From positions 1-64,000 of the forward strand of contig CAJXLV010000013.1 of the NCBI GenBank assembly GCA_913056185.1: a stretch of 64,000 nucleotides of DNA, in the 5' to 3' direction. Origin of the DNA: an uncultured Bacteroidota bacterium. GTDB lineage: Bacteria; Bacteroidota; Rhodothermia; Rhodothermales; Salinibacteraceae. The notes below the pieces were generated by a model that searched no databases, was not told the origin of the DNA, and saw nothing but the letters and a program-made list of their open reading frames with translations. Positions 1 to 64,000 of this stretch are shown in pieces (the first letter of the stretch is position 1; every line of letters starts with the position of its first letter). The position numbers were made by a program, and so were the translations under genes.

Positions 1-1
1 G

Positions 2-142
2 GGCATCCTGCCGGGCCAGGCGGAGGATGCGGTTCGGGAAACTGAGGGCGTCACGAGTGTCAACCTTGAGATGACCTTCGAACCTCCCTTTTCGCCCCAG
101 ATGATGTCGGAAGAGGCCCGGCTTGAGCTCGGCTTTATGTAG
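2..142 (+). CDS. MIP18/SufT-family Fe-S assembly protein, C-terminal part
   Basis: Only the last 46 codons are in the window; the gene begins upstream. The reading frame starting at base 2 is open to a TAG at 140-142. It ends with a hydrophobic stretch followed by PPFSPQMMSEEARLELGFM. This fits the C-terminal signature of MIP18 (DUF59) proteins, where a Val-rich strand is followed by W/F-x-P-P-F/W-S-x-x-M and a terminal Arg-x-x-Leu-Gly. Such proteins (SufT, PaaD-like) take part in iron-sulfur cluster maturation or delivery in the cytoplasm. With the N-terminal two thirds missing, the exact subfamily cannot be named. Confidence 0.7.
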   Translation, partial: GILPGQAEDAVRETEGVTSVNLEMTFEPPFSPQMMSEEARLELGFM

Positions 143-220
143 GGAATTCCGAGCGCCGAATGGAGATGGACCGGTTATTTGGCAGGCAGCTGCCCGACAT
201 CCGTAATTCGAGCCCCGACG

Positions 221-2395
221 ATGAAACACGCACGCACCATTGCGATGGCCACCACCCTGCTCGCCGACGGGCGGGCGGGAGCGGTTGTGGACATGGTGGA
301 GCCGTTGCTGGAGTCGGTGTCCCCCCCGGCCGCCAGCACGGGGCAAATTTTGCTCCGCGGCCTGCTGGCGCGTGTGGACGTCACGCATCGGGACCGCCCG
401 GAGCGGGTTTTCGACCTGCTGCCAGACGCCGACGAGGTGACCGAGCTGTGCACCTGCGTCCGCGCGGAGGTTGCGCTGTGGCGAGGATGGGCGCATGCGC
501 GTCGGGCGGACACAACGGACGAAGCGGCCCGCGCCCTTCGGCATCTCGACGACGGGCAGGAGCTGTTTACCTCCATCTGCAATCCTGTGGGCCGGAGCTG
601 GGCCTTGCTCGGGCGCGCCCGCGCCTACTCGGCCCTGGAAGAGTACGGGCTCATGCGACGCGTTCTTGACGACGCGACCACGCTTCTCGACCGTCTGCAG
701 GACACGCAGGCCAATCGGTGGTTCCACGAGCTTTCGACCACCGCGCTGCGCCTCAGCGGGCAGTACAAGGAGGCTGCAGCGCACGCCGACACCCTGCGGT
801 CGATTGCTGCAGACTGGGCCGATCGCCGAATCCAGGGACACGCGGCCGCCCACACCGCGGCTCTCCGTCACGACCGCGGGGACAGCCCGGCGGCCGTCCT
901 CGAAGCTGCGGAGACTGCCCTACACCAATTGTCTCCCGCACGGCCTGCAACCCGGGCGGCCCTCTGCCGGGCCCTCCGGGCTCGCGTGGGGGCTCTGTGC
1001 CGCCAGGGGCGCTGGGGCGACGCAACGAGCACTCTCCAGGAGGCCACTGCCTCTACCCTCGACGTTGCGGCCGCCCCTTCATTTCTCCGGCTCCAGCAGG
1101 CCCGCGTGGCACTCGACCGGGGAGAGGCCGAGGCCGCCCTCTCGATTCTCGACGAAACCTTCGAGCGCCGTCTCCCAACCCTCCCAACCGTTCGCCGGGC
1201 CACCCTCGCGTTTTTGTACTGCCGCGCGTTTGCGGCCGCGGAGCGTCCCGATGACGCTCAGCAGTGGCTGCAGCGCACCCTCCGGACGGCCCGAGAGACC
1301 GGCCATCGTGGTCTCGAGCAGGACGCCCTGCGGGTACGTGAAGGGCTCGACGATCCCGCGCCCGCGCCGGCCCCTTCCTCCGCCCCCTCCGACCCGGCCG
1401 CCGCCGTCGACGGATTTGTGGCCGAGAGCCGCGAGATGCAGGCCGTGGCGGACACCCTCCGGCGCATTCAGCCCAGCCACAGCCCTGTGCTCATCACCGG
1501 CGAACGCGGGGCTGGAAAACGGCTCGTGGCCCGGGCCGTGCACGCAACGAGCCGACGGGCCGACGGGCCTCTGAAGCGCATTTCTTGTGCCCCCACGCAG
1601 ACGGAAGAACCCCTCGATGCGAAGCTGTTCGGGGACGGCGGATCCGCTGCGGGGGCCGTTCACGCCGCCCAGGGCGGGACCCTTCTCATCGAAGACGTAG
1701 AGGCGCTCCCTGCCCGCCTCCAATCGTCCCTTCTGCGCCTGCTCAGTGCGGAGGGGCTCTCGTCAGAGGACGCCGGGGCCCCGGACGTACGCATCGTGGC
1801 CTCCACCACCGCCGACCTCGGGGCCCGTGTGGAAGAGGGACGGTTTGCCTCGGGGCTCTGGGATCGACTCGGCGCAATTTCGCTGCACGTACCGCCCCTC
1901 CGGGAACGACGTCCCGACATTCCGCTCCTGGCCCGCCACTTTCTCAACGAACTCCGACCGCCCGGCTCCTCCCTCGTCTCGATCACCGAGCCGGCCCTGG
2001 AAGCACTGCTCCGCTACAACTGGCCCGGCAACGTGCGCCAGCTCCGCAACGAGATTGAGCGCGCCCTGGTGCACGTGCGGAGCGAGCCGGCGCCCACGGT
2101 CGACCTCGACACGCTCCACAACGCCATCGTAGAGGGGGCCCAGCAGAACCGGTCTCCCCAGCCGCCCCAGGACGCCCCCGACGCCATTCTGGACCCCGAC
2201 CAGACGCTCAGCGACGTGCTGGCCCGAACCGAAAAGGCCGTTATCGAACGCGTCCTGCGCGCCTGCGACGGGCAAGTGACCGCCTCGGCCGACGTTCTGG
2301 GCCTCACCCGGCAAGGCCTCTACAAGAAGATGAAGCGGCTCGACATTGACGCCTCGTCGTTTCAGTCGTCCACAGAGGCGGCCCCCACTCCCTGA
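221..2395 (+). CDS. TPR and AAA+ (NtrC-like) transcriptional regulator, Fis-type HTH
   Basis: 724 aa from the ATG at 221; a TTG at 179 would add 14 unconserved residues. Residues ~1-375 are Ala/Leu/Arg-rich helical repeats of TPR type. An AAA+ domain follows: Walker A GERGAGKR (~427-434), Walker B LLIEDVE (~488-494), an arginine-finger region PPLRERRPDI and WPGNVRQLRNEIERA. A C-terminal Fis-type helix-turn-helix has VLGLTRQGLYKKMKRL. The layout is that of a sigma-54 enhancer-binding protein. However, the segment between LFG and the Walker B strand is shortened and has no GAFTGA loop, the part that touches sigma-54. It therefore probably regulates without sigma-54 or uses the ATPase only for assembly. 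The TPR part may sense a protein partner. Its target genes cannot be read from the sequence. Confidence 0.85.
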   Translation: MKHARTIAMATTLLADGRAGAVVDMVEPLLESVSPPAASTGQILLRGLLARVDVTHRDRPERVFDLLPDADEVTELCTCVRAEVALWRGWAHARRADTTDEAARALRHLDDGQELFTSICNPVGRSWALLGRARAYSALEEYGLMRRVLDDATTLLDRLQDTQANRWFHELSTTALRLSGQYKEAAAHADTLRSIAADWADRRIQGHAAAHTAALRHDRGDSPAAVLEAAETALHQLSPARPATRAALCRALRARVGALCRQGRWGDATSTLQEATASTLDVAAAPSFLRLQQARVALDRGEAEAALSILDETFERRLPTLPTVRRATLAFLYCRAFAAAERPDDAQQWLQRTLRTARETGHRGLEQDALRVREGLDDPAPAPAPSSAPSDPAAAVDGFVAESREMQAVADTLRRIQPSHSPVLITGERGAGKRLVARAVHATSRRADGPLKRISCAPTQTEEPLDAKLFGDGGSAAGAVHAAQGGTLLIEDVEALPARLQSSLLRLLSAEGLSSEDAGAPDVRIVASTTADLGARVEEGRFASGLWDRLGAISLHVPPLRERRPDIPLLARHFLNELRPPGSSLVSITEPALEALLRYNWPGNVRQLRNEIERALVHVRSEPAPTVDLDTLHNAIVEGAQQNRSPQPPQDAPDAILDPDQTLSDVLARTEKAVIERVLRACDGQVTASADVLGLTRQGLYKKMKRLDIDASSFQSSTEAAPTP

Positions 2396-2432
2396 CTGTT
2401 TCGGATTTCCCCCTCGCCTTCTTCCCCGCCTT

Positions 2433-2849
2433 ATGCCTGCTGAGTCCTCTTCCGCTTCCGCAGACGCCTCCCTCTCCGCCAACGTGCGCCTGGACCACGC
2501 GTCGGTCATGACGACCGACCTCGACGAGGCCGTCGCGTTCTACGTGAACCTCATTGGGCTGTCGCTCCAGGCCGTGGAGGATGATCCGGTGCGCGACGGG
2601 CGCAAGCGCGCACTGCTGACGGACGCGCAGGGGCAGGACGTGATCGAGCTCATCGAGATGAAGGAGATGGAGCACCCCTCCGTGCCGGGCCGCGGTGGCA
2701 TCCATCACCTCGGCTTCTCGCTCTCTCCGCGCGAGTGGCACTCGCTCCGCTCCCGCCTGGACGCGGCCGACCACGCCTACGAAGAGGTGAAGGGCCGCAT
2801 GTTTGTGCGCGACGCGGACGGTCTGGTGCTTGAGGTTGAGAAGGAATAG
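2433..2849 (+). CDS. Glyoxalase/VOC-fold protein
   Basis: 138 aa from the ATG at 2433; the open frame extends upstream but that part is Arg/Pro-rich and unconserved. The protein is one vicinal-oxygen-chelate module: VRLDHASVMTTDLDEAVAFY opens the first beta-alpha-beta-beta-beta unit and GGIHHLGFSLS the second, ending with DADGLVLEVEKE. The pattern His-x(n)-Glu (IELIEM), then HH, then terminal Glu is what metal-binding lactoylglutathione lyases, methylmalonyl-CoA epimerases and resistance-type VOC proteins share, and the sequence does not separate them. It lies 38 bp after the regulator on the same strand and may be co-transcribed with it. It converges with the next gene. Confidence 0.7.
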   Translation: MPAESSSASADASLSANVRLDHASVMTTDLDEAVAFYVNLIGLSLQAVEDDPVRDGRKRALLTDAQGQDVIELIEMKEMEHPSVPGRGGIHHLGFSLSPREWHSLRSRLDAADHAYEEVKGRMFVRDADGLVLEVEKE

Positions 2850-2969
2850 GGCTGTCGGCGGGTACACAAAACAGCCACCGCCCCTGCGTGCGCGCCCTGC
2901 TCGCCCTCACTCCGCAAATCTCTTCCGCAGTTTCACATTTCTGCAGCGGGGTGCACAGCCCTGCAGGAT

Positions 2970-3647
2970 CTACCCTTCCGGATCTCGCTCGCTGTCAGGC
3001 GTTCGCACTGTGTCGGTAAGTTCGTTCTCGTCGTCGGGTCCGACCCCTACCCCCTTTCGCTTCAGCAGGCGGCCGCACATCTCAATGGCCTCCACGAGGC
3101 CCTCCGTCAGATTGTCGTTTTTGATGCCGCGTCGGATGCGGGCCACCACCTCGGCCCAGTCGTCGGCATCAACCCGCTGGTTGATGCCCGTGTCGCCCAG
3201 CACCTCAATCCGGTGCTCGCGCAGAGAGACAAAGAGCAGGATGCCAGTCCGGTCGCGCGTGTTGAACACCTCCTCCTCCACAAACGCCTGCAGGGCACGG
3301 CGGTGCACCGTCTCGTCGAGCCGCTCTCCCCCCGCCAACAGGCGCTGCAGCGGGTAGACGTACCGTGCAAGCAGGGCCCCCACGGTTGCCGCCGCCAACA
3401 CCACCAGCGCCACGCCCCACGGCGCAAAGAGCCACGCCAGGCCCCAGCCCGTATAGACGCGAAGGGTGAGCAGCACAGCCACCAGCGCCGCCAGAACCGC
3501 CGCCGCGGCACCACGCCATACCGTCTCCTCGTAGTCGTCACTTCGCGGCACCACCACCGGCACAATTTCCCCCGCCGTGCGCTCCTCCGCTCGCCCCACT
3601 GCATCCCGGATGCGTTCGCGGTCGAGGCGGTCAATCATCGTGTCCAT
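2970..3647 (-). CDS. TPM-domain membrane protein
   Basis: 225 aa. An N-terminal helix (DRERIRDAVGRAEERTAGEIVPVVV) matches the start of a TPM domain. It is followed by two hydrophobic segments (~46-66 and ~70-92) and the second half of the TPM fold with ETVHRRALQAFVEEEV, NTRDRTGILLFVSLREHRIEV and a final helix, LTEGLVEAIEMCGRLL. This split arrangement is seen in bacterial TPM (YgcG-related, DUF477) proteins anchored in the inner membrane, whose function is poorly known; plant TPM proteins act in photosystem repair. The C-terminus is an acidic tail. It is on the same strand as the next upstream zinc-ribbon/TPR gene (117 bp apart), so an operon is possible. Confidence 0.75.
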   Translation of the reverse strand: MDTMIDRLDRERIRDAVGRAEERTAGEIVPVVVPRSDDYEETVWRGAAAAVLAALVAVLLTLRVYTGWGLAWLFAPWGVALVVLAAATVGALLARYVYPLQRLLAGGERLDETVHRRALQAFVEEEVFNTRDRTGILLFVSLREHRIEVLGDTGINQRVDADDWAEVVARIRRGIKNDNLTEGLVEAIEMCGRLLKRKGVGVGPDDENELTDTVRTPDSERDPEG

Positions 3648-3764
3648 GGCGGCGCGAGACGGATCGTGGGAGGAGACAAACGTGCCCGGTGTACGGACAA
3701 ACGGCGCAAGAGGGAGAAATCAGTTGCGGCAGGTCCCGTTCCAGCACCCGCTCGCCCCGGCTCA

Positions 3765-5039
3765 TCAGCCGCCCGCCGGTGCGGAGGGGCTTTCCTGCGA
3801 GGCCTGCCGCCGCTCGTTGATGACCGTGAGGGCGCGGTCGGCCTGCTGGTAGAACGGCGATCCGTCTTCGGCGAACTGCTTCACGCGCTCAAACTCGCGG
3901 GTGGCCTGGTCCAGTCGGTTGATCTGCAAGAGCGCCAGGCCCTTCTGAAACCGCGCCGGGACGAAGGTGGAATCTTCATCGAGCACTGAGTTGATGGCCT
4001 TAATGCCGCGCATGGGCGCGTTGGTGAGCAGGTACGCCTCCCCCATGCGCGTGCGGGCGTCCAAATCATCGGGACGCTGATCCGCCACTTGGCCGTACGC
4101 CTCGGCCGCGTGGCGGGCCACTTGAAACACCTGCTGCCGCTGCCCGCCCCCTTGCAGCTTCTGCATCCACCGGTACAGCAGATCCGCGGCGCGACGACGC
4201 GCCTCCACTCGCCCCGTGGCGTCGGCCAGGTCCTTCTGCACAAGCGCCGCACGGCCCGGGTGCCCGGCGCCAATCAGCAGGTTGGTCAGCTCCACCTGTA
4301 GCTGCCGCCTCGTTCCCCCAGAGGCCTGCTCCATGCGGGTGCGCAAGGAGTCGATCTGCTGCGCGATGGGGCCAGTGAGCGAGTCTGCCGTCTGGTCCAG
4401 CAATGCTCGAAGATCCGTGGGGGCCGGCGTGGTGCCCCCGGACGCCATGGGCCGCTGAGCCGCCCCCGATGCCCGACCCGCCGCGCTCCCGTCGCCTCCC
4501 CCATCCGCCTGTGCAGCCGGGGCGGGCCCACCAGACGACTCGTCGCTCCACGTCTGCTGAGCGCTCCATTGCGTCACGAAGAACAGGCCCACCACCAGCA
4601 GTAGTGCCCCCCCCACCACGAGCAGGATCTGCTGCCCAATGGCGGCCTGCTCATCGTCCGACCCGTTGGGGTCGTCGTCCGCCCCCGGAGTGCCGTCTTC
4701 CTCGCCCCCTGGCGCTGAGCGGGTGGGCAGGTCGGCGGCGACGCGGCGCGTGCCCGGCGGAGGCGCCTCGGACAGGTCCTGGAGGGCCTCCCCACACTGG
4801 CTGCAGTATTTTGCGTCCGGCGGGTTTTCCCACCCGCACTGATTGCAGAACACCCCCGGGGCGTCGCCGCCCGAGGCGTCGGGCACCGTCTCGCCGTCCG
4901 GAGCCTCAGCCGTGGGATCCGCCTCGTCCGAGTCGGCAGCGTCTGCCTCGTCAATTGTCGTTCCACACAGGTCGCATCGGTCCGCCCCGGCAGGCACACG
5001 GGCCCCACAAGACGGACAGGTTCGGTCGTTAGCAGTCAT
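3765..5039 (-). CDS. Zinc-ribbon and TPR membrane protein
   Basis: 424 aa from the ATG at 5037-5039, just before the first zinc-ribbon motif. Two zinc ribbons come first: CPSCGA with CDLCG (~7-25) and CNQCGW with CSQCG, separated by an Asp/Glu-rich linker. A single transmembrane helix (LLVVGGALLLVVGLFFV) follows, then a Gly/Ala/Ser linker, and then a helical C-terminal half with TPR-like repeats (AYGQVADQRPDDLDARTRMGEAYLLTNAP). The zinc ribbons should be cytoplasmic and the repeats periplasmic, though the topology is inferred. No enzymatic motif is visible, so a scaffolding or protein-assembly role is the most that can be said. Confidence 0.65.
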   Translation of the reverse strand: MTANDRTCPSCGARVPAGADRCDLCGTTIDEADAADSDEADPTAEAPDGETVPDASGGDAPGVFCNQCGWENPPDAKYCSQCGEALQDLSEAPPPGTRRVAADLPTRSAPGGEEDGTPGADDDPNGSDDEQAAIGQQILLVVGGALLLVVGLFFVTQWSAQQTWSDESSGGPAPAAQADGGGDGSAAGRASGAAQRPMASGGTTPAPTDLRALLDQTADSLTGPIAQQIDSLRTRMEQASGGTRRQLQVELTNLLIGAGHPGRAALVQKDLADATGRVEARRRAADLLYRWMQKLQGGGQRQQVFQVARHAAEAYGQVADQRPDDLDARTRMGEAYLLTNAPMRGIKAINSVLDEDSTFVPARFQKGLALLQINRLDQATREFERVKQFAEDGSPFYQQADRALTVINERRQASQESPSAPAGG

Positions 5040-5082
5040 AATGGGGAGATTCGCAACACAATCGGAGGAGCGGGGGCCGGGG

Positions 5083-5379
5083 CTACTCGCGCTCGGCCTT
5101 CTGGGCCGCATCCACCGCCTCACTCAGCTTATCGGAGGGACGGAAGACCGGCTTGTAGCGGGCTTCAATTTCTACAGGTTCGTTGGTCTGCGGATTGCGC
5201 CCCGTTCGAGGGGCCCGGTGCTGCACTTCAAACACCCCAAACCCACGAAGTTCAATGCGCTTGCCGTCTTTCATCGCGTTCTGCACCGTAGTCATAAACC
5301 CTTCGACCACGGCTCGGGTCTCCACCTTCGTGAGCCCGGTGCCTTCTGCAATTTGGTCAATCAGATCTGCCTTGGTCAT
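5083..5379 (-). CDS. HU/IHF-family nucleoid protein
   Basis: 98 aa, normal size for the family. It shows MTKADLIDQIAEGTGLT at the start, IELRGFGVFEVQHRAPRTGRNPQT for the DNA-embracing beta arm with the conserved Gly-Phe-Gly-x-Phe and Arg-x-Gly-Arg-Asn-Pro, and then the end of the arm and the C-terminal helix. The intercalating Pro of GRNPQ is present. It binds and bends DNA as a dimer in the nucleoid. HU and IHF subunits cannot be told apart safely here. The gene is divergent from the M1 peptidase gene across 269 bp that contain a pair of GTGTATAC boxes. Confidence 0.92.
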   Translation of the reverse strand: MTKADLIDQIAEGTGLTKVETRAVVEGFMTTVQNAMKDGKRIELRGFGVFEVQHRAPRTGRNPQTNEPVEIEARYKPVFRPSDKLSEAVDAAQKAERE

Positions 5380-5468
5380 GGCGCTCTACAGGAAATGGGT
5401 AGATTTGCGAGCAAGAGTCCGGCTGGGTCCAGTCGGCCGTTAGAACGGACTGCGCAAACGGCCGCGGC

Positions 5469-5491
5469 GTGTATACTGAAGAGGTGTATAC
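5469..5491. promoter_or_regulatory. Paired GTGTATAC boxes between hup and the M1 peptidase gene
   Basis: GTGTATAC occurs at 5469-5476 and again at 5484-5491, so the starts are 15 bp apart. Each contains the palindrome GTATAC. The site lies ~90-110 bp upstream of the HU gene start and ~160 bp upstream of the peptidase start. It could be an operator for a dimeric regulator, or it could contain -10-like hexamers (TATACT on plus). I see no well-spaced -35 partner. Confidence 0.35.
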
Positions 5492-5648
5492 GCCTGCCGT
5501 TCACACGTCTTCAGGGCAATGCATGATTCGGAAGGCGGCAAGAATCTCGGGCCGCACGGGCCGAATCAGAAACATTCGGGGGCCTTGTGACGAACGATAG
5601 ATTTGACGTAGATCCCCCTCGGATTTCTCTGCTCGTTCCCCCCTCCCG

Positions 5649-8600
5649 ATGCCTGCTCGTTTCGCCGCGTGGTTTGCCCTCCTCCTTTTTTGTGCCCCTG
5701 CCGCCCTGGGCCAGTCGCCCAGCCAGTGGCAACAGCGCGTGGACTACGAGATGGACGTGCGCCTGACCCCCGAAACGCACCGCGTGGACGGCCACCAGCG
5801 GCTCACCTACACCAACAATTCGCCCGATACGCTCCGGACGGTCTACTACCACCTCTACTTTAATGCCTTCCACCCCCACTCCCTGATGGCGCAGCGCAAC
5901 CGAGCGCTGCCCGACCCGGACGGGCGCATCGTGCCGCGCATCTTTAACCTGTCGCCGGACGAGCAGGGATGGTACAAGATCGACTCACTCACCCAGGACG
6001 GGGCGGCGGTCTCCTACGACATCCACGACACTGTGATGCGGGTGGACCTGGCCACGCCCATCCGGCCCGGCGACTCTACTACGTTTGTGATGGAGTACCG
6101 CTCGCAGGTGCCCCTCCAAACGCGCCGCAGCGGGCGCGACAGCCGGGGCGACGAGATCGACTACACGATGACCCAGTGGTACCCCAAGATGGCTGCGTAC
6201 GACGAGCGCGGCTGGCACGCCAATTTCTACGTGAACCGCGAGTACTACGCGCCCTACGGCACGTTCGACGTGGAGATCACGATGCCTGCGGCGTATACGA
6301 TTGGGGCCACGGGCGTGCTGCAGAACCCCGACGAAATTGGACACGGCTACGACATTGACGGCGACGGCACCTGGCGCCCCGCCGACGGGCTCCCGGACAC
6401 GGACACGCTCACGTGGCACTTCCGGGCGGAGGACGTGCACAACTTCGCCTGGTCGGCCGATCCGGAGTACGTCCACGACAAGGTGACGGCCGACGGCACC
6501 ACGCACCACATCCTCTACAAGCCGAGCGTGGCGGAGCAGTGGCGTCCCCTCGCGGACGACATGCCGGAGCTCACGGCGTACTTTGGCCAGGAGTACGGCG
6601 ACTATCCCTATCCGCAGATGACGGTGGCACAGGGCGGCGATGGGGGCATGGAGTATCCCATGTTCACGGTCGTGAGCAGCTACGACGGGCCCGCCTTCGA
6701 GGAGCGGAGCAGCTACCGCTCGATCCTGGGCACCACGGTGCACGAGTTTGCGCACATGTGGTACTACTCGGCGCTCGGCAGCAACGAGGCCGACTACGCC
6801 TGGATGGACGAGGGCTTTACCACGTACGCCACGGAGGAGGGCATGGCGCACCTCCTGGGCCGCCGCGCCGACCACACGGGCGACCGGCGCGCCGTGGTCT
6901 ACATGCACAAGCTGGGCCTGGAGGAGCCCTTCAGCACGCCCGCCGACTGGTTCCAGACCAACCTCGCCTACGGCGTCACGGCCTACCCCGGCGGCTCGAT
7001 GCTGGTGGACATGATGGGCTACGTCATTGGCGACGAGCAGCGCGACCAGTGGCTCCACCGCTACTTCCGCGAGCGCGCAGGCATGCACCCCGATCCCTAC
7101 GACCTGGAGCTCTTTGCGGAGCAGGAAAGCGGCCTGATGCTCGACTGGTACTTTTCGCAGTTTACCCGCACCAGTCGCGCCGTCGACGATGCCATCGCCG
7201 ATCTCGATCAGCAGGTCACGCCAAACGGCGTGGAGGTCGACCTCACGCTCAAGCGCAAGGGGGATCTCCGGCTGCCGCAGGACGTGAAGCTCACGCTTGC
7301 GGACGGCTCTACGCAGTGGCTGAATGTGCCCCTCGCGTCGATGCACGGTCACAAGCCGGTCCCCGACGACTGGATCGTGACGGAGCCGTGGCCCTGGGTG
7401 GCGCCGGAAAAGACGGTCACGGTAACCGTGCCGGGCCGCGTGGAGAAGGCGGTCATTGACCCCAACGGCGAAACCCCGGACGTGAACCGGCTCAACAACG
7501 CCACCTCCCTCCCGCTCCGGACGCGGGTCCTCCGCGCCCCGCAGTCGCGCTGGTCGCACTACGAACTCGGCGTGCGCCCGCTGGCCGGCTACGCGCACGA
7601 CTTTGGGGTTGGGGGCGGCGTGCAGGTGCGCGGGCAGTACTTCCAGGGGGAGCACCGCCTTCGGGGGATGCTCACGCTCTGGCCCGAGGTGCTCGTCTCC
7701 GGCGGCGACGATCCGGCGCTGAACAATCCTCCGACCGACGGAGACGCGGGATCGTGGGTCGGGGGGCTCGATTATGAAGTTCGCTACGAGCGTCCCTTCG
7801 CTCCCTTTGGCGCCCGCGCCACGGTGGAGCTGGCCGCGACCAAGCATCTCGGCGTGCTGGAGAATCGCCTTTCCGTTCAGGCCCCGCTCGCCTCGCCCCT
7901 CGCCGACGTGGACGAGCGCCTGGAGCTGGCGCTGATCCAGCAGCTGAACCCGAGCGACCGTGCCTTCGGCGCCGCCCGCTCGGTCGAAGAGATCCGCACC
8001 AACCCGTGGGGCGAATCGCACGCGGTGTCCGCCCGGCTCGATTACACGAAAGCGCAGGACGGCGATCGAGTATCGGCCTTTGTGGAGCTCGGGGGCGTCC
8101 TTCGCTCCTCCGAGAGCGCCGCGCTTCCGGGGGCCTCCTTCGACCAAGCTTCCCGCTTCTCCCTCACCGCGCAGGAAACGGAATCCTTCGGCCCCCTCAC
8201 CGGACGGGCGAATTTCCAGTTTGGCCTCGGCGCCGACGGCCTGCTTCCCCACAAACGATTCGTGCTCGGGGGACGCTCACTGGAGGCGCAGTGGCGCAAC
8301 GACACGTACCGACAGGGCAGCGCGGCGTTTGAGCAGCCGGTGGTCGATGGACATCTCGTTGGGTTCGGCCCGGCAGGCCCCGTGGCGTATCTCCGCGCTC
8401 CCAATGGTCGCCTCGGGCGGACGGGCGAGAACATGGTTGCCGGGCGCCTCGCCCTGGGCGGCACTCCCTTCTCGAGCGTCAATCCGCTCGCGACACTGCG
8501 GTTGTCCGTCTTCTCGGGCATCGGCACCACCTGGAGCGAAGGCGCCTTTCTGTCTGGTTTTGACGCGGACGCCCTGAAGGCCGACGCCGGGTTCGGGGCC

Positions 8601-8771
8601 AGCTACGACGTATCGGCCATTCCGCGCCTCGGGCGTTGGACGGCCCAGTCCGATTTTCTAAAGAACCTCAAGATCGTGTCGAAATTCCCCGTCTGGGCCA
8701 GCGACCCGGACGCAATTCGGGGAAGCACCGACGAGTTCGAGTTCCGCTGGCTGATTGGGATCGAGCTGTGA
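5649..8771 (+). CDS. Secreted M1-family metallopeptidase with C-terminal barrel-like region
   Basis: 1040 aa, beginning with a signal peptide (MPARFAAWFALLLFCAPAAL, cleavage near GQS). The gluzincin zinc site is complete: HEFAH at residues 365-369 and the third ligand Glu388 exactly 18 residues later in WMDEGF. The substrate-binding motif is GGMEYP (332-337). M1 peptidases remove N-terminal amino acids; this one should act outside the inner membrane. Residues ~640-1040 have no protease signature and look like amphipathic strands alternating with turns (GGGVQVRGQYF, GLDYEVRYERPF, FEFRWLIGIEL at the end), as in outer-membrane barrels. A protease tethered to the outer membrane is therefore possible. 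It converges with the next gene, with 3 bp between the stops. Confidence 0.88.
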   Translation: MPARFAAWFALLLFCAPAALGQSPSQWQQRVDYEMDVRLTPETHRVDGHQRLTYTNNSPDTLRTVYYHLYFNAFHPHSLMAQRNRALPDPDGRIVPRIFNLSPDEQGWYKIDSLTQDGAAVSYDIHDTVMRVDLATPIRPGDSTTFVMEYRSQVPLQTRRSGRDSRGDEIDYTMTQWYPKMAAYDERGWHANFYVNREYYAPYGTFDVEITMPAAYTIGATGVLQNPDEIGHGYDIDGDGTWRPADGLPDTDTLTWHFRAEDVHNFAWSADPEYVHDKVTADGTTHHILYKPSVAEQWRPLADDMPELTAYFGQEYGDYPYPQMTVAQGGDGGMEYPMFTVVSSYDGPAFEERSSYRSILGTTVHEFAHMWYYSALGSNEADYAWMDEGFTTYATEEGMAHLLGRRADHTGDRRAVVYMHKLGLEEPFSTPADWFQTNLAYGVTAYPGGSMLVDMMGYVIGDEQRDQWLHRYFRERAGMHPDPYDLELFAEQESGLMLDWYFSQFTRTSRAVDDAIADLDQQVTPNGVEVDLTLKRKGDLRLPQDVKLTLADGSTQWLNVPLASMHGHKPVPDDWIVTEPWPWVAPEKTVTVTVPGRVEKAVIDPNGETPDVNRLNNATSLPLRTRVLRAPQSRWSHYELGVRPLAGYAHDFGVGGGVQVRGQYFQGEHRLRGMLTLWPEVLVSGGDDPALNNPPTDGDAGSWVGGLDYEVRYERPFAPFGARATVELAATKHLGVLENRLSVQAPLASPLADVDERLELALIQQLNPSDRAFGAARSVEEIRTNPWGESHAVSARLDYTKAQDGDRVSAFVELGGVLRSSESAALPGASFDQASRFSLTAQETESFGPLTGRANFQFGLGADGLLPHKRFVLGGRSLEAQWRNDTYRQGSAAFEQPVVDGHLVGFGPAGPVAYLRAPNGRLGRTGENMVAGRLALGGTPFSSVNPLATLRLSVFSGIGTTWSEGAFLSGFDADALKADAGFGASYDVSAIPRLGRWTAQSDFLKNLKIVSKFPVWASDPDAIRGSTDEFEFRWLIGIEL

Positions 8772-8774
8772 GCG

Positions 8775-9272
8775 CTACTCGCCGCCGCCCTCCTCCCGCA
8801 TTTCGCGCTGGCGCATCGGCATCGCGTCGATGGTGTCGAAGTGGGAGCGGGCGGGAATGGGCTCCGCATCTCGGCGCTTCTCGGTGCCGTCCTTCCCCAC
8901 GAGGACGATCCGAGACGCACGCGGCGGCACGCCAAACCGGTCGCGCAGGCGCCGGGCCGTCGCCTTCGTGAGCGGCCGAGGGTCCGCCCCCGGAGCAGTG
9001 CGGTGCGTCCCGTGGTGGCGCCCCGTGACGGTGAGCAGCAGCAGGTCGCGCTCCCGCCCCCCCGCGTCGTGATCAGCAAGGGCCTCCTCCTGCCGGGCCA
9101 ACCTCTCAGAACTGTCGGATGCCGCGAACACGAAGAGCAATCGGTGCGCCCACCGGTGGTTGTGGAGCCGAGAATCGACCGAATCGGGTAGAGTGGGTGG
9201 ATCGGCCATGACGACGATCGGGCCGAGAGCGACGATGCAGGCACACAGGACGCCACACAGGACGCGATGCAT
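8775..9272 (-). CDS. DUF4174-family exported protein
   Basis: 165 aa from the ATG at 9272, which places a signal peptide (MHRVLCGVLCACIVALGPIVV) at the start. The mature part opens with HRWAHRLLFVFAASDSSERL and a helix with ARQEEALADHDAG, then RDLLLLTVTG, RDRFGVPPRASRIVLVGKDG and a C-terminal TIDAMPMRQREMR. This is the DUF4174 pattern: a thioredoxin-like fold without active-site cysteines, ending in LVGKDG and IDxMPMRxxEM. Biochemical function is unknown for the family. The likely location is the periplasm. Confidence 0.75.
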   Translation of the reverse strand: MHRVLCGVLCACIVALGPIVVMADPPTLPDSVDSRLHNHRWAHRLLFVFAASDSSERLARQEEALADHDAGGRERDLLLLTVTGRHHGTHRTAPGADPRPLTKATARRLRDRFGVPPRASRIVLVGKDGTEKRRDAEPIPARSHFDTIDAMPMRQREMREEGGGE

Positions 9273-9334
9273 AGCGGTGGAAGACACTGGGAGACAGCGA
9301 AGAGTCCATCCACCCGGAGCATCCCGGAGGCCGG

Positions 9335-10552
9335 CTATTCGGAACGTGTCTGGGACGCATCGTGTGGGGCGGCCGCTTCGGGCGCCTCAAACCGCGAGGC
9401 CGCAAATAGGTCGAAGGATTTGGGGCGCTCATCGTCCGCCACGAGCGTGGCCAGGAGGCGTCCCATGCGAAAGCCGTAGCCCATGCCGTGTCCCGTAAAC
9501 CCAGTCGCGAAGACACCCTCGGGGTGCCCCGGCACCCTTCCCACCACCGGCCGTCCGTCCGGCGAGAAGCCCATGGTGCCGCTCCACCGCTGCGCAATCT
9601 CCAGCGGCGGGGTCCACGGAAAGTACGTGTGCAAATACCGCTCGATGGTAGCCTGCACCGCAGGGGTGGTCGAATCCGTGTCCGTCGCCTCCGCCTCGCG
9701 ATGCGGGTGGCGCCCGCCGCCCGCAAGGAGGCGCCCGTCCTGCAGCTGGCGCACATAAAAGCCGCCGTTGTGCGAGTACACTGGCACCGGCACGCGGGGC
9801 GTCTCCGCGGGAGCCGTCGCCAGCATCTGCGCGCGCACCGGACGCACGTAGGCAGACGTGGCGGGAATCAGCGTTGGGAGAGAGGGCCCCACGGCCAGCA
9901 CCACCCGGTCCGCCCGGAAGCGGCGCGTCGGCGCAACGAGGTGGACGGCCTGCTCGCGCCACAGCACGCGGCGCACCGGATGTTGAGCGTAGACGTCCGC
10001 GTCGCTGCGTTCGGCGATGTGATGCACCAGCCGCAGCGGGTCCACAGTCGCCCCAATCGTTACCAGGAGCCCGCCGTGAAATCCCGAAGCCTGCAGCCGA
10101 TCGTTTGTCTCCGACGCATCCAGATGAATGACCGGAGCCCCCGCCGAGCGAAGCGCAGAGACACTCGCCCGCAGGCGCTCGTTTTCCTCGTCACTGCCAG
10201 CCGCCGTCACGCTTCCATCCGAGTGCCAGCCAAAGGCAGTCCCGCGCAATTCGGACACAAGCAGGTCGCGGTTGGCCCGCGTGAACGCCCAGAGCCGCCG
10301 TGCGGTGCGCGTCCCGTACCGGCGCGTATCCGAGTGGTAATCCGTGTGGGTTCCCTGCAGAACAAAGCCCGCGTTGCGGCCGCTGGCCCCCGCCCCAAGA
10401 GCCCCCGCCTCCAAAAGAGCCACCTGGAGCGAGGGATGCTCTCGAGACAGCCAGTAGGCCGTAGAGCACCCCACAATGCCGCCGCCTACCACGACCACGT
10501 CGTACGCCAGCTCTCGCCTGCGATGGGCCTGCTGCCAGATCGAGACCGTCAT
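9335..10552 (-). CDS. FAD-dependent amino-acid/amine oxidoreductase (DadA/SoxB-like)
   Basis: 405 aa from the ATG at 10552; the open frame upstream is unconserved. The N-terminus has the dinucleotide-binding VVVVGGGIVGCSTAYWLSRE and a Glu after the second strand (ALLEAGALGAGASGRNAGF), the typical start of glycine oxidase, sarcosine oxidase and D-amino-acid dehydrogenase relatives. The C-terminus carries RWSGTMGFSPDGRPVVGRVP and GFTGHGMGYGFRMG, the conserved flavin-contacting end of the same family. It should oxidise a small amino acid or N-methyl amine in the cytoplasm; the substrate is not readable. It lies downstream of, and on the same strand as, the AcuI/YhdH-like gene (112 bp). Confidence 0.82.
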   Translation of the reverse strand: MTVSIWQQAHRRRELAYDVVVVGGGIVGCSTAYWLSREHPSLQVALLEAGALGAGASGRNAGFVLQGTHTDYHSDTRRYGTRTARRLWAFTRANRDLLVSELRGTAFGWHSDGSVTAAGSDEENERLRASVSALRSAGAPVIHLDASETNDRLQASGFHGGLLVTIGATVDPLRLVHHIAERSDADVYAQHPVRRVLWREQAVHLVAPTRRFRADRVVLAVGPSLPTLIPATSAYVRPVRAQMLATAPAETPRVPVPVYSHNGGFYVRQLQDGRLLAGGGRHPHREAEATDTDSTTPAVQATIERYLHTYFPWTPPLEIAQRWSGTMGFSPDGRPVVGRVPGHPEGVFATGFTGHGMGYGFRMGRLLATLVADDERPKSFDLFAASRFEAPEAAAPHDASQTRSE

Positions 10553-10664
10553 GAGAGTTCGTTCCGGGAAGCAACGGAACGGTACGGAAAAAGAATGGCG
10601 AGAAATGCTTGTGGAGAACATACGGGGTAGGTGCCCACGCGATTCGGGTCCGGCACAGAACAGC

Positions 10665-11666
10665 CTACGCCGTGACATCCACCAGAATGCGCCCCTGCAC
10701 CTGCCCCTCTACGATCCGGCGCGCGGCCTCCGGAACGGCGTCGAGTGCGATGGTCTCAGCGTGAATACGCTCGTAGTGGGCGTCCGTAAGCACATCTGCG
10801 AGCCGCTCCCAGGCCGTTCGGCGGCGGGCGTTGGGGCAGGTGTTGGAGTCGATGCCCAGCAGATTCACGCCCCGAAGAATAAACGGAAGCACCGACGTGT
10901 GCAGAGCGTGCCCGCCCGCATTGCCAAAGGCCGCCACGCTGCCGTGGCGCTGCACCTGCGAAAGAATCGTCGCCAGCGTATCGCCGCCCACCGCATCGAT
11001 GGCCCCCGCCCAGGTCCCCGTATCCATGGGCCGCGCGGGCCCGTCCTCAAATTCGCTACGCGGCACGATGCGGTCGGCACCGAGGGCGCGAAGGTATGCG
11101 TGCGCCTCCGGGCTCCCAGTGGACGCAGCCGCCGCGTACCCCAGGCTCCCGAGCAAGGCCACCGCGAGACTGCCCGCCCCACCCGACGCTCCGGTCACCA
11201 CCACCTCGCCCGCGTCCGGCCCCACCCCGTGCTCCTCCAGCGCGAGCACCGACAGCATGGCCGTGAGGCCGGCCGTGCCCGCAATCATGGACTGCCGGGG
11301 CGAGAGGCCCGCCGGAAGCAGGACGAGCGTGTTTCCGTCCACCCGCGCCTGTTGTGTGTATCCGCCCCATACCGCCTCGCCCAACTGCCAGCCCGTCCCA
11401 ATCGCCAGGTCACCCGGATCAAACCCCTCGTGCCTGCTCTCCTGCACGCGCCCCACCAGATCAATGCCAGGAACCATCGGGTACTCCCCCCGAATCACTG
11501 CTCCTGTCCCTGTCACCGCCAGCCCATCCTTATAATTGAGGCTTGAATAGAGCACCTCCAGAAGCACCGCTTCATCGCCCACCGTCGGAAGATCCGACGC
11601 CTCCAGCGAACACACATCCGCGCGGACGTCCCCTTTCTTCGAGCGCAACAATAGGGCAGAGAACAT
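10665..11666 (-). CDS. AcuI/YhdH-type zinc-free medium-chain reductase
   Basis: 333 aa from the ATG at 11666. Conserved features of the acryloyl-CoA reductase/YhdH group are all present: YSSLNYKDGLAVTGTG near the N-terminus, YPMVPGIDLVG, the Rossmann motif VVTGASGGAGSLAVALLGSLGY, and a C-terminal segment ending in VEGQVQGRILVDV. No catalytic zinc cysteines are visible. The family reduces acryloyl-CoA or quinone-like enoyl substrates with NADPH. Assignment to acryloyl-CoA is by family, not by direct evidence. The neighbouring FAD oxidase on the same strand does not clarify the substrate. Confidence 0.82.
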   Translation of the reverse strand: MFSALLLRSKKGDVRADVCSLEASDLPTVGDEAVLLEVLYSSLNYKDGLAVTGTGAVIRGEYPMVPGIDLVGRVQESRHEGFDPGDLAIGTGWQLGEAVWGGYTQQARVDGNTLVLLPAGLSPRQSMIAGTAGLTAMLSVLALEEHGVGPDAGEVVVTGASGGAGSLAVALLGSLGYAAAASTGSPEAHAYLRALGADRIVPRSEFEDGPARPMDTGTWAGAIDAVGGDTLATILSQVQRHGSVAAFGNAGGHALHTSVLPFILRGVNLLGIDSNTCPNARRRTAWERLADVLTDAHYERIHAETIALDAVPEAARRIVEGQVQGRILVDVTA

Positions 11667-11847
11667 CAGAAAACGGAAAAAATGAAAGAAGCCACTGAGG
11701 ACCGCCTCCCGGAGGGCGCACGCCTCGGGACAACGGGGGATGCCTGCGGACAGACATCTTCGCGAAACGTTCGTGTGAACAAGAAGTAGGGACCGGTGAT
11801 GGAAGCGCTTACACCTCAATTCTACTTTTTAGATCCGCCCTCTTGCC

Positions 11848-12993
11848 ATGTCGACATCCACGGCCCCCTCCGATGCCCACATGGACGCTACGGACGACTT
11901 TTTGCCGCTTCGTGGTACCGACCACGTCGAGTTTTATGTAGGCAACGCCAAACAGGCTGCCCACTACTACGCTCATCTCTTCGGCTTTACCATCCGGGCC
12001 TACCGCGGTCCCGAAACAGGCGTTGAGGATGCGGTGAGCTATTTGCTCACACAGAACGACATTCGATTTGTTCTCACTTCAGCGCTCGGCCCCGATTCGG
12101 CCATCAGCGACCATGTGCACCGGCACGGCGATGGGGTGAAGGACATCGCACTCAGGGTTGAGGATGCCGCCACCTCCTTCGACGAGACGACGCGGCGCGG
12201 CGCCACACCGGTGCAGGCCCCCACTGTCCACGAGGACGAGGACGGACGCATCGTGACGGCGACCATCGCCACCTACGGAGATACGGTGCACACCTTCGTA
12301 GAACGAGTCGGCTACGACGGTCTCTTCTTTCCTGGATTCGAGGCCTGGGACCACGTCGCCTGGGAGAGGCCCTCCGGCACGGGCCTACAGGCCGTGGACC
12401 ACTGCGTGGGCAACGTGGAGGAGGGCGACATGGACACGTACGTGGAGTACTACGGCCAAACAATGGGCTTTTACAACATGCTCCACTTTACCGACCAGGA
12501 CATCTCCACCGAGTACTCCGCTCTCATGTCGAAGGTGATGGCCAACGGCGACGAAAAGATCAAATTTCCGATCAACGAGCCCGCCGAGGGCAAGAAGAAA
12601 AGCCAGATCGAGGAATTCCTCGAGTTCTACCAGGGGCCGGGCGTGCAGCACGTTGCCCTGTCGACCGATGACATCATTGGGGCGGTGCGGGCGCTGCGGC
12701 GCCGTGGCGTTGAGTTTCTTCACGTGCCGGACACCTACTACGACCGCGAGGTGCTTTCCGAGCGCGTGGGAACCATCAACGAGTCGATTGACGCTCTCGA
12801 AGAGCTCGGCATTCTTGTGGACCGCGATCCGGACGGATATCTCCTGCAGATCTTTACCAAGCCTGTCCAGGATCGCCCCACGGTGTTTTTCGAAATCATT
12901 CAGCGGGAGGGCGCACGCTCGTTTGGGGCAGGCAACTTTAAAGCCCTTTTCAAAGCATTGGAGCGGGAGCAGGAGCGCCGCGGAAACCTTTAG
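11848..12993 (+). CDS. hpd: 4-hydroxyphenylpyruvate dioxygenase
   Basis: 381 aa, the usual bacterial length. Two VOC domains: the N-terminal one starts TDHVEFYVGNAKQAAHYYAHLFGF, and the catalytic C-terminal one carries the iron ligands His185 (AVDHCVGNV), His268 (GVQHVALST) and Glu349 (FFEIIQREG). The C-terminus GNFKALFKALEREQERRG is the gating helix typical of true HPPD, which separates it from hydroxymandelate synthase. It converts 4-hydroxyphenylpyruvate to homogentisate in tyrosine breakdown. No homogentisate dioxygenase lies in the window. The gene stands alone, divergent from the AcuI-like gene across 181 bp. Confidence 0.95.
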   Translation: MSTSTAPSDAHMDATDDFLPLRGTDHVEFYVGNAKQAAHYYAHLFGFTIRAYRGPETGVEDAVSYLLTQNDIRFVLTSALGPDSAISDHVHRHGDGVKDIALRVEDAATSFDETTRRGATPVQAPTVHEDEDGRIVTATIATYGDTVHTFVERVGYDGLFFPGFEAWDHVAWERPSGTGLQAVDHCVGNVEEGDMDTYVEYYGQTMGFYNMLHFTDQDISTEYSALMSKVMANGDEKIKFPINEPAEGKKKSQIEEFLEFYQGPGVQHVALSTDDIIGAVRALRRRGVEFLHVPDTYYDREVLSERVGTINESIDALEELGILVDRDPDGYLLQIFTKPVQDRPTVFFEIIQREGARSFGAGNFKALFKALEREQERRGNL

Positions 12994-13197
12994 CTGACGG
13001 GGGCTCGTGCGCAGACGCGCCGTTGCCCCCCCTCGTGGACCACAGGGCTCTTCACACGCTCTCTCCAATACTGTAAATTTTCCGGGGAAGGGTTTGCGTT
13101 CTGCAACCGTGTCATCTACGTTAAGCAGGCGCCGATCTTAGTGTCCGTCCGGCGCCGCCTCTCTGTCGCCGCGAATACACGGCCTTCCTTCCCACTC

Positions 13198-14820
13198 ATG
13201 GCCCCGTCCGCCTCCGATGTCTGGCGCACTGCGCTCAGCACCCTTCGCGAGACGCTTCCGGAGCGAACCGTCCAGAACTGGCTCGACCCCATCGACCCAC
13301 TTGCCCTGGACACTGAGGACGGCGCCCCCCGCCTCACCCTGCAGGTGCCCACGCCCTTCGGCATTCAGTACCTTCGGAGTCGCTTTCAGCGCTCCGTCCG
13401 GCAGGCCGTGGCGGACGCCGTTGGCGAGCCGACGGATGTGAGCTACCAGGTGGCCCCGGAGGAGGAGCGCCCCAGCGAGATTTCGACCAGGGATGCGTCG
13501 TCCACCGCCGAGACGCCTTCTTCATCCTTGCAGGCCTCCCCCGCCGCTTCGGCACAAGACCCGGACGATGCAGAAGACGCTGCCGCTTCGTCCGCCGCTT
13601 CGTCCGCCGCTTCTTCCGCCGATGCATCTGCCGATCCGGACGCCGATCCGGCCCCTCCTCCAGCCCCGGACGCCCCCCCGCCCTCCACGGCCGATGCGGG
13701 CGACGCGGACGCGCACGACGACGCCCCCAACGGTGCCGGCACCCCCGATGAACGCTCCGCGCTCTACAAACAGGCCAAGCAACACCTCCGCACCGAGTAC
13801 ACCTTCGACGAATTCATTGAGGGCGACGGCAACCGGTTGGCCCGCAGCGCTGCCTTTGCAGTGGCCCAGGAACCAGGAAGCACCAATTACAACCCGCTCC
13901 TGGTGTATGGAGGCGTGGGCCTCGGCAAAACCCACCTGGCCCAGGCCGTGGCCAATTATGCCCTGGCGCACGATACCGCCGAGCATGTGCTGTATGTCTC
14001 CAGCGACCGCTTTACGAGCCAGTTCGTGCAGTCCGTCCGCGAAAACCGCATCGCGGCCTTCTCCAGCTACTACCGGCAGGCCGATCTCCTAATTGTCGAC
14101 GACGTTCAGTTCTTCGGCGAGAAGGAGAAGACGCAGGAGGAGTTCTTTCATATCTTCAACGACCTGCACCAGAACGGCAAGCAGATTTTTCTCTGTGCCG
14201 ACCGCCCCCCCGCCGAAATTCCCGGCATTGAGGAACGACTCCTGTCCCGCTTCCAATGGGGCCTCAGTGCCGACATTCAGCGCCCCGACCTCGAGACGCG
14301 CATTGCCATCTTGCAGCGCAAGGCCGCCCGGCAAAACATTGCGGTGTCTCCCGATGTGCTGGAGCTCATCGCGCAGCGCATCGACTCCAACGTGCGCCAG
14401 CTCGAAGGGGCGCTCACCCGGCTCGCGGCGCTTGTTCAACTGGACGACCGCACCCTCGACCTCGATGCGGCCCGCCGCTTCTTGCAGGAGCACACGGACG
14501 ATGAGCCCTCTGCGCTTGACGCCGGCGATATTCTGGAACAGGTGGCCGAGTATTTTCACCTGGAGACGGGAGACTTGCTTTCCCGCTCCCGCAAACGATC
14601 GGTGGCCCAAGCCCGCCAGATTGCTATGTACCTCTGCCGTGAGCTAACGGAAGAGTCCTACGCCCACATTGGGTCACGCTTCGGCGGACGGGACCACTCT
14701 ACCGTCATCCACGCTTGCCGCAAGATCAACGACGCCCTCGACTCGGATCCCGGGTTGCAGAACGATGTGTCTTCCCTCAAATCGAAGCTGCAGAATCAAT
14801 CTCTTTCGTCAAGCCTGTAG
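13198..14820 (+). CDS. dnaA: Chromosomal replication initiator DnaA
   Basis: 540 aa from the ATG at 13198, where domain I begins (VWRTALSTLRETLPERTVQNW); a GTG at 13141 would add 19 unconserved residues. Domain III has Walker A GGVGLGKTH (~238-246), Walker B LLIVDDVQFF and the sensor region RLLSRFQWGL. Domain IV ends with the DnaA-box reading helix around GGRDHSTVIHACRKI. Linker domain II (~88-195) is about 100 residues of Asp/Ala/Ser/Pro low complexity, making the protein longer than the usual 440-470 aa. No DnaA box cluster is evident in the 204 bp upstream, and dnaN is not next door. The trans-sulfuration gene starts 12 bp after the stop. Confidence 0.97.
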   Translation: MAPSASDVWRTALSTLRETLPERTVQNWLDPIDPLALDTEDGAPRLTLQVPTPFGIQYLRSRFQRSVRQAVADAVGEPTDVSYQVAPEEERPSEISTRDASSTAETPSSSLQASPAASAQDPDDAEDAAASSAASSAASSADASADPDADPAPPPAPDAPPPSTADAGDADAHDDAPNGAGTPDERSALYKQAKQHLRTEYTFDEFIEGDGNRLARSAAFAVAQEPGSTNYNPLLVYGGVGLGKTHLAQAVANYALAHDTAEHVLYVSSDRFTSQFVQSVRENRIAAFSSYYRQADLLIVDDVQFFGEKEKTQEEFFHIFNDLHQNGKQIFLCADRPPAEIPGIEERLLSRFQWGLSADIQRPDLETRIAILQRKAARQNIAVSPDVLELIAQRIDSNVRQLEGALTRLAALVQLDDRTLDLDAARRFLQEHTDDEPSALDAGDILEQVAEYFHLETGDLLSRSRKRSVAQARQIAMYLCRELTEESYAHIGSRFGGRDHSTVIHACRKINDALDSDPGLQNDVSSLKSKLQNQSLSSSL

Positions 14821-14832
14821 CCCCGCCGCCCC

Positions 14833-15987
14833 ATGGCCTCCCTCGATACGCGCTCTGTACACGCCGGTGAGCCGCACCCTCGCATCGAAGGGGCTGTGAC
14901 GCTCCCGGTCTTCCAAACTGCCACCTACACGCACGAAACCCCCGAGCAGCCGCCCCGCTACATCCGCTACAGCGATTCTCCGAACCACGACGCCCTCCAC
15001 AACAAGCTTGCGGCCCTTGCCGGTACGGACGATGCCCTCGTGACAGCCAGTGGCATGGCCGCCATTTCTACGGCACTTTTGAGCGTGCTCGACGCGGGAG
15101 ACCACCTTGTTGCGCCGCGAGGGCTGTACGGCGGCACCCTGGCCCTCTTCGATACGTGGCTTCCGCGCTTCGACATCAAGCACACGCTCGTGGACGCAGA
15201 CGACCGGGGGGCCTGGGAGGCGGCCCTGCAGCCCAATACGGCGGCCCTCTACGCAGAGTCCATCACCAATCCTCTGCTGGCCGTGCGCGATTTGGAGATG
15301 ATGACGGACCTGGCAGACACCCACGGCCTGGTGAGCCTCATTGACAATACCTTTGCCTCGCCCGTCAATCTGCGCCCTGCTGCCCTCGGGTTCGATGTGG
15401 TGCTGCACTCCGCAACCAAATATCTGGGCGGACACTCGGACTTGGCCGCGGGGGCCATTGCGGGCCCGACGGCTCTTATGGAGGACGTCCGCGCGACTGC
15501 GAAGCTTCTGGGCGGGATGCTGGACCCGCACGCCTGCTTTTTGCTTCACCGCAGCCTGAAGACGCTGGGGGTGCGCGTGCGACAGCAGAACGAAACGGCT
15601 CACGCCGTCGCGGATGCACTGTCTGCACACCGCGCCATCGACCGCGTGCGATACCCCGGGCTGGCGTCGCATCCCCACCACGAGCGCGCCCAGGCGCTGC
15701 TGGATGGGTTTGGGGGCATGGTCAGCTTCGATGTGGTGCCGGCGGCAGACCTGGACACGTTTTTTGAGGCGCTCCGCCTGCCCGTCCGAGCATCGAGCCT
15801 GGGCGGCGTCGAAACGCTCATCACGCAGCCGGTTCACACCTCTCATCGTGGCGTGGCACCGGAGGTGCGGGCGGCGCTCGGCATTACGGACCGGCTCGTG
15901 CGGCTCTCCGTGGGACTGGAGGGCACTGACGACGTGGTGGAGGATGTGACAACCGCACTCAATGCCAGCCTACCGCCCGACGCGTAG
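14833..15987 (+). CDS. Cys/Met-metabolism PLP enzyme (cystathionine gamma-synthase/beta-lyase type)
   Basis: 384 aa. It starts with SLDTRSVHAGEPHP, then VFQTATYTHE and ALVTASGMAAIST, the PLP lysine motif VVLHSATKYLGGHSDLAAGA, and a C-terminal VRLSVGLEGTDDVVEDV. These are the signatures of the trans-sulfuration family, which exchanges sulfur between cysteine and homocysteine. Gamma-synthase, beta-lyase, gamma-lyase and O-acylhomoserine sulfhydrylase members cannot be separated with certainty by eye. It follows dnaA by 12 bp on the same strand, so read-through from dnaA is likely. It converges on rplI. Confidence 0.88.
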   Translation: MASLDTRSVHAGEPHPRIEGAVTLPVFQTATYTHETPEQPPRYIRYSDSPNHDALHNKLAALAGTDDALVTASGMAAISTALLSVLDAGDHLVAPRGLYGGTLALFDTWLPRFDIKHTLVDADDRGAWEAALQPNTAALYAESITNPLLAVRDLEMMTDLADTHGLVSLIDNTFASPVNLRPAALGFDVVLHSATKYLGGHSDLAAGAIAGPTALMEDVRATAKLLGGMLDPHACFLLHRSLKTLGVRVRQQNETAHAVADALSAHRAIDRVRYPGLASHPHHERAQALLDGFGGMVSFDVVPAADLDTFFEALRLPVRASSLGGVETLITQPVHTSHRGVAPEVRAALGITDRLVRLSVGLEGTDDVVEDVTTALNASLPPDA

Positions 15988-16020
15988 GGGCCCCGTCTTT
16001 TTGACGGGACTGGCCAAGGG

Positions 16021-16095
16021 CACGTCGCGCGGGGGACCGTCGCGCGGGGGACCGTCGCGAAAGGGACCGTCGCGAAAGGGACCGTCGCGCAGCGG
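16021..16095. repeat. Five tandem 15-bp units between two convergent genes
   Basis: Five consecutive 15-bp units of the form ACCGTCGCG followed by a variable CGGGGG, AAAGGG or CAGCGG end. The first unit begins CACGTCG. Units 1-2 and units 3-4 are near-identical pairs. The array lies in the 164-bp gap between the ends of the trans-sulfuration gene and rplI. It could encode a five-residue repeat (PSRGG/PSRKG) in an open frame at 15962-16189, but that frame has no other coding sign. Copy number may vary between strains. Confidence 0.8.
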
Positions 16096-16151
16096 GGCCG
16101 CCGCCTCTCCGCTGCAGGACAGTCTTGCTCTGCGCCCCACGCTGCTGCACA

Positions 16152-16601
16152 TCACCCAGATTCCGGGATCACCTGGATGTCGAGCGTAGCCGAAACGCCG
16201 TGCCCCAGGTCAATGCTCGCCGTGTAGGCGCCTACGAAGCGGATGTCGTCGTTGAGCTCAATGTCGCGACGGTTGATGCTGAACCCGCGGTTGGAGAGCT
16301 CCACCGCGATTTGCTGCGTGGTCACTGTGCCGAAGATGCGGTTGTCTTCACCCACCTTCGCCGTAAAGACCACCTGCATGTCCTCAAGCTCGCGCTTGAG
16401 CTCTTCGGACTGTTCCTGCTTGGCCGCCTCTTTGCGGGCCTGCTGGCGTTGCTCATCGCGGAGCTGGCGAATGGCCCCGTCGGTCGCAACACGGGCGAGG
16501 CCTTGCGGAATGAGGTAGTTGCGGCCGTATCCGTCGGCCACGTCGTGGATGTCCCCTTTTTCGCCAAGGTGCTCCACGTCGTCGAGTAGAATAATCTGCA
16601 T
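16152..16601 (-). CDS. rplI: 50S ribosomal protein L9
   Basis: 149 aa, normal length. The N-domain has MQIILLDDVEHLGEKGD and VADGYGRNYLIPQGLA, which bind 23S rRNA. A long charged connecting helix (RQQARKEAAKQEQSEELKRE) leads to the C-domain with KVGEDNRIFGTVTTQQIA and a final VIPESG. The order rpsF, rpsR, rplI on the minus strand with gaps of 45 and 50 bp is the standard bacterial arrangement and is surely one transcript. Confidence 0.97.
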   Translation of the reverse strand: MQIILLDDVEHLGEKGDIHDVADGYGRNYLIPQGLARVATDGAIRQLRDEQRQQARKEAAKQEQSEELKRELEDMQVVFTAKVGEDNRIFGTVTTQQIAVELSNRGFSINRRDIELNDDIRFVGAYTASIDLGHGVSATLDIQVIPESG

Positions 16602-16649
16602 GATGCAATCAGGTGGGTAAAGGGGGGGAGACAGTTCGGCCGGCGTCGG

Positions 16650-16862
16650 CTACCGGATGGACTCGGAAACGTACGGAAGCAGGGCGAGGTGGCGGGCTCG
16701 CTTGATCGCCGTCGTAATCTGGCGCTGCACGCGAGCCGGTACGCCCGTCACGCGACGGGGAAGAATCTTGCCCTGGTTGTTGATGAACTGCTCCAGGAAC
16801 TCCGTGTCCTTGTAGTCTACGTATTCGAGATGCTCGTAATCAACGTCGTTTTGGTCAGCCAT
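16650..16862 (-). CDS. rpsR: 30S ribosomal protein S18
   Basis: 70 aa. It shows [20 protein letters not shown], then [20 protein letters not shown] and [11 protein letters not shown], the complete S18 signature. S18 forms a heterodimer with S6 on the 30S platform, and rpsF lies 45 bp upstream in the same operon. The short N-terminus lacks the basic or cysteine-rich extension seen in some S18 proteins. Confidence 0.97.
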
Positions 16863-16907
16863 CGGGTCGAAAGCGTTGGGTCGGGAAGGAAGATGCGGTA
16901 CAGGGGG

Positions 16908-17285
16908 CTACTCGTCGTCGGACGCTTCTGCCTCTTCGGCGGCCTCCTGTGCGCGACGCTTTTTCCGCTGCTCATAGTGGCGCTTCATCTTCGCGTCCAT
17001 GCGCAGGGTCAGGTATCGCAGCACATCATCGTTCATTTTCAGCTCGCGCTCAAGGCGCTCAATGAGCGTTCCGGGCGCCTGAAAATACATATTCACGTAG
17101 TAGCCGCTGCGCTTGCGGTTAATCTCGTACGAGAGGCGCTCGTTGCCCCACTCGTCGACTTCCAACACGTCTCCGTTGTTGCTCTCGATGAGATGGTTCA
17201 CCTTGCGGACGATGTCGTCCACCTGGTTTTGCTTCACGACCCCACTGATGACGTACGTGAGTTCGTACTGATATTTCTGTGCCAT
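16908..17285 (-). CDS. rpsF: 30S ribosomal protein S6
   Basis: 125 aa from the ATG at 17285. It starts MAQKYQYELTYVISGVV, has VDEWGNERLSYEINRKRSGYYVN in the middle, and RLERELKMNDDVLRYLTLRM as the last conserved helix. A charged tail (KRRAQEAAEEAEASDDE) extends beyond the globular fold, as in many S6 proteins. It is the first gene of the rpsF-rpsR-rplI operon. The region just upstream (17366-17390) is AT-rich compared with its surroundings and is the best promoter candidate. Confidence 0.96.
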   Translation of the reverse strand: MAQKYQYELTYVISGVVKQNQVDDIVRKVNHLIESNNGDVLEVDEWGNERLSYEINRKRSGYYVNMYFQAPGTLIERLERELKMNDDVLRYLTLRMDAKMKRHYEQRKKRRAQEAAEEAEASDDE

Positions 17286-17596
17286 AATGCGTGCGCGGAT
17301 CCCTGTGGAATGAGAATGATCATGCCCCTCGTAGAACACCGACGGCGGCCGGTGTGCGGAGGAGCAGGGAAATATACTCAATTTCTACGTACGAACCCCT
17401 GGGCGTGAGGTCGCAGGTCCGGATTGAAAACGGAGTGAGGATTAGGGGGGGCGGGAGAGGCCCCCACCGACCAAGAGCCAGAGGTCTCGAATCAGTCTGC
17501 CACTCGAAGCAGGATGTCTGTTGCATATGTCGTAGTGCGTAATCCGCTGCCCGATTGCGCACCATGCACTACGCGATACACATTGCGCGATGCGCC
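17286..17596. other. 311-bp intergenic stretch between rpsF and prfA
   Basis: This stretch separates two minus-strand genes, so it holds the end of the prfA transcript and the start of the rpsF transcript. Seen directly: an AT-rich patch at 17366-17390 (minus strand reads TTGAGTATATTTCC) that is a plausible promoter for rpsF, and a perfect 8-bp inverted repeat, CGTAGTGC at 17531-17538 with GCACTACG at 17566-17573. The second could be a weak hairpin downstream of prfA, but no T-run follows. No convincing gene is present. Confidence 0.45.
17531..17573 (-). terminator. Possible hairpin downstream of prfA
   Basis: Perfect 8-bp inverted repeat CGTAGTGC/GCACTACG with a 27-base loop, 24 bp after the prfA stop on the minus strand. 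The loop is long and no T-tract follows, so it is not a classical intrinsic terminator. It may be a processing or attenuation structure, or chance. Confidence 0.25.
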
Positions 17597-18670
17597 CTAC
17601 AAGTTTGCCAGCTTTTCGGCGTTCTCCTCCGCACGGAGGGCATCGATGATGGGGTCGAGCGCTCCGTCCATAATCGTTTGGAGCGAGTGATTCTTCTGTC
17701 CCCCCTCCAGCCGATGGTCCGTCACGCGGTCCTGCGGGAAGTTGTAGGTGCGGATCTTGGCCGAGCGATCGCCACTGCCCACCATCGAGCGCCGTGCTTC
17801 CTCGCGCTCCGCCCGCTGCTCTTCGCGCTTCTTTTCGTATACGCGGGAGCGCAGCACACGCATCGCCTTCGCACGGTTCTTATGCTGGCTCTTCTCGTCC
17901 TGGCACGACACCTCCACCCCCGAGGGCGCGTGCTTAATGCGCACCGCCGAGTCGGTCGTGTTGACGGACTGCCCGCCGGGGCCAGTCGACTTGAACGTTT
18001 CGATCGTAAGGTCGCTCGGGTTGATGTTGACATCCACCTCCTCCGCCTCCGGCAGCACCGCCACGGTGGCCGCCGACGTGTGGATGCGGCCGCTCGATTC
18101 GGTCTCGGGCACGCGCTGTACCCGGTGCACCCCTGCCTCGTACTTCATCGTGCCGAATACGTCTTCTCCCTTGACCCCAAAAATCACCTCGCGGAAGCCC
18201 CCCTGCGTGCCGGGAGACGCATCGATGAGCTCGTATGTCCAGTCGTGCTGCTTCGCGTACTGGGTGTAGAGACGAAACAAATCGCCCGCAAAGAGTGCCG
18301 CCTCGTCCCCGCCCGCCCCGGCTCGGATCTCCACGATCGCGTTCTTCTCGTCCTCGGGGTCCTTCGGAATGAGCTTTGTCCGGAGGTCCTCCTCCACCGC
18401 CGGCAGCCGGTCGTTTAGCGCGCTCAGCTCTGTACGTGCGAGGTCCTCCATCTCACCACTCTCTGCCTGCACCATCTCTTGCAGCTCCGCCCGCTCGTCT
18501 TGCAGTCGCTCGTAGCGATCAATCGCTGCGACTACCTCCTCAAGTCGGCTGTGCTCCTGCCCCAGCTCTTGCATGCGGTCCGGGTTGGTGGCCACCTCGG
18601 GATCCGCCATGAGGCTTTCGACCTCTTCGAAACGGCGCTTTACCTTGTCAAGCTTTTCGCGTTCAATCAT
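17597..18670 (-). CDS. prfA: Peptide chain release factor 1
   Basis: 357 aa, standard length. The catalytic GGQ motif is at 232-234 (STGPGGQSVNTTDSAVR). The stop-codon-reading tripeptide region reads RVPETESSGRIHTSAATVAV, so the PxT triplet is Pro188-Glu-Thr190. RF1 normally has PAT/PVT here and RF2 has SPF, so this is RF1 reading UAA/UAG. There is no programmed frameshift, which is found in RF2. It follows glmS by 75 bp on the same strand. The hydrolysis-site glutamine should be methylated by PrmC, which is not in the window. Confidence 0.96.
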   Translation of the reverse strand: MIEREKLDKVKRRFEEVESLMADPEVATNPDRMQELGQEHSRLEEVVAAIDRYERLQDERAELQEMVQAESGEMEDLARTELSALNDRLPAVEEDLRTKLIPKDPEDEKNAIVEIRAGAGGDEAALFAGDLFRLYTQYAKQHDWTYELIDASPGTQGGFREVIFGVKGEDVFGTMKYEAGVHRVQRVPETESSGRIHTSAATVAVLPEAEEVDVNINPSDLTIETFKSTGPGGQSVNTTDSAVRIKHAPSGVEVSCQDEKSQHKNRAKAMRVLRSRVYEKKREEQRAEREEARRSMVGSGDRSAKIRTYNFPQDRVTDHRLEGGQKNHSLQTIMDGALDPIIDALRAEENAEKLANL

Positions 18671-18745
18671 GCGGGCGGGGAGCAGGTGAGGGAGACAGCA
18701 TAGCCTTTGGGAAACGAGCCGCTCCTGTACAGGTTCACCGCCGCA

Positions 18746-20584
18746 CTATTCCACCGTGACGCTCTTGGCGAGATTGCGGGGCTGATCCACGTGGCACCCG
18801 CGCAGAACGGCAATGTGGTAGGACAACAGCTGCAGCGGAATAACGGTAAGGAGCGGCGAGAGAAACTCCTTGGTCTGCGGAATTTCCACCACCGCCTCGC
18901 AAAGGTTCTCCAGCTCCGGGTCCTTGTCGTCCGTAATCGCGATGACCGATCCCTCGCGCGCCGCCACCTCCTCGATGTTGGACAGCACCTTGTCGTAGGT
19001 GCTGTCCTTCATGGCGATGAAGACGACCGGCATGGAGCGGTCGATGAGGGCGATGGGGCCATGCTTCATCTCGGCGGCCGGGTAGCCCTCGGCGTGGATG
19101 TAGGAGATCTCCTTGAGCTTGAGCGCCCCCTCCAGCGCCACCGGGAAGTTGTATCCGCGCCCCAGATACAAGAAGTTGGAGGCGTAGCGGTAGGTGTGGG
19201 CCATGGAGCGGAGCGCACCGTTGCTGGCCTCGAGCACGCGCCGCACCTGGTCGGGGACGCCTGCCAGCGCCCGCAGGTTGTCCGCAAATTCGGCCCGCGA
19301 AAGCGTTTGGCCCTGCGCCAGCTTGAGGGCAATCATCGACAGCACCGTTACCTGTGCGGTAAAGGCCTTGGTGGAGGCCACGCCGATCTCGGGACCGGCG
19401 TGGAGGTAGACGCCCGCGTCCGTTTCGCGCGCAATGGTGGAGCCCACGACGTTGCAGATGCCGAAGCACGGCACCCCCTGGCTGTGTGCCTCCCGCACCG
19501 CCGCGAGCGTATCCGCCGTCTCTCCACTCTGCGAAATAACAAGCACCACGTCGCCGTCGCGCAGGATCGGGTCGCGATACCGGAACTCGCTCGCATACTC
19601 TACCTCCACCGGCACACGGGCCGCCGACTCAATCAGGTACTCGCCCACCAGGGCCGCGTGCCACGATGTCCCGCAGGCCGCAATCACCACCCGGTCCGCG
19701 TCGCGCAGCTGGTCCCAGTGGTTATGAAGCCCGCCCAGGTGAATCTGGTTGTCGGCGGGGCGCACCCGGCCGCGCATCGCATCCTCCAAGGCATCGGGCT
19801 GCTCCATAATCTCTTTCAGCATGAAGTGGTCGTAGCCGCCCTTCTCAATCTCTCCGAGCGACCATTCCAGCTCGTGCACCTCCTTTTCGAGCGGCTCGTT
19901 CTCGATGGTCGTCACCTCATACCCCGAGCGGCGCAGCGTGGCCATCTCGCCATCCTCGAGGTACACCACCTGCCGCGTGTGCTCCACGAGCGGTGCCGCA
20001 TCGGACCCCAGGAAGTACTCGCCCTCGCCCACGCCCATGATGAGCGGGCTCCCGTTGCGGGCCGCAATCAGCAGATCCGGATCCTCCCCCGACACGACCG
20101 CAATGCCGTACGCGCCCACCACCTGTGTGAGGGCCTGCCGCACCGCCTCGGGAAGCGACAGGTCGGTCTCCCGCTTCACCTCTTCGATGAGCTTGACCAG
20201 GACCTCGGTGTCGGTCTCGCTCTGAAACGCGTAGCCCTCGTCCTGAAGCTGCTCTTTAATGACGCCATGATTCTCGATGATGCCGTTGTGCACCAGCGCG
20301 AACGCGCCGTCCGAGCTGACGTGCGGGTGCGCATTCACGTCGTTGGGCGCCCCGTGGGTGGCCCAGCGCGTGTGCCCGATGCCCGTACTCCCCGCCATGG
20401 GCGTCCCGTTGAGGCTGTTTCGCAGATCGTCCACCTTCCCCTCCTGCTTCTGAACGTGCAGGTGCCCGCCCCTTACCGTGGCGAGCCCTGCCGAGTCGTA
20501 TCCCCGGTATTCCAGACGCTTCAGGCCAGTGAGAAGAAGGTCGTCTGCCTCTTTGTTGCCGATGTATCCTACAATGCCGCACAT
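18746..20584 (-). CDS. glmS: Glutamine-fructose-6-phosphate aminotransferase
   Basis: 612 aa from the ATG at 20584, which puts the catalytic cysteine at position 2 (MCGIVGYIG) after Met removal. The glutaminase half has EYRGYDSAGLA and GHTRWATHGAPNDVNAHPH. Two SIS domains follow, with CGTSWHAALVGEYLIE and SQSGETADTLAAVRE in the first and YLGRGYNFPVALEGALKLKE in the second. The terminus is LAKSVTVE, as in all GlmS. It makes glucosamine-6-phosphate, the entry to UDP-GlcNAc for peptidoglycan and LPS. It lies between prfA and the lpt genes on one strand. No glmS ribozyme is apparent in the 132 bp upstream. Confidence 0.97.
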   Translation of the reverse strand: MCGIVGYIGNKEADDLLLTGLKRLEYRGYDSAGLATVRGGHLHVQKQEGKVDDLRNSLNGTPMAGSTGIGHTRWATHGAPNDVNAHPHVSSDGAFALVHNGIIENHGVIKEQLQDEGYAFQSETDTEVLVKLIEEVKRETDLSLPEAVRQALTQVVGAYGIAVVSGEDPDLLIAARNGSPLIMGVGEGEYFLGSDAAPLVEHTRQVVYLEDGEMATLRRSGYEVTTIENEPLEKEVHELEWSLGEIEKGGYDHFMLKEIMEQPDALEDAMRGRVRPADNQIHLGGLHNHWDQLRDADRVVIAACGTSWHAALVGEYLIESAARVPVEVEYASEFRYRDPILRDGDVVLVISQSGETADTLAAVREAHSQGVPCFGICNVVGSTIARETDAGVYLHAGPEIGVASTKAFTAQVTVLSMIALKLAQGQTLSRAEFADNLRALAGVPDQVRRVLEASNGALRSMAHTYRYASNFLYLGRGYNFPVALEGALKLKEISYIHAEGYPAAEMKHGPIALIDRSMPVVFIAMKDSTYDKVLSNIEEVAAREGSVIAITDDKDPELENLCEAVVEIPQTKEFLSPLLTVIPLQLLSYHIAVLRGCHVDQPRNLAKSVTVE

Positions 20585-20716
20585 ATGCGTGTGAATGGGT
20601 TTGACCAAAGAAATGATGGGCGGTCGTCCCGCAGCAGTCCCCCCGCCGCAACGTCCATAAGGCCTGTGCCGTACAGACAAGAGGTGCGCACTCTGCCGAC
20701 GACTGATGTCGGCGCA

Positions 20717-21484
20717 TCAATAGCGATCCAGAGAAAACTTTTCGCCCAGATACCGCCGACGCACTTCCGGATCGGCCGCAAGCTCCTCCGCGGTGCCGTG
20801 TTTTAAGATTTGTCCCTCGTATAATAAGTACGCACGGTCCGTGATTGCAAGTGTCTCGTGAACATTATGGTCGGTGATGAGCACACCAATCCCCCGTTCT
20901 TGCAGCCCTGCCACGATGCTCTGGATGTCCTCGACGGCAATGGGGTCGACTCCGGCAAAGGGTTCATCGAGCAGAAGAAAGCGCGGGCGCGTGGAGAGTG
21001 CCCGCGCAATTTCAGTGCGGCGGCGCTCTCCGCCGGAGAGCTCGTAGCCCTGAGAGCTGCGTACGCGGTCCAGACCAAACTCGTCGATCAGCGTTTCGAC
21101 ACGGGCTGTGCGCTCCGCTCTGTCCATGGATTGAAATTCGAGGACAGCGTGCAGGTTGTCCTCCACGGTCAGCTCTCGAAAGACGGACGTTTCCTGGGCG
21201 AGGTAGCCCACGCCCCGCCGGGCTCGCTTGTACATGGGCAGGCGCGTAATGTCATCGTCGTTGAGGGCAATGGTGCCGTCGTCGGGGCGCGTCATGCCCA
21301 CAATCATGTGGAAGGTTGTGGTTTTGCCGGCCCCGTTGGGGCCGAGCAGCCCGACAATCTCACCCTGCTGTACCGTCAGGCTCACATCATCTACGACGGC
21401 ACGCTGGTTGTACCGCTTCGTCAGGTGGTGCGCCGTGAGGGTGGATGTGTCGTCGGACGTGGGCGGTCCCTGTATGTGACTCAT
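20717..21484 (-). CDS. lptB: LPS-export ABC transporter ATP-binding protein
   Basis: 255 aa from the ATG at 21484; the frame is open far upstream but that part is unconserved. Walker A is GPNGAGKTT (48-56), the signature [16 protein letters not shown] (~148-163), Walker [21 protein letters not shown], and the switch His is in [11 protein letters not shown]. The AGVDP and DHNVHETL segments are diagnostic of LptB rather than general ABC proteins. It powers LPS transport with LptF/LptG, which are not in this window. The OstA-like and LptC-like genes lie immediately upstream on the same strand. Confidence 0.93.
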
Positions 21485-21567
21485 GAACGACGAGGCGGGG
21501 CGTCTGGGGAATGGGGACGAAGAGAACGCACGGAGAGGGACGTCCCCCGTGCCTCGGGTGTGGGTCC

Positions 21568-23436
21568 CTACCGGCGTCGGCTCCTCGTGGGCTGGACGGC
21601 ACGCGGGAGGGAGTCGGACGGCACAGGCTGCGGCGGAGGACGCAGGTCGAGCCGTTGGCGCACCCGGGCGTCGCGGAACAGCAGGCGCCGGGTGGGGCGC
21701 CGATCCGGCGTCCATTGAAAGCCGTCGAGCTGAAAGGGATCCGGGATGTTCGTCGGTTTTCGGTAGTAGGTCGTCTCTGTGCCGCCCACAACGCGAATGC
21801 GACGAACGGCCCCGCCCCTGAAGCGAAGGTCGATGCGGTCGCCGGACGTCCGCGCGGCCCCGTTCAGGGAATCGTCCTGGGTTGCCAGAAACCGGATGGC
21901 CTGCGCATTGGGGCGGGCGCGGATGCGGCGCAGCGAGTCGGCCCGGAAAACGGCGGCCAGGTGACGCGCCTTGAGCTGCTGGATGCGGTTGAGGGCGGAG
22001 TCCCGCCGTGCGGCAAACGCCGACCCCCGAACAAAGACGGTATCGGGCTGGCGGTTGCGAGCACGGACGCGGATGGAACTGCCCCATACTTGACTGCCCT
22101 CGAACCAGGTGACGGGGCTCCGAAACAGACGCGTGTCTTCGAGGGGAAGGGCACTATCGGCCCGGGCAACGGGGGTGGCCCAGCGGCGGGTGGCCCACGC
22201 GGGGCGGGCGGGCGACGCTGCGGATGGGGACAATGTGTCGCGGGACGGGGCTGTGGATTGCGGAACGCTCTCCTCCGTCCCCGATGGGCGGCTCGCACGG
22301 GCCACCGAGTCTAAGGCAGGACGCACGGTATCGATGGGGAGGCGCGTCGAGTCTGACGGCTCCGCAGGGGTGGTGCTCACCACCCGATCGTACACTGCCG
22401 AGTCGGCCACGGCTGAGAGGCGCGGCTGCCAGATGCGCACCGAATCGACGGCCACGAGCCGACGATGCGTATCGGTGCGAAAGGCCTCCAGTCGGCGCGC
22501 CGCCACCACCAGGGTATCGGTGGGCGCGCCGGACGAGTCTGTGCCCACTCGCACCAGCAGAGCCCGGCCTTCCATCCGGCTGTACCGGCGCTGCTCCTGG
22601 TTGTCCACCCAGTCCCCAAACAGATACGTGCGACTTCCGGAGCGGCTGGAATCAGTGGGCGCCTCGGCCCCCGTCGTGTCGCCCCGCCCTCCCCGATCTC
22701 CGCGCCGATTGATAAAAACGTTGCCCCGTGCAATGGAGCGCCCGCGGGCACGGTAATAGGTAAGCGAGTCGGACTGCAGCAGGGTGCCCGGCTCGGTGAG
22801 ACGGACCCCGCCCCCGAATACCGCGCGTTCCTCGTCGGACCAGTACGTTCCGGAGGCTGCCCGCAGCACGCGGGTGCTATCGATGAGTGTGACACTGTCG
22901 GGGAACACCGATCGCTTTTCGGAGGCGTAGTATGTGGCTCGGTCCGACCGCACCGTGACGTCTCCGTTGGCCAGCCGGACTCGTCCCCGGGCCCGTCCCA
23001 CTTCGGTCGCGCGGTCGTAGCGCACCGTATCCGCCCGCAAGGTGTCACCCCGTTCGTAAATCACCACGTCGCCCACAAAGAGCAGTTCTTCGCGCTCCAG
23101 GTATCGCAGGGCGTAGCGCGACCGAAGCCGGGTGGTGTCTTGTCGCACAAACACGTTTCCAAACAACTCTTGGAGCCGCTCCCCGCCCCGCCGAACTGTG
23201 CTCAGGGAGTCGGCCTCCACAAAAGCCCGCTCCGTCGTGTCCGGCGCCGACGGCACAACCTCCCCCATTGGGAGCGGCGCAGGGGCGGCGGGCTCCACCC
23301 CCGCGGCCGTGTCGGGGACCGCCTGTGCCCGTGCTCCTATTCCGCTGGCCCACCCCCCTCCCAAAAGGACGATCCCGAGCAGAAGGAGCCGTCGCCCCGC
23401 CCAATTGCGCGCGCAGGTGTTATAGAGGGCGATCAT
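21568..23436 (-). CDS. OstA/LptA-like periplasmic protein, long form
   Basis: 622 aa with an N-terminal signal peptide ([19 protein letters not shown]...ARAQ). Residues ~70-250 are repeated short strands typical of the OstA/LptA beta-jellyroll: [67 protein letters not shown] and [12 protein letters not shown]. It is more than three times the size of E. coli LptA. Long OstA-domain proteins like this occur in Bacteroidota. The C-terminal half is Arg/Ser/Thr/Asp-rich with continuing strand-like segments. It should form the periplasmic bridge for LPS. Position between lptB and lptC supports this. Confidence 0.8.
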
Positions 23437-23605
23437 ACGCGGACGCTTGGTGACGAGTCGGCACGTGTAGCAACGGCGCCGCTGGGGACGCAGCCGGGCG
23501 TTCTTCTACACCAAAGCAGCCGAAGCAGGGTTCCATTTCTCCCCGACCAGACACCGCGCCGGCCCCGCCACGTATCACAGAACGGACCGCTCCAGTGTCC
23601 ACCGT

Positions 23606-24220
23606 TCATCGGTCGGTGTCCTCCGTCTCCTCCACGTCCACCTCCGCCGAGAACCGCCCCAGTTGATAGGTCTCCAGGTCCTCCTCCGCCACCAGCCCAT
23701 TGCCCTGCACCACCTCTGTGGGAGTGCGAATGCGCACAAACCGCCGCGTCTGGAGGGTCCGGCGGCTCTGCCGCCAGATTAGGTGCTCGGTGCGCAGCCG
23801 CTTTTGCGTCTGGGTCGTCACCACCACGTTGTGGTACGCATCCATGCGGCCCTCCTCGTCTTGGAACACCAGGCTGTCCGCCCCCACAGTCGCCGAGGAG
23901 TCGCCCGCCTCACCAAAAAGGTACACGTGCACCCGCGCAGTATCGTCCGGGGCGCGCCAGACCGAGTAACTGCTGTCGGACGTACGGTACTGTTCCATGC
24001 GGGGTGCCCGCAAGACGGCGCGAGGCTGACCGCCCTCCGTGAGGGTGAACGTCGCTTCCCAGCTTACGTGCGTCGGGCGAGGGCCGGCCGAGGCATCGCT
24101 CGTCCCAGCGGCCGGTGACCGTGCGCGGCGCTCGCACCCCTGCCCCCCCCACAACACTCCCAGAACAAGAACTCCGGCCAGGACGGCCGAACGTACTTGG
24201 TCAAAAAATACGCCGTGCAT
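23606..24220 (-). CDS. lptC: LptC-like LPS-export protein
   Basis: 204 aa. An N-terminal hydrophobic segment (AVLAGVLVLGVLWGGQGC) ends in a cysteine at ~29 that could be lipidated, although the lipobox is weak. The rest is a string of short strands in the LptC/DUF1239 style: WEATFTLTEGGQPRAVLRAPRM, YLFGEAGDSSATVGADSLVF, MDAYHNVVVTTQTQKRLRTEHLIW and RIRTPTEVVQGNGLVAEEDLETYQL. The motif of target-strand-then-GNGLxAEEDL is the family hallmark. It would be anchored in the inner membrane and hand LPS to LptA. First gene of the lptC-lptA-lptB group. Confidence 0.82.
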   Translation of the reverse strand: MHGVFFDQVRSAVLAGVLVLGVLWGGQGCERRARSPAAGTSDASAGPRPTHVSWEATFTLTEGGQPRAVLRAPRMEQYRTSDSSYSVWRAPDDTARVHVYLFGEAGDSSATVGADSLVFQDEEGRMDAYHNVVVTTQTQKRLRTEHLIWRQSRRTLQTRRFVRIRTPTEVVQGNGLVAEEDLETYQLGRFSAEVDVEETEDTDR

Positions 24221-24375
24221 GCGGAGCTGCAGTGAGTCGCAGGAGATGGCCGTTGCGCACTATTTCACTTGGCCAGCGCCCGAATGGATCCGTCAGGCGA
24301 GCTGCGAGTGAGCGGAGCCGACCGGGCAGCTGCGGACGGCGTTTGGCAACAGCGCCTCTCCTTGTACGGCCCACC

Positions 24376-24990
24376 TCACTCCTCCATGCCCGCCAGGGGA
24401 CGCGGGTCCACCTCCAGTGCCGAGGCCTGGAAGGTGGTCTTTAGCAGACCGTAGACCTCTTTGTCCCAGTACTGCCCGTCGCGCCACAGGTGCTCGCGGA
24501 GAACACCCTCGCGCCGGAAGCCCATTCCTTCTACCAGATCCCGCCATGCCGTGTGGTATTCGAACACCTCAGCACTTACGCGGTGGAGCTCGAGCGCGTC
24601 AAAACAGAACGCAAGCAAAAGCTCCATCGAGGTACGCCCGTAGCCGCGCCCCCAGTAGTCGCGGTCCCCAATGGTCACCCCGATGCGTGCATGCCGGTTG
24701 TGAGCGCTGATATTCGTCGCAAAGGCAACGCCGATGAGCTGCTCGTCGTCGCGGGCGTGGATTTCGAAATTTCGGTGCGAGGGAGACGGCGTGTCGCACA
24801 TCTGCTCGAACCGGGTTTTGAACGCGCCGAACGACTCTTCCTCATAGGGCACCTCGCTATCCAGGCGGTTTAACTCAGGATCGTTGTTCCAGCGAAAATG
24901 CGTGTGAATGTTCTGGAGTTGCAGGGGCCGAAGGGCAACACGATCCGCCTGAAATGGGGGGACGTCGTGAACCGGAAGGGAGGTTTTCAT
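24376..24990 (-). CDS. GNAT acetyltransferase (RimJ/RimL type)
   Basis: 204 aa from the ATG at 24990. It begins VALRPLQLQNIHTHFRWNNDPELNRLDSE, as in RimJ/RimL and spermidine-type acetyltransferases. The acetyl-CoA pyrophosphate loop is GDRDYWGRGYGRTSMELLLAFCF (Arg-Gly-x-Gly-Arg), followed by LHRVSAEVFEYHTAWRDLVEGMGFRREGVLRE, the typical C-terminal end. It transfers acetyl to a protein N-terminus or small amine; the substrate is not readable. It lies between the lpt and men groups on the same strand, with 132-155 bp gaps, so it is probably separately transcribed. Confidence 0.8.
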   Translation of the reverse strand: MKTSLPVHDVPPFQADRVALRPLQLQNIHTHFRWNNDPELNRLDSEVPYEEESFGAFKTRFEQMCDTPSPSHRNFEIHARDDEQLIGVAFATNISAHNRHARIGVTIGDRDYWGRGYGRTSMELLLAFCFDALELHRVSAEVFEYHTAWRDLVEGMGFRREGVLREHLWRDGQYWDKEVYGLLKTTFQASALEVDPRPLAGMEE

Positions 24991-25122
24991 AGTTCGGAAG
25001 CGCTTCCAAAATGGAAAAGAGGAAAACTGGAGATCCAGACTGTCCTCGGGGAGGATGCCGCCCGACTGGATCACTCAATCAAATCACCGCCGGCGCGGAA
25101 TGCAAGGGCACATTGGTGATCC

Positions 25123-26592
25123 CTACGCGTCGCTTTCGGCGTCCGCCGAACGATCGTGCAAGTGTTGGGCCCTCCGAATCAGGTCTGCCCGGTCCACCTT
25201 CATTCGTCCCTCCGTCGCCGTTTCGGGGAGGGGATACGCCGCGTCGGGCACCTTGAAGGAAGGCAGCTCGGCACGCAAGCGGTCGCGCCACCTTTCAGGC
25301 AGAGATCCCTCCGTCGTTCGAAGAAACGCGACGGGACGGCGGCCATACTCCGGATCTGGAACCGGCACCACGACAGCGCGGGCAATCCGGTCGCTCCGTT
25401 CGAGCGCCGCCTCCAGCTCTTCCGGCTGGATGTTCTCTCCACCCGAGATGAACCGCCGGTCGGCACGGCCCACAACGTGCAGGCGGCCTTGCGCATCGAC
25501 GCGTCCAAGGTCGCCCGTACGGTACCATCCGTGCGTGCGTGGGTCGGACTGCTGCTCTTTTTCCACAACCCCGACGCACAAGGTGCGCCCCGTCACGAGG
25601 ATGTGACCCTCAGCGTCGATCCGCAGGCGGCGGTAGGGGAGGCAGCGTCCGGCCGTTCGCAGGGTGGAGAGCGGGGCGCCGGGGGCCGTGGTGGTGATCT
25701 GCGAGGCCATCTCGGTGGAGCCGTAACTGGTGAGCAGCGGCCAGCCGCGGGTGTGCCCCCGCCGCAGGAGCCCTTCCGGCAAGGGCCCGCCCCCCAACAG
25801 CAGTCCGCGCACCCGACGCGGCAGCGCCTCTCGGGCCTCCAGGAGACGCCGAAGCTGCGTGGCGACGAGGGACGCGTGCGTAGCACCAGTCGCGCCCAGC
25901 GTGGCCGAGAGGGACGCGTCTCGGTCCGGCACCGCGACGGCGGCCCCGGCCAGTGCGCACCGCACGAGGATGGCGAGCCCGCCGACGTGGTAGAGCGGCA
26001 GCGATAAGAGCCATCGGTCGCCGGGGTGCAGCGGCAGGTTGGCGTTGGACCCCTTGGCGCTGTACAGGTGGTTTGCCCACGAGTGGAGCACCGCTTTCGG
26101 CGTGCCTGTGCTGCCCGAGGTAAAGACGAGGGTGGCCCGTCGATGAATCGGCCGTGGACTTGGGCGGGGCTCTCCCTTTCCCTCCCGCTTCACGAACCGA
26201 TCGGGGGACTCCGTGTGGAGGGCGCCCGTCTCCCTTCCCACCAGGGCTGCATCGCGAGTGACGAGACAGGACGCCCCCATCCGCTGCGCGGTGCGCCGGG
26301 CCTCCGCGGCGGGCAGACGCGTGCTAAGGGGCATGGCCACGTGCCCGGTCCGCCACAGCGCCCACAGTAGAATCACAAAGTCGGGCCCCCGACGAAGCCG
26401 AATCGCAACCCGGCTCTCGCCCGGCATCTCGCCCGGCATCTCGGCGGTTTGGAGTCGCCCACAGGTTGCCGCAATGGCCGCGTCGAGCTCCGCGTAGGTC
26501 CACCGTCGCTCGGGCGACCACAGGGCCAGGGCATCGGGCCGCGCCTGGGCGTGGCGATGAATGGGACACGGGGCATGGGGGCCGTCAGGCAT
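25123..26592 (-). CDS. menE: o-Succinylbenzoate-CoA ligase
   Basis: 489 aa. Adenylate-forming motifs: LVFTSGSTGTPKAVLHSW (phosphate loop), TSYGSTEMASQ, YRTGDLGRVDAQGRL, FISGGENIQPEELEAAL and a C-terminal TATEGRMKVDRADL carrying the adenylation Lys. The ligase could serve several acids, but its place 9 bp after menC in a men cluster fixes it as MenE. It activates o-succinylbenzoate with CoA, giving the substrate for MenB, which is absent from the window. It is the last gene of the menH-menA-menC-menE run. Confidence 0.93.
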   Translation of the reverse strand: MPDGPHAPCPIHRHAQARPDALALWSPERRWTYAELDAAIAATCGRLQTAEMPGEMPGESRVAIRLRRGPDFVILLWALWRTGHVAMPLSTRLPAAEARRTAQRMGASCLVTRDAALVGRETGALHTESPDRFVKREGKGEPRPSPRPIHRRATLVFTSGSTGTPKAVLHSWANHLYSAKGSNANLPLHPGDRWLLSLPLYHVGGLAILVRCALAGAAVAVPDRDASLSATLGATGATHASLVATQLRRLLEAREALPRRVRGLLLGGGPLPEGLLRRGHTRGWPLLTSYGSTEMASQITTTAPGAPLSTLRTAGRCLPYRRLRIDAEGHILVTGRTLCVGVVEKEQQSDPRTHGWYRTGDLGRVDAQGRLHVVGRADRRFISGGENIQPEELEAALERSDRIARAVVVPVPDPEYGRRPVAFLRTTEGSLPERWRDRLRAELPSFKVPDAAYPLPETATEGRMKVDRADLIRRAQHLHDRSADAESDA

Positions 26593-26601
26593 AAACGGGA
26601 G

Positions 26602-27732
26602 TCAGGCCGAGAAGGCGTCGAGGCGGTCGAGGCGGTCTGCGTCGATGGCTCCCCGTGGATCAACGACGGGCGCAACGTCGATCGTCGGGCCCTCCATCGG
26701 GAGCGGGGGCTGGAGCACGTCGGTGGCGAGGCGGTCGTACGTGGAGAGCCCCACGGGCACGTCTGGCCCGACGGCGGCCAGCGCCACGAGCATGCGAAGC
26801 CCGACCCCCGATTCGTACGAGGCACTGAGAACGGGGAGGCTGCCCTGTGCCGTCGCGGCGCGGGACCACGCCTGCGCCTCCCGTAGACCGAGGAGCGTGG
26901 GCTTGAGAACCACCGCGCGCACGGGCGGACCGTCGCGGAGAACCTCCGGCCCGGCCTCGCGGGTCGTCTCGTCGAGGGCAATGGGCAGATCGGTTTGTGC
27001 CGCGAGCTCCGCAAGGCGACTCGGAGAGGCCAGGGGCTCCTCTACGTACGCCACGTCCAGCTCGCGGGTCGCCTCCGCAAACGCCACCGCCTCCCCCACC
27101 GACCAGGCCCGGTTGGCATCGGCCCGGAGCGCGATCGCCGCCCCCAGTTCCGCCCGCACCCGCCGAAGCGCGTCGACCTCTCGGTCCAGCGGCGCGCGGC
27201 CCACCTTCACCTTCACGGCCCGATACCCCCGCTCGCGGCACTGCCGCGCCTGTTCGGGACCCTCCTCCAGCAGATTGGTGATCAGGGCGTTCAGCCCGAC
27301 CGTCGGGCGGGGGGCGGACGGAGCCCCGTTCTCTTCGTCCGAGCGGAGGGCCTCCAATCCCTCCGGCACAGACAGTCCGCGGGTTGCGGCGAACAGGTCC
27401 ACCCGGGCACTCTCCGTCGCGAAGCAGAACGAGGGCGGCGCGTCGCCTCCCAACGGGAGGGCTTGCCAGAAACGCGTACGGTCCGCTCCAGGGCCCGCGA
27501 GCTCCGTGCCGATCCACCTCGGCACAACGGCCCGCGCATGGGCGATCACGTCCGCCAGCGACTCGCTGCTGAAACCCGGGAGAGGCGCCGCGTCTCCCCA
27601 CCCCGTGGCCCCCTGCTCGGTGCGGATCCGCAGCAGCCCCCCCCGCCGATGCGCTACGGTCGAGGCACCCAGCTGCAACGGGGCCGTGAGGGGCAGTTCG
27701 TACCGGTAGAGGTCGACCGTCGAAATCTTCAC
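26602..27732 (-). CDS. menC: o-Succinylbenzoate synthase
   Basis: 376 aa from a GTG at 27732; there is no ATG close by, and the family start VKISTVDLYRYELPL fits this GTG. The enolase-superfamily barrel has the catalytic YRAVKVKVGR (Lys-x-Lys), metal ligands in ALRADANRAW, YVEEPLA and IALDETTRE, and the second Lys in AVVLKPTLLGG-like AVVLKPTLLGL. This pattern separates OSB synthase/N-acylamino acid racemase from mandelate racemase members. It dehydrates SHCHC to o-succinylbenzoate. Gaps are 16 bp to menA and 9 bp to menE, so these are one transcript. Confidence 0.92.
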   Translation of the reverse strand: MKISTVDLYRYELPLTAPLQLGASTVAHRRGGLLRIRTEQGATGWGDAAPLPGFSSESLADVIAHARAVVPRWIGTELAGPGADRTRFWQALPLGGDAPPSFCFATESARVDLFAATRGLSVPEGLEALRSDEENGAPSAPRPTVGLNALITNLLEEGPEQARQCRERGYRAVKVKVGRAPLDREVDALRRVRAELGAAIALRADANRAWSVGEAVAFAEATRELDVAYVEEPLASPSRLAELAAQTDLPIALDETTREAGPEVLRDGPPVRAVVLKPTLLGLREAQAWSRAATAQGSLPVLSASYESGVGLRMLVALAAVGPDVPVGLSTYDRLATDVLQPPLPMEGPTIDVAPVVDPRGAIDADRLDRLDAFSA

Positions 27733-27748
27733 GCGTGCGAAAAGGGAG

Positions 27749-28660
27749 TCAGAGGTTCCAGCCAATGCTAAACAGAACGGCCCATAGGAGGAGGATGCGC
27801 CCCGTCGCCCCCAGCAGCGGATTGAGGCGCTCCGGATCGGTCGTCGAGGCCATCGTACGGATCGGCTGGATGGCCAGTGGGAGCAGCGCGAGCGGCAGGG
27901 CCGCCCACGGACGCGGGGGGAGGCCGGAGGGGCCGAGGGCCAGGACGGCCGGCAGCATGAGGGCCCCCACCACACAGAGGCCGTACGCGACAACCCCGAC
28001 GCGGCGCCCGAAGCGCACCACGAGTGTTCGCTTGCGTGCCACGCGGTCCTCGGCCACGTCGCGCACATTGTTGACCAGCAGAATGGCGATCGACAGCAGC
28101 CCCGGCCCCGCCCCCGCGACAATCACGTCCGGGGGCAGCGACAGGGCCTGCACGTAATAGGTGCCGCCCACCGCCACGGGGCCAAAAAAGACAAAAACAA
28201 ACAGGTCGGCCAGCCCCAGGGTCGCGAGCGAGTAGCGCCCGGCGGTGTACCAGATCGCCGCTCCGATCGACGCGAGGCCGACGACAAGAATGGGCCATCC
28301 GCCGCGCACAATGAGGTAGAGCCCGCTCACCACCGCCAGCCCGAACACAAAAATCGTCGCCCGCCGCATCGTCTCCGGCGCCACGAGCCCCGCCTGCGTG
28401 ACGCGCAGCGGCCCCACCCGATCCTCAGTGTCGGCGCCCTGCACGTAGTCGGCGTAGTCGTTGTGGTAGTTGACGCCGACCTGAATGAGCACGGCGCCCA
28501 CGAGCGCCAGCGCTGCCGAGGCCGGGTGCCACATGCCCGCCTCCACAGCCATCCCCGTTCCCACCAGCACGGGCGCCACGGCCGCGCCAAGCGTTTTGGG
28601 GCGGGCGGCCCACAGCCACACGCGCAGGGGGCTGGTATCGGTGGTCAGCGACTCGCTCAT
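27749..28660 (-). CDS. menA: 1,4-Dihydroxy-2-naphthoate prenyltransferase
   Basis: 303 aa from the ATG at 28660. UbiA-superfamily membrane protein with about eight hydrophobic helices. The two Asp-rich Mg-diphosphate motifs are NDYADYVQGADTEDR and NNVRDVAEDRVARKRT. The N-terminal WLWAARPKTLGAAVAPVLVG and the pattern VNYHNDYADY are MenA-specific. It joins DHNA to the isoprenoid tail in the inner membrane. It lies 38 bp after menH and 16 bp before menC. Confidence 0.94.
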   Translation of the reverse strand: MSESLTTDTSPLRVWLWAARPKTLGAAVAPVLVGTGMAVEAGMWHPASAALALVGAVLIQVGVNYHNDYADYVQGADTEDRVGPLRVTQAGLVAPETMRRATIFVFGLAVVSGLYLIVRGGWPILVVGLASIGAAIWYTAGRYSLATLGLADLFVFVFFGPVAVGGTYYVQALSLPPDVIVAGAGPGLLSIAILLVNNVRDVAEDRVARKRTLVVRFGRRVGVVAYGLCVVGALMLPAVLALGPSGLPPRPWAALPLALLPLAIQPIRTMASTTDPERLNPLLGATGRILLLWAVLFSIGWNL

Positions 28661-28698
28661 CGGTAGCAACGCGTTCAGGGCAATGGAGGGGAAACCCG

Positions 28699-29484
28699 CT
28701 ATTCCGCCGTCTCGGGGAGAAAGGAGTGGAGCACGTCCAGGAAGGCCGCCGGGCGCTCCGCGTGGACGTTGTGTCCGGCCTTCGGGACAACGACACGACA
28801 CGCCGTCTCGATCCGGGCCGCCGCCTCCTTCGTGATGGCGGTGTACTTGTCGTCGAGCGCGCCGGTGAGCACCAGCGTCGGGCAGTCGATTTCATCGAGC
28901 CGATCCCAGAACGGCGTCTGTCGCCCCGGGCTCAGTCCCTGGAGCGCCCGGGCCAGTTCCTGCGGATCGTTTGTGCTACGAGTTCGCACCATCTCGTCGA
29001 TCAGGTCGTGACGGGCGAGCGACCCGAACAGCGGCAGGCGGTACCAGTCTGCCAGGAACGCCTCCAGGTCGTCTTCAATCCGGGCGGCCCGCTCCGCATC
29101 CACCGTGCGCCGCTCCGCACGCTCCGGCTCAGTCCGCAGCCCCGGCGACGCGGATTCGAGGACGAGCCGATCGACCCGATCGGGGTGGCGGAGGGCCAGC
29201 GAGAGGGCCACGCGGCCGCCCATCGAGTAGCCGACGAGCGTGCAGGAATCGATGCCGTCGGCGTCGAGCCCCTCCACCACAGCCTCCGCCGCCCCCGCAA
29301 CCGAATACGCCTTCTTGGGCCGATTGAGCGACTCGCCGTGGCCCGGCAGGTCGATCGTCAGGCCGTGAAAGTCGTCCTCCAGGGCCTGCACGATCGGCGC
29401 CCAGTCCGCCGACGAGCCCATGAATCCATGCAGGAAACAGAGAGGCGGGCGCTCCGGCGCGCCGAATGTGTGACGATGGAGCAT
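28699..29484 (-). CDS. menH: SHCHC synthase (alpha/beta hydrolase)
   Basis: 261 aa. Alpha/beta-hydrolase fold: LCFLHGFMGSSADW (oxyanion region), DLPGHGESLN, the nucleophile Ser in LVGYSMGGRVALSLALRHP and the catalytic His in VVPKAGHNVHAERPAAF. The Gly-His-Gly-x-Ser and GFMGS motifs match MenH, which eliminates pyruvate from SEPHCHC. Other lyase or esterase members share the fold, and the men context decides. It begins the menH-menA-menC-menE transcript and is divergent from the Tat-exported MBL gene across 103 bp. Confidence 0.88.
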   Translation of the reverse strand: MLHRHTFGAPERPPLCFLHGFMGSSADWAPIVQALEDDFHGLTIDLPGHGESLNRPKKAYSVAGAAEAVVEGLDADGIDSCTLVGYSMGGRVALSLALRHPDRVDRLVLESASPGLRTEPERAERRTVDAERAARIEDDLEAFLADWYRLPLFGSLARHDLIDEMVRTRSTNDPQELARALQGLSPGRQTPFWDRLDEIDCPTLVLTGALDDKYTAITKEAAARIETACRVVVPKAGHNVHAERPAAFLDVLHSFLPETAE

Positions 29485-29587
29485 GGTCTTGGCGGCTTGG
29501 GGGCGTCGGACCGGGTGCGTCTGGCAATCAAACGGCCCGACCTGTACGTTGAGCGGGGCGTCTCCGGTTCACAGATTTTCCCGCCCC

Positions 29588-30487
29588 ATGCGTTCTCGCC
29601 GAACCTTTCTCAAACAGCTCGGCGCGGCCGTTGCCGCCGCCCCCCTCGCGTCCTCCATCGCCTCGAAGCTGACCCGGGCAGACGGGTTCACGGCCCTTCG
29701 CCGCGGCGTAGGCACCTTCACGCAGCGCGGGGGCACCATCGGCTGGCTGGTGACGGACGACGGCCTCGTGGTGGTCGACACGCAGTATCCTAAATCGGCA
29801 CCCGACTGCTGGAGCGGCCTCCGCGAGCGGTCCGACAGCCCGCTCGCGATGGTCGTCAACACGCACCACCACGGCGACCACGTGGGCGGCAACGGCGTCT
29901 TTGCCCAGTACACCGACCGCATTGTCGCCCACGCCAATGTCCCCGACCTCATGCGACCGTCCGCCGACGACGGTGCGACCGACGAGAAGACCTACCCGAC
30001 GGACACGTTCGAGAACACATGGAGCGAGAGCGTCGGCGACGAAACGATCACGCTTCGCTACCGCGGCCCGGCGCACACCGGGGGCGACGCGATCAGCGTC
30101 TTCGAGAATGCCAACGTCGTCCACGTGAGCGACCTCGTCTTTAACCGCGCCTACCCGTTCATCGACGTGGCGGGCGGAGCGGATTCGAAGAACTGGATCG
30201 CGCAGCTCAACACGATCCACGACGCGCTCGACGACGACACGATCGTCATCCACGGCCACGGCAACCCCGAGTTTGGCGTGACGGGCGGGCGGGAGGACCT
30301 GCTGGTGATGCGCAATTTCCTGGAGGCCCTCAACGAGTACGTCACCCAGCAGCGCCAGGCGGGCGCTTCGCTCCAGGAGATGAAGCAGACGAAGGTCCTG
30401 GAAGGCTTCGAGGCGTTCAATTTTGACTGGGCGCTTTCGCTGTCCGCCTGCATCGAAGCGGTGTACCGGGAGCGGACGGAGGGGTGA
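29588..30487 (+). CDS. Tat-exported metallo-beta-lactamase-fold hydrolase
   Basis: 299 aa from the ATG at 29588, which gives a twin-arginine signal (RSRRTFLKQLGAAVAAAPLASS). The zinc site is VVNTHHHGDHVGGN, with the downstream His in RGPAHTGGDA and Asp/His in HVSDLVFN and IVIHGHGN. This is the general MBL hydrolase pattern without a family-specific motif, so the substrate is unknown. It should act in the periplasm. It is the only intact plus-strand gene inside the men cluster, and it sits with a decayed toxin-antitoxin remnant between menH and menD, as if inserted there. Confidence 0.82.
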   Translation: MRSRRTFLKQLGAAVAAAPLASSIASKLTRADGFTALRRGVGTFTQRGGTIGWLVTDDGLVVVDTQYPKSAPDCWSGLRERSDSPLAMVVNTHHHGDHVGGNGVFAQYTDRIVAHANVPDLMRPSADDGATDEKTYPTDTFENTWSESVGDETITLRYRGPAHTGGDAISVFENANVVHVSDLVFNRAYPFIDVAGGADSKNWIAQLNTIHDALDDDTIVIHGHGNPEFGVTGGREDLLVMRNFLEALNEYVTQQRQAGASLQEMKQTKVLEGFEAFNFDWALSLSACIEAVYRERTEG

Positions 30488-30605
30488 ACGTTTGGAAGTC
30501 TGGATGTGTGGAGGAAGAGGACTTCAGAGGTAACACCACTGCGTTCTCTCGGTCCACGCACTGTGTCGATGCTTCGATGACAGACTGCGAACTGAGCCTT
30601 CAGCC

Positions 30606-30868
30606 GTGCCCGCTCCGTCGGTCCCAGCGTCGTCGCCCCAATCCCTCCCCCAACTCGAAGAAACGGAGCTGTCCGGCCTGCTGAAATTGATCGAGGCCGG
30701 CCTCTCGACTGAGCTGGCGAGCAAGGTCGAAGGGCGCGTCGGGTCCCGTCGGTCGTCGTGCCCTGCAGTTACAACCACCTGCTCAATCCGACCCACGAGG
30801 CGTCTGGTGAGGTGGGGATTGGTGACGCGGAGCCCTTTCCTGTGGACCAGCGGCTGATCCTCGACTGA
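30606..30868 (+). pseudogene. Wreck of a Xre/RES toxin-antitoxin locus
   Basis: Two half-genes run together. From 30606 (GTG) the frame reads ...LEETELSGLLKLIEAGLSTELASKVE, which resembles the N-terminus of MbcA/ParS/Xre antitoxins. After about 30720 a different frame takes over, with RRVPSVVVPCSYNHLLNPTH and then EPFPVDQRLILD and TGA at 30866-30868. That is the C-terminal end of RES-domain toxins (PS-V-V-P...N-L-L-N-P-x-H...D-x-R-L). The middle of both genes, roughly a kilobase in an intact pair, is missing. The simplest reading is one internal deletion. RES toxins degrade NAD+, so loss of the toxin is easily tolerated. The Xre half is less certain than the RES half. Confidence 0.55.
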
Positions 30869-30873
30869 GAGAC

Positions 30874-32652
30874 TCATCCTCCGGGTTCAGCCCCTACCTC
30901 CGCCGCAATTCCTTCTTCCAGTTCTTCATGCACCCGCCGGTTGGCCTCGCGGTCGGTCTGCACCTCGATCAGCACGGACCCGCCGGACTGACACGCCTGG
31001 TCGTACGCAGCCCGAAAGGCTGAGGGCGTTTCGGGCCGGTGATAGGGAAGGCCGAAGGTTACCGCCGCGTCTTCGAAGGTGCGCCCGTGGGGCGTCGTGA
31101 AGTACGGATCGAAGTCGTCGTGCTCCCGGATTGGGAGAAAGTGGAAGATGCCGCCGCCGTCGTTGTTAACGACCACCACGACCACCGGGCGGTCCTGGAG
31201 GAGGGCGAGGCCGTTGAGGTCGTGCCAGAGGGCAAGATCGCCGATGAGGAGCGTGACGGGGCCGCCGCGGCCCGTGGCAACGCCTGCGGCGGTGGCCACG
31301 GTGCCATCGATGCCACTCGCGCCTCGGTTGGCGTACGTGGGTCCGGCCGCACCCTCAACAGCGCCGTGGCGGTTTAGGTCGCGCACCGGCATGCTGCTGG
31401 CCGCCACGAGCGCGTGGTCCGTCGGACACGCATCGCTGAGGAGCGTCGCGGTTAGGGGCTCGGTGAGCGTATCGGTCTCATCCGCGTGTGTTTGCACGAC
31501 AGCCCCGGCCCGGTCGCTTGCAGTCATCCAGGCACGCCGCCAGTCGGTCGCCCCGCCTCCGTCGTCGAGCCGGGCGATGAGCGCGTCGGCAAACGCCGGC
31601 ACGTCGGCCTCGATGTGGTGCGTGACGCGGTGGTCCGGGTCGATGCGGGACGGACTCGGGCGCGCCACGGCCCAGGTCTGCGGCGCGCAGTCGCGGAGGA
31701 AGAGGCGCAGTCGTTTCGACGCGAACCGTCCCCCCACCTGCAGCACCGCTTCCGGCGCGTGGGCCTCGCGGAAGGCCGCGGACGTCAGTACGAGGTCGGC
31801 AAACGGCACACGCCCCGCCTGCCCTCCGCCCCGCCGACACCGGGAGGTGATGTCGGGCACGAGCGGCCAGCCCAGGTGCGACGCGAGGCGCTGCGTGGCG
31901 TCCGCCGCGGCGGCACTGTCGAGGCGCCCCGCCACGACGAGCCCCTTCTCGGTGCCCCCGAGCGATTCGGCCAGCGCCTGCGCCTCCGGACCCGGAGGGG
32001 TGGAGACGGGCGTCGGGTACTGCGTGTACGGATCGGTGCCCGCGGCCCACGCGGTCACCGACGCGGAGACCGACAGGGATTCCTCCGCTTCCACTGGCTC
32101 CAGGGGCTTGCGAAACATGCAGTTTACGTGCACGGGTCCGGCGGGGGTGCGTGTCGTGCGGTGCACCGCCTGGTTGGCCGTGGTCAGGACGTACGCCGGG
32201 TCGATCTTGTCGGACGGAGGCGGGACGTCCACCTGCCAGCGCACGTAGTCGCCGAAGATCTTGACCTGATCAATCGTCTGGTTGGCGCCAGTGTCGCGCA
32301 GCTCGGGCGGGCGGTCGGCGGTCAGGAGAAGCAAGGGAACGCCGTCCACGGAGGCCTCCACGACGGCGGGCAGTCCGTTGGCGACGGCGGTGCCGGAGGT
32401 GGTAATCCAGGCCGCGGGCGTCTGCGTGGCGCGCCCGCAGCCAAGCGCCGCGAACGCGTTGCCCCGCTCGTCCACGTGCAGCACCGTTCGGGCCTCGGGG
32501 TGGCGGGCCGCGGCAACGGTTAGCGGCGTCGATCGGGAGCCGGGCGCGACGAAAAAGGCATCGACCCCATTCCGGACCAGCTCCTCAACGAGCATCTGGG
32601 TCCAGAGATAAGTGCGGTTCGGTGCGTCGAGGACGGAGAAGCGATCAGGCAC
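30874..32652 (-). CDS. menD: 2-Succinyl-5-enolpyruvyl-6-hydroxy-3-cyclohexene-1-carboxylate synthase
   Basis: 592 aa. ThDP-enzyme layout: the N-terminal domain has FFVAPGSRSTPLTVAAARHP and HVDERGNAFAALGCGRAT with the catalytic Glu, then TTSGTAVANGLPAVVEAS and LTADRPPELRDTGANQTIDQ. The C-terminal ThDP/Mg motif is GDLALWHDLNGLALL followed by VVVNNDGGGIFHFLP. Everything is MenD-specific. It joins 2-oxoglutarate-derived succinic semialdehyde to isochorismate. menF lies 116 bp upstream on the same strand. Confidence 0.96.
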   Translation of the reverse strand: MPDRFSVLDAPNRTYLWTQMLVEELVRNGVDAFFVAPGSRSTPLTVAAARHPEARTVLHVDERGNAFAALGCGRATQTPAAWITTSGTAVANGLPAVVEASVDGVPLLLLTADRPPELRDTGANQTIDQVKIFGDYVRWQVDVPPPSDKIDPAYVLTTANQAVHRTTRTPAGPVHVNCMFRKPLEPVEAEESLSVSASVTAWAAGTDPYTQYPTPVSTPPGPEAQALAESLGGTEKGLVVAGRLDSAAAADATQRLASHLGWPLVPDITSRCRRGGGQAGRVPFADLVLTSAAFREAHAPEAVLQVGGRFASKRLRLFLRDCAPQTWAVARPSPSRIDPDHRVTHHIEADVPAFADALIARLDDGGGATDWRRAWMTASDRAGAVVQTHADETDTLTEPLTATLLSDACPTDHALVAASSMPVRDLNRHGAVEGAAGPTYANRGASGIDGTVATAAGVATGRGGPVTLLIGDLALWHDLNGLALLQDRPVVVVVVNNDGGGIFHFLPIREHDDFDPYFTTPHGRTFEDAAVTFGLPYHRPETPSAFRAAYDQACQSGGSVLIEVQTDREANRRVHEELEEGIAAEVGAEPGG

Positions 32653-32768
32653 GGACGCGGCGGTGATTCATGCGACAGTCCCGGCGAGATCCTGAGGGGA
32701 AGGAGCCTCTCTTCAACGAAGACCCTCTCATCGACGAATGCCCAGCATCTTGCACCGGCTCGTGGGGA

Positions 32769-34202
32769 TTAGACGGAGGCTGTGTCCGAGTCGACGACCC
32801 CCATGATGGCGGCAAAGTCCCCAATTTTCTGCTCGATCTCTTCCCACTCGCGATCCGGCGTGGAGCCGTCCACGATGCCGGCCCCGGAGAACAGCGCAAT
32901 CTGGGATTCTTCCACCAGGCCGGCCCGGATGCCCACCGCAAACTCAGCAGCCTCGCGCCCCATCCATCCCACGGGCCCCGCATACCACCCGCGGTCGAAA
33001 GGCTCCTGCGCCCGGATGGCCGCCACAGCCTTCTCAGTGGGCACGCCCCCAACAGCAGGGGTCGGGTGCAGCACCTTGAGCAGGTCGGTGGTCGTGGTTT
33101 CGGGACGGAGGGTGCCAGTGAGCCGGGAGTGGAGATGCCGCCCACGTGCCAGGGCCAGTTCGCCCGTGCCGTGGGGGCTACAAATCGGCCCGTGACACAC
33201 CGTTTGGAGATGGGTGCGGATGGCGTCCTCGACGAACGCATGCTCGCGACGCTCCTTGGGACTCTGCAGAAGCTCGGCACGGAGCGCCCGGTCCTCCGCC
33301 TCCGTCTGGCCACGGGGCCGCGTGCCCGCCACCGCTTCGCTTGTAACGTGCCGCCGGTCTCGCCGAAAGAGGCGCTCCGGCGACGCTCCCACGAAGGCCG
33401 GCCCATCCGTGGGCCGCAGGGCAAAGTGATAACAGCCCGGCGTGGCGGTCTCCAGGTGGTTCAGCACCAGAAGGGGATCCATGGAGTCGCGCAGCGCGAG
33501 GGTAACCCGCCGCGCCAGCACCACCTTGTCTAAAGACTCGTCCTGGATGGCGTCGAGCGCCCAGCGGATCATGTCGGTCCACCCCTCATGATTCGGGACA
33601 TTTTGGCGGTGGTAGGGCCGGGGCAGCGGGGGCCGCTCCTCAGGGCTTGGCAGCGCGAGTGCCTTCAGCCGTTCCCGCACCGCCTCCGTGCGGCGCGTGT
33701 CTCGGGGGCGTACAAGATTGCACACCAGGCGCAGGTCCGTCTCCGTAGAGACCAACTCAAAGCGCGGTAGCACAAAGCGGTAGGTGCCAAACGGAGTCCA
33801 GCGGCGGTCCGGGCGGTCGGTGGCAGAGGGCTGTGCCGCATCAAAGCGCACGCCCCCGTAGTAGCGCACCGCAGGCGCCGCGCCGCGGAGCCGCGCCTCC
33901 AGAGTGGCGCCCAGCGCGTCGTAATCCACCGGGGCCGCCGTACTCGCCACCACGTCCGCAGCACCCACCGCCGCCACCGTGCGCGCCTCTTCGCGCCCCG
34001 CCCAGTAGACCGTCTCGGAATGCGGCTGGGCCCGCATCCAATCGATCAGTGGAACCGACACCGGGACCGGCACCTCCACGCGCTCGATGCGGGCGCCGGT
34101 CGTCGCCGTCTTTTCCACGGCTTGCACACGAGCCGACAGCGCCGCCCGCACATCCGGGGCGGCATCAATCTCTTGAAGGACAGCGGAGTCGAGGTCGAGC
34201 AT
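32769..34202 (-). CDS. menF: Isochorismate synthase
   Basis: 477 aa. Chorismate-binding C-terminal domain: LDKVVLARRVTL, GASPERLFRR, EAVAGTRPRGQTEAEDRALR, HLHSRLTGTL, LHPTPAVGGVPTEKA, FDRGWYAGPVGW, EFAVGIRAGLV and LFSGAGIVDGSTPDREWEEIEQKI. The lack of a lyase partner and the PTPAVGG motif indicate isochorismate synthase rather than anthranilate or salicylate synthase. It converts chorismate to isochorismate, the first committed step to menaquinone. It is the first gene of the men group, directly ahead of menD. Confidence 0.95.
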   Translation of the reverse strand: MLDLDSAVLQEIDAAPDVRAALSARVQAVEKTATTGARIERVEVPVPVSVPLIDWMRAQPHSETVYWAGREEARTVAAVGAADVVASTAAPVDYDALGATLEARLRGAAPAVRYYGGVRFDAAQPSATDRPDRRWTPFGTYRFVLPRFELVSTETDLRLVCNLVRPRDTRRTEAVRERLKALALPSPEERPPLPRPYHRQNVPNHEGWTDMIRWALDAIQDESLDKVVLARRVTLALRDSMDPLLVLNHLETATPGCYHFALRPTDGPAFVGASPERLFRRDRRHVTSEAVAGTRPRGQTEAEDRALRAELLQSPKERREHAFVEDAIRTHLQTVCHGPICSPHGTGELALARGRHLHSRLTGTLRPETTTTDLLKVLHPTPAVGGVPTEKAVAAIRAQEPFDRGWYAGPVGWMGREAAEFAVGIRAGLVEESQIALFSGAGIVDGSTPDREWEEIEQKIGDFAAIMGVVDSDTASV

Positions 34203-34274
34203 GTTCGGGAAGAGGAAAGACAGACTGCGATTGTGCGCCGTCCCGGGGCGCTTCCGGCCGGGGCGGCAGGGTTT

Positions 34275-34949
34275 TCACTTCGAGGCCGGCACCTCTACGG
34301 ACGCGAGATGCGCGGTGCAATTTTGGGGGTTGGCCCAGGCACGCCCTTGCTCACAAACCACCCGATTGACACAGGTGTTGGCGTGGCCGAGTGCATTCAT
34401 ATCGGCGAGGCTGAAATCGCTTAGCAGCGTGGCCAGGAGCACACGGAGGTAGCGCCCGTGGGTCACCACAGCAGCCGCTCGCCCCGCTTCGCGGGAGAAG
34501 ATGTGCTGCAGAGCACGCCGGGCGCGGTGCTGCACATCTTGAATAGACTCGCCGCCCTCGATGGCCCGGTCGTAGTGACCCGCTCGCCAGTCGGCCTTGA
34601 TCGCGTCCATCGATGCATCGCGCTCCTCCGACGGCGGTTCGCCCTCAAAAACGCCCCAGTCCATCTCATTCAGGTCGCGCAGGTGCGTTCGGGAGAGCGG
34701 CTGGTGAGGCTGCGCCAGAATGTCGGCCGTCTGCCGGGCCCGCCGGAGCGTGCTGGCGTAGAGGGCGTCTATCCGCTTGGTACGAAAGCGCTCCGCAAGC
34801 GCGTCGGCCTGGGTCCGTCCCATCTCGTTCAACGGGCTGTCGACCCCTCCTCCCTGAATAATGCCCCGCCGGTTGTGCTCAGTTTCGCCGTGGCGGATCA
34901 GGTACAGGACCGTACGGGCATCCGGGGGATGCGGAAACGAGTCGGCCAT
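34275..34949 (-). CDS. Histidine phosphatase family protein
   Basis: 224 aa from the ATG at 34949. The catalytic His lies in LYLIRHGETEHNRRG (Arg19-His20-Gly21), the second Arg in YASTLRRARQTADIL, the acid in LNEMDWGVFEGEPPSEE, and the second His in AAVVTHGRYLRVLL. These are the features of the phosphoglycerate-mutase/PhoE/CobC branch. Cofactor-dependent mutase, alpha-ribazole phosphatase and broad phosphatase activities cannot be separated. It ends 72 bp before the menF start on the same strand, so it could head the men transcript. Confidence 0.85.
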   Translation of the reverse strand: MADSFPHPPDARTVLYLIRHGETEHNRRGIIQGGGVDSPLNEMGRTQADALAERFRTKRIDALYASTLRRARQTADILAQPHQPLSRTHLRDLNEMDWGVFEGEPPSEERDASMDAIKADWRAGHYDRAIEGGESIQDVQHRARRALQHIFSREAGRAAAVVTHGRYLRVLLATLLSDFSLADMNALGHANTCVNRVVCEQGRAWANPQNCTAHLASVEVPASK

Positions 34950-35031
34950 GCCGGAGCAGCTATTTGCTGGAGCAGTTGTTGGGAAAGACGCAGAACGCAG
35001 CAGAAGGCCGCAGAAGGCCGCACGCCCCGTG

Positions 35032-35670
35032 CTACTTGGCACTCGAGCCGTGCCCACCGTGCAGGTTTTCGATGATGTCCGTCGTGATGTCATCGACCTG
35101 GGGCAGCGAGAGGCGGTGCTTGAGGGCCACCCGCACAATGAGCGCCCGGAGCACCTGATCCGTCACCGGGAGCGGATAAAGCATTCGTTGCAGTGGGCGC
35201 ACGGCGTGCCCGGCCGCCCACTCGAGCACGCCCCACCGAACGAGCACAAAGCCCCCAAGCCCTACGCCGAGAGCGCTGTACATCTCGGCGGCGGCAAAAA
35301 CGCTCATCGTAAATACGTAGTAGAGCGACTGGGCGAGCACAGAATCAAGGACCGAGACCACGCGCACCACAGGGAGGCTCGGGAGCGCGGGACTCAGCAG
35401 GGCCCATCCCAAAAACAGCACAAGCGTACCGCCTGCCGCCCAGGCGACGGGCAGGCCCCACAACAGGACCGGGAGGCTCCAGAGGGCCACGGGGCGGGCC
35501 GAGTCGACCCACGTGTCGGCCCAACGCAGCAGTTGCTCCAGCGGCACATGCTCCAGCACAGCACCGGCGTAGTTTTGCACGTCTTCTTCCGTTACGTGAT
35601 ACCGCCGCCCCGCCTCCGTCAGGATGCCGTACGGCGTATCGACGTAGGGAGGAGAAGAAGAACCCTGCAT
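35032..35670 (-). CDS. Membrane protein of unknown function
   Basis: 212 aa. The N-terminal ~55 residues are soluble (YGILTEAGRRYHVTEEDVQNYAG). About four hydrophobic segments follow (ALWSLPVLLWGLPVAWAAG, TLVLFLGWALL, SLYYVFTMSVFAAA, GVGLGGFVLVRW), then a C-terminal cytoplasmic-like helix with DDITTDIIENLHGGHGSS. I do not recognise the family. It lies 82 bp upstream of the histidine phosphatase gene on the same strand. Coding is supported by clear hydrophobicity structure and consistent codon usage. Confidence 0.6.
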   Translation of the reverse strand: MQGSSSPPYVDTPYGILTEAGRRYHVTEEDVQNYAGAVLEHVPLEQLLRWADTWVDSARPVALWSLPVLLWGLPVAWAAGGTLVLFLGWALLSPALPSLPVVRVVSVLDSVLAQSLYYVFTMSVFAAAEMYSALGVGLGGFVLVRWGVLEWAAGHAVRPLQRMLYPLPVTDQVLRALIVRVALKHRLSLPQVDDITTDIIENLHGGHGSSAK

Positions 35671-35917
35671 CCGAACGGTCGTGGGCAGTTGTGCATGAAG
35701 CGCCGCAAGGCGTCTCCAGGGGGCGGCTCCGCTGTATCAGCGTACGGGCCGACGGAAACGCGGTGAACGTACACGGGACGGGGGGCGCAGTTTCAATGTA
35801 GACTGAAAGTTGCAGAAGGAACTTTGGAGACGGGGCCCTCATCGATCTCTCTCCGGCGTCAGCCCCCCATGAGCAGGAGGGCCGGCGGGCGATGCGTTCG
35901 ATGTGCCCGGGCGGCCG

Positions 35918-36874
35918 CTATATCCCCAGCAGCAGAAGCGCGAGGCCAGCCAGCCCCAGCCCAATCTTGTTCGGGCGCGAGAGGCGCTCGCCCCACACGG
36001 TCACGCCCAGAAGCGCCGCCAGGGTCATGATGGCAATGTTGTTGACCGGAAAGACAAACGGCCCCGGCAGCGCCTCAATGGCCCGCAGCAAAAACTCGAG
36101 CGATCCGTAGTTGACCACGCCGAGCACCACGCCCCACCCAATCGTCCGGCTCGTAGGCCACACTCCGCGCTGCACCCCGCGCCGCAGCACCGCCCCCGCC
36201 CCGACCAGAAACGCCACCCCGAACGCCAGCATCAGGAAAAGCACGCGGCTGTTGCCCACGCCGAATCCCTCTTCGAACGTCTTCATCGACACGTCCACCG
36301 CCCCGCCGAGGCAGAACGTGAGGGCCAGCACCCCCGCCGCCCGCCAGTCGACCGAAGACGCTGCGGCCGGCGCCGTGGGGGCGCTGCCAGAAGAGGGCCC
36401 CGCCGCAGCCGGCACCGGCTCTGGCGACGAGCGGCGGTGGGCCAGCAGGAAGAAGGCCCCCGCCGCCAGCACCATCCCCACGCCCTGCGCCCCAGTGGGC
36501 ACTTCCTCCCACACCAGCCACGACGCCAGAAACGGCACCACCACCGACACCCGCATGACCCCAATGGCCAGCGACATGCCCGCCACCTCTGTGGCCCACG
36601 CCAGTGCAAAGAACCCCACGATGAGCACCACGCCCGTCCCGATGCCCAGCGCCAGAAGCGCGGGCGACAGCGTAAGCCCCTCCTCCACCGACCGACCCCC
36701 GATCCCGAGAAGCACGCCCGCCACGCCCACAGCCGCCGCATAGTTCACCGTCAGAAGCGCCGTGCGGTCGAGCCGGAGCTGCCCGGCATGCTTAAAAATG
36801 ACGCCAATCGTGACGCTGCAGACAACGGCACACGCCAGAAAAATCATAAACCAGATACGAAGCGAGAGGTGCAA
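35918..36874 (-). CDS. EamA/DMT-type transporter
   Basis: 318 aa with about ten hydrophobic helices in two similar halves, each ending in a Gly/Ala-rich helix (GVGMVLAAGAFFLLA in the first, IGLGLAGLALLLLG in the second). The halves are joined by an Ala/Pro/Ser-rich cytoplasmic linker (~150-175). This two-fold EamA arrangement belongs to drug/metabolite transporters. The substrate is unknown. The second half carries PGPFVFPVNNIAIMTLAALLGVTVWGERLS, the conserved helix 8-9 hairpin with its Glu. It is followed by the YbbR-like gene 19 bp upstream on the same strand. Confidence 0.75.
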   Translation of the reverse strand: MHLSLRIWFMIFLACAVVCSVTIGVIFKHAGQLRLDRTALLTVNYAAAVGVAGVLLGIGGRSVEEGLTLSPALLALGIGTGVVLIVGFFALAWATEVAGMSLAIGVMRVSVVVPFLASWLVWEEVPTGAQGVGMVLAAGAFFLLAHRRSSPEPVPAAAGPSSGSAPTAPAAASSVDWRAAGVLALTFCLGGAVDVSMKTFEEGFGVGNSRVLFLMLAFGVAFLVGAGAVLRRGVQRGVWPTSRTIGWGVVLGVVNYGSLEFLLRAIEALPGPFVFPVNNIAIMTLAALLGVTVWGERLSRPNKIGLGLAGLALLLLGI

Positions 36875-36893
36875 CAGCCGGGCGCATTTGTGT

Positions 36894-37913
36894 TCAGCGC
36901 GCGGACACGAATGTGTAGTAGCGAAGACGAGACGGCATGGGCTCGGGATCGCGAATCAGGAGATCAGGGGGGACGTGGACGCGAGGCGTCACGTACCCGG
37001 TGGTGTCGGAGCGGATTTGGTCGTACGAGACGGTGGCAAAAAACTCCGACGAGCGGCGGGCCTTAAACATGTCCCGAAAGAGCACACGGTAGCGAATGCG
37101 GATGGTGGACGGCTGCAGGGACACCAGATCCTCACCTGACGGCACTCCGGTCACCTCTACCTCCACCGTTTGCGTCTCTTCCACAAATCGCCCCGCCCGC
37201 GCCGTGAGGGTGACGGTTTGGGGGGCGACCTCGACAAGGCCCGCCAAGGTGTCTTGCAGCGGGACCTCCACCGCCACTGTGTCTTGAAGGTTCGTGATCT
37301 GGGACCGGGCGGTGGGCCAGATGTACATGCCCGAAATGACCGACCGAGCCCCGCGGACCCGCACGGAGTCGGGGGACAGGTCGGGCGGTCCAATCAGCTC
37401 GTAGGCGTCTGCCAGATCAATGCGCACCTGGTTTCGCACCGGCATGTGCCGCGTTTCTACCGGGCCCAGTTCAATTTGAAAAGACGCGGGGGTGACACTT
37501 TGCAGCTGGACCGATGAGCCTTGCGGGAGGTTGATTTCTTCCTCCACGTTGACCTGTCCGGTGGTGGCACTCACCGTGACCATGGGGGGGTTGTAGAGCA
37601 GACGGATGAGGTCGACCCCTCGGCCTTCGAGGCCTACTTGCACGTACGACGGGGGGCGTTCGACCAGGGCCTGTCCCTCCGGCGTCTCGACGACCTCGAC
37701 GGGCAGCCGAAGCGTCTGCGACCGTTCTTCGCCGAGCGTCAGTGAGAGCCAGAGCACAACCGAAAGCAGCACGCAGACCGTGATGGCAAGGCCGGGCCGT
37801 TCCGTCTCACGCCCCAGGTCCTCATCGTCCCCGTCCACCAGGGGACGGAGCCAGTCCCAGAACAGGGCGCCTTGGGAATCGCTCGACGCAGCCACGGGGG
37901 AGCGGAGGGGCAT
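36894..37913 (-). CDS. YbbR-domain membrane-anchored protein
   Basis: 339 aa. One N-terminal transmembrane helix (GLAITVCVLLSVVLWLSLTLG), then repeated YbbR-type beta domains: LRLPVEVVETPEGQALVERPPSYVQVGLEG, then DSVRVRGARSVISGMYIWPT, DTVAVEVPLQDTLAG and QTVTLTARAG. The pattern "P-x-x-V-x-V-x-G...V...I" recurs about three times. In Firmicutes this domain is CdaR, regulator of the diadenylate cyclase CdaA; no cdaA gene lies in this window, so that role is only possible. The repeats should be periplasmic. Confidence 0.8.
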   Translation of the reverse strand: MPLRSPVAASSDSQGALFWDWLRPLVDGDDEDLGRETERPGLAITVCVLLSVVLWLSLTLGEERSQTLRLPVEVVETPEGQALVERPPSYVQVGLEGRGVDLIRLLYNPPMVTVSATTGQVNVEEEINLPQGSSVQLQSVTPASFQIELGPVETRHMPVRNQVRIDLADAYELIGPPDLSPDSVRVRGARSVISGMYIWPTARSQITNLQDTVAVEVPLQDTLAGLVEVAPQTVTLTARAGRFVEETQTVEVEVTGVPSGEDLVSLQPSTIRIRYRVLFRDMFKARRSSEFFATVSYDQIRSDTTGYVTPRVHVPPDLLIRDPEPMPSRLRYYTFVSAR

Positions 37914-37973
37914 GTGGAGGAGCAGCGGGACCTCGCTACACGCGCCGTCCCCCGCAGTGTTCGACCCAGCGCG

Positions 37974-38966
37974 TTAGTCTTCCATCCACCGCGGCGCGGC
38001 GGTGTCGCGGAGCGTGTGGCCTGCCCGCAGGTTGTGGATCGTGCGCCGGCCCCATCGAAGGGCCGCCGCCCCGAGCCGCCGCAGGACCCGCGCGAGGAGG
38101 GCGGGCCGCCAGTTGAGAGGCGGGCGGGGATAGCCGTACGTGGCGAGCCACCGCCCCGCCACCTGCTCTACAATGGCGCGCTCCGCCTCCGGCATCTGCG
38201 TGCGCCACTTGCCCCGGTTCGTCGGGTCGATCTGCCGCGCGCTCTTCGCTTTCCAGGGCTCCCGCTCGGCATCGAACGGCCGCGTGGGGCTGCCGTCCGG
38301 CGCGCTCAGCATGCCCGGTGCAAACGAGGTGCCCAAAAACGCGCAGACGTCGCGGAGCGTGGCCTCGGGCGCAGCAAGGAGGTCCTCGTAGCGCAGCGCG
38401 TGGAACCGTTCGCCGTACGCGTGCCGGTACTGCTGCGTCCGACGGGCGTAGGTGCGCCACGTCCAGGCCTGCTCCGGCAGCGTGGCGCGGCTCCAGGGCA
38501 TCGACCGGAGCGAGAGGCACACGTCGCGCGGATCGCGGGTGATGGCGACGAAGACGGCCTCGGGGAACTGGCGGGCCATCTCGGGGACGACGCGGAGGTG
38601 GTCCGGCGTTTTTTCCCCCCAGGCGGGCGCGCCGGTGCGGGCCGCGTAGGTGTCGAGCAGGGCGCGCAGCACGTCGGCGTGCGTGGGGGACGGCGCGGTG
38701 CGGACGCGCTCGCGGATGCGCCGGGTTTCGTCTTCTGTAAGCGCCATGTCCTGCACGCCGGGCTGCCGCAGGAGACGGTCGAGCATGCGCTGGGCCGCGG
38801 CCGCATCGGCAATGGGGGCGCCCTCCCAGCACCGCGTGAAGTAGTGCGTCTCCGGGGCCACGACGAGGGCCGGGTGCGCGCCGAGCAGGCGGCTAAGCAG
38901 GGTGGTGCCGGAGCGCGGCATGCCCACCACGAAGACCGGATGGCGCGGCACGGCGGGATCAGGCAT
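37974..38966 (-). CDS. Sulfotransferase 1
   Basis: 330 aa from the ATG at 38966. The PAPS 5'-phosphosulfate loop is VVGMPRSGTTLLSRLLGAHP near residue 12-30, and the 3'-phosphate motif is ITRDPRDVCLSLRSMPW with RYEDLLAAPEATLRDVCAFLG further on. It belongs to the Sulfotransfer_3 type used on carbohydrates and proteins. The enzyme moves sulfate from PAPS to a hydroxyl of a glycan precursor in the cytoplasm. Its start overlaps the end of the glycosyltransferase gene by 8 bp, so translation is probably coupled, which ties the two activities to one product. Confidence 0.85.
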   Translation of the reverse strand: MPDPAVPRHPVFVVGMPRSGTTLLSRLLGAHPALVVAPETHYFTRCWEGAPIADAAAAQRMLDRLLRQPGVQDMALTEDETRRIRERVRTAPSPTHADVLRALLDTYAARTGAPAWGEKTPDHLRVVPEMARQFPEAVFVAITRDPRDVCLSLRSMPWSRATLPEQAWTWRTYARRTQQYRHAYGERFHALRYEDLLAAPEATLRDVCAFLGTSFAPGMLSAPDGSPTRPFDAEREPWKAKSARQIDPTNRGKWRTQMPEAERAIVEQVAGRWLATYGYPRPPLNWRPALLARVLRRLGAAALRWGRRTIHNLRAGHTLRDTAAPRWMED

Positions 38967-40008
38967 GGGCACGACGCACGCGACGGTACAGCTGCTCGGT
39001 CTGGCGGGCCAGGCGGGGCCAGGCGCGGTCTCGAAGCGGCGCCCGTGCGGGGCGACGAGCGGCCTCGGCCCAGTCCATCGCCGCAGCAAGCGTATCGGCG
39101 GTCAGGGTGTCCTCGTACGTGCGCACCCACGCCGCCCCCACCTCGGCCTGCAACTCGCCCATGGCCCCGCGGCTCGGCACCAGCACCGGCCGGTCGAACG
39201 ACAGCGCCAGCAGCGCCGTGCCGGACTGCAGGATATGCCCGTAGGGCAGCACAACCAGGTCCGCGGCGCCGAGCACGGTTGTCAGTTCCTCCGGCTCGAT
39301 GAACCGCAGGTCCGTTCGGATGCGGTCGTCGCCCGCGGCTCTACCCAGAATCTCATCCCGCACCGTCTCTGAGACGGGATTTCCCGCCACCCGCAGGCGC
39401 GCCGTATCGTCGTCCCACTCCCGGAATGTCCGGAGGAGACGCCCCACGTTCTTGTACGGACGAATGCGCCCCACGTACACAACGAGCCGCGCCTGTGGGG
39501 GCACCCCAAGGGCCCGACGCGCCTCGGGGCGGGGCACGGGATCGGGGTAGGCCGGGCGATAATGGCCGTGCGGCACCACGGCGCGGGGCACGGAGCGGAG
39601 CGTAGGGAATCGCTGCAGGGCCTTCTGCGCCGCCACCTCGCTCAGGGTAAGGACGCCGTCCACCATCGGCAGGAAGAGGCGCCAGAAGACGCGTTCGAGC
39701 CCGGGGTGCGGCGACTCGTGCGGGCCGAGGTCGTGCACCGTCCACACCAGCCGCGCTCCCCAGGCCCGGGCCCACGCGAAGAGCGCCAGCTCGGCCGCAA
39801 CGTACGTCATCGCCGTTGGCAGGGACGGGTAGCTCAGGAAGTCGTCCGGCCAGTGCACGTGCCAGATGTCGTGGCTCCCGGTGAGCGCGCGCCGCAGGGT
39901 GATGTCCTCCACCTGCGCGTCGGTCTCTGCCTCCATCGACTCGTAGAGCAGGCGCGTGTAGGGGTTGCCTGTTTTGTTCTCAAATGCAGGCCAGGCAAGA
40001 ACTTTCAA
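38959..40008 (-). CDS. Glycosyltransferase, GT4-like
   Basis: 349 aa. N-terminal Rossmann part with MKVLAWPAFENKTGNPYTRLLYESME and HDIWHVHWPDDFLSYP. The C-terminal domain carries RLVVYVGRIRPYKNVGRLLRTF, the region where GT4 enzymes bind the sugar nucleotide, and LGAADLVVLPYGHILQSGTALLALSFDRPVLVP, in which the expected E-x7-E is shifted to a Gln/Ser-Gly-Thr-Ala version. The opening pattern resembles GumK-like transferases. The sugar is unknown. The downstream sulfotransferase overlaps it. Confidence 0.8.
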   Translation of the reverse strand: MKVLAWPAFENKTGNPYTRLLYESMEAETDAQVEDITLRRALTGSHDIWHVHWPDDFLSYPSLPTAMTYVAAELALFAWARAWGARLVWTVHDLGPHESPHPGLERVFWRLFLPMVDGVLTLSEVAAQKALQRFPTLRSVPRAVVPHGHYRPAYPDPVPRPEARRALGVPPQARLVVYVGRIRPYKNVGRLLRTFREWDDDTARLRVAGNPVSETVRDEILGRAAGDDRIRTDLRFIEPEELTTVLGAADLVVLPYGHILQSGTALLALSFDRPVLVPSRGAMGELQAEVGAAWVRTYEDTLTADTLAAAMDWAEAARRPARAPLRDRAWPRLARQTEQLYRRVRRAHA

Positions 40009-40084
40009 CGTCGATTTGGGAATTCTGGCTGTCGAGTGATCATGAGCCTCCGCTCCGCCTTCGCAAACCGTCTCTCCTCCGCCG

Positions 40085-41017
40085 TCATGGTTCGAGCCAG
40101 TGCGAGAGGTCGCGATCCAGGAGCTCTTCGAGGCGGTGTACGTGGGGGCGAAACGTGTCGACCAGGCGCGCCCGCACCGCCGGGTCCATCGGGGGCTTGT
40201 CGAGGTTGCGATTTTTTAGGGCGTTCACCCAGTCGACCACTGCATCGGGCAGTAGAGGCACGACGGCCTCTCGCAGCGGCGCGGCGGCCGTGAGGAGCGC
40301 GTGCAACACCCGCGAGCGGGGCACGCCCGAGGCGTTTACGCGGCGGGCGTCCGGCTCGAAGGCCGGATCGACGCCGAGGAAGCGGTACAGGTCGCACCGG
40401 ATGGCCGCTGGGTCGTCCACGAAGTCGTCGAAGAGGTACACCCGAAGCTGCTCGCGGGGAAAGCGGCTGAGGTACCGTTCGAGCTGCTCGTCGTAGCGGC
40501 CGCGGTCCACGTACCGCCCCAGCGCCCAGTGGTTCGCAATGCGCTCTGCCTCTGCGTCGAGCGCCGCGGCAAAGTCGGTGAGCGGCTCGTCCTGGTCGCG
40601 CACAAAGTGCAGAAACTCCGAGTAGGCGCGCTCCACGGGGTTGCGGAGCATCACAACGAGCTGTGCCTCGGGCACGTACCGCCGGATGTGTTTCGGGGCG
40701 TCGGGGTGGTAGAGGTACCAGTGGGAGGCCTCACCGCGGGCAGCATTCGGGGGCGCCTCGGCGAAGAGCTCCTGGTAGCGATCGAGGGTGGTGATGGAGG
40801 CCTGATTGACGCCGTCGGGCCGCTGGTCGATGGGAGCCTGGAACCGGGGCTGCGCCCCGGCGAACGCGAAGAAGTTCGGCTCCTTCACCGGGCTCATAAA
40901 GACGTCCGGATGCTGGTCGAGGGCGGTGTAGAGCGCGGTGGTGCCCGCCTTCATGGCCCCGAGGACGAGGAAGGTGGGCAGGTGCGCGGGATCGACGTCG
41001 GAAGCGGACGGGGGCAT
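40085..41017 (-). CDS. Sulfotransferase 2
   Basis: 310 aa from the ATG at 41017. The PAPS loop is LVLGAMKAGTTALYTALDQHPDVFMSP, and the 3'-phosphate strand and loop is LVVMLRNPVERAYSEFLHFVRDQDEP. VKEPNFFAF and a C-terminal LVDTFRPHVHRLEELLDRDLSHWLEP are shared with the next gene, its close paralogue, so the pair arose by tandem duplication. They are of the heparan-sulfate-type (Sulfotransfer_1) family. It lies 2 bp after the stop of the paralogue. The two may place sulfate on different positions of one glycan. Confidence 0.9.
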   Translation of the reverse strand: MPPSASDVDPAHLPTFLVLGAMKAGTTALYTALDQHPDVFMSPVKEPNFFAFAGAQPRFQAPIDQRPDGVNQASITTLDRYQELFAEAPPNAARGEASHWYLYHPDAPKHIRRYVPEAQLVVMLRNPVERAYSEFLHFVRDQDEPLTDFAAALDAEAERIANHWALGRYVDRGRYDEQLERYLSRFPREQLRVYLFDDFVDDPAAIRCDLYRFLGVDPAFEPDARRVNASGVPRSRVLHALLTAAAPLREAVVPLLPDAVVDWVNALKNRNLDKPPMDPAVRARLVDTFRPHVHRLEELLDRDLSHWLEP

Positions 41018-41019
41018 GG

Positions 41020-41937
41020 CTACGCGGGCTCCAGCCAGTGCGACAGGCTGCGATCGAGCAGGGCCTCCAGGCGATGCACGTCCTCGCGGTACGCGTCCAC
41101 GAGTCGCCGCCGGGCAGCGCGGGACATGGGCGGCTTCTTGAGGTTGGCGTTCTTGGCGGAGGTGAGCACGCGGTCGCGCACCCATTCCGGCAGGACCCGC
41201 CGGGCGGCGCGGCGGAGGGGGTGGCTGGGGGTGTGGAGAAACTCCTGAAACCACTGCCATCGCGGGTAGCCGGTGGAGCGACGCGGCGCCCCGACGCTCG
41301 GCGCAAACGTGTCGTCGATGCCCAGGGCCCGGTAGACGCGCTGTGCAAACGCGACCGGGTCTGCCTTGAGATCCTCGAAGAGATACACCTGAATCTGCTC
41401 GTCGGCAAAGCGCTCCCGATACCGGGCGAGTTGGTCGTGGTAGACGCCCATGCGGCGGTAGTGCCACGACCACTCCCAGCCCTGTTCGATCCGCTCCGCT
41501 TCGGCGTCGAGGGCCGCCTCGAAGTCCCGGAGCGGCTCGCGTCCACTCCGCACGAGGTGGAGGAAGTGCGAGTAGGCGCGCTCCACAGGGTTGCGGAGGA
41601 GGACAATCAGGGTCGCGTCGGGGCAGTGCTCCGCAATGAGGCGGGGCGCGTCCGCGTCGTAGAGATAGACGGGCGAGGCCTCGCCCACGACGGCCTCGTC
41701 GGCAGTGCCCTCAAACAACGCGCGGTAGTCGTCCATCGTGTACACCGCCCCCGCCTCTCGATTTGATTCTTCGTCGCCCGGCCCCACCATCGCGGGCGGA
41801 TTTTCCGCGTAAGCGAAGTAGCGGGGCTCCTTCACCGGACTCATGTACACGTCCGGGTGCTGCTGGAGATAGTCGTAGAGCGATGTCGTCCCCGCCTTTG
41901 CCGCCCCGATAATCAACGTGTTCGGCAACCGTGCCAT
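41020..41937 (-). CDS. Sulfotransferase 3, paralogue of the neighbouring gene
   Basis: 305 aa. PAPS loop LIIGAAKAGTTSLYDYLQQHP, then MSPVKEPRYFAYAE; 3'-phosphate motif LIVLLRNPVERAYSHFLHLV; C-terminus RLVDAYREDVHRLEALLDRSLSHWLEPA. Across the length it matches the downstream copy closely, with RNPVERAYS identical. Both copies keep all PAPS contacts, so neither looks decayed. The two genes are 2 bp apart, on one transcript. The acceptor is not readable. Confidence 0.9.
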   Translation of the reverse strand: MARLPNTLIIGAAKAGTTSLYDYLQQHPDVYMSPVKEPRYFAYAENPPAMVGPGDEESNREAGAVYTMDDYRALFEGTADEAVVGEASPVYLYDADAPRLIAEHCPDATLIVLLRNPVERAYSHFLHLVRSGREPLRDFEAALDAEAERIEQGWEWSWHYRRMGVYHDQLARYRERFADEQIQVYLFEDLKADPVAFAQRVYRALGIDDTFAPSVGAPRRSTGYPRWQWFQEFLHTPSHPLRRAARRVLPEWVRDRVLTSAKNANLKKPPMSRAARRRLVDAYREDVHRLEALLDRSLSHWLEPA

Positions 41938-41994
41938 CCTACAACTCGTCTTGACAATCTATCGAGCGTCTCTGTCTCTACAGCGCAACAGCCC

Positions 41995-43332
41995 TCAACA
42001 GTCGCGAGCCACACCACGCGCAGCCGCATCATCACGCCCCCCACCCCGAACCCTGTCCAGTTCGTCCGCGAGTCGCTGTGCCTGCTGTACGCGATTGTGC
42101 ACCTGAATGTCCGCCCACGTCGCCCCCGAACGCGGATCTCCGTTTTGCCACGCCTCGTAGTGGGCCATAATGACGTCCATCATCCGCTCCACGTCGCCCC
42201 AGTCCACCACCGCCCCCGCGTCGTGGCGGCGCAGGAGCGCGTCCGCGTCGCCGCCCGGCGGCCCCACGCCCAGCACCGGACGGCCACTGGCGAGGTACTC
42301 GTAGAGCTTGCTCGTAATCATGCCCACCGCCTGCGCAAACGGCTCGATGGTCAGCAGGAGCAGCGTGCTGCGGGCCATGCGCCGGAGCGCCTCGTCGTGT
42401 GGCACAAAGCCGTCCACCGTCACGATGGGCGCCAGGCCGTAGCGCTCGATGGTGCGCCGCACTGCCGGGTCCACCGCGCCGGTCAGGTGCACGCGGAGGG
42501 CCGGGATGCGTCCGTCGTCTCGCAGCCGGGCCAGCGCGCGCCACAGGGCCGTGGGATTGCGGCTCGCGTACAGCTTGCCCACGTGCGCGAGCACAAAGTC
42601 GTCGGCCGGCGCAGGCTGCACCGATTCGAAGTCGTTCGGATCGAATCCATTCTCCACCACCGCGTACCGGTTTGGGGCCTTGTCGGCGAAGAGGTCGGCC
42701 CACGACGGGCTCACGGTCGTGACGGCGCTCGCCTCTGCCAAGACGGAGCGCTCCAGGCGGGCGTCCAGCCGTTCGGCCCAGCGGGTGTGCGGGAACTCGT
42801 CGTAGTAGCTGATGTCGGTCCACGGGTCGTGCAGGTCGGCGATCCACGGCGTGCCGGTGGTGCGGTGCAGCGAGCGGCCGATAAGGTGCACGGAATGAGG
42901 CGCCCCGCTGCTCACCACCGCGTCGTAGGCGCGTTGCCGCAGCAGGCGGCGCCCCCGCCACACCGCAAACGGCCACCAGCCCACTCGGGCGTCCGGAAGA
43001 AACACATTTGCACGAATCCAGCGGGCGGCCTGCTCCAGCAGCGAAGACGCCTCGCCCAGCGACCCGGCCGGAATGTCGTCCGTATCGCCCCCGCGCAGGC
43101 GGGCGTACAGCGCGATGGGATCGAACGACGGCGTGCGGTGGACTGTCACCGAGTCCGGCACCGCCGCCCGGAGCGACGGGTCGCGGTTCGGGTACGCGCC
43201 TTCCCGCACCGTCAGCACCTCCACGTCCCACCCCGTCGCCGGGAGATGCTCAATAAACTGCAGGATCCGCTGCGTGGCCGGGCCGCCCGCGGGCGGGACG
43301 TAGTAGGCAACCAGCAAGACGCGACGCGACAT
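41995..43332 (-). CDS. Glycosyltransferase, GT4 family
   Basis: 445 aa. N-terminal domain with RVLLVAYYVPPAGGPATQRILQF (the Pro-Pro-x-Gly-Gly loop of sugar-nucleotide glycosyltransferases acting on exopolysaccharide) and WIADLHDPWTDISYYDEF. The C-terminal domain has VLAHVGKLYASRNPTALWRALARL, VDGFVPHDEALRRMARSTLLLLTIEP and SKLYEYLASGRPVLGVGPPGGDADALL, where the E-x7-type nucleotide-sugar site is. It lies 57 bp upstream of the sulfotransferase pair. It is divergent from the flippase gene, from which it is separated by 325 bp. Confidence 0.85.
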   Translation of the reverse strand: MSRRVLLVAYYVPPAGGPATQRILQFIEHLPATGWDVEVLTVREGAYPNRDPSLRAAVPDSVTVHRTPSFDPIALYARLRGGDTDDIPAGSLGEASSLLEQAARWIRANVFLPDARVGWWPFAVWRGRRLLRQRAYDAVVSSGAPHSVHLIGRSLHRTTGTPWIADLHDPWTDISYYDEFPHTRWAERLDARLERSVLAEASAVTTVSPSWADLFADKAPNRYAVVENGFDPNDFESVQPAPADDFVLAHVGKLYASRNPTALWRALARLRDDGRIPALRVHLTGAVDPAVRRTIERYGLAPIVTVDGFVPHDEALRRMARSTLLLLTIEPFAQAVGMITSKLYEYLASGRPVLGVGPPGGDADALLRRHDAGAVVDWGDVERMMDVIMAHYEAWQNGDPRSGATWADIQVHNRVQQAQRLADELDRVRGGGRDDAAARGVARDC

Positions 43333-43657
43333 GCGGCGGGCGAAGGGGAAACGTGAAAGACGCTGCGCACGTGGGGGATGGGGCTGCGGGCAAAAGAAGC
43401 AACTTCAGTCGCTGCCAGGTGATCCCTCCCCGCGCGCTGCCATCGGGGCGCAGGGAGCGGCAATCGCCCGCCTCCTTTGGCAGACGGGTTCTACGCCCGA
43501 GTTCGTGTCCGCCGCGTCAATCCTCTACCAAAACCGCGCGTCGTTCTCGACCCCGTCGCGTCCGCTCAATTTTTTGGGATGGAACCCAGACTGTCGGCCC
43601 GCATGACGATCTCGGTTTCCCTGCTTGCTCCTCTGCCTCTTCTCCTTCTCTTCTCCC
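43333..43657. other. 325-bp divergent intergenic region of the glycan locus
   Basis: It separates the minus-strand glycosyltransferase from the plus-strand flippase and so should hold both promoters. I see no convincing gene, repeat or hairpin. The last ~60 bp before the flippase are pyrimidine-rich (CTGCTTGCTCCTCTGCC type) with an AT-rich patch around 43565-43585. No clear -35/-10 or Bacteroidota-type TAnnTTTG element with a partner at proper spacing was found. Confidence 0.4.
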
Positions 43658-45217
43658 ATGGCGCCCCCGCCCCCGAGCGAGGCCTCTGCCCGCTCCCCGT
43701 CCGCCCCCGACGATGACGGCGACGCGACCCGGTACGCCGACCGCATTTTGAAGGGCGGCGGCTCAGTGTTTTCGGGGTCGATGGTGGCAAAGGCGGTCGG
43801 GTTTGCGCTGCAGATCGTTCTCGGGCGCAGCTTCGGCAAGGCGCTGTACGGCGTGTACAGCTACGGGCTCACGATCCTTCGCGTGGTGCGGGAGCTCGGC
43901 ACGCTGGGGCTGCAAAATGGGGTGGTGCGGTTTGGGGCGGAGTACCGCGAGAGCGGGGACACGGCCCGGGTGAAGGGAACGTTTTTGGCGGTGGCCGGGC
44001 TGGGGCTGGTGGCCGGGCTGGGGCTGGGCGTGGGGTTCTACCTCGCCGCGCCGTGGCTGGCGGCCCGCACCCTCGAAAATACGAACGATCCCCTGGTTTT
44101 TCAGCTCTTTGCGGTGGGGCTGCCCTTCTACATCTTTACCTACCTCGGCTCCCGCATGGCCCGTGCGCTCGGCCGAATGCGGGTGGACGTGCTGCTGGAT
44201 TCTCTTCTGCAACCGGCGCTTTTTCTGGTCCTCACCGGAGGGGTCTTGCTTGTGGGACAAGGCTTTACAGCGGCCCTGTACGCGTTCGTCGCTTCTACGG
44301 TGCTGGCCGCTGGGGGGGCGGTCTACGCCGTCTACCGGCTGTTTCCGCCGCTGTTTTCGGCCCTGTCGCCCTCGGTCGATCTTCGGCGGCTGCTGCGCTT
44401 CTCGCTCCCCATTGTGGGCGTGAGCCTGGCCAGCATGGGCCTCTCCCGCGCCGACCGCATCATGCTCGGCATTCTGGCCACGGAGGAGGCGGTCGGCCTC
44501 TACACCGCCGCCTCCAAGATGTCGGTCCAGCTGCGGTTCGTGCTGTTCGCGCTCACCGCCGCCTTTTCGCCGGTCATCTCGGAACTGTACCACAGCGGCC
44601 GGCGCGGCGCGCTGGCGCAGCTCTACGCCGATACGGTGCGCTGGATTGCGCTGGGCACTCTGCCACTCGCCGTGGTGCTTCTGGTCTTTGCCCCGGATCT
44701 GATGATGCTCTTCGGTGCGGACTTTCGGGAGGGGGCGGTGCTGCTTCGGATCCTGGCGGGGGCCTACATCGTGGTGGCGGGCTCGGGGTCCGTGGGGCAC
44801 ATGCTGCAGATGTCGGACCACCAGGACTTCGCGTTCTGGATCAATGCGAGCATGGCCGTGCTCAATGTGGGCCTGAACTGGGTGCTGATTCCGTGGTACG
44901 GTGTGGTGGGCGCGGCCCTGGCCACCGGAGCCGCGCACGTTCTGGCGAACGGGTTCCAGCTGATCGGGCTGTACCACTACACCGGCATCCAGCCGTTTCG
45001 GCGGGGCTTGTGGAAGCCGGTCGCGGCGGCCCTCGCATCGGGCGGGGCGGCCTGGGCGCTCTTTGTGCAGCTCGCCGCCCCGGCCCGCTGGCTCGTGGGC
45101 ATTCCGGTGGCGCTCCTCCTCTACGGCGCCGGCGTGCTGGTGCTGGGCCTCGCCGAGCGCGACCAGGCCATCGTGGACGATCTGTGGGCGGCGCTGCGGA
45201 CGCGATTCAGGGGGTAG
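43658..45217 (+). CDS. Polysaccharide flippase, Wzx/MOP family
   Basis: 519 aa from the ATG at 43658. About 12-14 hydrophobic helices after a charged N-terminus (PDDDGDATRYADRILKGGGSVFSGSMVAKAVGFALQIVLGR is the typical entry to helix 1). Conserved MOP/Wzx features: LGRSFGKALYGVYSYGLTILRV, RFSLPIVGVSLASMGLSRADRIMLGIL and LNWVLIPWYGVVGAALATGAAHV. It should flip lipid-linked oligosaccharide units across the inner membrane. It opens the plus-strand part of the sulfotransferase-rich locus and makes polymer or glycan export the locus's most likely output. Confidence 0.87.
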   Translation: MAPPPPSEASARSPSAPDDDGDATRYADRILKGGGSVFSGSMVAKAVGFALQIVLGRSFGKALYGVYSYGLTILRVVRELGTLGLQNGVVRFGAEYRESGDTARVKGTFLAVAGLGLVAGLGLGVGFYLAAPWLAARTLENTNDPLVFQLFAVGLPFYIFTYLGSRMARALGRMRVDVLLDSLLQPALFLVLTGGVLLVGQGFTAALYAFVASTVLAAGGAVYAVYRLFPPLFSALSPSVDLRRLLRFSLPIVGVSLASMGLSRADRIMLGILATEEAVGLYTAASKMSVQLRFVLFALTAAFSPVISELYHSGRRGALAQLYADTVRWIALGTLPLAVVLLVFAPDLMMLFGADFREGAVLLRILAGAYIVVAGSGSVGHMLQMSDHQDFAFWINASMAVLNVGLNWVLIPWYGVVGAALATGAAHVLANGFQLIGLYHYTGIQPFRRGLWKPVAAALASGGAAWALFVQLAAPARWLVGIPVALLLYGAGVLVLGLAERDQAIVDDLWAALRTRFRG

Positions 45218-45312
45218 CCCCCACGCCTCCATTCCGCGGCGGGTTCGTGTCGGGGCGCGTCCGCCCCTCCCAAATTCCGTTGTGCCCGTTCTCGTCAGTC
45301 GACCCTCGTTTT

Positions 45313-46110
45313 ATGTCCGTCCTCGATGCGGTGCGAACTGTTCTCGTGCCTCGATATCTGTTTGCGCGGCAGCAGGTTCGCCACCTACAGGCCGGGCTGG
45401 CTTACCTGTCCGGACGGCCCCTGCCAGACACGCGGTTCGTGCTGTTTGGGCGCGGGCGCTCGGGCACCACGGCGCTGGTGAGCCTGCTCGACGATGTGCC
45501 GGGCGTGCGGTGTGAGGGCGAGATCCTCCGAAATGCCGTTCCCTTTCCCTACCGCCACGTGCTGGGCCGCGCGGCGCGGTGTGAGGCCCCCACCTACGGC
45601 TGCAAAATCCTGAGCTACCAGGTCCGGGACGTGCAGCGGTTTCCCGGCCGCCCGGAGGACCTCCTGCGCACGCTGCACCGCAAACACGGCTTCCACATTC
45701 TGTACCTGCGCCGGACGAACCGGCTGCGCCACGCGCTCTCAAACATCCGGGCCCGGCGGGACACGTTTCATCGCAAGACGTCCGACCCAGACGCTGGAGC
45801 GAGGGCCCTTCCCGTGGATCCCGAGCACGTGATCGAGTGGATGGAAAGCAGCGAGGCGCTTCACGCGTACGAGCAGACGCTCCTCGATGACGTGCCGCAC
45901 CTCTCGCTGACGTACGAAGAGCACATCCGCCACGCCGACGCCCACCAGTCGACCGTCGACGCGATCTGCGACTATGTGGGCATCGCTTCGGGGCCGGTGG
46001 AGAGCAGCTACCAAAAAACCGCCCCTGCCTCCCTTCGGGACCGCGTGGCGAATTACGACGAGCTGGCCGCACGCCTCGCGGGCACGCGCTACGAGCCGTA
46101 TCTCGAGTAG
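45313..46110 (+). CDS. Sulfotransferase 4 (Stf0-like)
   Basis: 265 aa from the ATG at 45313. The PAPS loop is FVLFGRGRSGTTALVSLLDDVPGVRCEGEIL, which has the Gly-Arg-Gly-Arg-Ser-Gly-Thr-Thr and following CEGEIL arrangement of the Stf0/LPS sulfotransferase group. Next comes GCKILSYQVRDV, then the 3'-phosphate site ILYLRRTNRLRHALSNIRAR and TYEEHI. It differs from the other five sulfotransferases in the window. It could act on an outer-membrane glycolipid. The gap to the flippase gene is 95 bp, and the next sulfotransferase starts 39 bp downstream. Confidence 0.82.
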   Translation: MSVLDAVRTVLVPRYLFARQQVRHLQAGLAYLSGRPLPDTRFVLFGRGRSGTTALVSLLDDVPGVRCEGEILRNAVPFPYRHVLGRAARCEAPTYGCKILSYQVRDVQRFPGRPEDLLRTLHRKHGFHILYLRRTNRLRHALSNIRARRDTFHRKTSDPDAGARALPVDPEHVIEWMESSEALHAYEQTLLDDVPHLSLTYEEHIRHADAHQSTVDAICDYVGIASGPVESSYQKTAPASLRDRVANYDELAARLAGTRYEPYLE

Positions 46111-46149
46111 GCCTTGCCCCGCGTCCACACGCACCGGCGCCGCCGTGCC

Positions 46150-47124
46150 ATGCCCTACGCCGACACGCTCCACACCGACACGCCCCCCACGATGGACCGC
46201 CCGGTCTTCATTGTCGGATGCCCACGCTCCGGCACCGGCATTCTGCACCAGCTGGCCCGCCTCCATCCGCACGTGGCCTGGATTACGCCCGTTAGCAACT
46301 GGGTATGTGGGAAATCGTGGTTTCGCGCCGTGCCGCCCCGCTGCGCCTGGCACGCAGAGGGCGTCATTCACCGCCTTCCCAACGCGCTCCTTCCCCCGCT
46401 CCTGCGCGGCCCGTACGACGGCTCGCTGGGGCTGCCCACCGTCTACGAAACCCACGAGGGGCACTCCATCTGGAACCGCGTGCTTCCGCCCGCCGACGAC
46501 CACCGGGCCACGGCGGAGGCGGCGACCCCGGCCCTGCGCGCCGAGCTGCGCGATGTGGCGCGCTGGCACCGGCGCTACCACCGGCGGCCGCGCTTCGTCT
46601 GGAAGACTCCCCGAAACGCCTTTCGGATTCCCTTCCTGCACGCCCTCTTCCCCCGGGCGTACGTGGTGCACCTGCTGCGGGACGGGCGGGCCGTGGCGGC
46701 GTCCATCCTAAACCGCCGCCGCGTGGACGGCGCGCCGCAGGCGTGGTGGGGCGCCCGGCCGCCAGGATGGCGCTCCAAGCAATCGACGACGCCCATCGAA
46801 CAGGCCGCGTGGACCTGGCGCCGGTCTGTCGCTCAGGTCCGGGCCGATGCGTCTTCGCTTCCGGCGGACCAGGTCCTGGAGCTGCGCTACGAATCGCTGC
46901 TCCGGCGCCCCGGCGCGGTGATGCGTCGCTTCTTTGCGGCCACACGCCTCGATCCGGCCCGCTTCTTCACTGCCCAAACCCGCCGGCAGCTCGACAAGGT
47001 GCGCCCACCGCGGGACACGTGGCGAGACCGGCTTCGGGACGATCAGATCGCGGCGCTGTACGATGCACTCGGCTCGTCACTGGCAGAATACGGCTACGGC
47101 GACGATGCGGCCCCGCCCGCCTAA
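46150..47124 (+). CDS. Sulfotransferase 5
   Basis: 324 aa from the ATG at 46150; a later ATG at 46192, just before the PAPS loop, is an alternative. The loop is FIVGCPRSGTGILHQLARLHP, and the 3'-phosphate motif VVHLLRDGRAVAASILNRR with LRYESLLRRPGAVMRRFF downstream. The central part is Arg/Pro/His-rich and contains TPRNAFRIPFLHALFP as a likely acceptor-binding region. A Thr replaces one of the usual loop residues (SGTG instead of SGTT). It is most similar to Sulfotransfer_3 carbohydrate enzymes. Confidence 0.82.
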   Translation: MPYADTLHTDTPPTMDRPVFIVGCPRSGTGILHQLARLHPHVAWITPVSNWVCGKSWFRAVPPRCAWHAEGVIHRLPNALLPPLLRGPYDGSLGLPTVYETHEGHSIWNRVLPPADDHRATAEAATPALRAELRDVARWHRRYHRRPRFVWKTPRNAFRIPFLHALFPRAYVVHLLRDGRAVAASILNRRRVDGAPQAWWGARPPGWRSKQSTTPIEQAAWTWRRSVAQVRADASSLPADQVLELRYESLLRRPGAVMRRFFAATRLDPARFFTAQTRRQLDKVRPPRDTWRDRLRDDQIAALYDALGSSLAEYGYGDDAAPPA

Positions 47125-47148
47125 CTTTTGCCTCCGGGCTGCCCTGCG

Positions 47149-49704
47149 CTACGTCTCGGAACCGGCGTCGTCCGCGTCGGCGTCGCCCGCGTCTCCCCAG
47201 CGGCGCCGCGCACGGAGGCCCACCAGCGTGAGCACCCCTCCGTAGACGAGGACGGTGCTCGTCCCTGCGACCCAGCGTCCGTACCGGTCCGCGGACGGCT
47301 CGAAGCGCATGACGAGCGTGTGCTCCCCCTCCGGCACGTGCACGCCGCGGAGCAGGTAGTCGGTGCGGTGGATCGGCACCCGCTCCCCATCCAGGTACGC
47401 ATTCCAGCCGGCCGGGTAGTACACCTCGCTCGCGACGAAGAAGCGGGGCGCGTCCGTATTCACGCTCCAGCGGATTTCCTCCGGCGCGTACGACGCCAGC
47501 GTCACCGCGGCGGTGCTGCTGCTGTCGATGGGCGTGACCGGGGCGTCGAGCGGCTCAGGGAGGAGGGCCGTCCGTCGCGGATCGAACGAGGACGAGCGCA
47601 GCCGCGCCCACGTCTGCTCCGCTTCTTCCACCACCTCCGTCTGCCCCACCAGAAAGCCGCGGGGAACGGCGTCGGTGTTTTCGAGGACCAGCACGCCGGA
47701 CTGCTGGCTGCGGTAGGCCACCTCGGTGCCCGGCAGTTGTTGACGCGCCGCGATGTACCGAGTATTCATCAGGTCCAGGGCATTTTCGTTCGGCCCGCCG
47801 CGCCCCGTCACCTGCAGGATGTGGTCGAGGTAGTCCTGGTAGCGCTGCAGCTTGGCCCCGTGGTACCCGCCCACATTTTCGTAGTGGAACGACGGGCGGG
47901 CGGTGCTTGTCGGGTCGCCCTCCACCAGCGACAACACGCGAAACCGTCCCAGCCCGCCTGCCTCTCGCTGCTGCTTCTTTATAAACTGATCGAACGGATA
48001 CGTTGGAATGGACTGCTCCACCTGCTGCGTCGAGTAGCGCTCCTCGCCCATGTAACGCGTGTCGACGCCCCACAGGTCGATGCCCACAATCGCGACGATG
48101 CCCAGGCCCGCCGCCCATGGCGGAAGGGTTTTGCGGCGGTACAGCACAAGCCCCCCGGCGGCCAGAACGACGAAGAGCAGGGTCCGCTGCGCGTCGGTCG
48201 TAAAGGCCCCGCGCCGCTGCTCCTTGAACTTTTGCATTTGCTGATCCACAGCCTGCTGCACCCGCGGGTCCTGCGGCGAGACGCTGGGATTTTGGCGAAG
48301 CAGGGCCTGTCGGATGCGCTGCCGCTCGTTCGGCTTCTCGAAGTCGAGGACCGTGTTGGGCGCCAGCCACACGAGCCCCACGATCCCGAACACCGCCCCG
48401 AACGAGAAGAGGATGGGGCGCAGCCGGGCGTCGGTGCGTTGGCTCCGCCGCGTCCCCCGCTGGTCGTCCCGCCGCAGCGCATAGTCGAGCCCGAGGCCGG
48501 CCAGCACCGCCAGCGCAAGGGTCGTGATGCTCAGCCACATCTCCGGCCCCCGGAAGGCGTCGAAGAACGGGAAGTACTGGAACATGGGCCAGTTGACCCA
48601 GGCGGCGTACTTGCCCAGCGCGAAGAGAGCCGTGCCCAGCACGCCCAGGCCCAGCCCCCACACCAGCCAGGTACGCACCCGCCACACCGCCAGCCCCGCC
48701 AGGGCGATGAGGACGCCCCCCAGATAGTGCGGGCCCTCCGTAAAGGTTTTGGGCCCCCAGTACGTCTGTCCACCGCCGCCAAAGGCCTCCGCCACCACGA
48801 ACGTAAAAAGCTCGCCCGGCCCGTGGCTCCACCGCATGGCCGGCACCCAGCCCATGCCGCCCGCCGCGTCGGCCCCCGTGGCCGCAGCCGCCGCGCCCCG
48901 CACCGAAAACTGCTTGTGCTGATAGCGCGCCAGGTAGGGCTGCGCCGCCATGGCAAGGCCCAGCACCGTGCCCAGGGCCAACCAGCCGGTGGACGCGGCC
49001 AGTCGCGGCACCCGGTCTTCGCGCACCGCCCCAATCACCTCCACGAGCCACCAAAGCGCCAGGAGCATTCCCGTGTAGAAGGCAATTTGGGGATGCTTCG
49101 CCCGCAGCTGCAGGGCCAGGGCGGCCGCAAACAGCAGCCCCCCGAGCAGCGACGGGGTGCGCAGCGTATACACAAACGCCAGCAGAACGTACGGCGCGTA
49201 GGCCAGCGCCACAAACTTGGTCCCGTGCCCCACCCCAATGATGATGGGAATGTACGTCGTAAACCCGAAGGCCAGCCCCGACAAGAGCCCGGAGAGGTGA
49301 TTGCGGGTGAGGTAAAACACAAACAGGTACACCCCCGCCATTAACACGAACAGATGACCCACCGGCCACGCAACGCCGCGGACTGCATTCACGGCGGTGT
49401 CGAGCTGTGCGACGGCAAGCTTGTAGTTGATGTAGGGCATGCCGCTGAATACGTTGGGTGCCCAGCGGCTCCACTCGCCCGTCTTCTCGTGGTGCTCGAT
49501 GGTCACCTGGGCGTTGGCCCGGAAGGTGATGCTGTCGGTGCCCTGGATGCTTTTGCCTTCGAAGACGGCCGGGGCGTAAAAGGCAAGCGCTACGGCCAAC
49601 AAGAGGCCGAGACAGGCTGCGTGGCGCGTGGTGGGGGAAAACCGCGCCCACAGCGTGTCCGTCTGGGCAGCGCGCGGGGTGGGAGACCGGGAGGAGGAAG
49701 CCAT
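47149..49704 (-). CDS. YfhO-family polytopic membrane protein
   Basis: 851 aa from the ATG at 49704. The N-terminal ~600 residues have about 12 hydrophobic helices with short loops; the first exoplasmic loop has FEGKSIQGTDSITFRANAQ and NVFSGMPYINYK, typical of YfhO/GT-C-fold proteins. The C-terminal ~230 residues are a soluble extracytoplasmic domain followed by a last helix. In Gram-positive bacteria YfhO glycosylates lipoteichoic acid; the family in Bacteroidota is uncharacterised, but the GT-C-like fold fits transfer of a sugar from a polyprenyl carrier. It lies between the sulfotransferase genes on the opposite strand and is divergent from the methyltransferase. Confidence 0.8.
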   Translation of the reverse strand: MASSSRSPTPRAAQTDTLWARFSPTTRHAACLGLLLAVALAFYAPAVFEGKSIQGTDSITFRANAQVTIEHHEKTGEWSRWAPNVFSGMPYINYKLAVAQLDTAVNAVRGVAWPVGHLFVLMAGVYLFVFYLTRNHLSGLLSGLAFGFTTYIPIIIGVGHGTKFVALAYAPYVLLAFVYTLRTPSLLGGLLFAAALALQLRAKHPQIAFYTGMLLALWWLVEVIGAVREDRVPRLAASTGWLALGTVLGLAMAAQPYLARYQHKQFSVRGAAAAATGADAAGGMGWVPAMRWSHGPGELFTFVVAEAFGGGGQTYWGPKTFTEGPHYLGGVLIALAGLAVWRVRTWLVWGLGLGVLGTALFALGKYAAWVNWPMFQYFPFFDAFRGPEMWLSITTLALAVLAGLGLDYALRRDDQRGTRRSQRTDARLRPILFSFGAVFGIVGLVWLAPNTVLDFEKPNERQRIRQALLRQNPSVSPQDPRVQQAVDQQMQKFKEQRRGAFTTDAQRTLLFVVLAAGGLVLYRRKTLPPWAAGLGIVAIVGIDLWGVDTRYMGEERYSTQQVEQSIPTYPFDQFIKKQQREAGGLGRFRVLSLVEGDPTSTARPSFHYENVGGYHGAKLQRYQDYLDHILQVTGRGGPNENALDLMNTRYIAARQQLPGTEVAYRSQQSGVLVLENTDAVPRGFLVGQTEVVEEAEQTWARLRSSSFDPRRTALLPEPLDAPVTPIDSSSTAAVTLASYAPEEIRWSVNTDAPRFFVASEVYYPAGWNAYLDGERVPIHRTDYLLRGVHVPEGEHTLVMRFEPSADRYGRWVAGTSTVLVYGGVLTLVGLRARRRWGDAGDADADDAGSET

Positions 49705-49926
49705 GAGCGAGGAACCGCTGACGCGAGCGCGACGAGACCGGCGGGCGGAGAGGCACGCCTGTTTTCTACAGATGCGTCGAAACGGTGGGTCAATTTTGCT
49801 GTTCCAGCGACGGCGGCAATAGGGGACGCAAAAACGTCTGGGCGGCAAAGGGACCGGTCCCCGTGCGCCTCCCGGCCCGTCCTCCCTCCGCGCTTTTCCC
49901 TTCCTCCTTCGTCCCCCCTTCCGCCT

Positions 49927-50820
49927 GTGGACCTTCTCACGCACTGCCCCCTTTGCGACCACGAGACGTTCCGGCACTTCTTGACGTGCCGCGACCACAC
50001 GGCCTCGGGGGAGCGGTTCGACATTGTGGAGTGCGAGGCGTGCGGCTTCCGCTTCACCAACCCGCGCCCGAGCGCCGACGAGATGGGGCGATACTACGAG
50101 AGTACAGACTACACGCCCCACCAGGACACCAGCCAGGGCCTTCTCGACGTCCTGTACCGGGGGGCGCGCCTCTACACGCTGCGCTCAAAGCACCGCCTCG
50201 TGTCGTCCCTGGTGCCCCATTCCCCCGGGCGGCTGCTCGATTTTGGCTGCGGCACGGGCGAGTTCCTGAACCTCTGCCGCTCGAAAGGGTGGGACGCACA
50301 GGGCTTAGACCCCGACCCCCAGGCCCAGACCGTTGCCGCCCAGAAGTACGGCGTGGCGGTGGACGACCCGACGCAGCTCCGGACGATGCCCGACGATCAT
50401 TTCGACGCCATTACGCTCTGGCACGTGCTGGAGCACGTTCCGGACCTCTTTGCAACCGTCGAGCAGCTGAAGCGCACCCTCGCCCCCAGCGGCACGCTGC
50501 TCGTTGCCGTTCCCAACTGCGCCGCCTTCGATGCCCAGTTCTACGGCGCGGACTGGGCCGCGTACGACGTGCCCCGCCACCTGTATCACTTCCGCCCGGA
50601 CGATGTGCGGCGGCTGGCCGCCCACGCTGGGCTGACGGTTTCCGACGTCCGCCCCATGCGCCTGGACGCCGTTTACGTGTCGCTCCTCAGCGAGCAGTAC
50701 CGCAACGGCTGGCTCCTCCGCGCCCCCGTCGTCGCGCTCCTGTCTACGCTGTGGGCCGCCCGGCACGAACACCGCCACTCCGCCCAGCTCTACCTCCTTC
50801 GCCACACGGACGCGCCATGA
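49927..50820 (+). CDS. SAM-dependent methyltransferase (Methyltransf_23 type)
   Basis: 297 aa from the GTG at 49927, right where the family begins: HCPLCDHETFRHFLTCRDH carries a Cys-x2-Cys zinc-ribbon pair, with a second CEACGFRFTNPRPSADE. The SAM-binding motif is RLLDFGCGTGEFLNLCRSKGW (residue ~100). FDAITLWHVLEHVPD and GTLLVAVPNCAAF complete the fold. This arrangement belongs to methyltransferases of capsule, O-antigen and sugar biosynthesis. It should methylate a glycan residue. Its stop overlaps the next start as ATGA, so the two are translationally coupled. Confidence 0.85.
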   Translation: MDLLTHCPLCDHETFRHFLTCRDHTASGERFDIVECEACGFRFTNPRPSADEMGRYYESTDYTPHQDTSQGLLDVLYRGARLYTLRSKHRLVSSLVPHSPGRLLDFGCGTGEFLNLCRSKGWDAQGLDPDPQAQTVAAQKYGVAVDDPTQLRTMPDDHFDAITLWHVLEHVPDLFATVEQLKRTLAPSGTLLVAVPNCAAFDAQFYGADWAAYDVPRHLYHFRPDDVRRLAAHAGLTVSDVRPMRLDAVYVSLLSEQYRNGWLLRAPVVALLSTLWAARHEHRHSAQLYLLRHTDAP

Positions 50821-51668
50821 ACCGGGTGAACCTCTTCCTCATCGGGGTCAACAAAGCCGGCACGAGCTGGCTCTACTACCTGCTCGCCCAGCACCCCGAC
50901 GTGTTCATGGCGGCGGAGAAGGAGCTCTACTTCTTCGGCGACGAAGGGGTGGCGGGAGAACGCACCGCCACACAGGCCGACTACCATGCCCACTTCCCCT
51001 TCGACGAGCCCTACCGCTACTTCGGCGATGCCACGGTGATGTACTACCGGCACCCCGGCACGGCGGACGAGATCTACACCTACAACCCGGAGGCACAAGT
51101 GCTGGCCATCGTCCGAGACCCCATCCAGCGCCTGCTGTCTCAGTTTCAGTACCACAAACAGCTCGGCCTCCTCGACGAGGCGACGTCGCTGGAGGACGCC
51201 CTCGACGGCCGCGATCCGCAGCTCCTCCGCGACAGCCACTACGAAGAGACGCTTCCGGCCTACGCCGAGCGCTTTGGGGACGATCAATGTACGATCGTGA
51301 GCCTGGAGGCGGGCAGGCAGGCGCCGAATGCCTTCTGGGAGAGGCTTCTCGACACCCTCGACCTGCCACCGGCTCCTCGCCCGCCCGCGGACGACCGCCC
51401 CGAGAACCCGACCGGGAGCGCGGCCTTTCGGGCGGTGTACCGGCACACCGTGCAGCCCCTCCGCCACGCGTTTCCCGGGGCGTACCGCTGGCTGCTGGGG
51501 AGCGCCGGGGCGCGGTGGGCAAAGCGCGCGCTGCTCCGCCTGCTGGGCACGGCGGGGGCAAAGACGGAAGCCCTGTCCCCCGAGCTGGCCCCCCGGCTGC
51601 GCAAGGAATTTGCTCCCACGTACGCCTACCTTCAAGACCTGGGGCTTGAGGTGTACGCCGATGCGTGA
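50817..51668 (+). CDS. Sulfotransferase 6
   Basis: 283 aa from the ATG at 50817, which overlaps the methyltransferase stop. The PAPS loop is LIGVNKAGTSWLYYLLAQHPDV with ELYFFG following, and the 3'-phosphate region VLAIVRDPIQRLLSQFQYHKQLGLL. The acceptor part has DSHYEETLPAYAERFGDD, as in heparan N-deacetylase/N-sulfotransferase-like bacterial enzymes. The last gene of the sulfotransferase group. The overlap with a glycan methyltransferase suggests that sulfation and methylation act on the same residue. Confidence 0.88.
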   Translation: MNRVNLFLIGVNKAGTSWLYYLLAQHPDVFMAAEKELYFFGDEGVAGERTATQADYHAHFPFDEPYRYFGDATVMYYRHPGTADEIYTYNPEAQVLAIVRDPIQRLLSQFQYHKQLGLLDEATSLEDALDGRDPQLLRDSHYEETLPAYAERFGDDQCTIVSLEAGRQAPNAFWERLLDTLDLPPAPRPPADDRPENPTGSAAFRAVYRHTVQPLRHAFPGAYRWLLGSAGARWAKRALLRLLGTAGAKTEALSPELAPRLRKEFAPTYAYLQDLGLEVYADA

Positions 51669-51866
51669 TCTCCACGCAGCGGCGGAATTGTGTCTTCGAT
51701 CGGCGTATCGCCCCCATCCCGCATCACTGAAGACCTCGCTGCACACTACAAAACGCACGAAACGAGGGCACGCTGCGCGCCGTCTCGTCTGCACACTGGT
51801 TTGGGCGTGTGCGCTCCAGTGGCTACACTGAGTGTCAACGCAGTCTCTTCGCCCCCGTCCTCCCGA

Positions 51867-53555
51867 ATGCGCTCGCTCTCCGCCCGTCTCGGCATCAGCG
51901 TCTTGCTCGTGCTGCTGGCACTGGGCGCCCATTGCCGGGGAGCGCTCGGGGCAGCACCCGCCACTCATTCGGCCCCTGCCCCCTCCCTCGCGTCGCCCAC
52001 CTTCGGTGTGGTCTGGACGCCCCCCGCCACGTCCTCCGAGGCCCTCCGTGCACTGGCCCGGATTGACAGCATCGGCGCCAACGCGGTGCGGCTCACCCGG
52101 CTCCCGTCCGACACCGTAGCAGCCCGCGCCGCTGCGCTGGGGCTCGCCCTATACATCGACCTTCCGGTGCACTCCGTCTCCGCTGCTCAGCTGCCACGGG
52201 CCCTGCAGCGTGCAGCCCCTGCCCTGCGTCGCCTCCGGCACCTCGCCCGTCGCCACGCGTCCGTCCGCCACGTGGGCCTCGCCCACACCACCGATACAGC
52301 CGTTCCGCGCGCCTGTGATGTCCTTCGGCACTGGACGCAGCGGATTCGGGGCTGGACGCCCCCGATGCAGACCTACGTGGTGACTCCGTTTTCTTCTCCA
52401 GCGCGTCACTGCCAGAACGCGACCGATCAGACCCTACTGGATGTGCGCGATCATCCATCTCCGGCAAAACCGTGGCGTGCGCTTCAGGCCCACGGCTCCC
52501 CCGTTGGGATTGGCGCGGTGGGCACCTGGGTGCGTCCCTCTCTCCCGGCGTCCGCTTCCGGGGCACGCACCGCACCGGCGCAGGCCTCCTTTCTCCAACA
52601 AACCCTCTCTCAAATCTGGGCCCCGGATGGGCCACCGCCGTCAACGCTGTTTGTCTTCGCATGGCAAGACCCCACCCCAACAGAATTTCCCGATCGCCAG
52701 TACGGCCTGCACACAGCTGACGGATCGCCCCGCCCTGCCGCGTCGGTCGTTCGGGGCTTTTACACACAGACTCAGCACGTTTTTGCCTTCACGCCGGGCC
52801 GGAGCCCCCCTTCAACGCCCCCGCTTCTGATTCTACTTGGGTGGGCGCTGGTGATGGGACTCGGACTCTTGCACGCACAAAATCTACCGGTGCGCCAAAC
52901 CCTCGCACGATACTTTACGGCGCCAGGGTTCTACCGAGATGCTCTTCAGGACGGGCGCGACCGGTCCGTCGGCACAAATGCACTGCTGTGGGCGGGACTC
53001 AGCGGAGCAGTGGGAATCGTAGCCGCCCAGTCCGCTCACCTGGCCGCTCAGTCCCGCGCTGCCGGTCCGGTGCTCTCTGCCCTTCCTGCGTCTGCAGCGT
53101 CAGTGTTGGCCCACGGCCTCTCTCAGCCCCTCCTCGCAGGAGGTGTGGCAAGCCTTCTGTGGCTCCTTCTCTTGGGGATCTGGGGCGGGAGCTTGGGGGC
53201 CGCTGCATACACACAGTCTTCCCTGGCCCTCCCCCAGCTTCTTGCCCTCGTCGCCTGGCCGTGCTGGCCGCTCCTGCTGGCTCCCCCACTGGCCCTCGCC
53301 ACTGGGCCGGACGCCCCCCTCTCGCCGTCGCTCTTCGGCGCAGGGCTGCTGGTCGGCACCCCCCTTCTCGGCGTGGTCATTACAGGACGCGTGCTGTACG
53401 ATTATTGGGCCATCACGCACGTGCCCGCCTGGCGCCTGCCGGTCCTTTTTCTCCTCAGTCCGCCCGTGGTCGGCCTCGGCGGCCTTCTCGCCTACGCCGC
53501 CCACCACGCGCTATCGATTCCGTTTCTGTGGCGCCTTGCGACACTCGGCCCGTGA
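51867..53555 (+). CDS. Signal-peptide protein with C-terminal multi-helix membrane domain
   Basis: 562 aa from the ATG at 51867. A signal sequence (GISVLLVLLALGAHC) is followed by an exoplasmic domain (~30-340) that resembles the start of a TIM-barrel glycosidase: FGVVWTPPATSSEALRALARIDSIGANAVRLTRLPSD and LALYIDLPVH. Then come about six hydrophobic helices (LLILLGWALVMGLGLL, ALLWAGLSGAVGIVA, LLWLLLLGIWGGSLG and others), possibly Yip1-like. I do not recognise a full-length family match, and no catalytic pair is visible in the first part. It is on the same strand after the sulfotransferase and may or may not belong to the glycan locus. Confidence 0.55.
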   Translation: MRSLSARLGISVLLVLLALGAHCRGALGAAPATHSAPAPSLASPTFGVVWTPPATSSEALRALARIDSIGANAVRLTRLPSDTVAARAAALGLALYIDLPVHSVSAAQLPRALQRAAPALRRLRHLARRHASVRHVGLAHTTDTAVPRACDVLRHWTQRIRGWTPPMQTYVVTPFSSPARHCQNATDQTLLDVRDHPSPAKPWRALQAHGSPVGIGAVGTWVRPSLPASASGARTAPAQASFLQQTLSQIWAPDGPPPSTLFVFAWQDPTPTEFPDRQYGLHTADGSPRPAASVVRGFYTQTQHVFAFTPGRSPPSTPPLLILLGWALVMGLGLLHAQNLPVRQTLARYFTAPGFYRDALQDGRDRSVGTNALLWAGLSGAVGIVAAQSAHLAAQSRAAGPVLSALPASAASVLAHGLSQPLLAGGVASLLWLLLLGIWGGSLGAAAYTQSSLALPQLLALVAWPCWPLLLAPPLALATGPDAPLSPSLFGAGLLVGTPLLGVVITGRVLYDYWAITHVPAWRLPVLFLLSPPVVGLGGLLAYAAHHALSIPFLWRLATLGP

Positions 53556-53576
53556 CGCCCCCGGCCAGAGACGCCG

Positions 53577-54923
53577 TCAGAGGGCCCACGTCACCATCTC
53601 CGGGTACAGGACGAGGGCGATGAGGCCGAGCACCTGGATCGCGATGAAGGGCACCGCCCCGCGGTAGATCTGCGTCGTGCGCACCTCGTCGGGCGCCACC
53701 CCGCGCAGGTAAAAGAGCGCAAACCCGAACGGCGGCGTCAGAAAGGACGTTTGCAGGTTCATCCCCACCATGACGCCAAACCACACGAGCGCCGCGTCCG
53801 CTGTCGCCCCAAACTCTGGAGGCAAGAGGCGCGCGGCGGGGCTTTGCAAGAGCGGAATGATGATGAACGCGATCTCAAAGAAGTCGATAAAGAAGCCGAG
53901 CACAAAAATGACCAGGTTGGCCACCACCAGGAACCCAATCACGCCGCCCGGAAGATTTGTGAGAAGCCCCTCGACCCAGAAGTCGCCCCCGAGCCCACGG
54001 AAGACAAGCGAAAACGCCGTCGACCCGACCAGCAGGAACATCACCATGGACGTGAGGCGCAGGGTCTCGTCCATGGTTTCGCGGAGGGCCCCCATCGAGA
54101 GCCGGCCGTTGGCCGCCGCGAGGAGCATGGCGCCCACCGCCCCGAGCGCGCCGGCCTCGGTGGGGGTGGCGAGCCCCGCGAAGATGCTGCCGAGCACGAG
54201 CAGTATCAGGAGCAGCGGCGGCAGCATGACCAAGGCCACGCGACGCAGGAGCTGCCCCCACGGAATGTCCCGCGTCTTTGCCGGAAGCGCGGGCGCCGCC
54301 TCGGGCCACACCACCGCCATTCCTCCGGCGTAGAGCGCATAGAGGCTCGCCAGCCCAACGCCGGGCACCAACGCCCCAAAAAACAAATCCCCGACGCTGA
54401 TTCCCAGCTGATCCGCCAGTACAATGAGCACGATGCTGGGCGGGATGATTTGCCCCAGCGTGCCCGCTGCTGTAATGACGCCGGACGAGAGCTCCTCCGA
54501 GTAGCCGTAGCGCAGCATCACCGGCATCGAGATGAGGCCCATCGCCACGACCGACGCGCCCACGACCCCGGTCGCCGCCGCCAGCAGCGCGCCCACGAAG
54601 ACGACCGCAACGGCCAGCCCGCCGCGCACGGTGCCAAACAGTTGCCCGACGGTCGTCAGCAGGTCTTCCGCCAGGCGCGACTTCTCGAGCATGGTGCCCA
54701 TAAAGATGAAGAAGGGCACCGCCAGCAAGATAAAGTTCGACATGATGCCGAAGATGCGGGACGGCAGCGCCTGCAGAAGGCCCCAGTCCAACATGCCCGC
54801 CTCCACGCCAATTCCCGCAAACATGAGGGCCGTACCGCCAAGGGCAAACGCCACCGGATAGCCGGAAAAGATGAGCAGCAAGGCCCCGGCGAACATCAAC
54901 GGGGCAAGAAGATCGGCACCCAT
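53577..54923 (-). CDS. dctM: TRAP transporter large permease
   Basis: 448 aa, standard for DctM. About 12 hydrophobic helices: LLIFSGYPVAFALGGTALMF, FIFMGTMLEKSRLAEDLL, GALLAAATGVVGASVVAMGLISMP and TAAGTLGQIIPPSIVLIVL. The last carries the signature GxxGQxIPPS of the DctM family, and LATPTEAGALGAVGAM is the second signature. It moves an organic acid or similar solute with sodium. The small permease gene lies 213 bp upstream. No periplasmic DctP binding protein is in the window, so substrate identity is unknown. Confidence 0.93.
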   Translation of the reverse strand: MGADLLAPLMFAGALLLIFSGYPVAFALGGTALMFAGIGVEAGMLDWGLLQALPSRIFGIMSNFILLAVPFFIFMGTMLEKSRLAEDLLTTVGQLFGTVRGGLAVAVVFVGALLAAATGVVGASVVAMGLISMPVMLRYGYSEELSSGVITAAGTLGQIIPPSIVLIVLADQLGISVGDLFFGALVPGVGLASLYALYAGGMAVVWPEAAPALPAKTRDIPWGQLLRRVALVMLPPLLLILLVLGSIFAGLATPTEAGALGAVGAMLLAAANGRLSMGALRETMDETLRLTSMVMFLLVGSTAFSLVFRGLGGDFWVEGLLTNLPGGVIGFLVVANLVIFVLGFFIDFFEIAFIIIPLLQSPAARLLPPEFGATADAALVWFGVMVGMNLQTSFLTPPFGFALFYLRGVAPDEVRTTQIYRGAVPFIAIQVLGLIALVLYPEMVTWAL

Positions 54924-55136
54924 GGAGGAATAGCGTCGTGTGTTGGAGGCTTGTGTGACTTCTCGCCCGGCGAAAGCCGAGAGCTTGACTGCTCTTCTCG
55001 TGCTCTACTCAATACTGTCAGTGCGGCTTCTTCGCTGTGACGACACGCGTGACTCGTGTGACACCTGGGGCGGGACGCACAGACCTGCAGCCGTTTTCCT
55101 TGGTCTCACAGTCCTTCACGCATCACTTTCTACTCT

Positions 55137-55700
55137 TCACTCTTTTTGAGAGTCGGGCGCGGGCTCAGCTGTATCGGAGATCTCGTATCCGCGCAGTGTG
55201 GCAACGCCCCGAATCAGAAGCGACCCCCCTTGCGCCATGACCAACACGAGGGCAACCGGAATGGCCGTTTTGATGGGGTAGCGCGGCAGTCCGCCGGGAT
55301 CGGGCGACCCTTCGAGGATGGCCCAGGAGTTGCCGACGAACGGAATGGACATCCACAAAAGGACGCCGCAGAACGGAAGCAGAAAGAGCACCGTTCCGAG
55401 AATGTTGATCCAGGCTTGCCCCCGTCGCGAGAGGCGGCTGTACATCACGTCCACCCGCACATGGTCGTCGGACTTTAAAGTGTAGGCCGCCCCCAGCAGA
55501 AAAACGAGGCTAAACAGGTACCACTGAAGCTCAATCCATAGGTTGGAACTGAGACCCAGCCCCGTGTACTTATCGAGGTAACGGGCAAGCGCATTGAACG
55601 CCCCGACCCCCACCATGGCCAGGGTGAGCCAGTACAGCGCGCGGCCCACCCGGGCGTTGAGGCGATCGATGTAGCGAGCCCATCGAAGCCAGCGATCCAT
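55137..55700 (-). CDS. dctQ: TRAP transporter small permease
   Basis: 187 aa, four hydrophobic segments: ALYWLTLAMVGVGAFNALARYL, LWIELQWYLFSLVFLLGAAYTL, INILGTVLFLLPFCGVLLWM and TAIPVALVLVMAQGGSLLIRG. This matches DctQ, in which the middle carries DDHVRVDVMYSRLSRRGQAWI, the typical LRxxxHVRVDxxxxxLs motif. It partners DctM in the inner membrane. The dctQ-dctM gap is wide for this pair (213 bp). Confidence 0.9.
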   Translation of the reverse strand: MDRWLRWARYIDRLNARVGRALYWLTLAMVGVGAFNALARYLDKYTGLGLSSNLWIELQWYLFSLVFLLGAAYTLKSDDHVRVDVMYSRLSRRGQAWINILGTVLFLLPFCGVLLWMSIPFVGNSWAILEGSPDPGGLPRYPIKTAIPVALVLVMAQGGSLLIRGVATLRGYEISDTAEPAPDSQKE

Positions 55701-55896
55701 CGGCTAAGTGCGGAGGCGTGGTTTGCAGAGCGGCTTGGTCACAGCAAGGGTACCGGTTGGCGACCGAATCCTCAAACCGAATCTTCAAACGGAGTCGGCG
55801 TCCTTCCTCCTTCCCTACGACAAAAGGGCCGCCCCACCCCGCAAGGGAGCGGCGACGGCCCCGAAGGCTCTTCTCCAAATGGAGAAGGGCGCAGCG

Positions 55897-56757
55897 TTAG
55901 GCAGCGGCCGCGTCGGGCCCCGTCTCGATGGGTACGCCGACGAGGTTGCCCCACTCGGTCCACGAGCCGTCGTAGTTGCGGACCCGCGGATGGCCGAGCA
56001 GCTGCGAGAGCACGAACCAGCTGTGGCTGGAGCGCTCCCCGATGCGGCAGTAGGCGATGGTCTCCTTGTCGGGCGTAATGCCGCGCGCCTCGTAGATTTC
56101 CTTCAGCTCCTCGGCGCTTTTGAAGGTGCCGTCCTCGTTGACCGCCTCACTCCAGCTGATGTTGTGCGCGCCGGGGATGTGACCGCCGCGCTGCGCGCCT
56201 TCGTTCAGCCCGTCGGGGCCCAGCTTTTCACCGCTAAACTCCTCCGGGGAGCGCACGTCGACCAGCTCCACGTCGTCGCGGTCGAGCGTCTGCTGCACGT
56301 AGCCGGAGAAGGCGCGGATGGAGTTGTCGGGGGCCGAGGCGGACCAGGTGCCCGTCTCGTAGTTCGGTGTCTCGGTGCTCAGCGAGCGATCTTCGGCGAG
56401 CCACTTCTTGCGGCCGCCGTCCAGGACTTTCGTGTCCTCGTGGCCGTAGTACGAGAGCTGCCAGAAGGCCCAGGCAGCAAACCAGTTGTCGTTGTCGCCA
56501 TAGAGCACGACCGTTGTGTCGTCGTCGATGCCTGACTCGCGGAGCAGCGCCTGGAAGTCTTCTTTCGACGCCAGGTCGCGCGTCTGGGTGTCGGCCAGCT
56601 GCGTCTCCCAGTTCCAGCCCACGGCGCCGGGGACGTGGCCCTCCTCGTAGGCGGAGGTGTCCACGTCGACTTCGACGAACCGCACGTCAGGGGTGTCAAG
56701 GTGGTTGGCGGCCCAGTCGGTGGGGACGAGTACGTCGGGGTGTGCGTAGTCACTCAT
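55897..56757 (-). CDS. Thiosulfate sulfurtransferase (tandem rhodanese)
   Basis: 286 aa from the ATG at 56757. Two rhodanese domains: the first, inactive, has EGHVPGAVGWNW and VVLYGDNDNWFAAWAFW; the second has VELVDVRSPEEFSGE, GHIPGAHNISW and the active Cys237 in AYCRIGERSSHSWF. The CRIGERSS loop is that of thiosulfate sulfurtransferases of the CysA type, and differs from the CGSGVTA loop of mercaptopyruvate enzymes. It moves sulfane sulfur to cyanide or thiol acceptors. Its role here (sulfur supply or detoxification) is open. It is single. Confidence 0.92.
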   Translation of the reverse strand: MSDYAHPDVLVPTDWAANHLDTPDVRFVEVDVDTSAYEEGHVPGAVGWNWETQLADTQTRDLASKEDFQALLRESGIDDDTTVVLYGDNDNWFAAWAFWQLSYYGHEDTKVLDGGRKKWLAEDRSLSTETPNYETGTWSASAPDNSIRAFSGYVQQTLDRDDVELVDVRSPEEFSGEKLGPDGLNEGAQRGGHIPGAHNISWSEAVNEDGTFKSAEELKEIYEARGITPDKETIAYCRIGERSSHSWFVLSQLLGHPRVRNYDGSWTEWGNLVGVPIETGPDAAAA

Positions 56758-57421
56758 GGGTGGTTGTCGTGGTGTTGGGTTGTGAGTTGAGGGTTGAGGG
56801 TTGTGAGTAGTAGGGGGGATTGGTGGCGTGGTGACGGATCGGGGAGCCGCAAGGGGGACAGGCGCTGTTAGGCTGCGCCAGGAATGTACCGGCGCTGTAG
56901 GGAGAGCACAGAGGACGGAGGCCTCCCCGATGCCACGCGGCGGGCGGGTTGGAGCCTGCACATCGACGGCAGAAGACCAGGTCGAAGATCACGCCTGGGG
57001 AAGCCTCTCCCTATCCAGAGACCGTCCTGCCTCGAAACGGTCTCGGCAAACACGCAGCGACGGGGCCGTAAGGACCCTGTAGACCCGCCACACCTGAGCT
57101 CTCGGCTATCCGCGACAGGAGGCCGTCTGACAACGGCTTAGACACAGACAGAGACACGCCGACGCAGCAAGGGTCCGAAGGAGGGACGAGAAGTGAGGGC
57201 TGCGCACGTCCGTGTGACGCATGTACAGGTGGCAATTTCGAACAAGGGGGGTCGAAGGACTGCTGTGATTACAGTCCAGGTGGACAAGACGTCAGACTGA
57301 ATCGCAAGTGGGAAGGTGGGTTTCGGGGCTACCGCGGTCGTTCGATTCTCGTCACGAAGTGGCGCCCCCCTGCCCCCTCATGATTCCCAACTCTTGACTC
57401 ATTGCCCTCGTCACTCCCCAC
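56758..57421. other. 664-bp intergenic region with G-rich repeats and palindromes
   Basis: No convincing protein gene. Directly visible: a G/T-rich stretch at 56776-56812 made of imperfect GGTTGAG/GGTTGTGAG units just upstream of the sulfurtransferase; a perfect 8-bp inverted repeat GAGACCGT/ACGGTCTC at 57018-57044; a 5-bp one GCCGT/ACGGC at 57122-57137; and GGACTG/CAGTCC near 57260-57280. The last ~50 bp before rarA's stop again contain runs like ACTCTTGACTC and ACTCATGACTC. It may hold a structured RNA, or be decayed DNA. The rarA transcript ends here. Confidence 0.4.
57018..57044. terminator. Strong short hairpin in the 664-bp gap
   Basis: Perfect 8-bp stem GAGACCGT (57018-57025) with ACGGTCTC (57037-57044), loop of 11 bases. 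No T-run follows on either strand. It could be part of a structured RNA or a rho-independent-like terminator for rarA, whose stop lies ~380 bp away, so the distance argues against a simple terminator. Confidence 0.3.
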
Positions 57422-58801
57422 TCATGACTCTTCCCCTGCCGCCTCAGCATACTTCTGCGCCCGCTTCACCACGTCCTCGTCGAAGTCGCGCTCCCGCCAC
57501 TGCGCCAGCCGGTTGGCGACCTGCTCCTCGTACCCCTCTCCGCTCGGATCGTAGAAGTAGGTCCCCTGCATTTCGTTGGGCAGGTACTGCTGCGGGGTGT
57601 AGTGCTCGCGGTAGGCGTGCGGATACTTGTAGCCCTCGCCGTGGCCCAGGCCGTCCTGGTCGCGGCTCGGGTCTTTTAGATGCTGCGGGATGTCGTTGGT
57701 CTGCTCCTCGCGGACGTGGTCGAGCGCGTCGAAGTAGGCAAACGTGCTGTTGCTCTTCGGGGCGGTCGCGAGGTAGAGGCAGCACTCCGCCAGCAGAAAC
57801 TGCCCCTCCGGCATGCCCACGTACTCGAAGCCTTCGGCGACGCTCTGCGCCACCTGGAGCGCCCGCGGGTCGGCCAGCCCCACGTCCTCGGCGGCGAAGA
57901 TGAGCATCCGCCGCAGGATGAAGCGCGGCTCCTCCCCCGCGTAGAGCATGCGGGCGAGCCAGTAGAGCGCCGCGTCGGGGTCGGATCCGCGCAGGCTCTT
58001 AATGAACGCGCTGATGGTGTCGAAGTGGGCGTCTCCCTCCTTGTCGTAGAGTACAGCCCGCTGCTGGATCGAGTCCTCCGCCACGCTCAGGTCGATGTAG
58101 ACGGTGCCCTCCGCGTCCGGGTCGGTGGTCTCCACAGCCAGCTCCAGCGCGTTGAGGACCGAGCGGGCGTCGCCGTTGGCGGTGTCGATGAGATGGTCGA
58201 GCGCCGCCTCGGTGATCTGCACGTCCCAGTCGCCGTAGCCTCGCTCCTCGTCGGTGAGGGCCATGGCCGCCACCTGCCGCAGGTGCTCCGCCTCCAGTGG
58301 CTCCAGCTCGAAGACGCGCGAGCGGCTCACGAGTGCATCGTTGACCTCGAAGTAGGGGTTTTCGGTCGTGGCGCCGATGAAGGTGACCGTTCCGTCCTCC
58401 ACGTGCGGCAGCAGGGCGTCCTGCTGGGCCGTATTGAAGCGGTGCACCTCGTCGATGAACAGAATGGTACGCGCCTGGTGGTGCTTGAGGCGGTTCTTCG
58501 CCTTCTGAATCGCTTCGCGGAGGTCGTTGACGCCACTTAGGACCGCGTTGAGCGAGGTAAAGTGCGCCTCCGTCGTATGAGCAATGATGCGGGCGAGGGT
58601 GGTCTTGCCCGTGCCGGGCGGGCCGCAGAAAAGGACGGACGTGACGCGGTCGGCCTCGATGGCGCGGCGCAGCAGCTTCCCCTCCCCGATAAAGTGCTCC
58701 TGGCCCACAAACTCATCGAGGGTGCGGGGGCGCATGCGGTCGGCGAGCGGGGCGCGCTCTTGTCGGGCCTGCTCGGCCCGTCGGTCAAACAAATCCGGCA
58801 T
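57422..58801 (-). CDS. rarA: Replication-associated recombination protein RarA/MgsA
   Basis: 459 aa. AAA+ clamp-loader relative: [31 protein letters not shown] at the N-terminus, Walker [12 protein letters not shown] (~60-68), Walker [11 protein letters not shown] (~113-122), sensor [14 protein letters not shown]. The C-terminal tetramerisation domain has [42 protein letters not shown] and [10 protein letters not shown]. This is the RarA/MgsA/WRNIP1 family that acts at stalled replication forks. It stands alone; the next plus-strand gene is divergent across 231 bp. Confidence 0.95.
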
Positions 58802-59032
58802 AGAAGGCTCGTCGACGAGAAGAAACCAGCGAAGGCGAGATTCGGAGGCTGCACGGTCGGGGCCGCGGCGCGTTCCTCGGGGCGAGGCGTCCCCGCTGCC
58901 CTTCAGGACGCGGTTCTACGGCATCTCAGGGGATTTGCCACCTGAATGCAGGTCAGACAGAGCAGTCAGCATTTCCGACGCTTTCCTACGCTTCAGACGT
59001 CTTCGTTCATACGCACCATCTGCTCAGTTGAT

Positions 59033-60601
59033 ATGCCCACTGCTACGCCCCGTCGCCTCCGGACTGCTCTCTCTCGGCTCTCTCTTCTGCTCGGTGCTCT
59101 TCTTCTCGTCCTGGGCTCGTCTCAGCGTACGCAGGCGCAGGTCGACGGCTCCGCGGTCAACTTCTGCACCGCGTTCGAGTCCTCTCCACTGACCCAGGGG
59201 GCGCGCAGCGTCGTGTTCGGCGACTGGGATGCGGATGACGGGGCGTGGGACGCAACCGACCGCCTCATTCAAGCCTTTTCCGGCGACACGCTTACCGAGG
59301 GGCTTCTTCAGGAGCGGGATTCGGTGACAGGCACCTGGGACGATGCCCTCCAGGCCGTGCCCACGTACGATGCGTCCAACCGTCTTGATGCGTGCACAGT
59401 AAAGGAAGAAGAAGAGGGCTCGTTCGTGAACCGTCTTCGCTTCGATCGGACGTACACCGCCGCCGACCTTCTCGACGAGCAGGTGCTGGAAGGCTGGGAC
59501 ACGACCGCTGCCCACCCCACCGGCACGTGGGTGCCCCTGTCGCGCTCCACCTTTCGCTACGATGCCGCCGAGAATGACACACTGGAGGTGGTGGAGGCCT
59601 GGATCCCGGATTCGGGCACCTGGCTCCCGACCCGGCGCGTCCGGCGAACCTACGACGCGGAGAGCCGCGTGACCCTACAACAAACGGACGAGTGGCTCCC
59701 TACGAGTCAAGCGTGGGCGCGGGATACGCGCACCGAGACCACATACACAGCCGACTCGACGGTCTCAGTGACGGAGCGCTGGACAGGAGCAAGCTGGGTG
59801 AACGCGACCCGAACGATCACTCAACTGGGCAACGACGGCGTACCAACCACCCGACGAACGGATGTCTGGGAGGCCGGGCCGGATGTATGGGTGCCGGACG
59901 ACCGCGGGACGAACACGTACACGACGGTGGACGGGCAGACGAAGCTCGCACGAGTCGTGGACGAAGACTGGAACGAGGACACCAACACGTGGGAAAACAG
60001 CGATCGCACGCGCTTTTCCTACGACAGCATCATCCCGGTGGAACTGACCAGCTTTACGGCGCAGCCCCAGGGCGCACGCGCGGTGCGGCTGACGTGGCAG
60101 ACCGCGAGCGAAACCAACAACGCGGGCTTCGCCCTGCAACGACAGGCAGCGGCCTCTTCCTGGACCACGCTCCGCTTCGTGGAGGGCGCCGGGACGACGT
60201 CGCGGGCACAGTCGTATCAGTTTACGGACCGGACCGTGCCGTACACCGCCGAGACGCTTCGCTACCGCCTACAGCAGGTCGACCTCGACGGGTCGTCTGA
60301 GATCAGCCGTACGGTGACGGTGTCCTTCGCCTCGCCCACAGAGGTGCGCCTCCAAGCGCCCTTCCCCAATCCGGCTCGCACGCAGGCCACAGTGCGCTAC
60401 GACGTGCCGGTGGAGACGGACATTGAGATTGCCGTGTACGACCTGCTGGGGCGTCGCGTGGCCACCCTTGCGGACCGCCGCGTGCCCGCCGGGCGCGCCC
60501 AGGTCCAGCTTCACACCGGCCCGCTACCAAACGGCCCCTATCTGTTGCGCCTCCGGGCCGCCGACCAGGTCCGTACCCGTCGGTTTACCGTCGTCAAGTA
60601 G
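59033..60601 (+). CDS. Secreted repeat protein with T9SS C-terminal sorting domain
   Basis: 522 aa from the ATG at 59033, giving a signal peptide (ALSRLSLLLGALLLVLGSSQRTQAQ). Residues ~80-340 hold repeats of the form Thr-Tyr-Asp/Thr-Ala...W-x-x-x-x-x-W, such as RFDRTYTAADLLDEQVLEGWDTT, RRTYDAESRVTLQQTDEWLPTSQAW and RTETTYTADSTVSVTERWTGASW, one about every 40 residues (YD-like). Then a fibronectin-like part (IPVELTSFTAQPQGARAVRLTWQTASETNNAGF) and the T9SS type A sorting domain: LQAPFPNPARTQATVRYDVP, VYDLLGRRVATLADRR, NGPYLLRLRA and RRFTVVK. It should be secreted and cell-surface attached. Ligand unknown. Confidence 0.87.
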   Translation: MPTATPRRLRTALSRLSLLLGALLLVLGSSQRTQAQVDGSAVNFCTAFESSPLTQGARSVVFGDWDADDGAWDATDRLIQAFSGDTLTEGLLQERDSVTGTWDDALQAVPTYDASNRLDACTVKEEEEGSFVNRLRFDRTYTAADLLDEQVLEGWDTTAAHPTGTWVPLSRSTFRYDAAENDTLEVVEAWIPDSGTWLPTRRVRRTYDAESRVTLQQTDEWLPTSQAWARDTRTETTYTADSTVSVTERWTGASWVNATRTITQLGNDGVPTTRRTDVWEAGPDVWVPDDRGTNTYTTVDGQTKLARVVDEDWNEDTNTWENSDRTRFSYDSIIPVELTSFTAQPQGARAVRLTWQTASETNNAGFALQRQAAASSWTTLRFVEGAGTTSRAQSYQFTDRTVPYTAETLRYRLQQVDLDGSSEISRTVTVSFASPTEVRLQAPFPNPARTQATVRYDVPVETDIEIAVYDLLGRRVATLADRRVPAGRAQVQLHTGPLPNGPYLLRLRAADQVRTRRFTVVK

Positions 60602-60645
60602 CCCTGCGGCGAACAGGACACACAGTGATCTGCAAAGAACTGCAT
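60602..60645 (-). pseudogene. Start of a DUF5615 toxin, truncated
   Basis: At 60645 an ATG on the minus strand begins MQFFADHCVS, which matches the conserved opening of DUF5615/PIN-like toxins (M-K-F-L-A-D-x-x-V/I-S). The homology ends after about ten residues, and the T9SS gene stop on the other strand is reached at 60601. It lies directly after the DUF433 fragment, where the toxin gene of such a pair belongs. Ten residues are weak evidence alone; position makes the case. Confidence 0.45.
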
Positions 60646-60805
60646 CGGCCACGCTGCGACGCCGAAGTCGGAAAGACCGCGCGCGTACAACCAGACACGC
60701 AGAAATGTCCTCGGCGGTCAGGTCCAGAAACTCCTCGAGGATCTCGCCTGGAGAGGATCCGGAGGCCACACACCCAAGGATGAGACCCACTCGCGAAAGC
60801 TCCAT
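60646..60805 (-). pseudogene. DUF433 antitoxin fragment
   Basis: From 60805 the minus strand reads VGLILGCVASGSSPGEILEE and then FLDLTAEDISACL, the C-terminal half of a DUF433 antitoxin (V-x-x-I-L-x-x-x-A-S-G-x-S-x-x-E-I-L...L-T-x-E-D-I-x-A-x-L). The N-terminal half with the GGKPRIxGTR motif is missing. Translation past the domain runs on without a stop. It is a remnant of a second DUF433/DUF5615 pair, different from the intact antitoxin at 62128-62436. Confidence 0.62.
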
Positions 60806-61025
60806 AGCAATTCTGGTTCGACACGCACACAACGAGGTAGCTGAGGTGCAGAGGGCGAGAAAACGCCGACCGGAGCGCTGACCGACAAAAATGACAGCAC
60901 CGGACGGAGTGTCTACTCGTCATCGTTGCTACTTCGGACTAGCGAAGACGAACCCGCTGAAGAGACCTCGGTCGATGACGGCACGAGTCCCCCGTCACCT
61001 CTGACGCAGGGTTATGCTGCAGTTG

Positions 61026-61290
61026 TTAAAGCCGGTCGAGCAGCCTGTCACAATCCTTGTGCGAGCCAATCCAGAACCAGACGATTGACTCTTCCTCCTG
61101 CACACCGACCGCACGATAGTCTCGCGTGATGCGAACTGAGTAGATCGATCGGTCTGCGTGCACCTTCTTAAGCCGAAGACTTGGATGCCTCGTCCTCAAA
61201 CAGCTCGTAGGCCCTCCGAGCACGACGCTTGACCCTCTCCGGCAGCTCTGCGTACGCGTCCCAAAATCGAGATGTGGTTCGAGACTTCAC
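61026..61290 (-). pseudogene. RelE/ParE-like toxin gene with a frameshift
   Basis: From the GTG at 61290 the frame reads VKSRTTSRFWDAYAELPERV and then KRRARRAYELFEDE before running into a stop. One frame over, it continues HPSLRLKKVHADRSIYSVRI, and after a short link VWFWIGSHKDCDRLLDRL to the TAA at 61026. Joined, these are a full ~88-aa toxin of the RelE superfamily (A-Y-x-L-F-x-x-x-x-HPSL-x-x-K-x-V...S-V-R-I...R-A-V-G...W-F-W-I-G-S-H). The break is at about 61191, after FEDE and before HPSL, and corresponds to one extra or two missing bases. The gene starts inside the antitoxin stop (GTGA overlap), so it was once coupled to it. The toxin is inactive unless the frame is restored. Confidence 0.72.
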
Positions 61291-61505
61291 AGCTGACCTG
61301 GATCAAGCTTTTCCGATTCGCCATCGTCGTGTTTTTTCAGGGCCTCGTCTGCCAGTCGCCCGAGTTCATCCTGTGACTGATTGAAGGCCTGCTCCCATCG
61401 ACGCTCAGATTCAAGCTCCTCCAGAATGAAGGCCGCAAAGTCGTTCTGTTCTTCCTCCGGGAGCTTAGACGCTTTCTCAAAGGCCTTCTCCAGCAGTTGG
61501 GTCAT
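61287..61505 (-). CDS. Antitoxin of the broken RelE-like pair
   Basis: 72 aa, intact. MTQLLEKAFEKASKLPEEEQ opens the protein, followed by ILEELESERRWEQAF, ADEALKKHDDGES and KLDPGQL. This is the small antitoxin type common in cyanobacteria and Bacteroidota next to RelE-like toxins, with no classical DNA-binding fold visible; the acidic, helical C-terminus would wrap the toxin. Its stop overlaps the toxin start. With the toxin frameshifted, the antitoxin is an orphan. Confidence 0.72.
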   Translation of the reverse strand: MTQLLEKAFEKASKLPEEEQNDFAAFILEELESERRWEQAFNQSQDELGRLADEALKKHDDGESEKLDPGQL

Positions 61506-61798
61506 AACGCAGTGGACATGATTCTAAACTGCAGCGTTGGGAGCGCCACGCCCGGAGCAGCTTTACAGTTCCCAAACCAGTATTCGCAGCATAACGAAAA
61601 AGCTCAGCTGAAATGGGAAAGGAAACGATCAGCAGAATTTGCTGCGATAAATCAGCATTCTCTCTCGAAGTTTCCGTTCGCTGGCGTCGTCACTCTTGGT
61701 GCGCGAAGTCGAACCGGACCGACTGACCTCGATTGAAAACGGCCCGCGCCTATTTTCAGCTGTAGCGGCCTTGTTCTGGGGCGCAGGCAGGCCATGGA
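61506..61798. other. 293-bp region between two toxin-antitoxin pairs
   Basis: No gene supported. It contains GCAGCATAACG at 61586-61596, an inverted pair CAGCTGAAA (61605-61613) with TTTCAGCTG (61754-61762), and the small palindrome CAGCA/TGCTG near 61632-61646. On the minus strand GTTATGCTGC is followed by the antitoxin gene below, and the inverted pair lies just behind it. The arrangement recalls the inverted arms of an attC site, but the match is partial. Confidence 0.35.
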
Positions 61799-62128
61799 CT
61801 ACAAGAATTCGACGTGACCCTCCATTTCTTCTGCTTCCATCTCCTCGGCGATCAACGTAAGACCGCGAACCAGTCCCCCAATCGTTCTTCCCTGTGGTGC
61901 GAAGGCGACTCCTGCATGCTCCTCAGTCTAAGCAGCTAGCCGAAGGAAGTCGTCATCGAAGGTCACGAGCACTCTTCCTTCCTCGTAGGCATACGTGAAG
62001 TGCTCTTTGTCGCTGGCTCCAAGCATCCCGGCTTCGCTCAGCGTGAGAACATCAATTCCACGGCTTCGAAGCCCCGTAGCGACTGCCTCTGCAACGTGTT
62101 CGTCAAGATAATATCGGATGGCGGCCAT
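61799..62128 (-). pseudogene. DUF5615/PIN-like toxin with an in-frame amber codon
   Basis: From the ATG at 62128 the protein runs MAAIRYYLDEHVAEAV, then LRSRGIDVLTLSEAGMLGAS and VLVTFDDDFLRLAA to a TAG at 61928-61930 (codon 67). The same frame continues TEEHAGVAFAPQGRTIGGLV and EAEEMEGHVEFL to a TAG at 61799-61801. Together these give a complete 109-codon DUF5615 toxin (L-D-E-H start, D-D-D-F, H-A-G-I-V, R-x-L...E-E-M-x-x-x-V-E-F-L). One base change makes the stop, so this is a nonsense mutation rather than truncation. The start is shared (1-bp overlap) with the DUF433 antitoxin stop. Readthrough would give the full protein. Confidence 0.72.
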
Positions 62129-62436
62129 TATTTCTTTCCCTGAAGCTTCTTCTCAAGCTTCGAGGGAGTCTTGCGCCGCAGTTTTTCTACAAAGGCTTTT
62201 CCCTCACGAATGGACTGGTCAATTTCCTCGCGGTGAGCAAAGTAGTAGGCAAGGGCCGCGTAAATGTCGGCCAACTCCAAATCGTACTCGGACGCGATTT
62301 CATCAGCGTCCCAGCCGAGGCGATCGTGCCAGATGGCGATGTTTTGCACCGTAATGCGATGTCCTGCAATCCGCGGCTTTCCTCCGCAGATGTCAGGCGT
62401 TTGGACGATCCGCTGATCGAGGGACTTGGTAGCCAT
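62128..62436 (-). CDS. DUF433 antitoxin
   Basis: 102 aa from the ATG at 62436. The DUF433 core is complete: RIVQTPDICGGKPRIAGHRI with the helix-turn-helix that follows, IAIWHDRLGWDADEIASEYD and LELADIYAALAYYFAHREEI, then a basic tail (KLRRKTPSKLEKKLQ). DUF433 proteins are antitoxins of DUF5615 toxins and bind DNA for autoregulation. The partner toxin directly downstream carries a nonsense codon. It is codon-biased like the rest of this AT-richer end. Confidence 0.87.
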   Translation of the reverse strand: MATKSLDQRIVQTPDICGGKPRIAGHRITVQNIAIWHDRLGWDADEIASEYDLELADIYAALAYYFAHREEIDQSIREGKAFVEKLRRKTPSKLEKKLQGKK

Positions 62437-62565
62437 GAGAGTGGATGGATAGTTTCCGCTCGGGATTGATGTTGTATCAACTGAGACGAGCAGAAGCAGT
62501 TGCACAGAGCAGCATAACGACAAAGTTATAGTATTGGGTAGAGCGCGAGAAGGGCTTGTAAAACT

Positions 62566-62581
62566 CGCCCCTTTAGGGGCG
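62566..62581 (+). repeat. Left-end hairpin of the TnpB element
   Basis: Perfect 6-bp stem CGCCCC/GGGGCG with loop TTTA. This is the subterminal structure recognised by Y1 transposases at the left end of IS200/IS605 elements. The bases just upstream (TTGTA at 62556-62560) would be the target/TAM pentamer if cleavage is directly before the element. Confidence 0.7.
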
Positions 62582-62671
62582 GGATACACGGACCCTTCTC
62601 GTCGAACGAAGTGAGCATGGATTGCTGCGCCCTCGAAACTTACAGCTACTATCCGTGTTGATGTAAATGCT

Positions 62672-63868
62672 ATGGCTCAAAAGAAGGGCTTCAAGTATCG
62701 GTTCTACCCGACCGAAGAACAAAAGGCGGTTCTCGCCAAAGTCTTCGGACACACTCGGTATGTCTGGAATTGGGCTTTGGAGCTTCGGACGGATGCTTAC
62801 TACGAAGAGGGCGAAAGCCTCAGCTACACCGATACGTCTCGGCGTCTGACCGATCTCAAGAAGAAGAAAACGTGGCTCCGCGAAGTATCGAGCGTGGCTC
62901 TTCAGCAGAAACTCCGTGATCTTGATCAGGCGTTCCAGAACTTCTTCGATGGGCGCTGCGGCTACCCCAACTTCAAGTCCAGACGCGACAAGCAAGCCGC
63001 CCGGTTTGCCTCGAACGCCTTCACGCTGCACGGCAAGAAACTGTCGGTGGCGAAGGTGCCGGGATGCCTGAACATGCGGTGGAGCCGGGATCTCCCCGAT
63101 GACGCGAAACCCACGTCGGTTACCCTCACCAAAGATCCGGCGGGTCGGTACTTCGCAAGTATCACCTGCACGGTGCCGGACCCAGAGCCGAAGCCGCCTG
63201 TCACCGACGAGGACGGCCATCCAAAGTCGGTTGGCATTGACCTTGGCGTTTCCGATGTGGTTGTAACCTCTGACGGCTTCAAGTCGGGCAATCCGAAGTA
63301 TCTCGACGATGATCTGTACCGCCTTCGCAAAGCGCAGCGTCGCCTTTCTCGCAAAGAGAAGGGGTCGGAAAATTGGAAGAAGCAGAAGAAGCGCGTAGCA
63401 AAGATCCACGCCGAGATTAAAGACAAACGAGAAGACTTTCTTCACAAGCTCTCCCGCAAGATCGTTGATGAGAACCAAGTCATCGCTCTGGAGAGCCTGA
63501 ACGTGAAGGGAATGCAACAGAACCAGAATCTGGCCCGGTCGATCAGCGACACCGGGTGGTCTACGCTCGTTCGAATGATCGAGTACAAAGCCGAAGAAGC
63601 AGGCCGGACGGTCGTGAAGATCGACCGCTGGTTCCCTTCGACCAAACGTTGCTCTGAATGCGGCTACGTCACTGACAGCAAGCCGCTGTCGGTACGGTCG
63701 TGGGAGTGTCCTCATTGTGAGGCCAGTCACGACCGAGACGTGAACGCCGCCGAAAACATTCGTACCGCTGGGCTGGCGGGAGCCTTTGACAGGGCTAATG
63801 ACTCTGGAGGACACAGTAAGACGCGGGACGCCTTTGTGCTGAACGCGCATGGTCCTGTGAATGAGTAA
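62672..63868 (+). CDS. tnpB: TnpB RNA-guided nuclease (OrfB transposase-associated)
   Basis: 398 aa, full length for TnpB. The N-terminal wedge has KYRFYPTEEQKAVLAKVFGHTRYVWNWAL. The RuvC nuclease residues are Asp190 (VGIDLGVSD), Glu274 (IALESLNVKGM) and Asp354/356 (SHDRDVNAAENI). The zinc ribbon has Cys327/Cys330 (RCSECGY) and Cys346/Cys349 (ECPHCEA). All catalytic and zinc residues are present, so this copy can be active. TnpB cuts DNA guided by an RNA made from the element's right end, and is thought to keep the transposon in place. It has no TnpA partner here. Confidence 0.93.
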   Translation: MAQKKGFKYRFYPTEEQKAVLAKVFGHTRYVWNWALELRTDAYYEEGESLSYTDTSRRLTDLKKKKTWLREVSSVALQQKLRDLDQAFQNFFDGRCGYPNFKSRRDKQAARFASNAFTLHGKKLSVAKVPGCLNMRWSRDLPDDAKPTSVTLTKDPAGRYFASITCTVPDPEPKPPVTDEDGHPKSVGIDLGVSDVVVTSDGFKSGNPKYLDDDLYRLRKAQRRLSRKEKGSENWKKQKKRVAKIHAEIKDKREDFLHKLSRKIVDENQVIALESLNVKGMQQNQNLARSISDTGWSTLVRMIEYKAEEAGRTVVKIDRWFPSTKRCSECGYVTDSKPLSVRSWECPHCEASHDRDVNAAENIRTAGLAGAFDRANDSGGHSKTRDAFVLNAHGPVNE

Positions 63869-63939
63869 TTCTGAGTGCTGGCAATCACGCCAGCCGCGTG
63901 AGCAAGAATCCCCCGGATTTATCCGGGGGAGAAGTCAAG
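63700..63939 (+). ncRNA. Predicted omega-RNA of the TnpB element
   Basis: In TnpB systems the guide RNA spans the 3' end of tnpB and the right end, and its guide is the flanking DNA just beyond the element. Here the 3' end of tnpB, an A/C-rich stretch (63869-63909) with the hairpin GGCAATCACGCC-like at ~63882-63893, and the right-end hairpin fit. The guide would begin about 63940 (CGGTGCGTTATGC...). The RNA boundaries are inferred by family, not seen. Confidence 0.4.
63910..63929 (+). repeat. Right-end hairpin of the TnpB element
   Basis: Perfect 9-bp stem CCCCCGGAT/ATCCGGGGG with a two-base TT loop. It is the strongest hairpin in the window and matches the right-end structure of IS1341-type elements, which is also the conserved 3' stem of omega-RNAs. 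Confidence 0.85.
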
Positions 63940-64000
63940 CGGTGCGTTATGCTGTTTATGCAGCCACAACGGTTGCTTCGCCTGCGTCGGCATGGCGAAC
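63940..64000. other. Unassigned end of window beyond the TnpB element
   Basis: It begins immediately after the right end of the TnpB element and contains the fourth GTTATGCTG box (63946-63954). No gene is supported in the 61 bases available. Confidence 0.3.

Follow-up and report, generated by a model that had tools for sequence, protein, structure and literature searches.

What is the short segment at positions 30606–30868 that separates two convergent genes in the genome of an uncultured member of the Salinibacteraceae, and how did it come to lie there? The segment belongs to a window of 64,000 nucleotides (contig CAJXLV010000013.1, positions 1 to 64,000 of the forward strand), and an original prediction made from the bare sequence had taken it for a Xre/RES toxin-antitoxin (TA) pair collapsed by one internal deletion. 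According to this prediction, the first half resembles the N-terminus of a Xre-type antitoxin and the second half the C-terminus of a RES toxin in another frame. Searches of Pfam returned no family for the second half, and Pfam and NCBIfam together returned none for the first, which is too short a piece. As the blank Pfam results reflect pieces that are too short or lie outside the models, we relied on pairwise comparisons and on profiles of our own.

The second half was identified as the 3' remnant of a RES toxin gene, comprising the last 42 codons and the stop codon (30740–30868, plus strand). Its frame differs from that of the preceding Xre-like part, terminates at the TGA at 30866–30868 and translates as RVPSVVVPCSYNHLLNPTHEASGEVGIGDAEPFPVDQRLILD (PSVVVP...LLNPTH...LILD in short). 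The absence of RES similarity in the part containing PSVVVP...LLNPTH would have spoken against the prediction; however, the NCBIfam model NF049844 (Res_ParT_toxin) matches this tail with E 2.2e-9 over profile positions 109–147 of 147, that is over its last 39 positions. A RES profile built from 29 of 30 RES loci of relatives finds the tail at E 2.3e-13, as compared to 0.27 for the next of the 1248 fragments of the window and 0.32 for the best reversed-sequence control. These two E-values rule out a chance resemblance for the RES part. In addition, the tail shares 71% identity (E 1.1e-16) with the RES C-terminus encoded at locus L004 of a congeneric genome.

The first half corresponds to about 46 codons from the 5' end of a gene for a Xre antitoxin of the ParS/MbcA type (30606–30743, plus strand). 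Comparison by tblastn with the Xre protein whose gene precedes res at locus L005 gave 58% identity over 45 amino acids (E 2.3e-8), and the Xre proteins of L004 and L007 were 37% (E 4.3e-5) and 35% (E 2.0e-4) identical, respectively. A profile of 22 Xre sequences, taken from those of the 29 loci in which an adjacent Xre passed the seed search, places the head as the best match in the window, albeit at E 0.0094, with the next best match and the best reversed control both at 0.33. Thus, the head is marginal by profile, and its assignment as a putative Xre remnant rests on the pairwise matches, on its position ahead of the RES tail and on how the DNA scores compare with those of shuffled sequences.

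Loci L004, L005 and L007 are intact xre-res pairs from other species of the same genus, and both halves of the segment match the adjacent genes of all three in the same order. Like in these loci, the xre fragment lies directly upstream of the res fragment on the same strand, as had been predicted. When compared as DNA, the xre and res parts scored above all 300 dinucleotide shuffles against each of the three intact pairs. The similarity extends upstream: region 30524–30589 aligns locally to positions 925–992 of L005 with a score of 40, which is reached by none of 300 shuffles, whereas 8 and 11 of 300 shuffles reach the alignment scores obtained for the same region with L004 and L007, respectively. 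These ~65 bp, within a feature that we place at 30524–30599 (plus strand), are probably what is left of the old xre-res promoter. Considered as a possible mark of a dispersed repeat, the upstream stretch TTTGGAAGTCTGGA occurs at four places in the genome when one mismatch is allowed, and a control pattern at none. The weak profile score of the Xre part, taken by itself, would be compatible with a mere chance resemblance in intergenic DNA; since the two halves match the same gene pairs with the order preserved, and the scores of the RES part far exceed those of its controls, we assign this explanation a negligible probability.

What is missing becomes apparent from the intact pairs. A contiguous block reaching from inside xre to inside res is absent, which amounts to 701 bp relative to L005 and to 689 bp relative to each of L004 and L007. 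The best ungapped breakpoints fall at 30732–30736 (L005), 30740–30743 (L004) and 30740–30741 (L007), placing the junction at 30732–30743. Accordingly, the segment qualifies as a pseudogene remnant of a Xre-RES system, with both ends homologous to their families and the interior absent, and the loss agrees with the internal deletion across both genes that had been postulated. Most likely, one deletion reduced the pair to its two outer ends, although the single event is inferred, and several nested deletions would look alike. Direct repeats within the scar were also examined as a cause of the junction, which they leave unexplained.

On the antitoxin side, the remnant stops at residue 44 of 141 in L005 numbering, or at residue 56 of 152 in L004. 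The intact L007 protein scores as Xre_ParS_antitoxin (E 2.1e-33), and in this protein (142 amino acids as searched, from an internal start) residues 25–85 match the HTH model and residues 92–139 the toxin-binding domain PF09722. The remnant can therefore hold at most the beginning of the HTH domain (PF20432) and none of PF09722, far short of a complete antitoxin. On the toxin side, similarity resumes at residue 115 of 156–157, so that the first 114 residues are gone and the RES domain (PF08808) is incomplete. Of the NatT active-site residues R23, R82, Y93, N193 and S184 given in the available text of PMC11535050, the counterparts of R23, R82 and Y93 are expected to fall in the missing part, as judged by position. 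Because the first 114 toxin residues are absent, an NAD-degrading activity neutralized by an antitoxin is not expected of the remnant. In terms of sequence, 30606–30868 is thus what remains of an xre-res TA pair, neither protein of which should be able to work, as the missing block encoded the toxin-binding domain, almost the entire DNA-binding domain and toxin residues 1–114.

It could be argued that the segment nevertheless encodes a functional small protein, as an open reading frame of 83 amino acids (30606–30857) starts with GTG at 30606, comprises the Xre-like part first and is preceded by a region similar to that upstream of the intact operon. However, no toxin-binding domain and hardly any of the HTH would be present in its product, whose tail, following the Xre head, is read outside the RES frame. 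Moreover, the segment as DNA has matches in 5 of 59 relatives, none of which covers both halves. We therefore regard a functional 83-residue protein as highly improbable. It is likewise very unlikely, in our estimation, that the scar has been retained for a residual activity of promoter and xre head, e.g. the binding or blunting of incoming Xre-RES systems in the manner of an anti-addiction module or decoy.

How the decayed pair came to its present place can be addressed by comparing the site between relatives. It is bordered by two intact genes that are not part of the remnant: the gene for a Tat-type metallo-beta-lactamase (MBL)-fold hydrolase (29588–30487, plus strand; PF00753, E 4.6e-16), in which the TAT_signal model is matched only below its cut-off (E 0.078), and menD (30874–32652, minus strand; TIGR00173, E 4.7e-140). 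Both genes are convergent neighbours in 11 of the 26 menD loci of relatives, considering flanks of 1.5 kb; eight of these 11 relatives are congeneric, two represent one further genus each within the family, and the last is from a different family of the order. In the same genus, G009 and G008 carry menD without the MBL-fold gene inside the flank; the menD match of G007 is partial, with 2.3 kb of sequence covered. The prediction had remarked that the remnant lies beside a Tat-MBL gene splitting the men cluster. This gene is indeed adjacent and next to menD, but the arrangement is shared with other genera and unconnected with the remnant; the MBL-fold gene has long been at this place.

The gap between the two genes measures 386 bp in the present genome versus 77, 67, 72, 72, 56, 5, 5, 15, 41, -22 and 60 bp in the 11 relatives. 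An intact pair at the same place, which one might have looked for in relatives, is found in none of these 11, all of which have short gaps without the pair, and no intact gene of another type occupies the site in the relatives compared. Neither the Xre head nor the RES tail has a match at E<=1 in the 26 menD loci, and the whole segment as DNA has none in G005, whose menD (84%) is the most similar among the relatives. Given the short, remnant-free gaps, the xre-res pair was probably gained in this organism's own lineage and died thereafter. As 30524 is where the resemblance to the L005 upstream region begins, the insert may have spanned ~30524 to 30868 and would then have ended 5 bases short of the stop codon of menD. 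The preceding stretch downstream of the MBL-fold gene (30488–30523) is probably native intergenic sequence; an 18-nt piece of it (30494–30511) matches the gap of G005 at 15 of 18 positions, in a comparison made without a control.

In genome G009, the intact pair L005 lies, as read by eye, between a tyrosine recombinase-like ORF and a PIN-like ORF, which is in keeping with mobility of the pair. COG5654-Xre pairs were counted 55 times on plasmids and 195 times on chromosomes and are marked as plasmid-enriched in PMC2701414, in the available text of which S. ruber appears only in one row of the genome table. RES genes in 22 plasmid records match the remnant with at most 58% identity, and no closer source of the pair was found among plasmids. 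Viral contigs scanned for the L005 RES yielded nine pattern matches, none of them a relative. The best protein identities overall, 58% for Xre and 71% for RES, include no direct parent.

The genome is a draft of 79 contigs with 93.91% completeness and 2.27% contamination, raising the question of whether the junction is an assembly artefact and the pair is in fact intact in living cells. Against this, no RES (PF08808) and no PF09722 match was detected at E<=0.001 on any of the contigs, although a wrongly collapsed copy could have put the missing part on another contig; we consider an artefact unlikely. One further Xre-like HTH is present on contig C34 (3411–3581, E 6.8e-13). By eye, this HTH looks intact and the C-terminal half of the ORF that holds it (L125, 1312–1998, minus strand) garbled, and no RES gene was seen in the 3.2 kb read around the Xre-like gene, which is possibly another decayed xre-res locus. 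Among the RES match rows from relatives, 4 of 59 contain in-frame stops.

The segment had also been counted as the fourth dead TA locus in the window. Three such loci could be traced, this one included, the two others lying at 61029–62439; no fourth emerged among the gaps searched. The second, likely dead as well, is the locus at 61029–61523 (minus strand), where a ParE-like toxin matches PF24732 at profile positions 19–64 of 67 (E 4.9e-9), its N-terminal part seemingly being encoded in another frame (61171–61302, no Pfam match), and where a small antitoxin-like ORF without Pfam match lies upstream (61290–61523, minus strand). The third, also likely dead, is found at 61799–62439 (minus strand), where a DUF433 gene (62131–62439, E 2.2e-21) precedes a DUF5615 PIN-like gene whose match is confined to profile positions 2–62 of 110, ahead of an in-frame stop. 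An IS605-type OrfB/TnpB gene (62669–63868, plus strand; PF01385, PF07282, PF12323) adjoins both loci.

Taken together, we hold it to be very probable that, in this lineage, a mobile xre-res operon inserted itself between menD and the convergent MBL-fold gene and was later struck by a single deletion of ~0.7 kb, from about codon 45 of xre to about codon 115 of res. This deletion would have stripped the antitoxin of its toxin-binding domain and almost all of its DNA-binding domain and cut away most of the toxin, leaving a presumably non-functional scar of ~345 bp composed of promoter, xre 5' end and res 3' end. Both the order of events at this very site, insertion before deletion, and the inertness of the scar are inferred. 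By the logic of addiction, a deletion striking both genes together would be expected to disarm the pair without free toxin. The locus thus offers a clean example of TA pair loss, in which toxin and antitoxin disappear at once through one gap over both genes, and along with the shorter remnant-free gaps in relatives it makes a small gain-and-loss story, although it opens no new mechanism.

With the type II Xre-RES systems ParS-ParT, MbcA-MbcT, NatR-NatT and Xre-RES of P. putida, the remnant has in common the order of antitoxin followed by toxin. Its RES tail fits the Res_ParT_toxin model, and the intact relative L004 matches the solved structure of ParT (6d0h, E 2.1e-20). RES toxins of such pairs deplete NAD+ (PMC11535050, PMC12204516); in contrast to these systems, both genes are truncated here and most functional domains are gone. 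Disrupted xre-res loci are also described for pseudomonads, where, in the available text of PMC7280312, 24 of 46 loci homologous to xre-res are without an intact toxin gene. Since loss or truncation of the toxin is common in xre-res loci, the remnant is another instance of a known process, i.e. ordinary genome decay, and we do not claim one deletion across both genes of a xre-res pair as unreported. In the pseudomonad loci, as presented in that text, the toxin gene is lost beside a retained antitoxin homologue, whereas here one gap extends across both genes.
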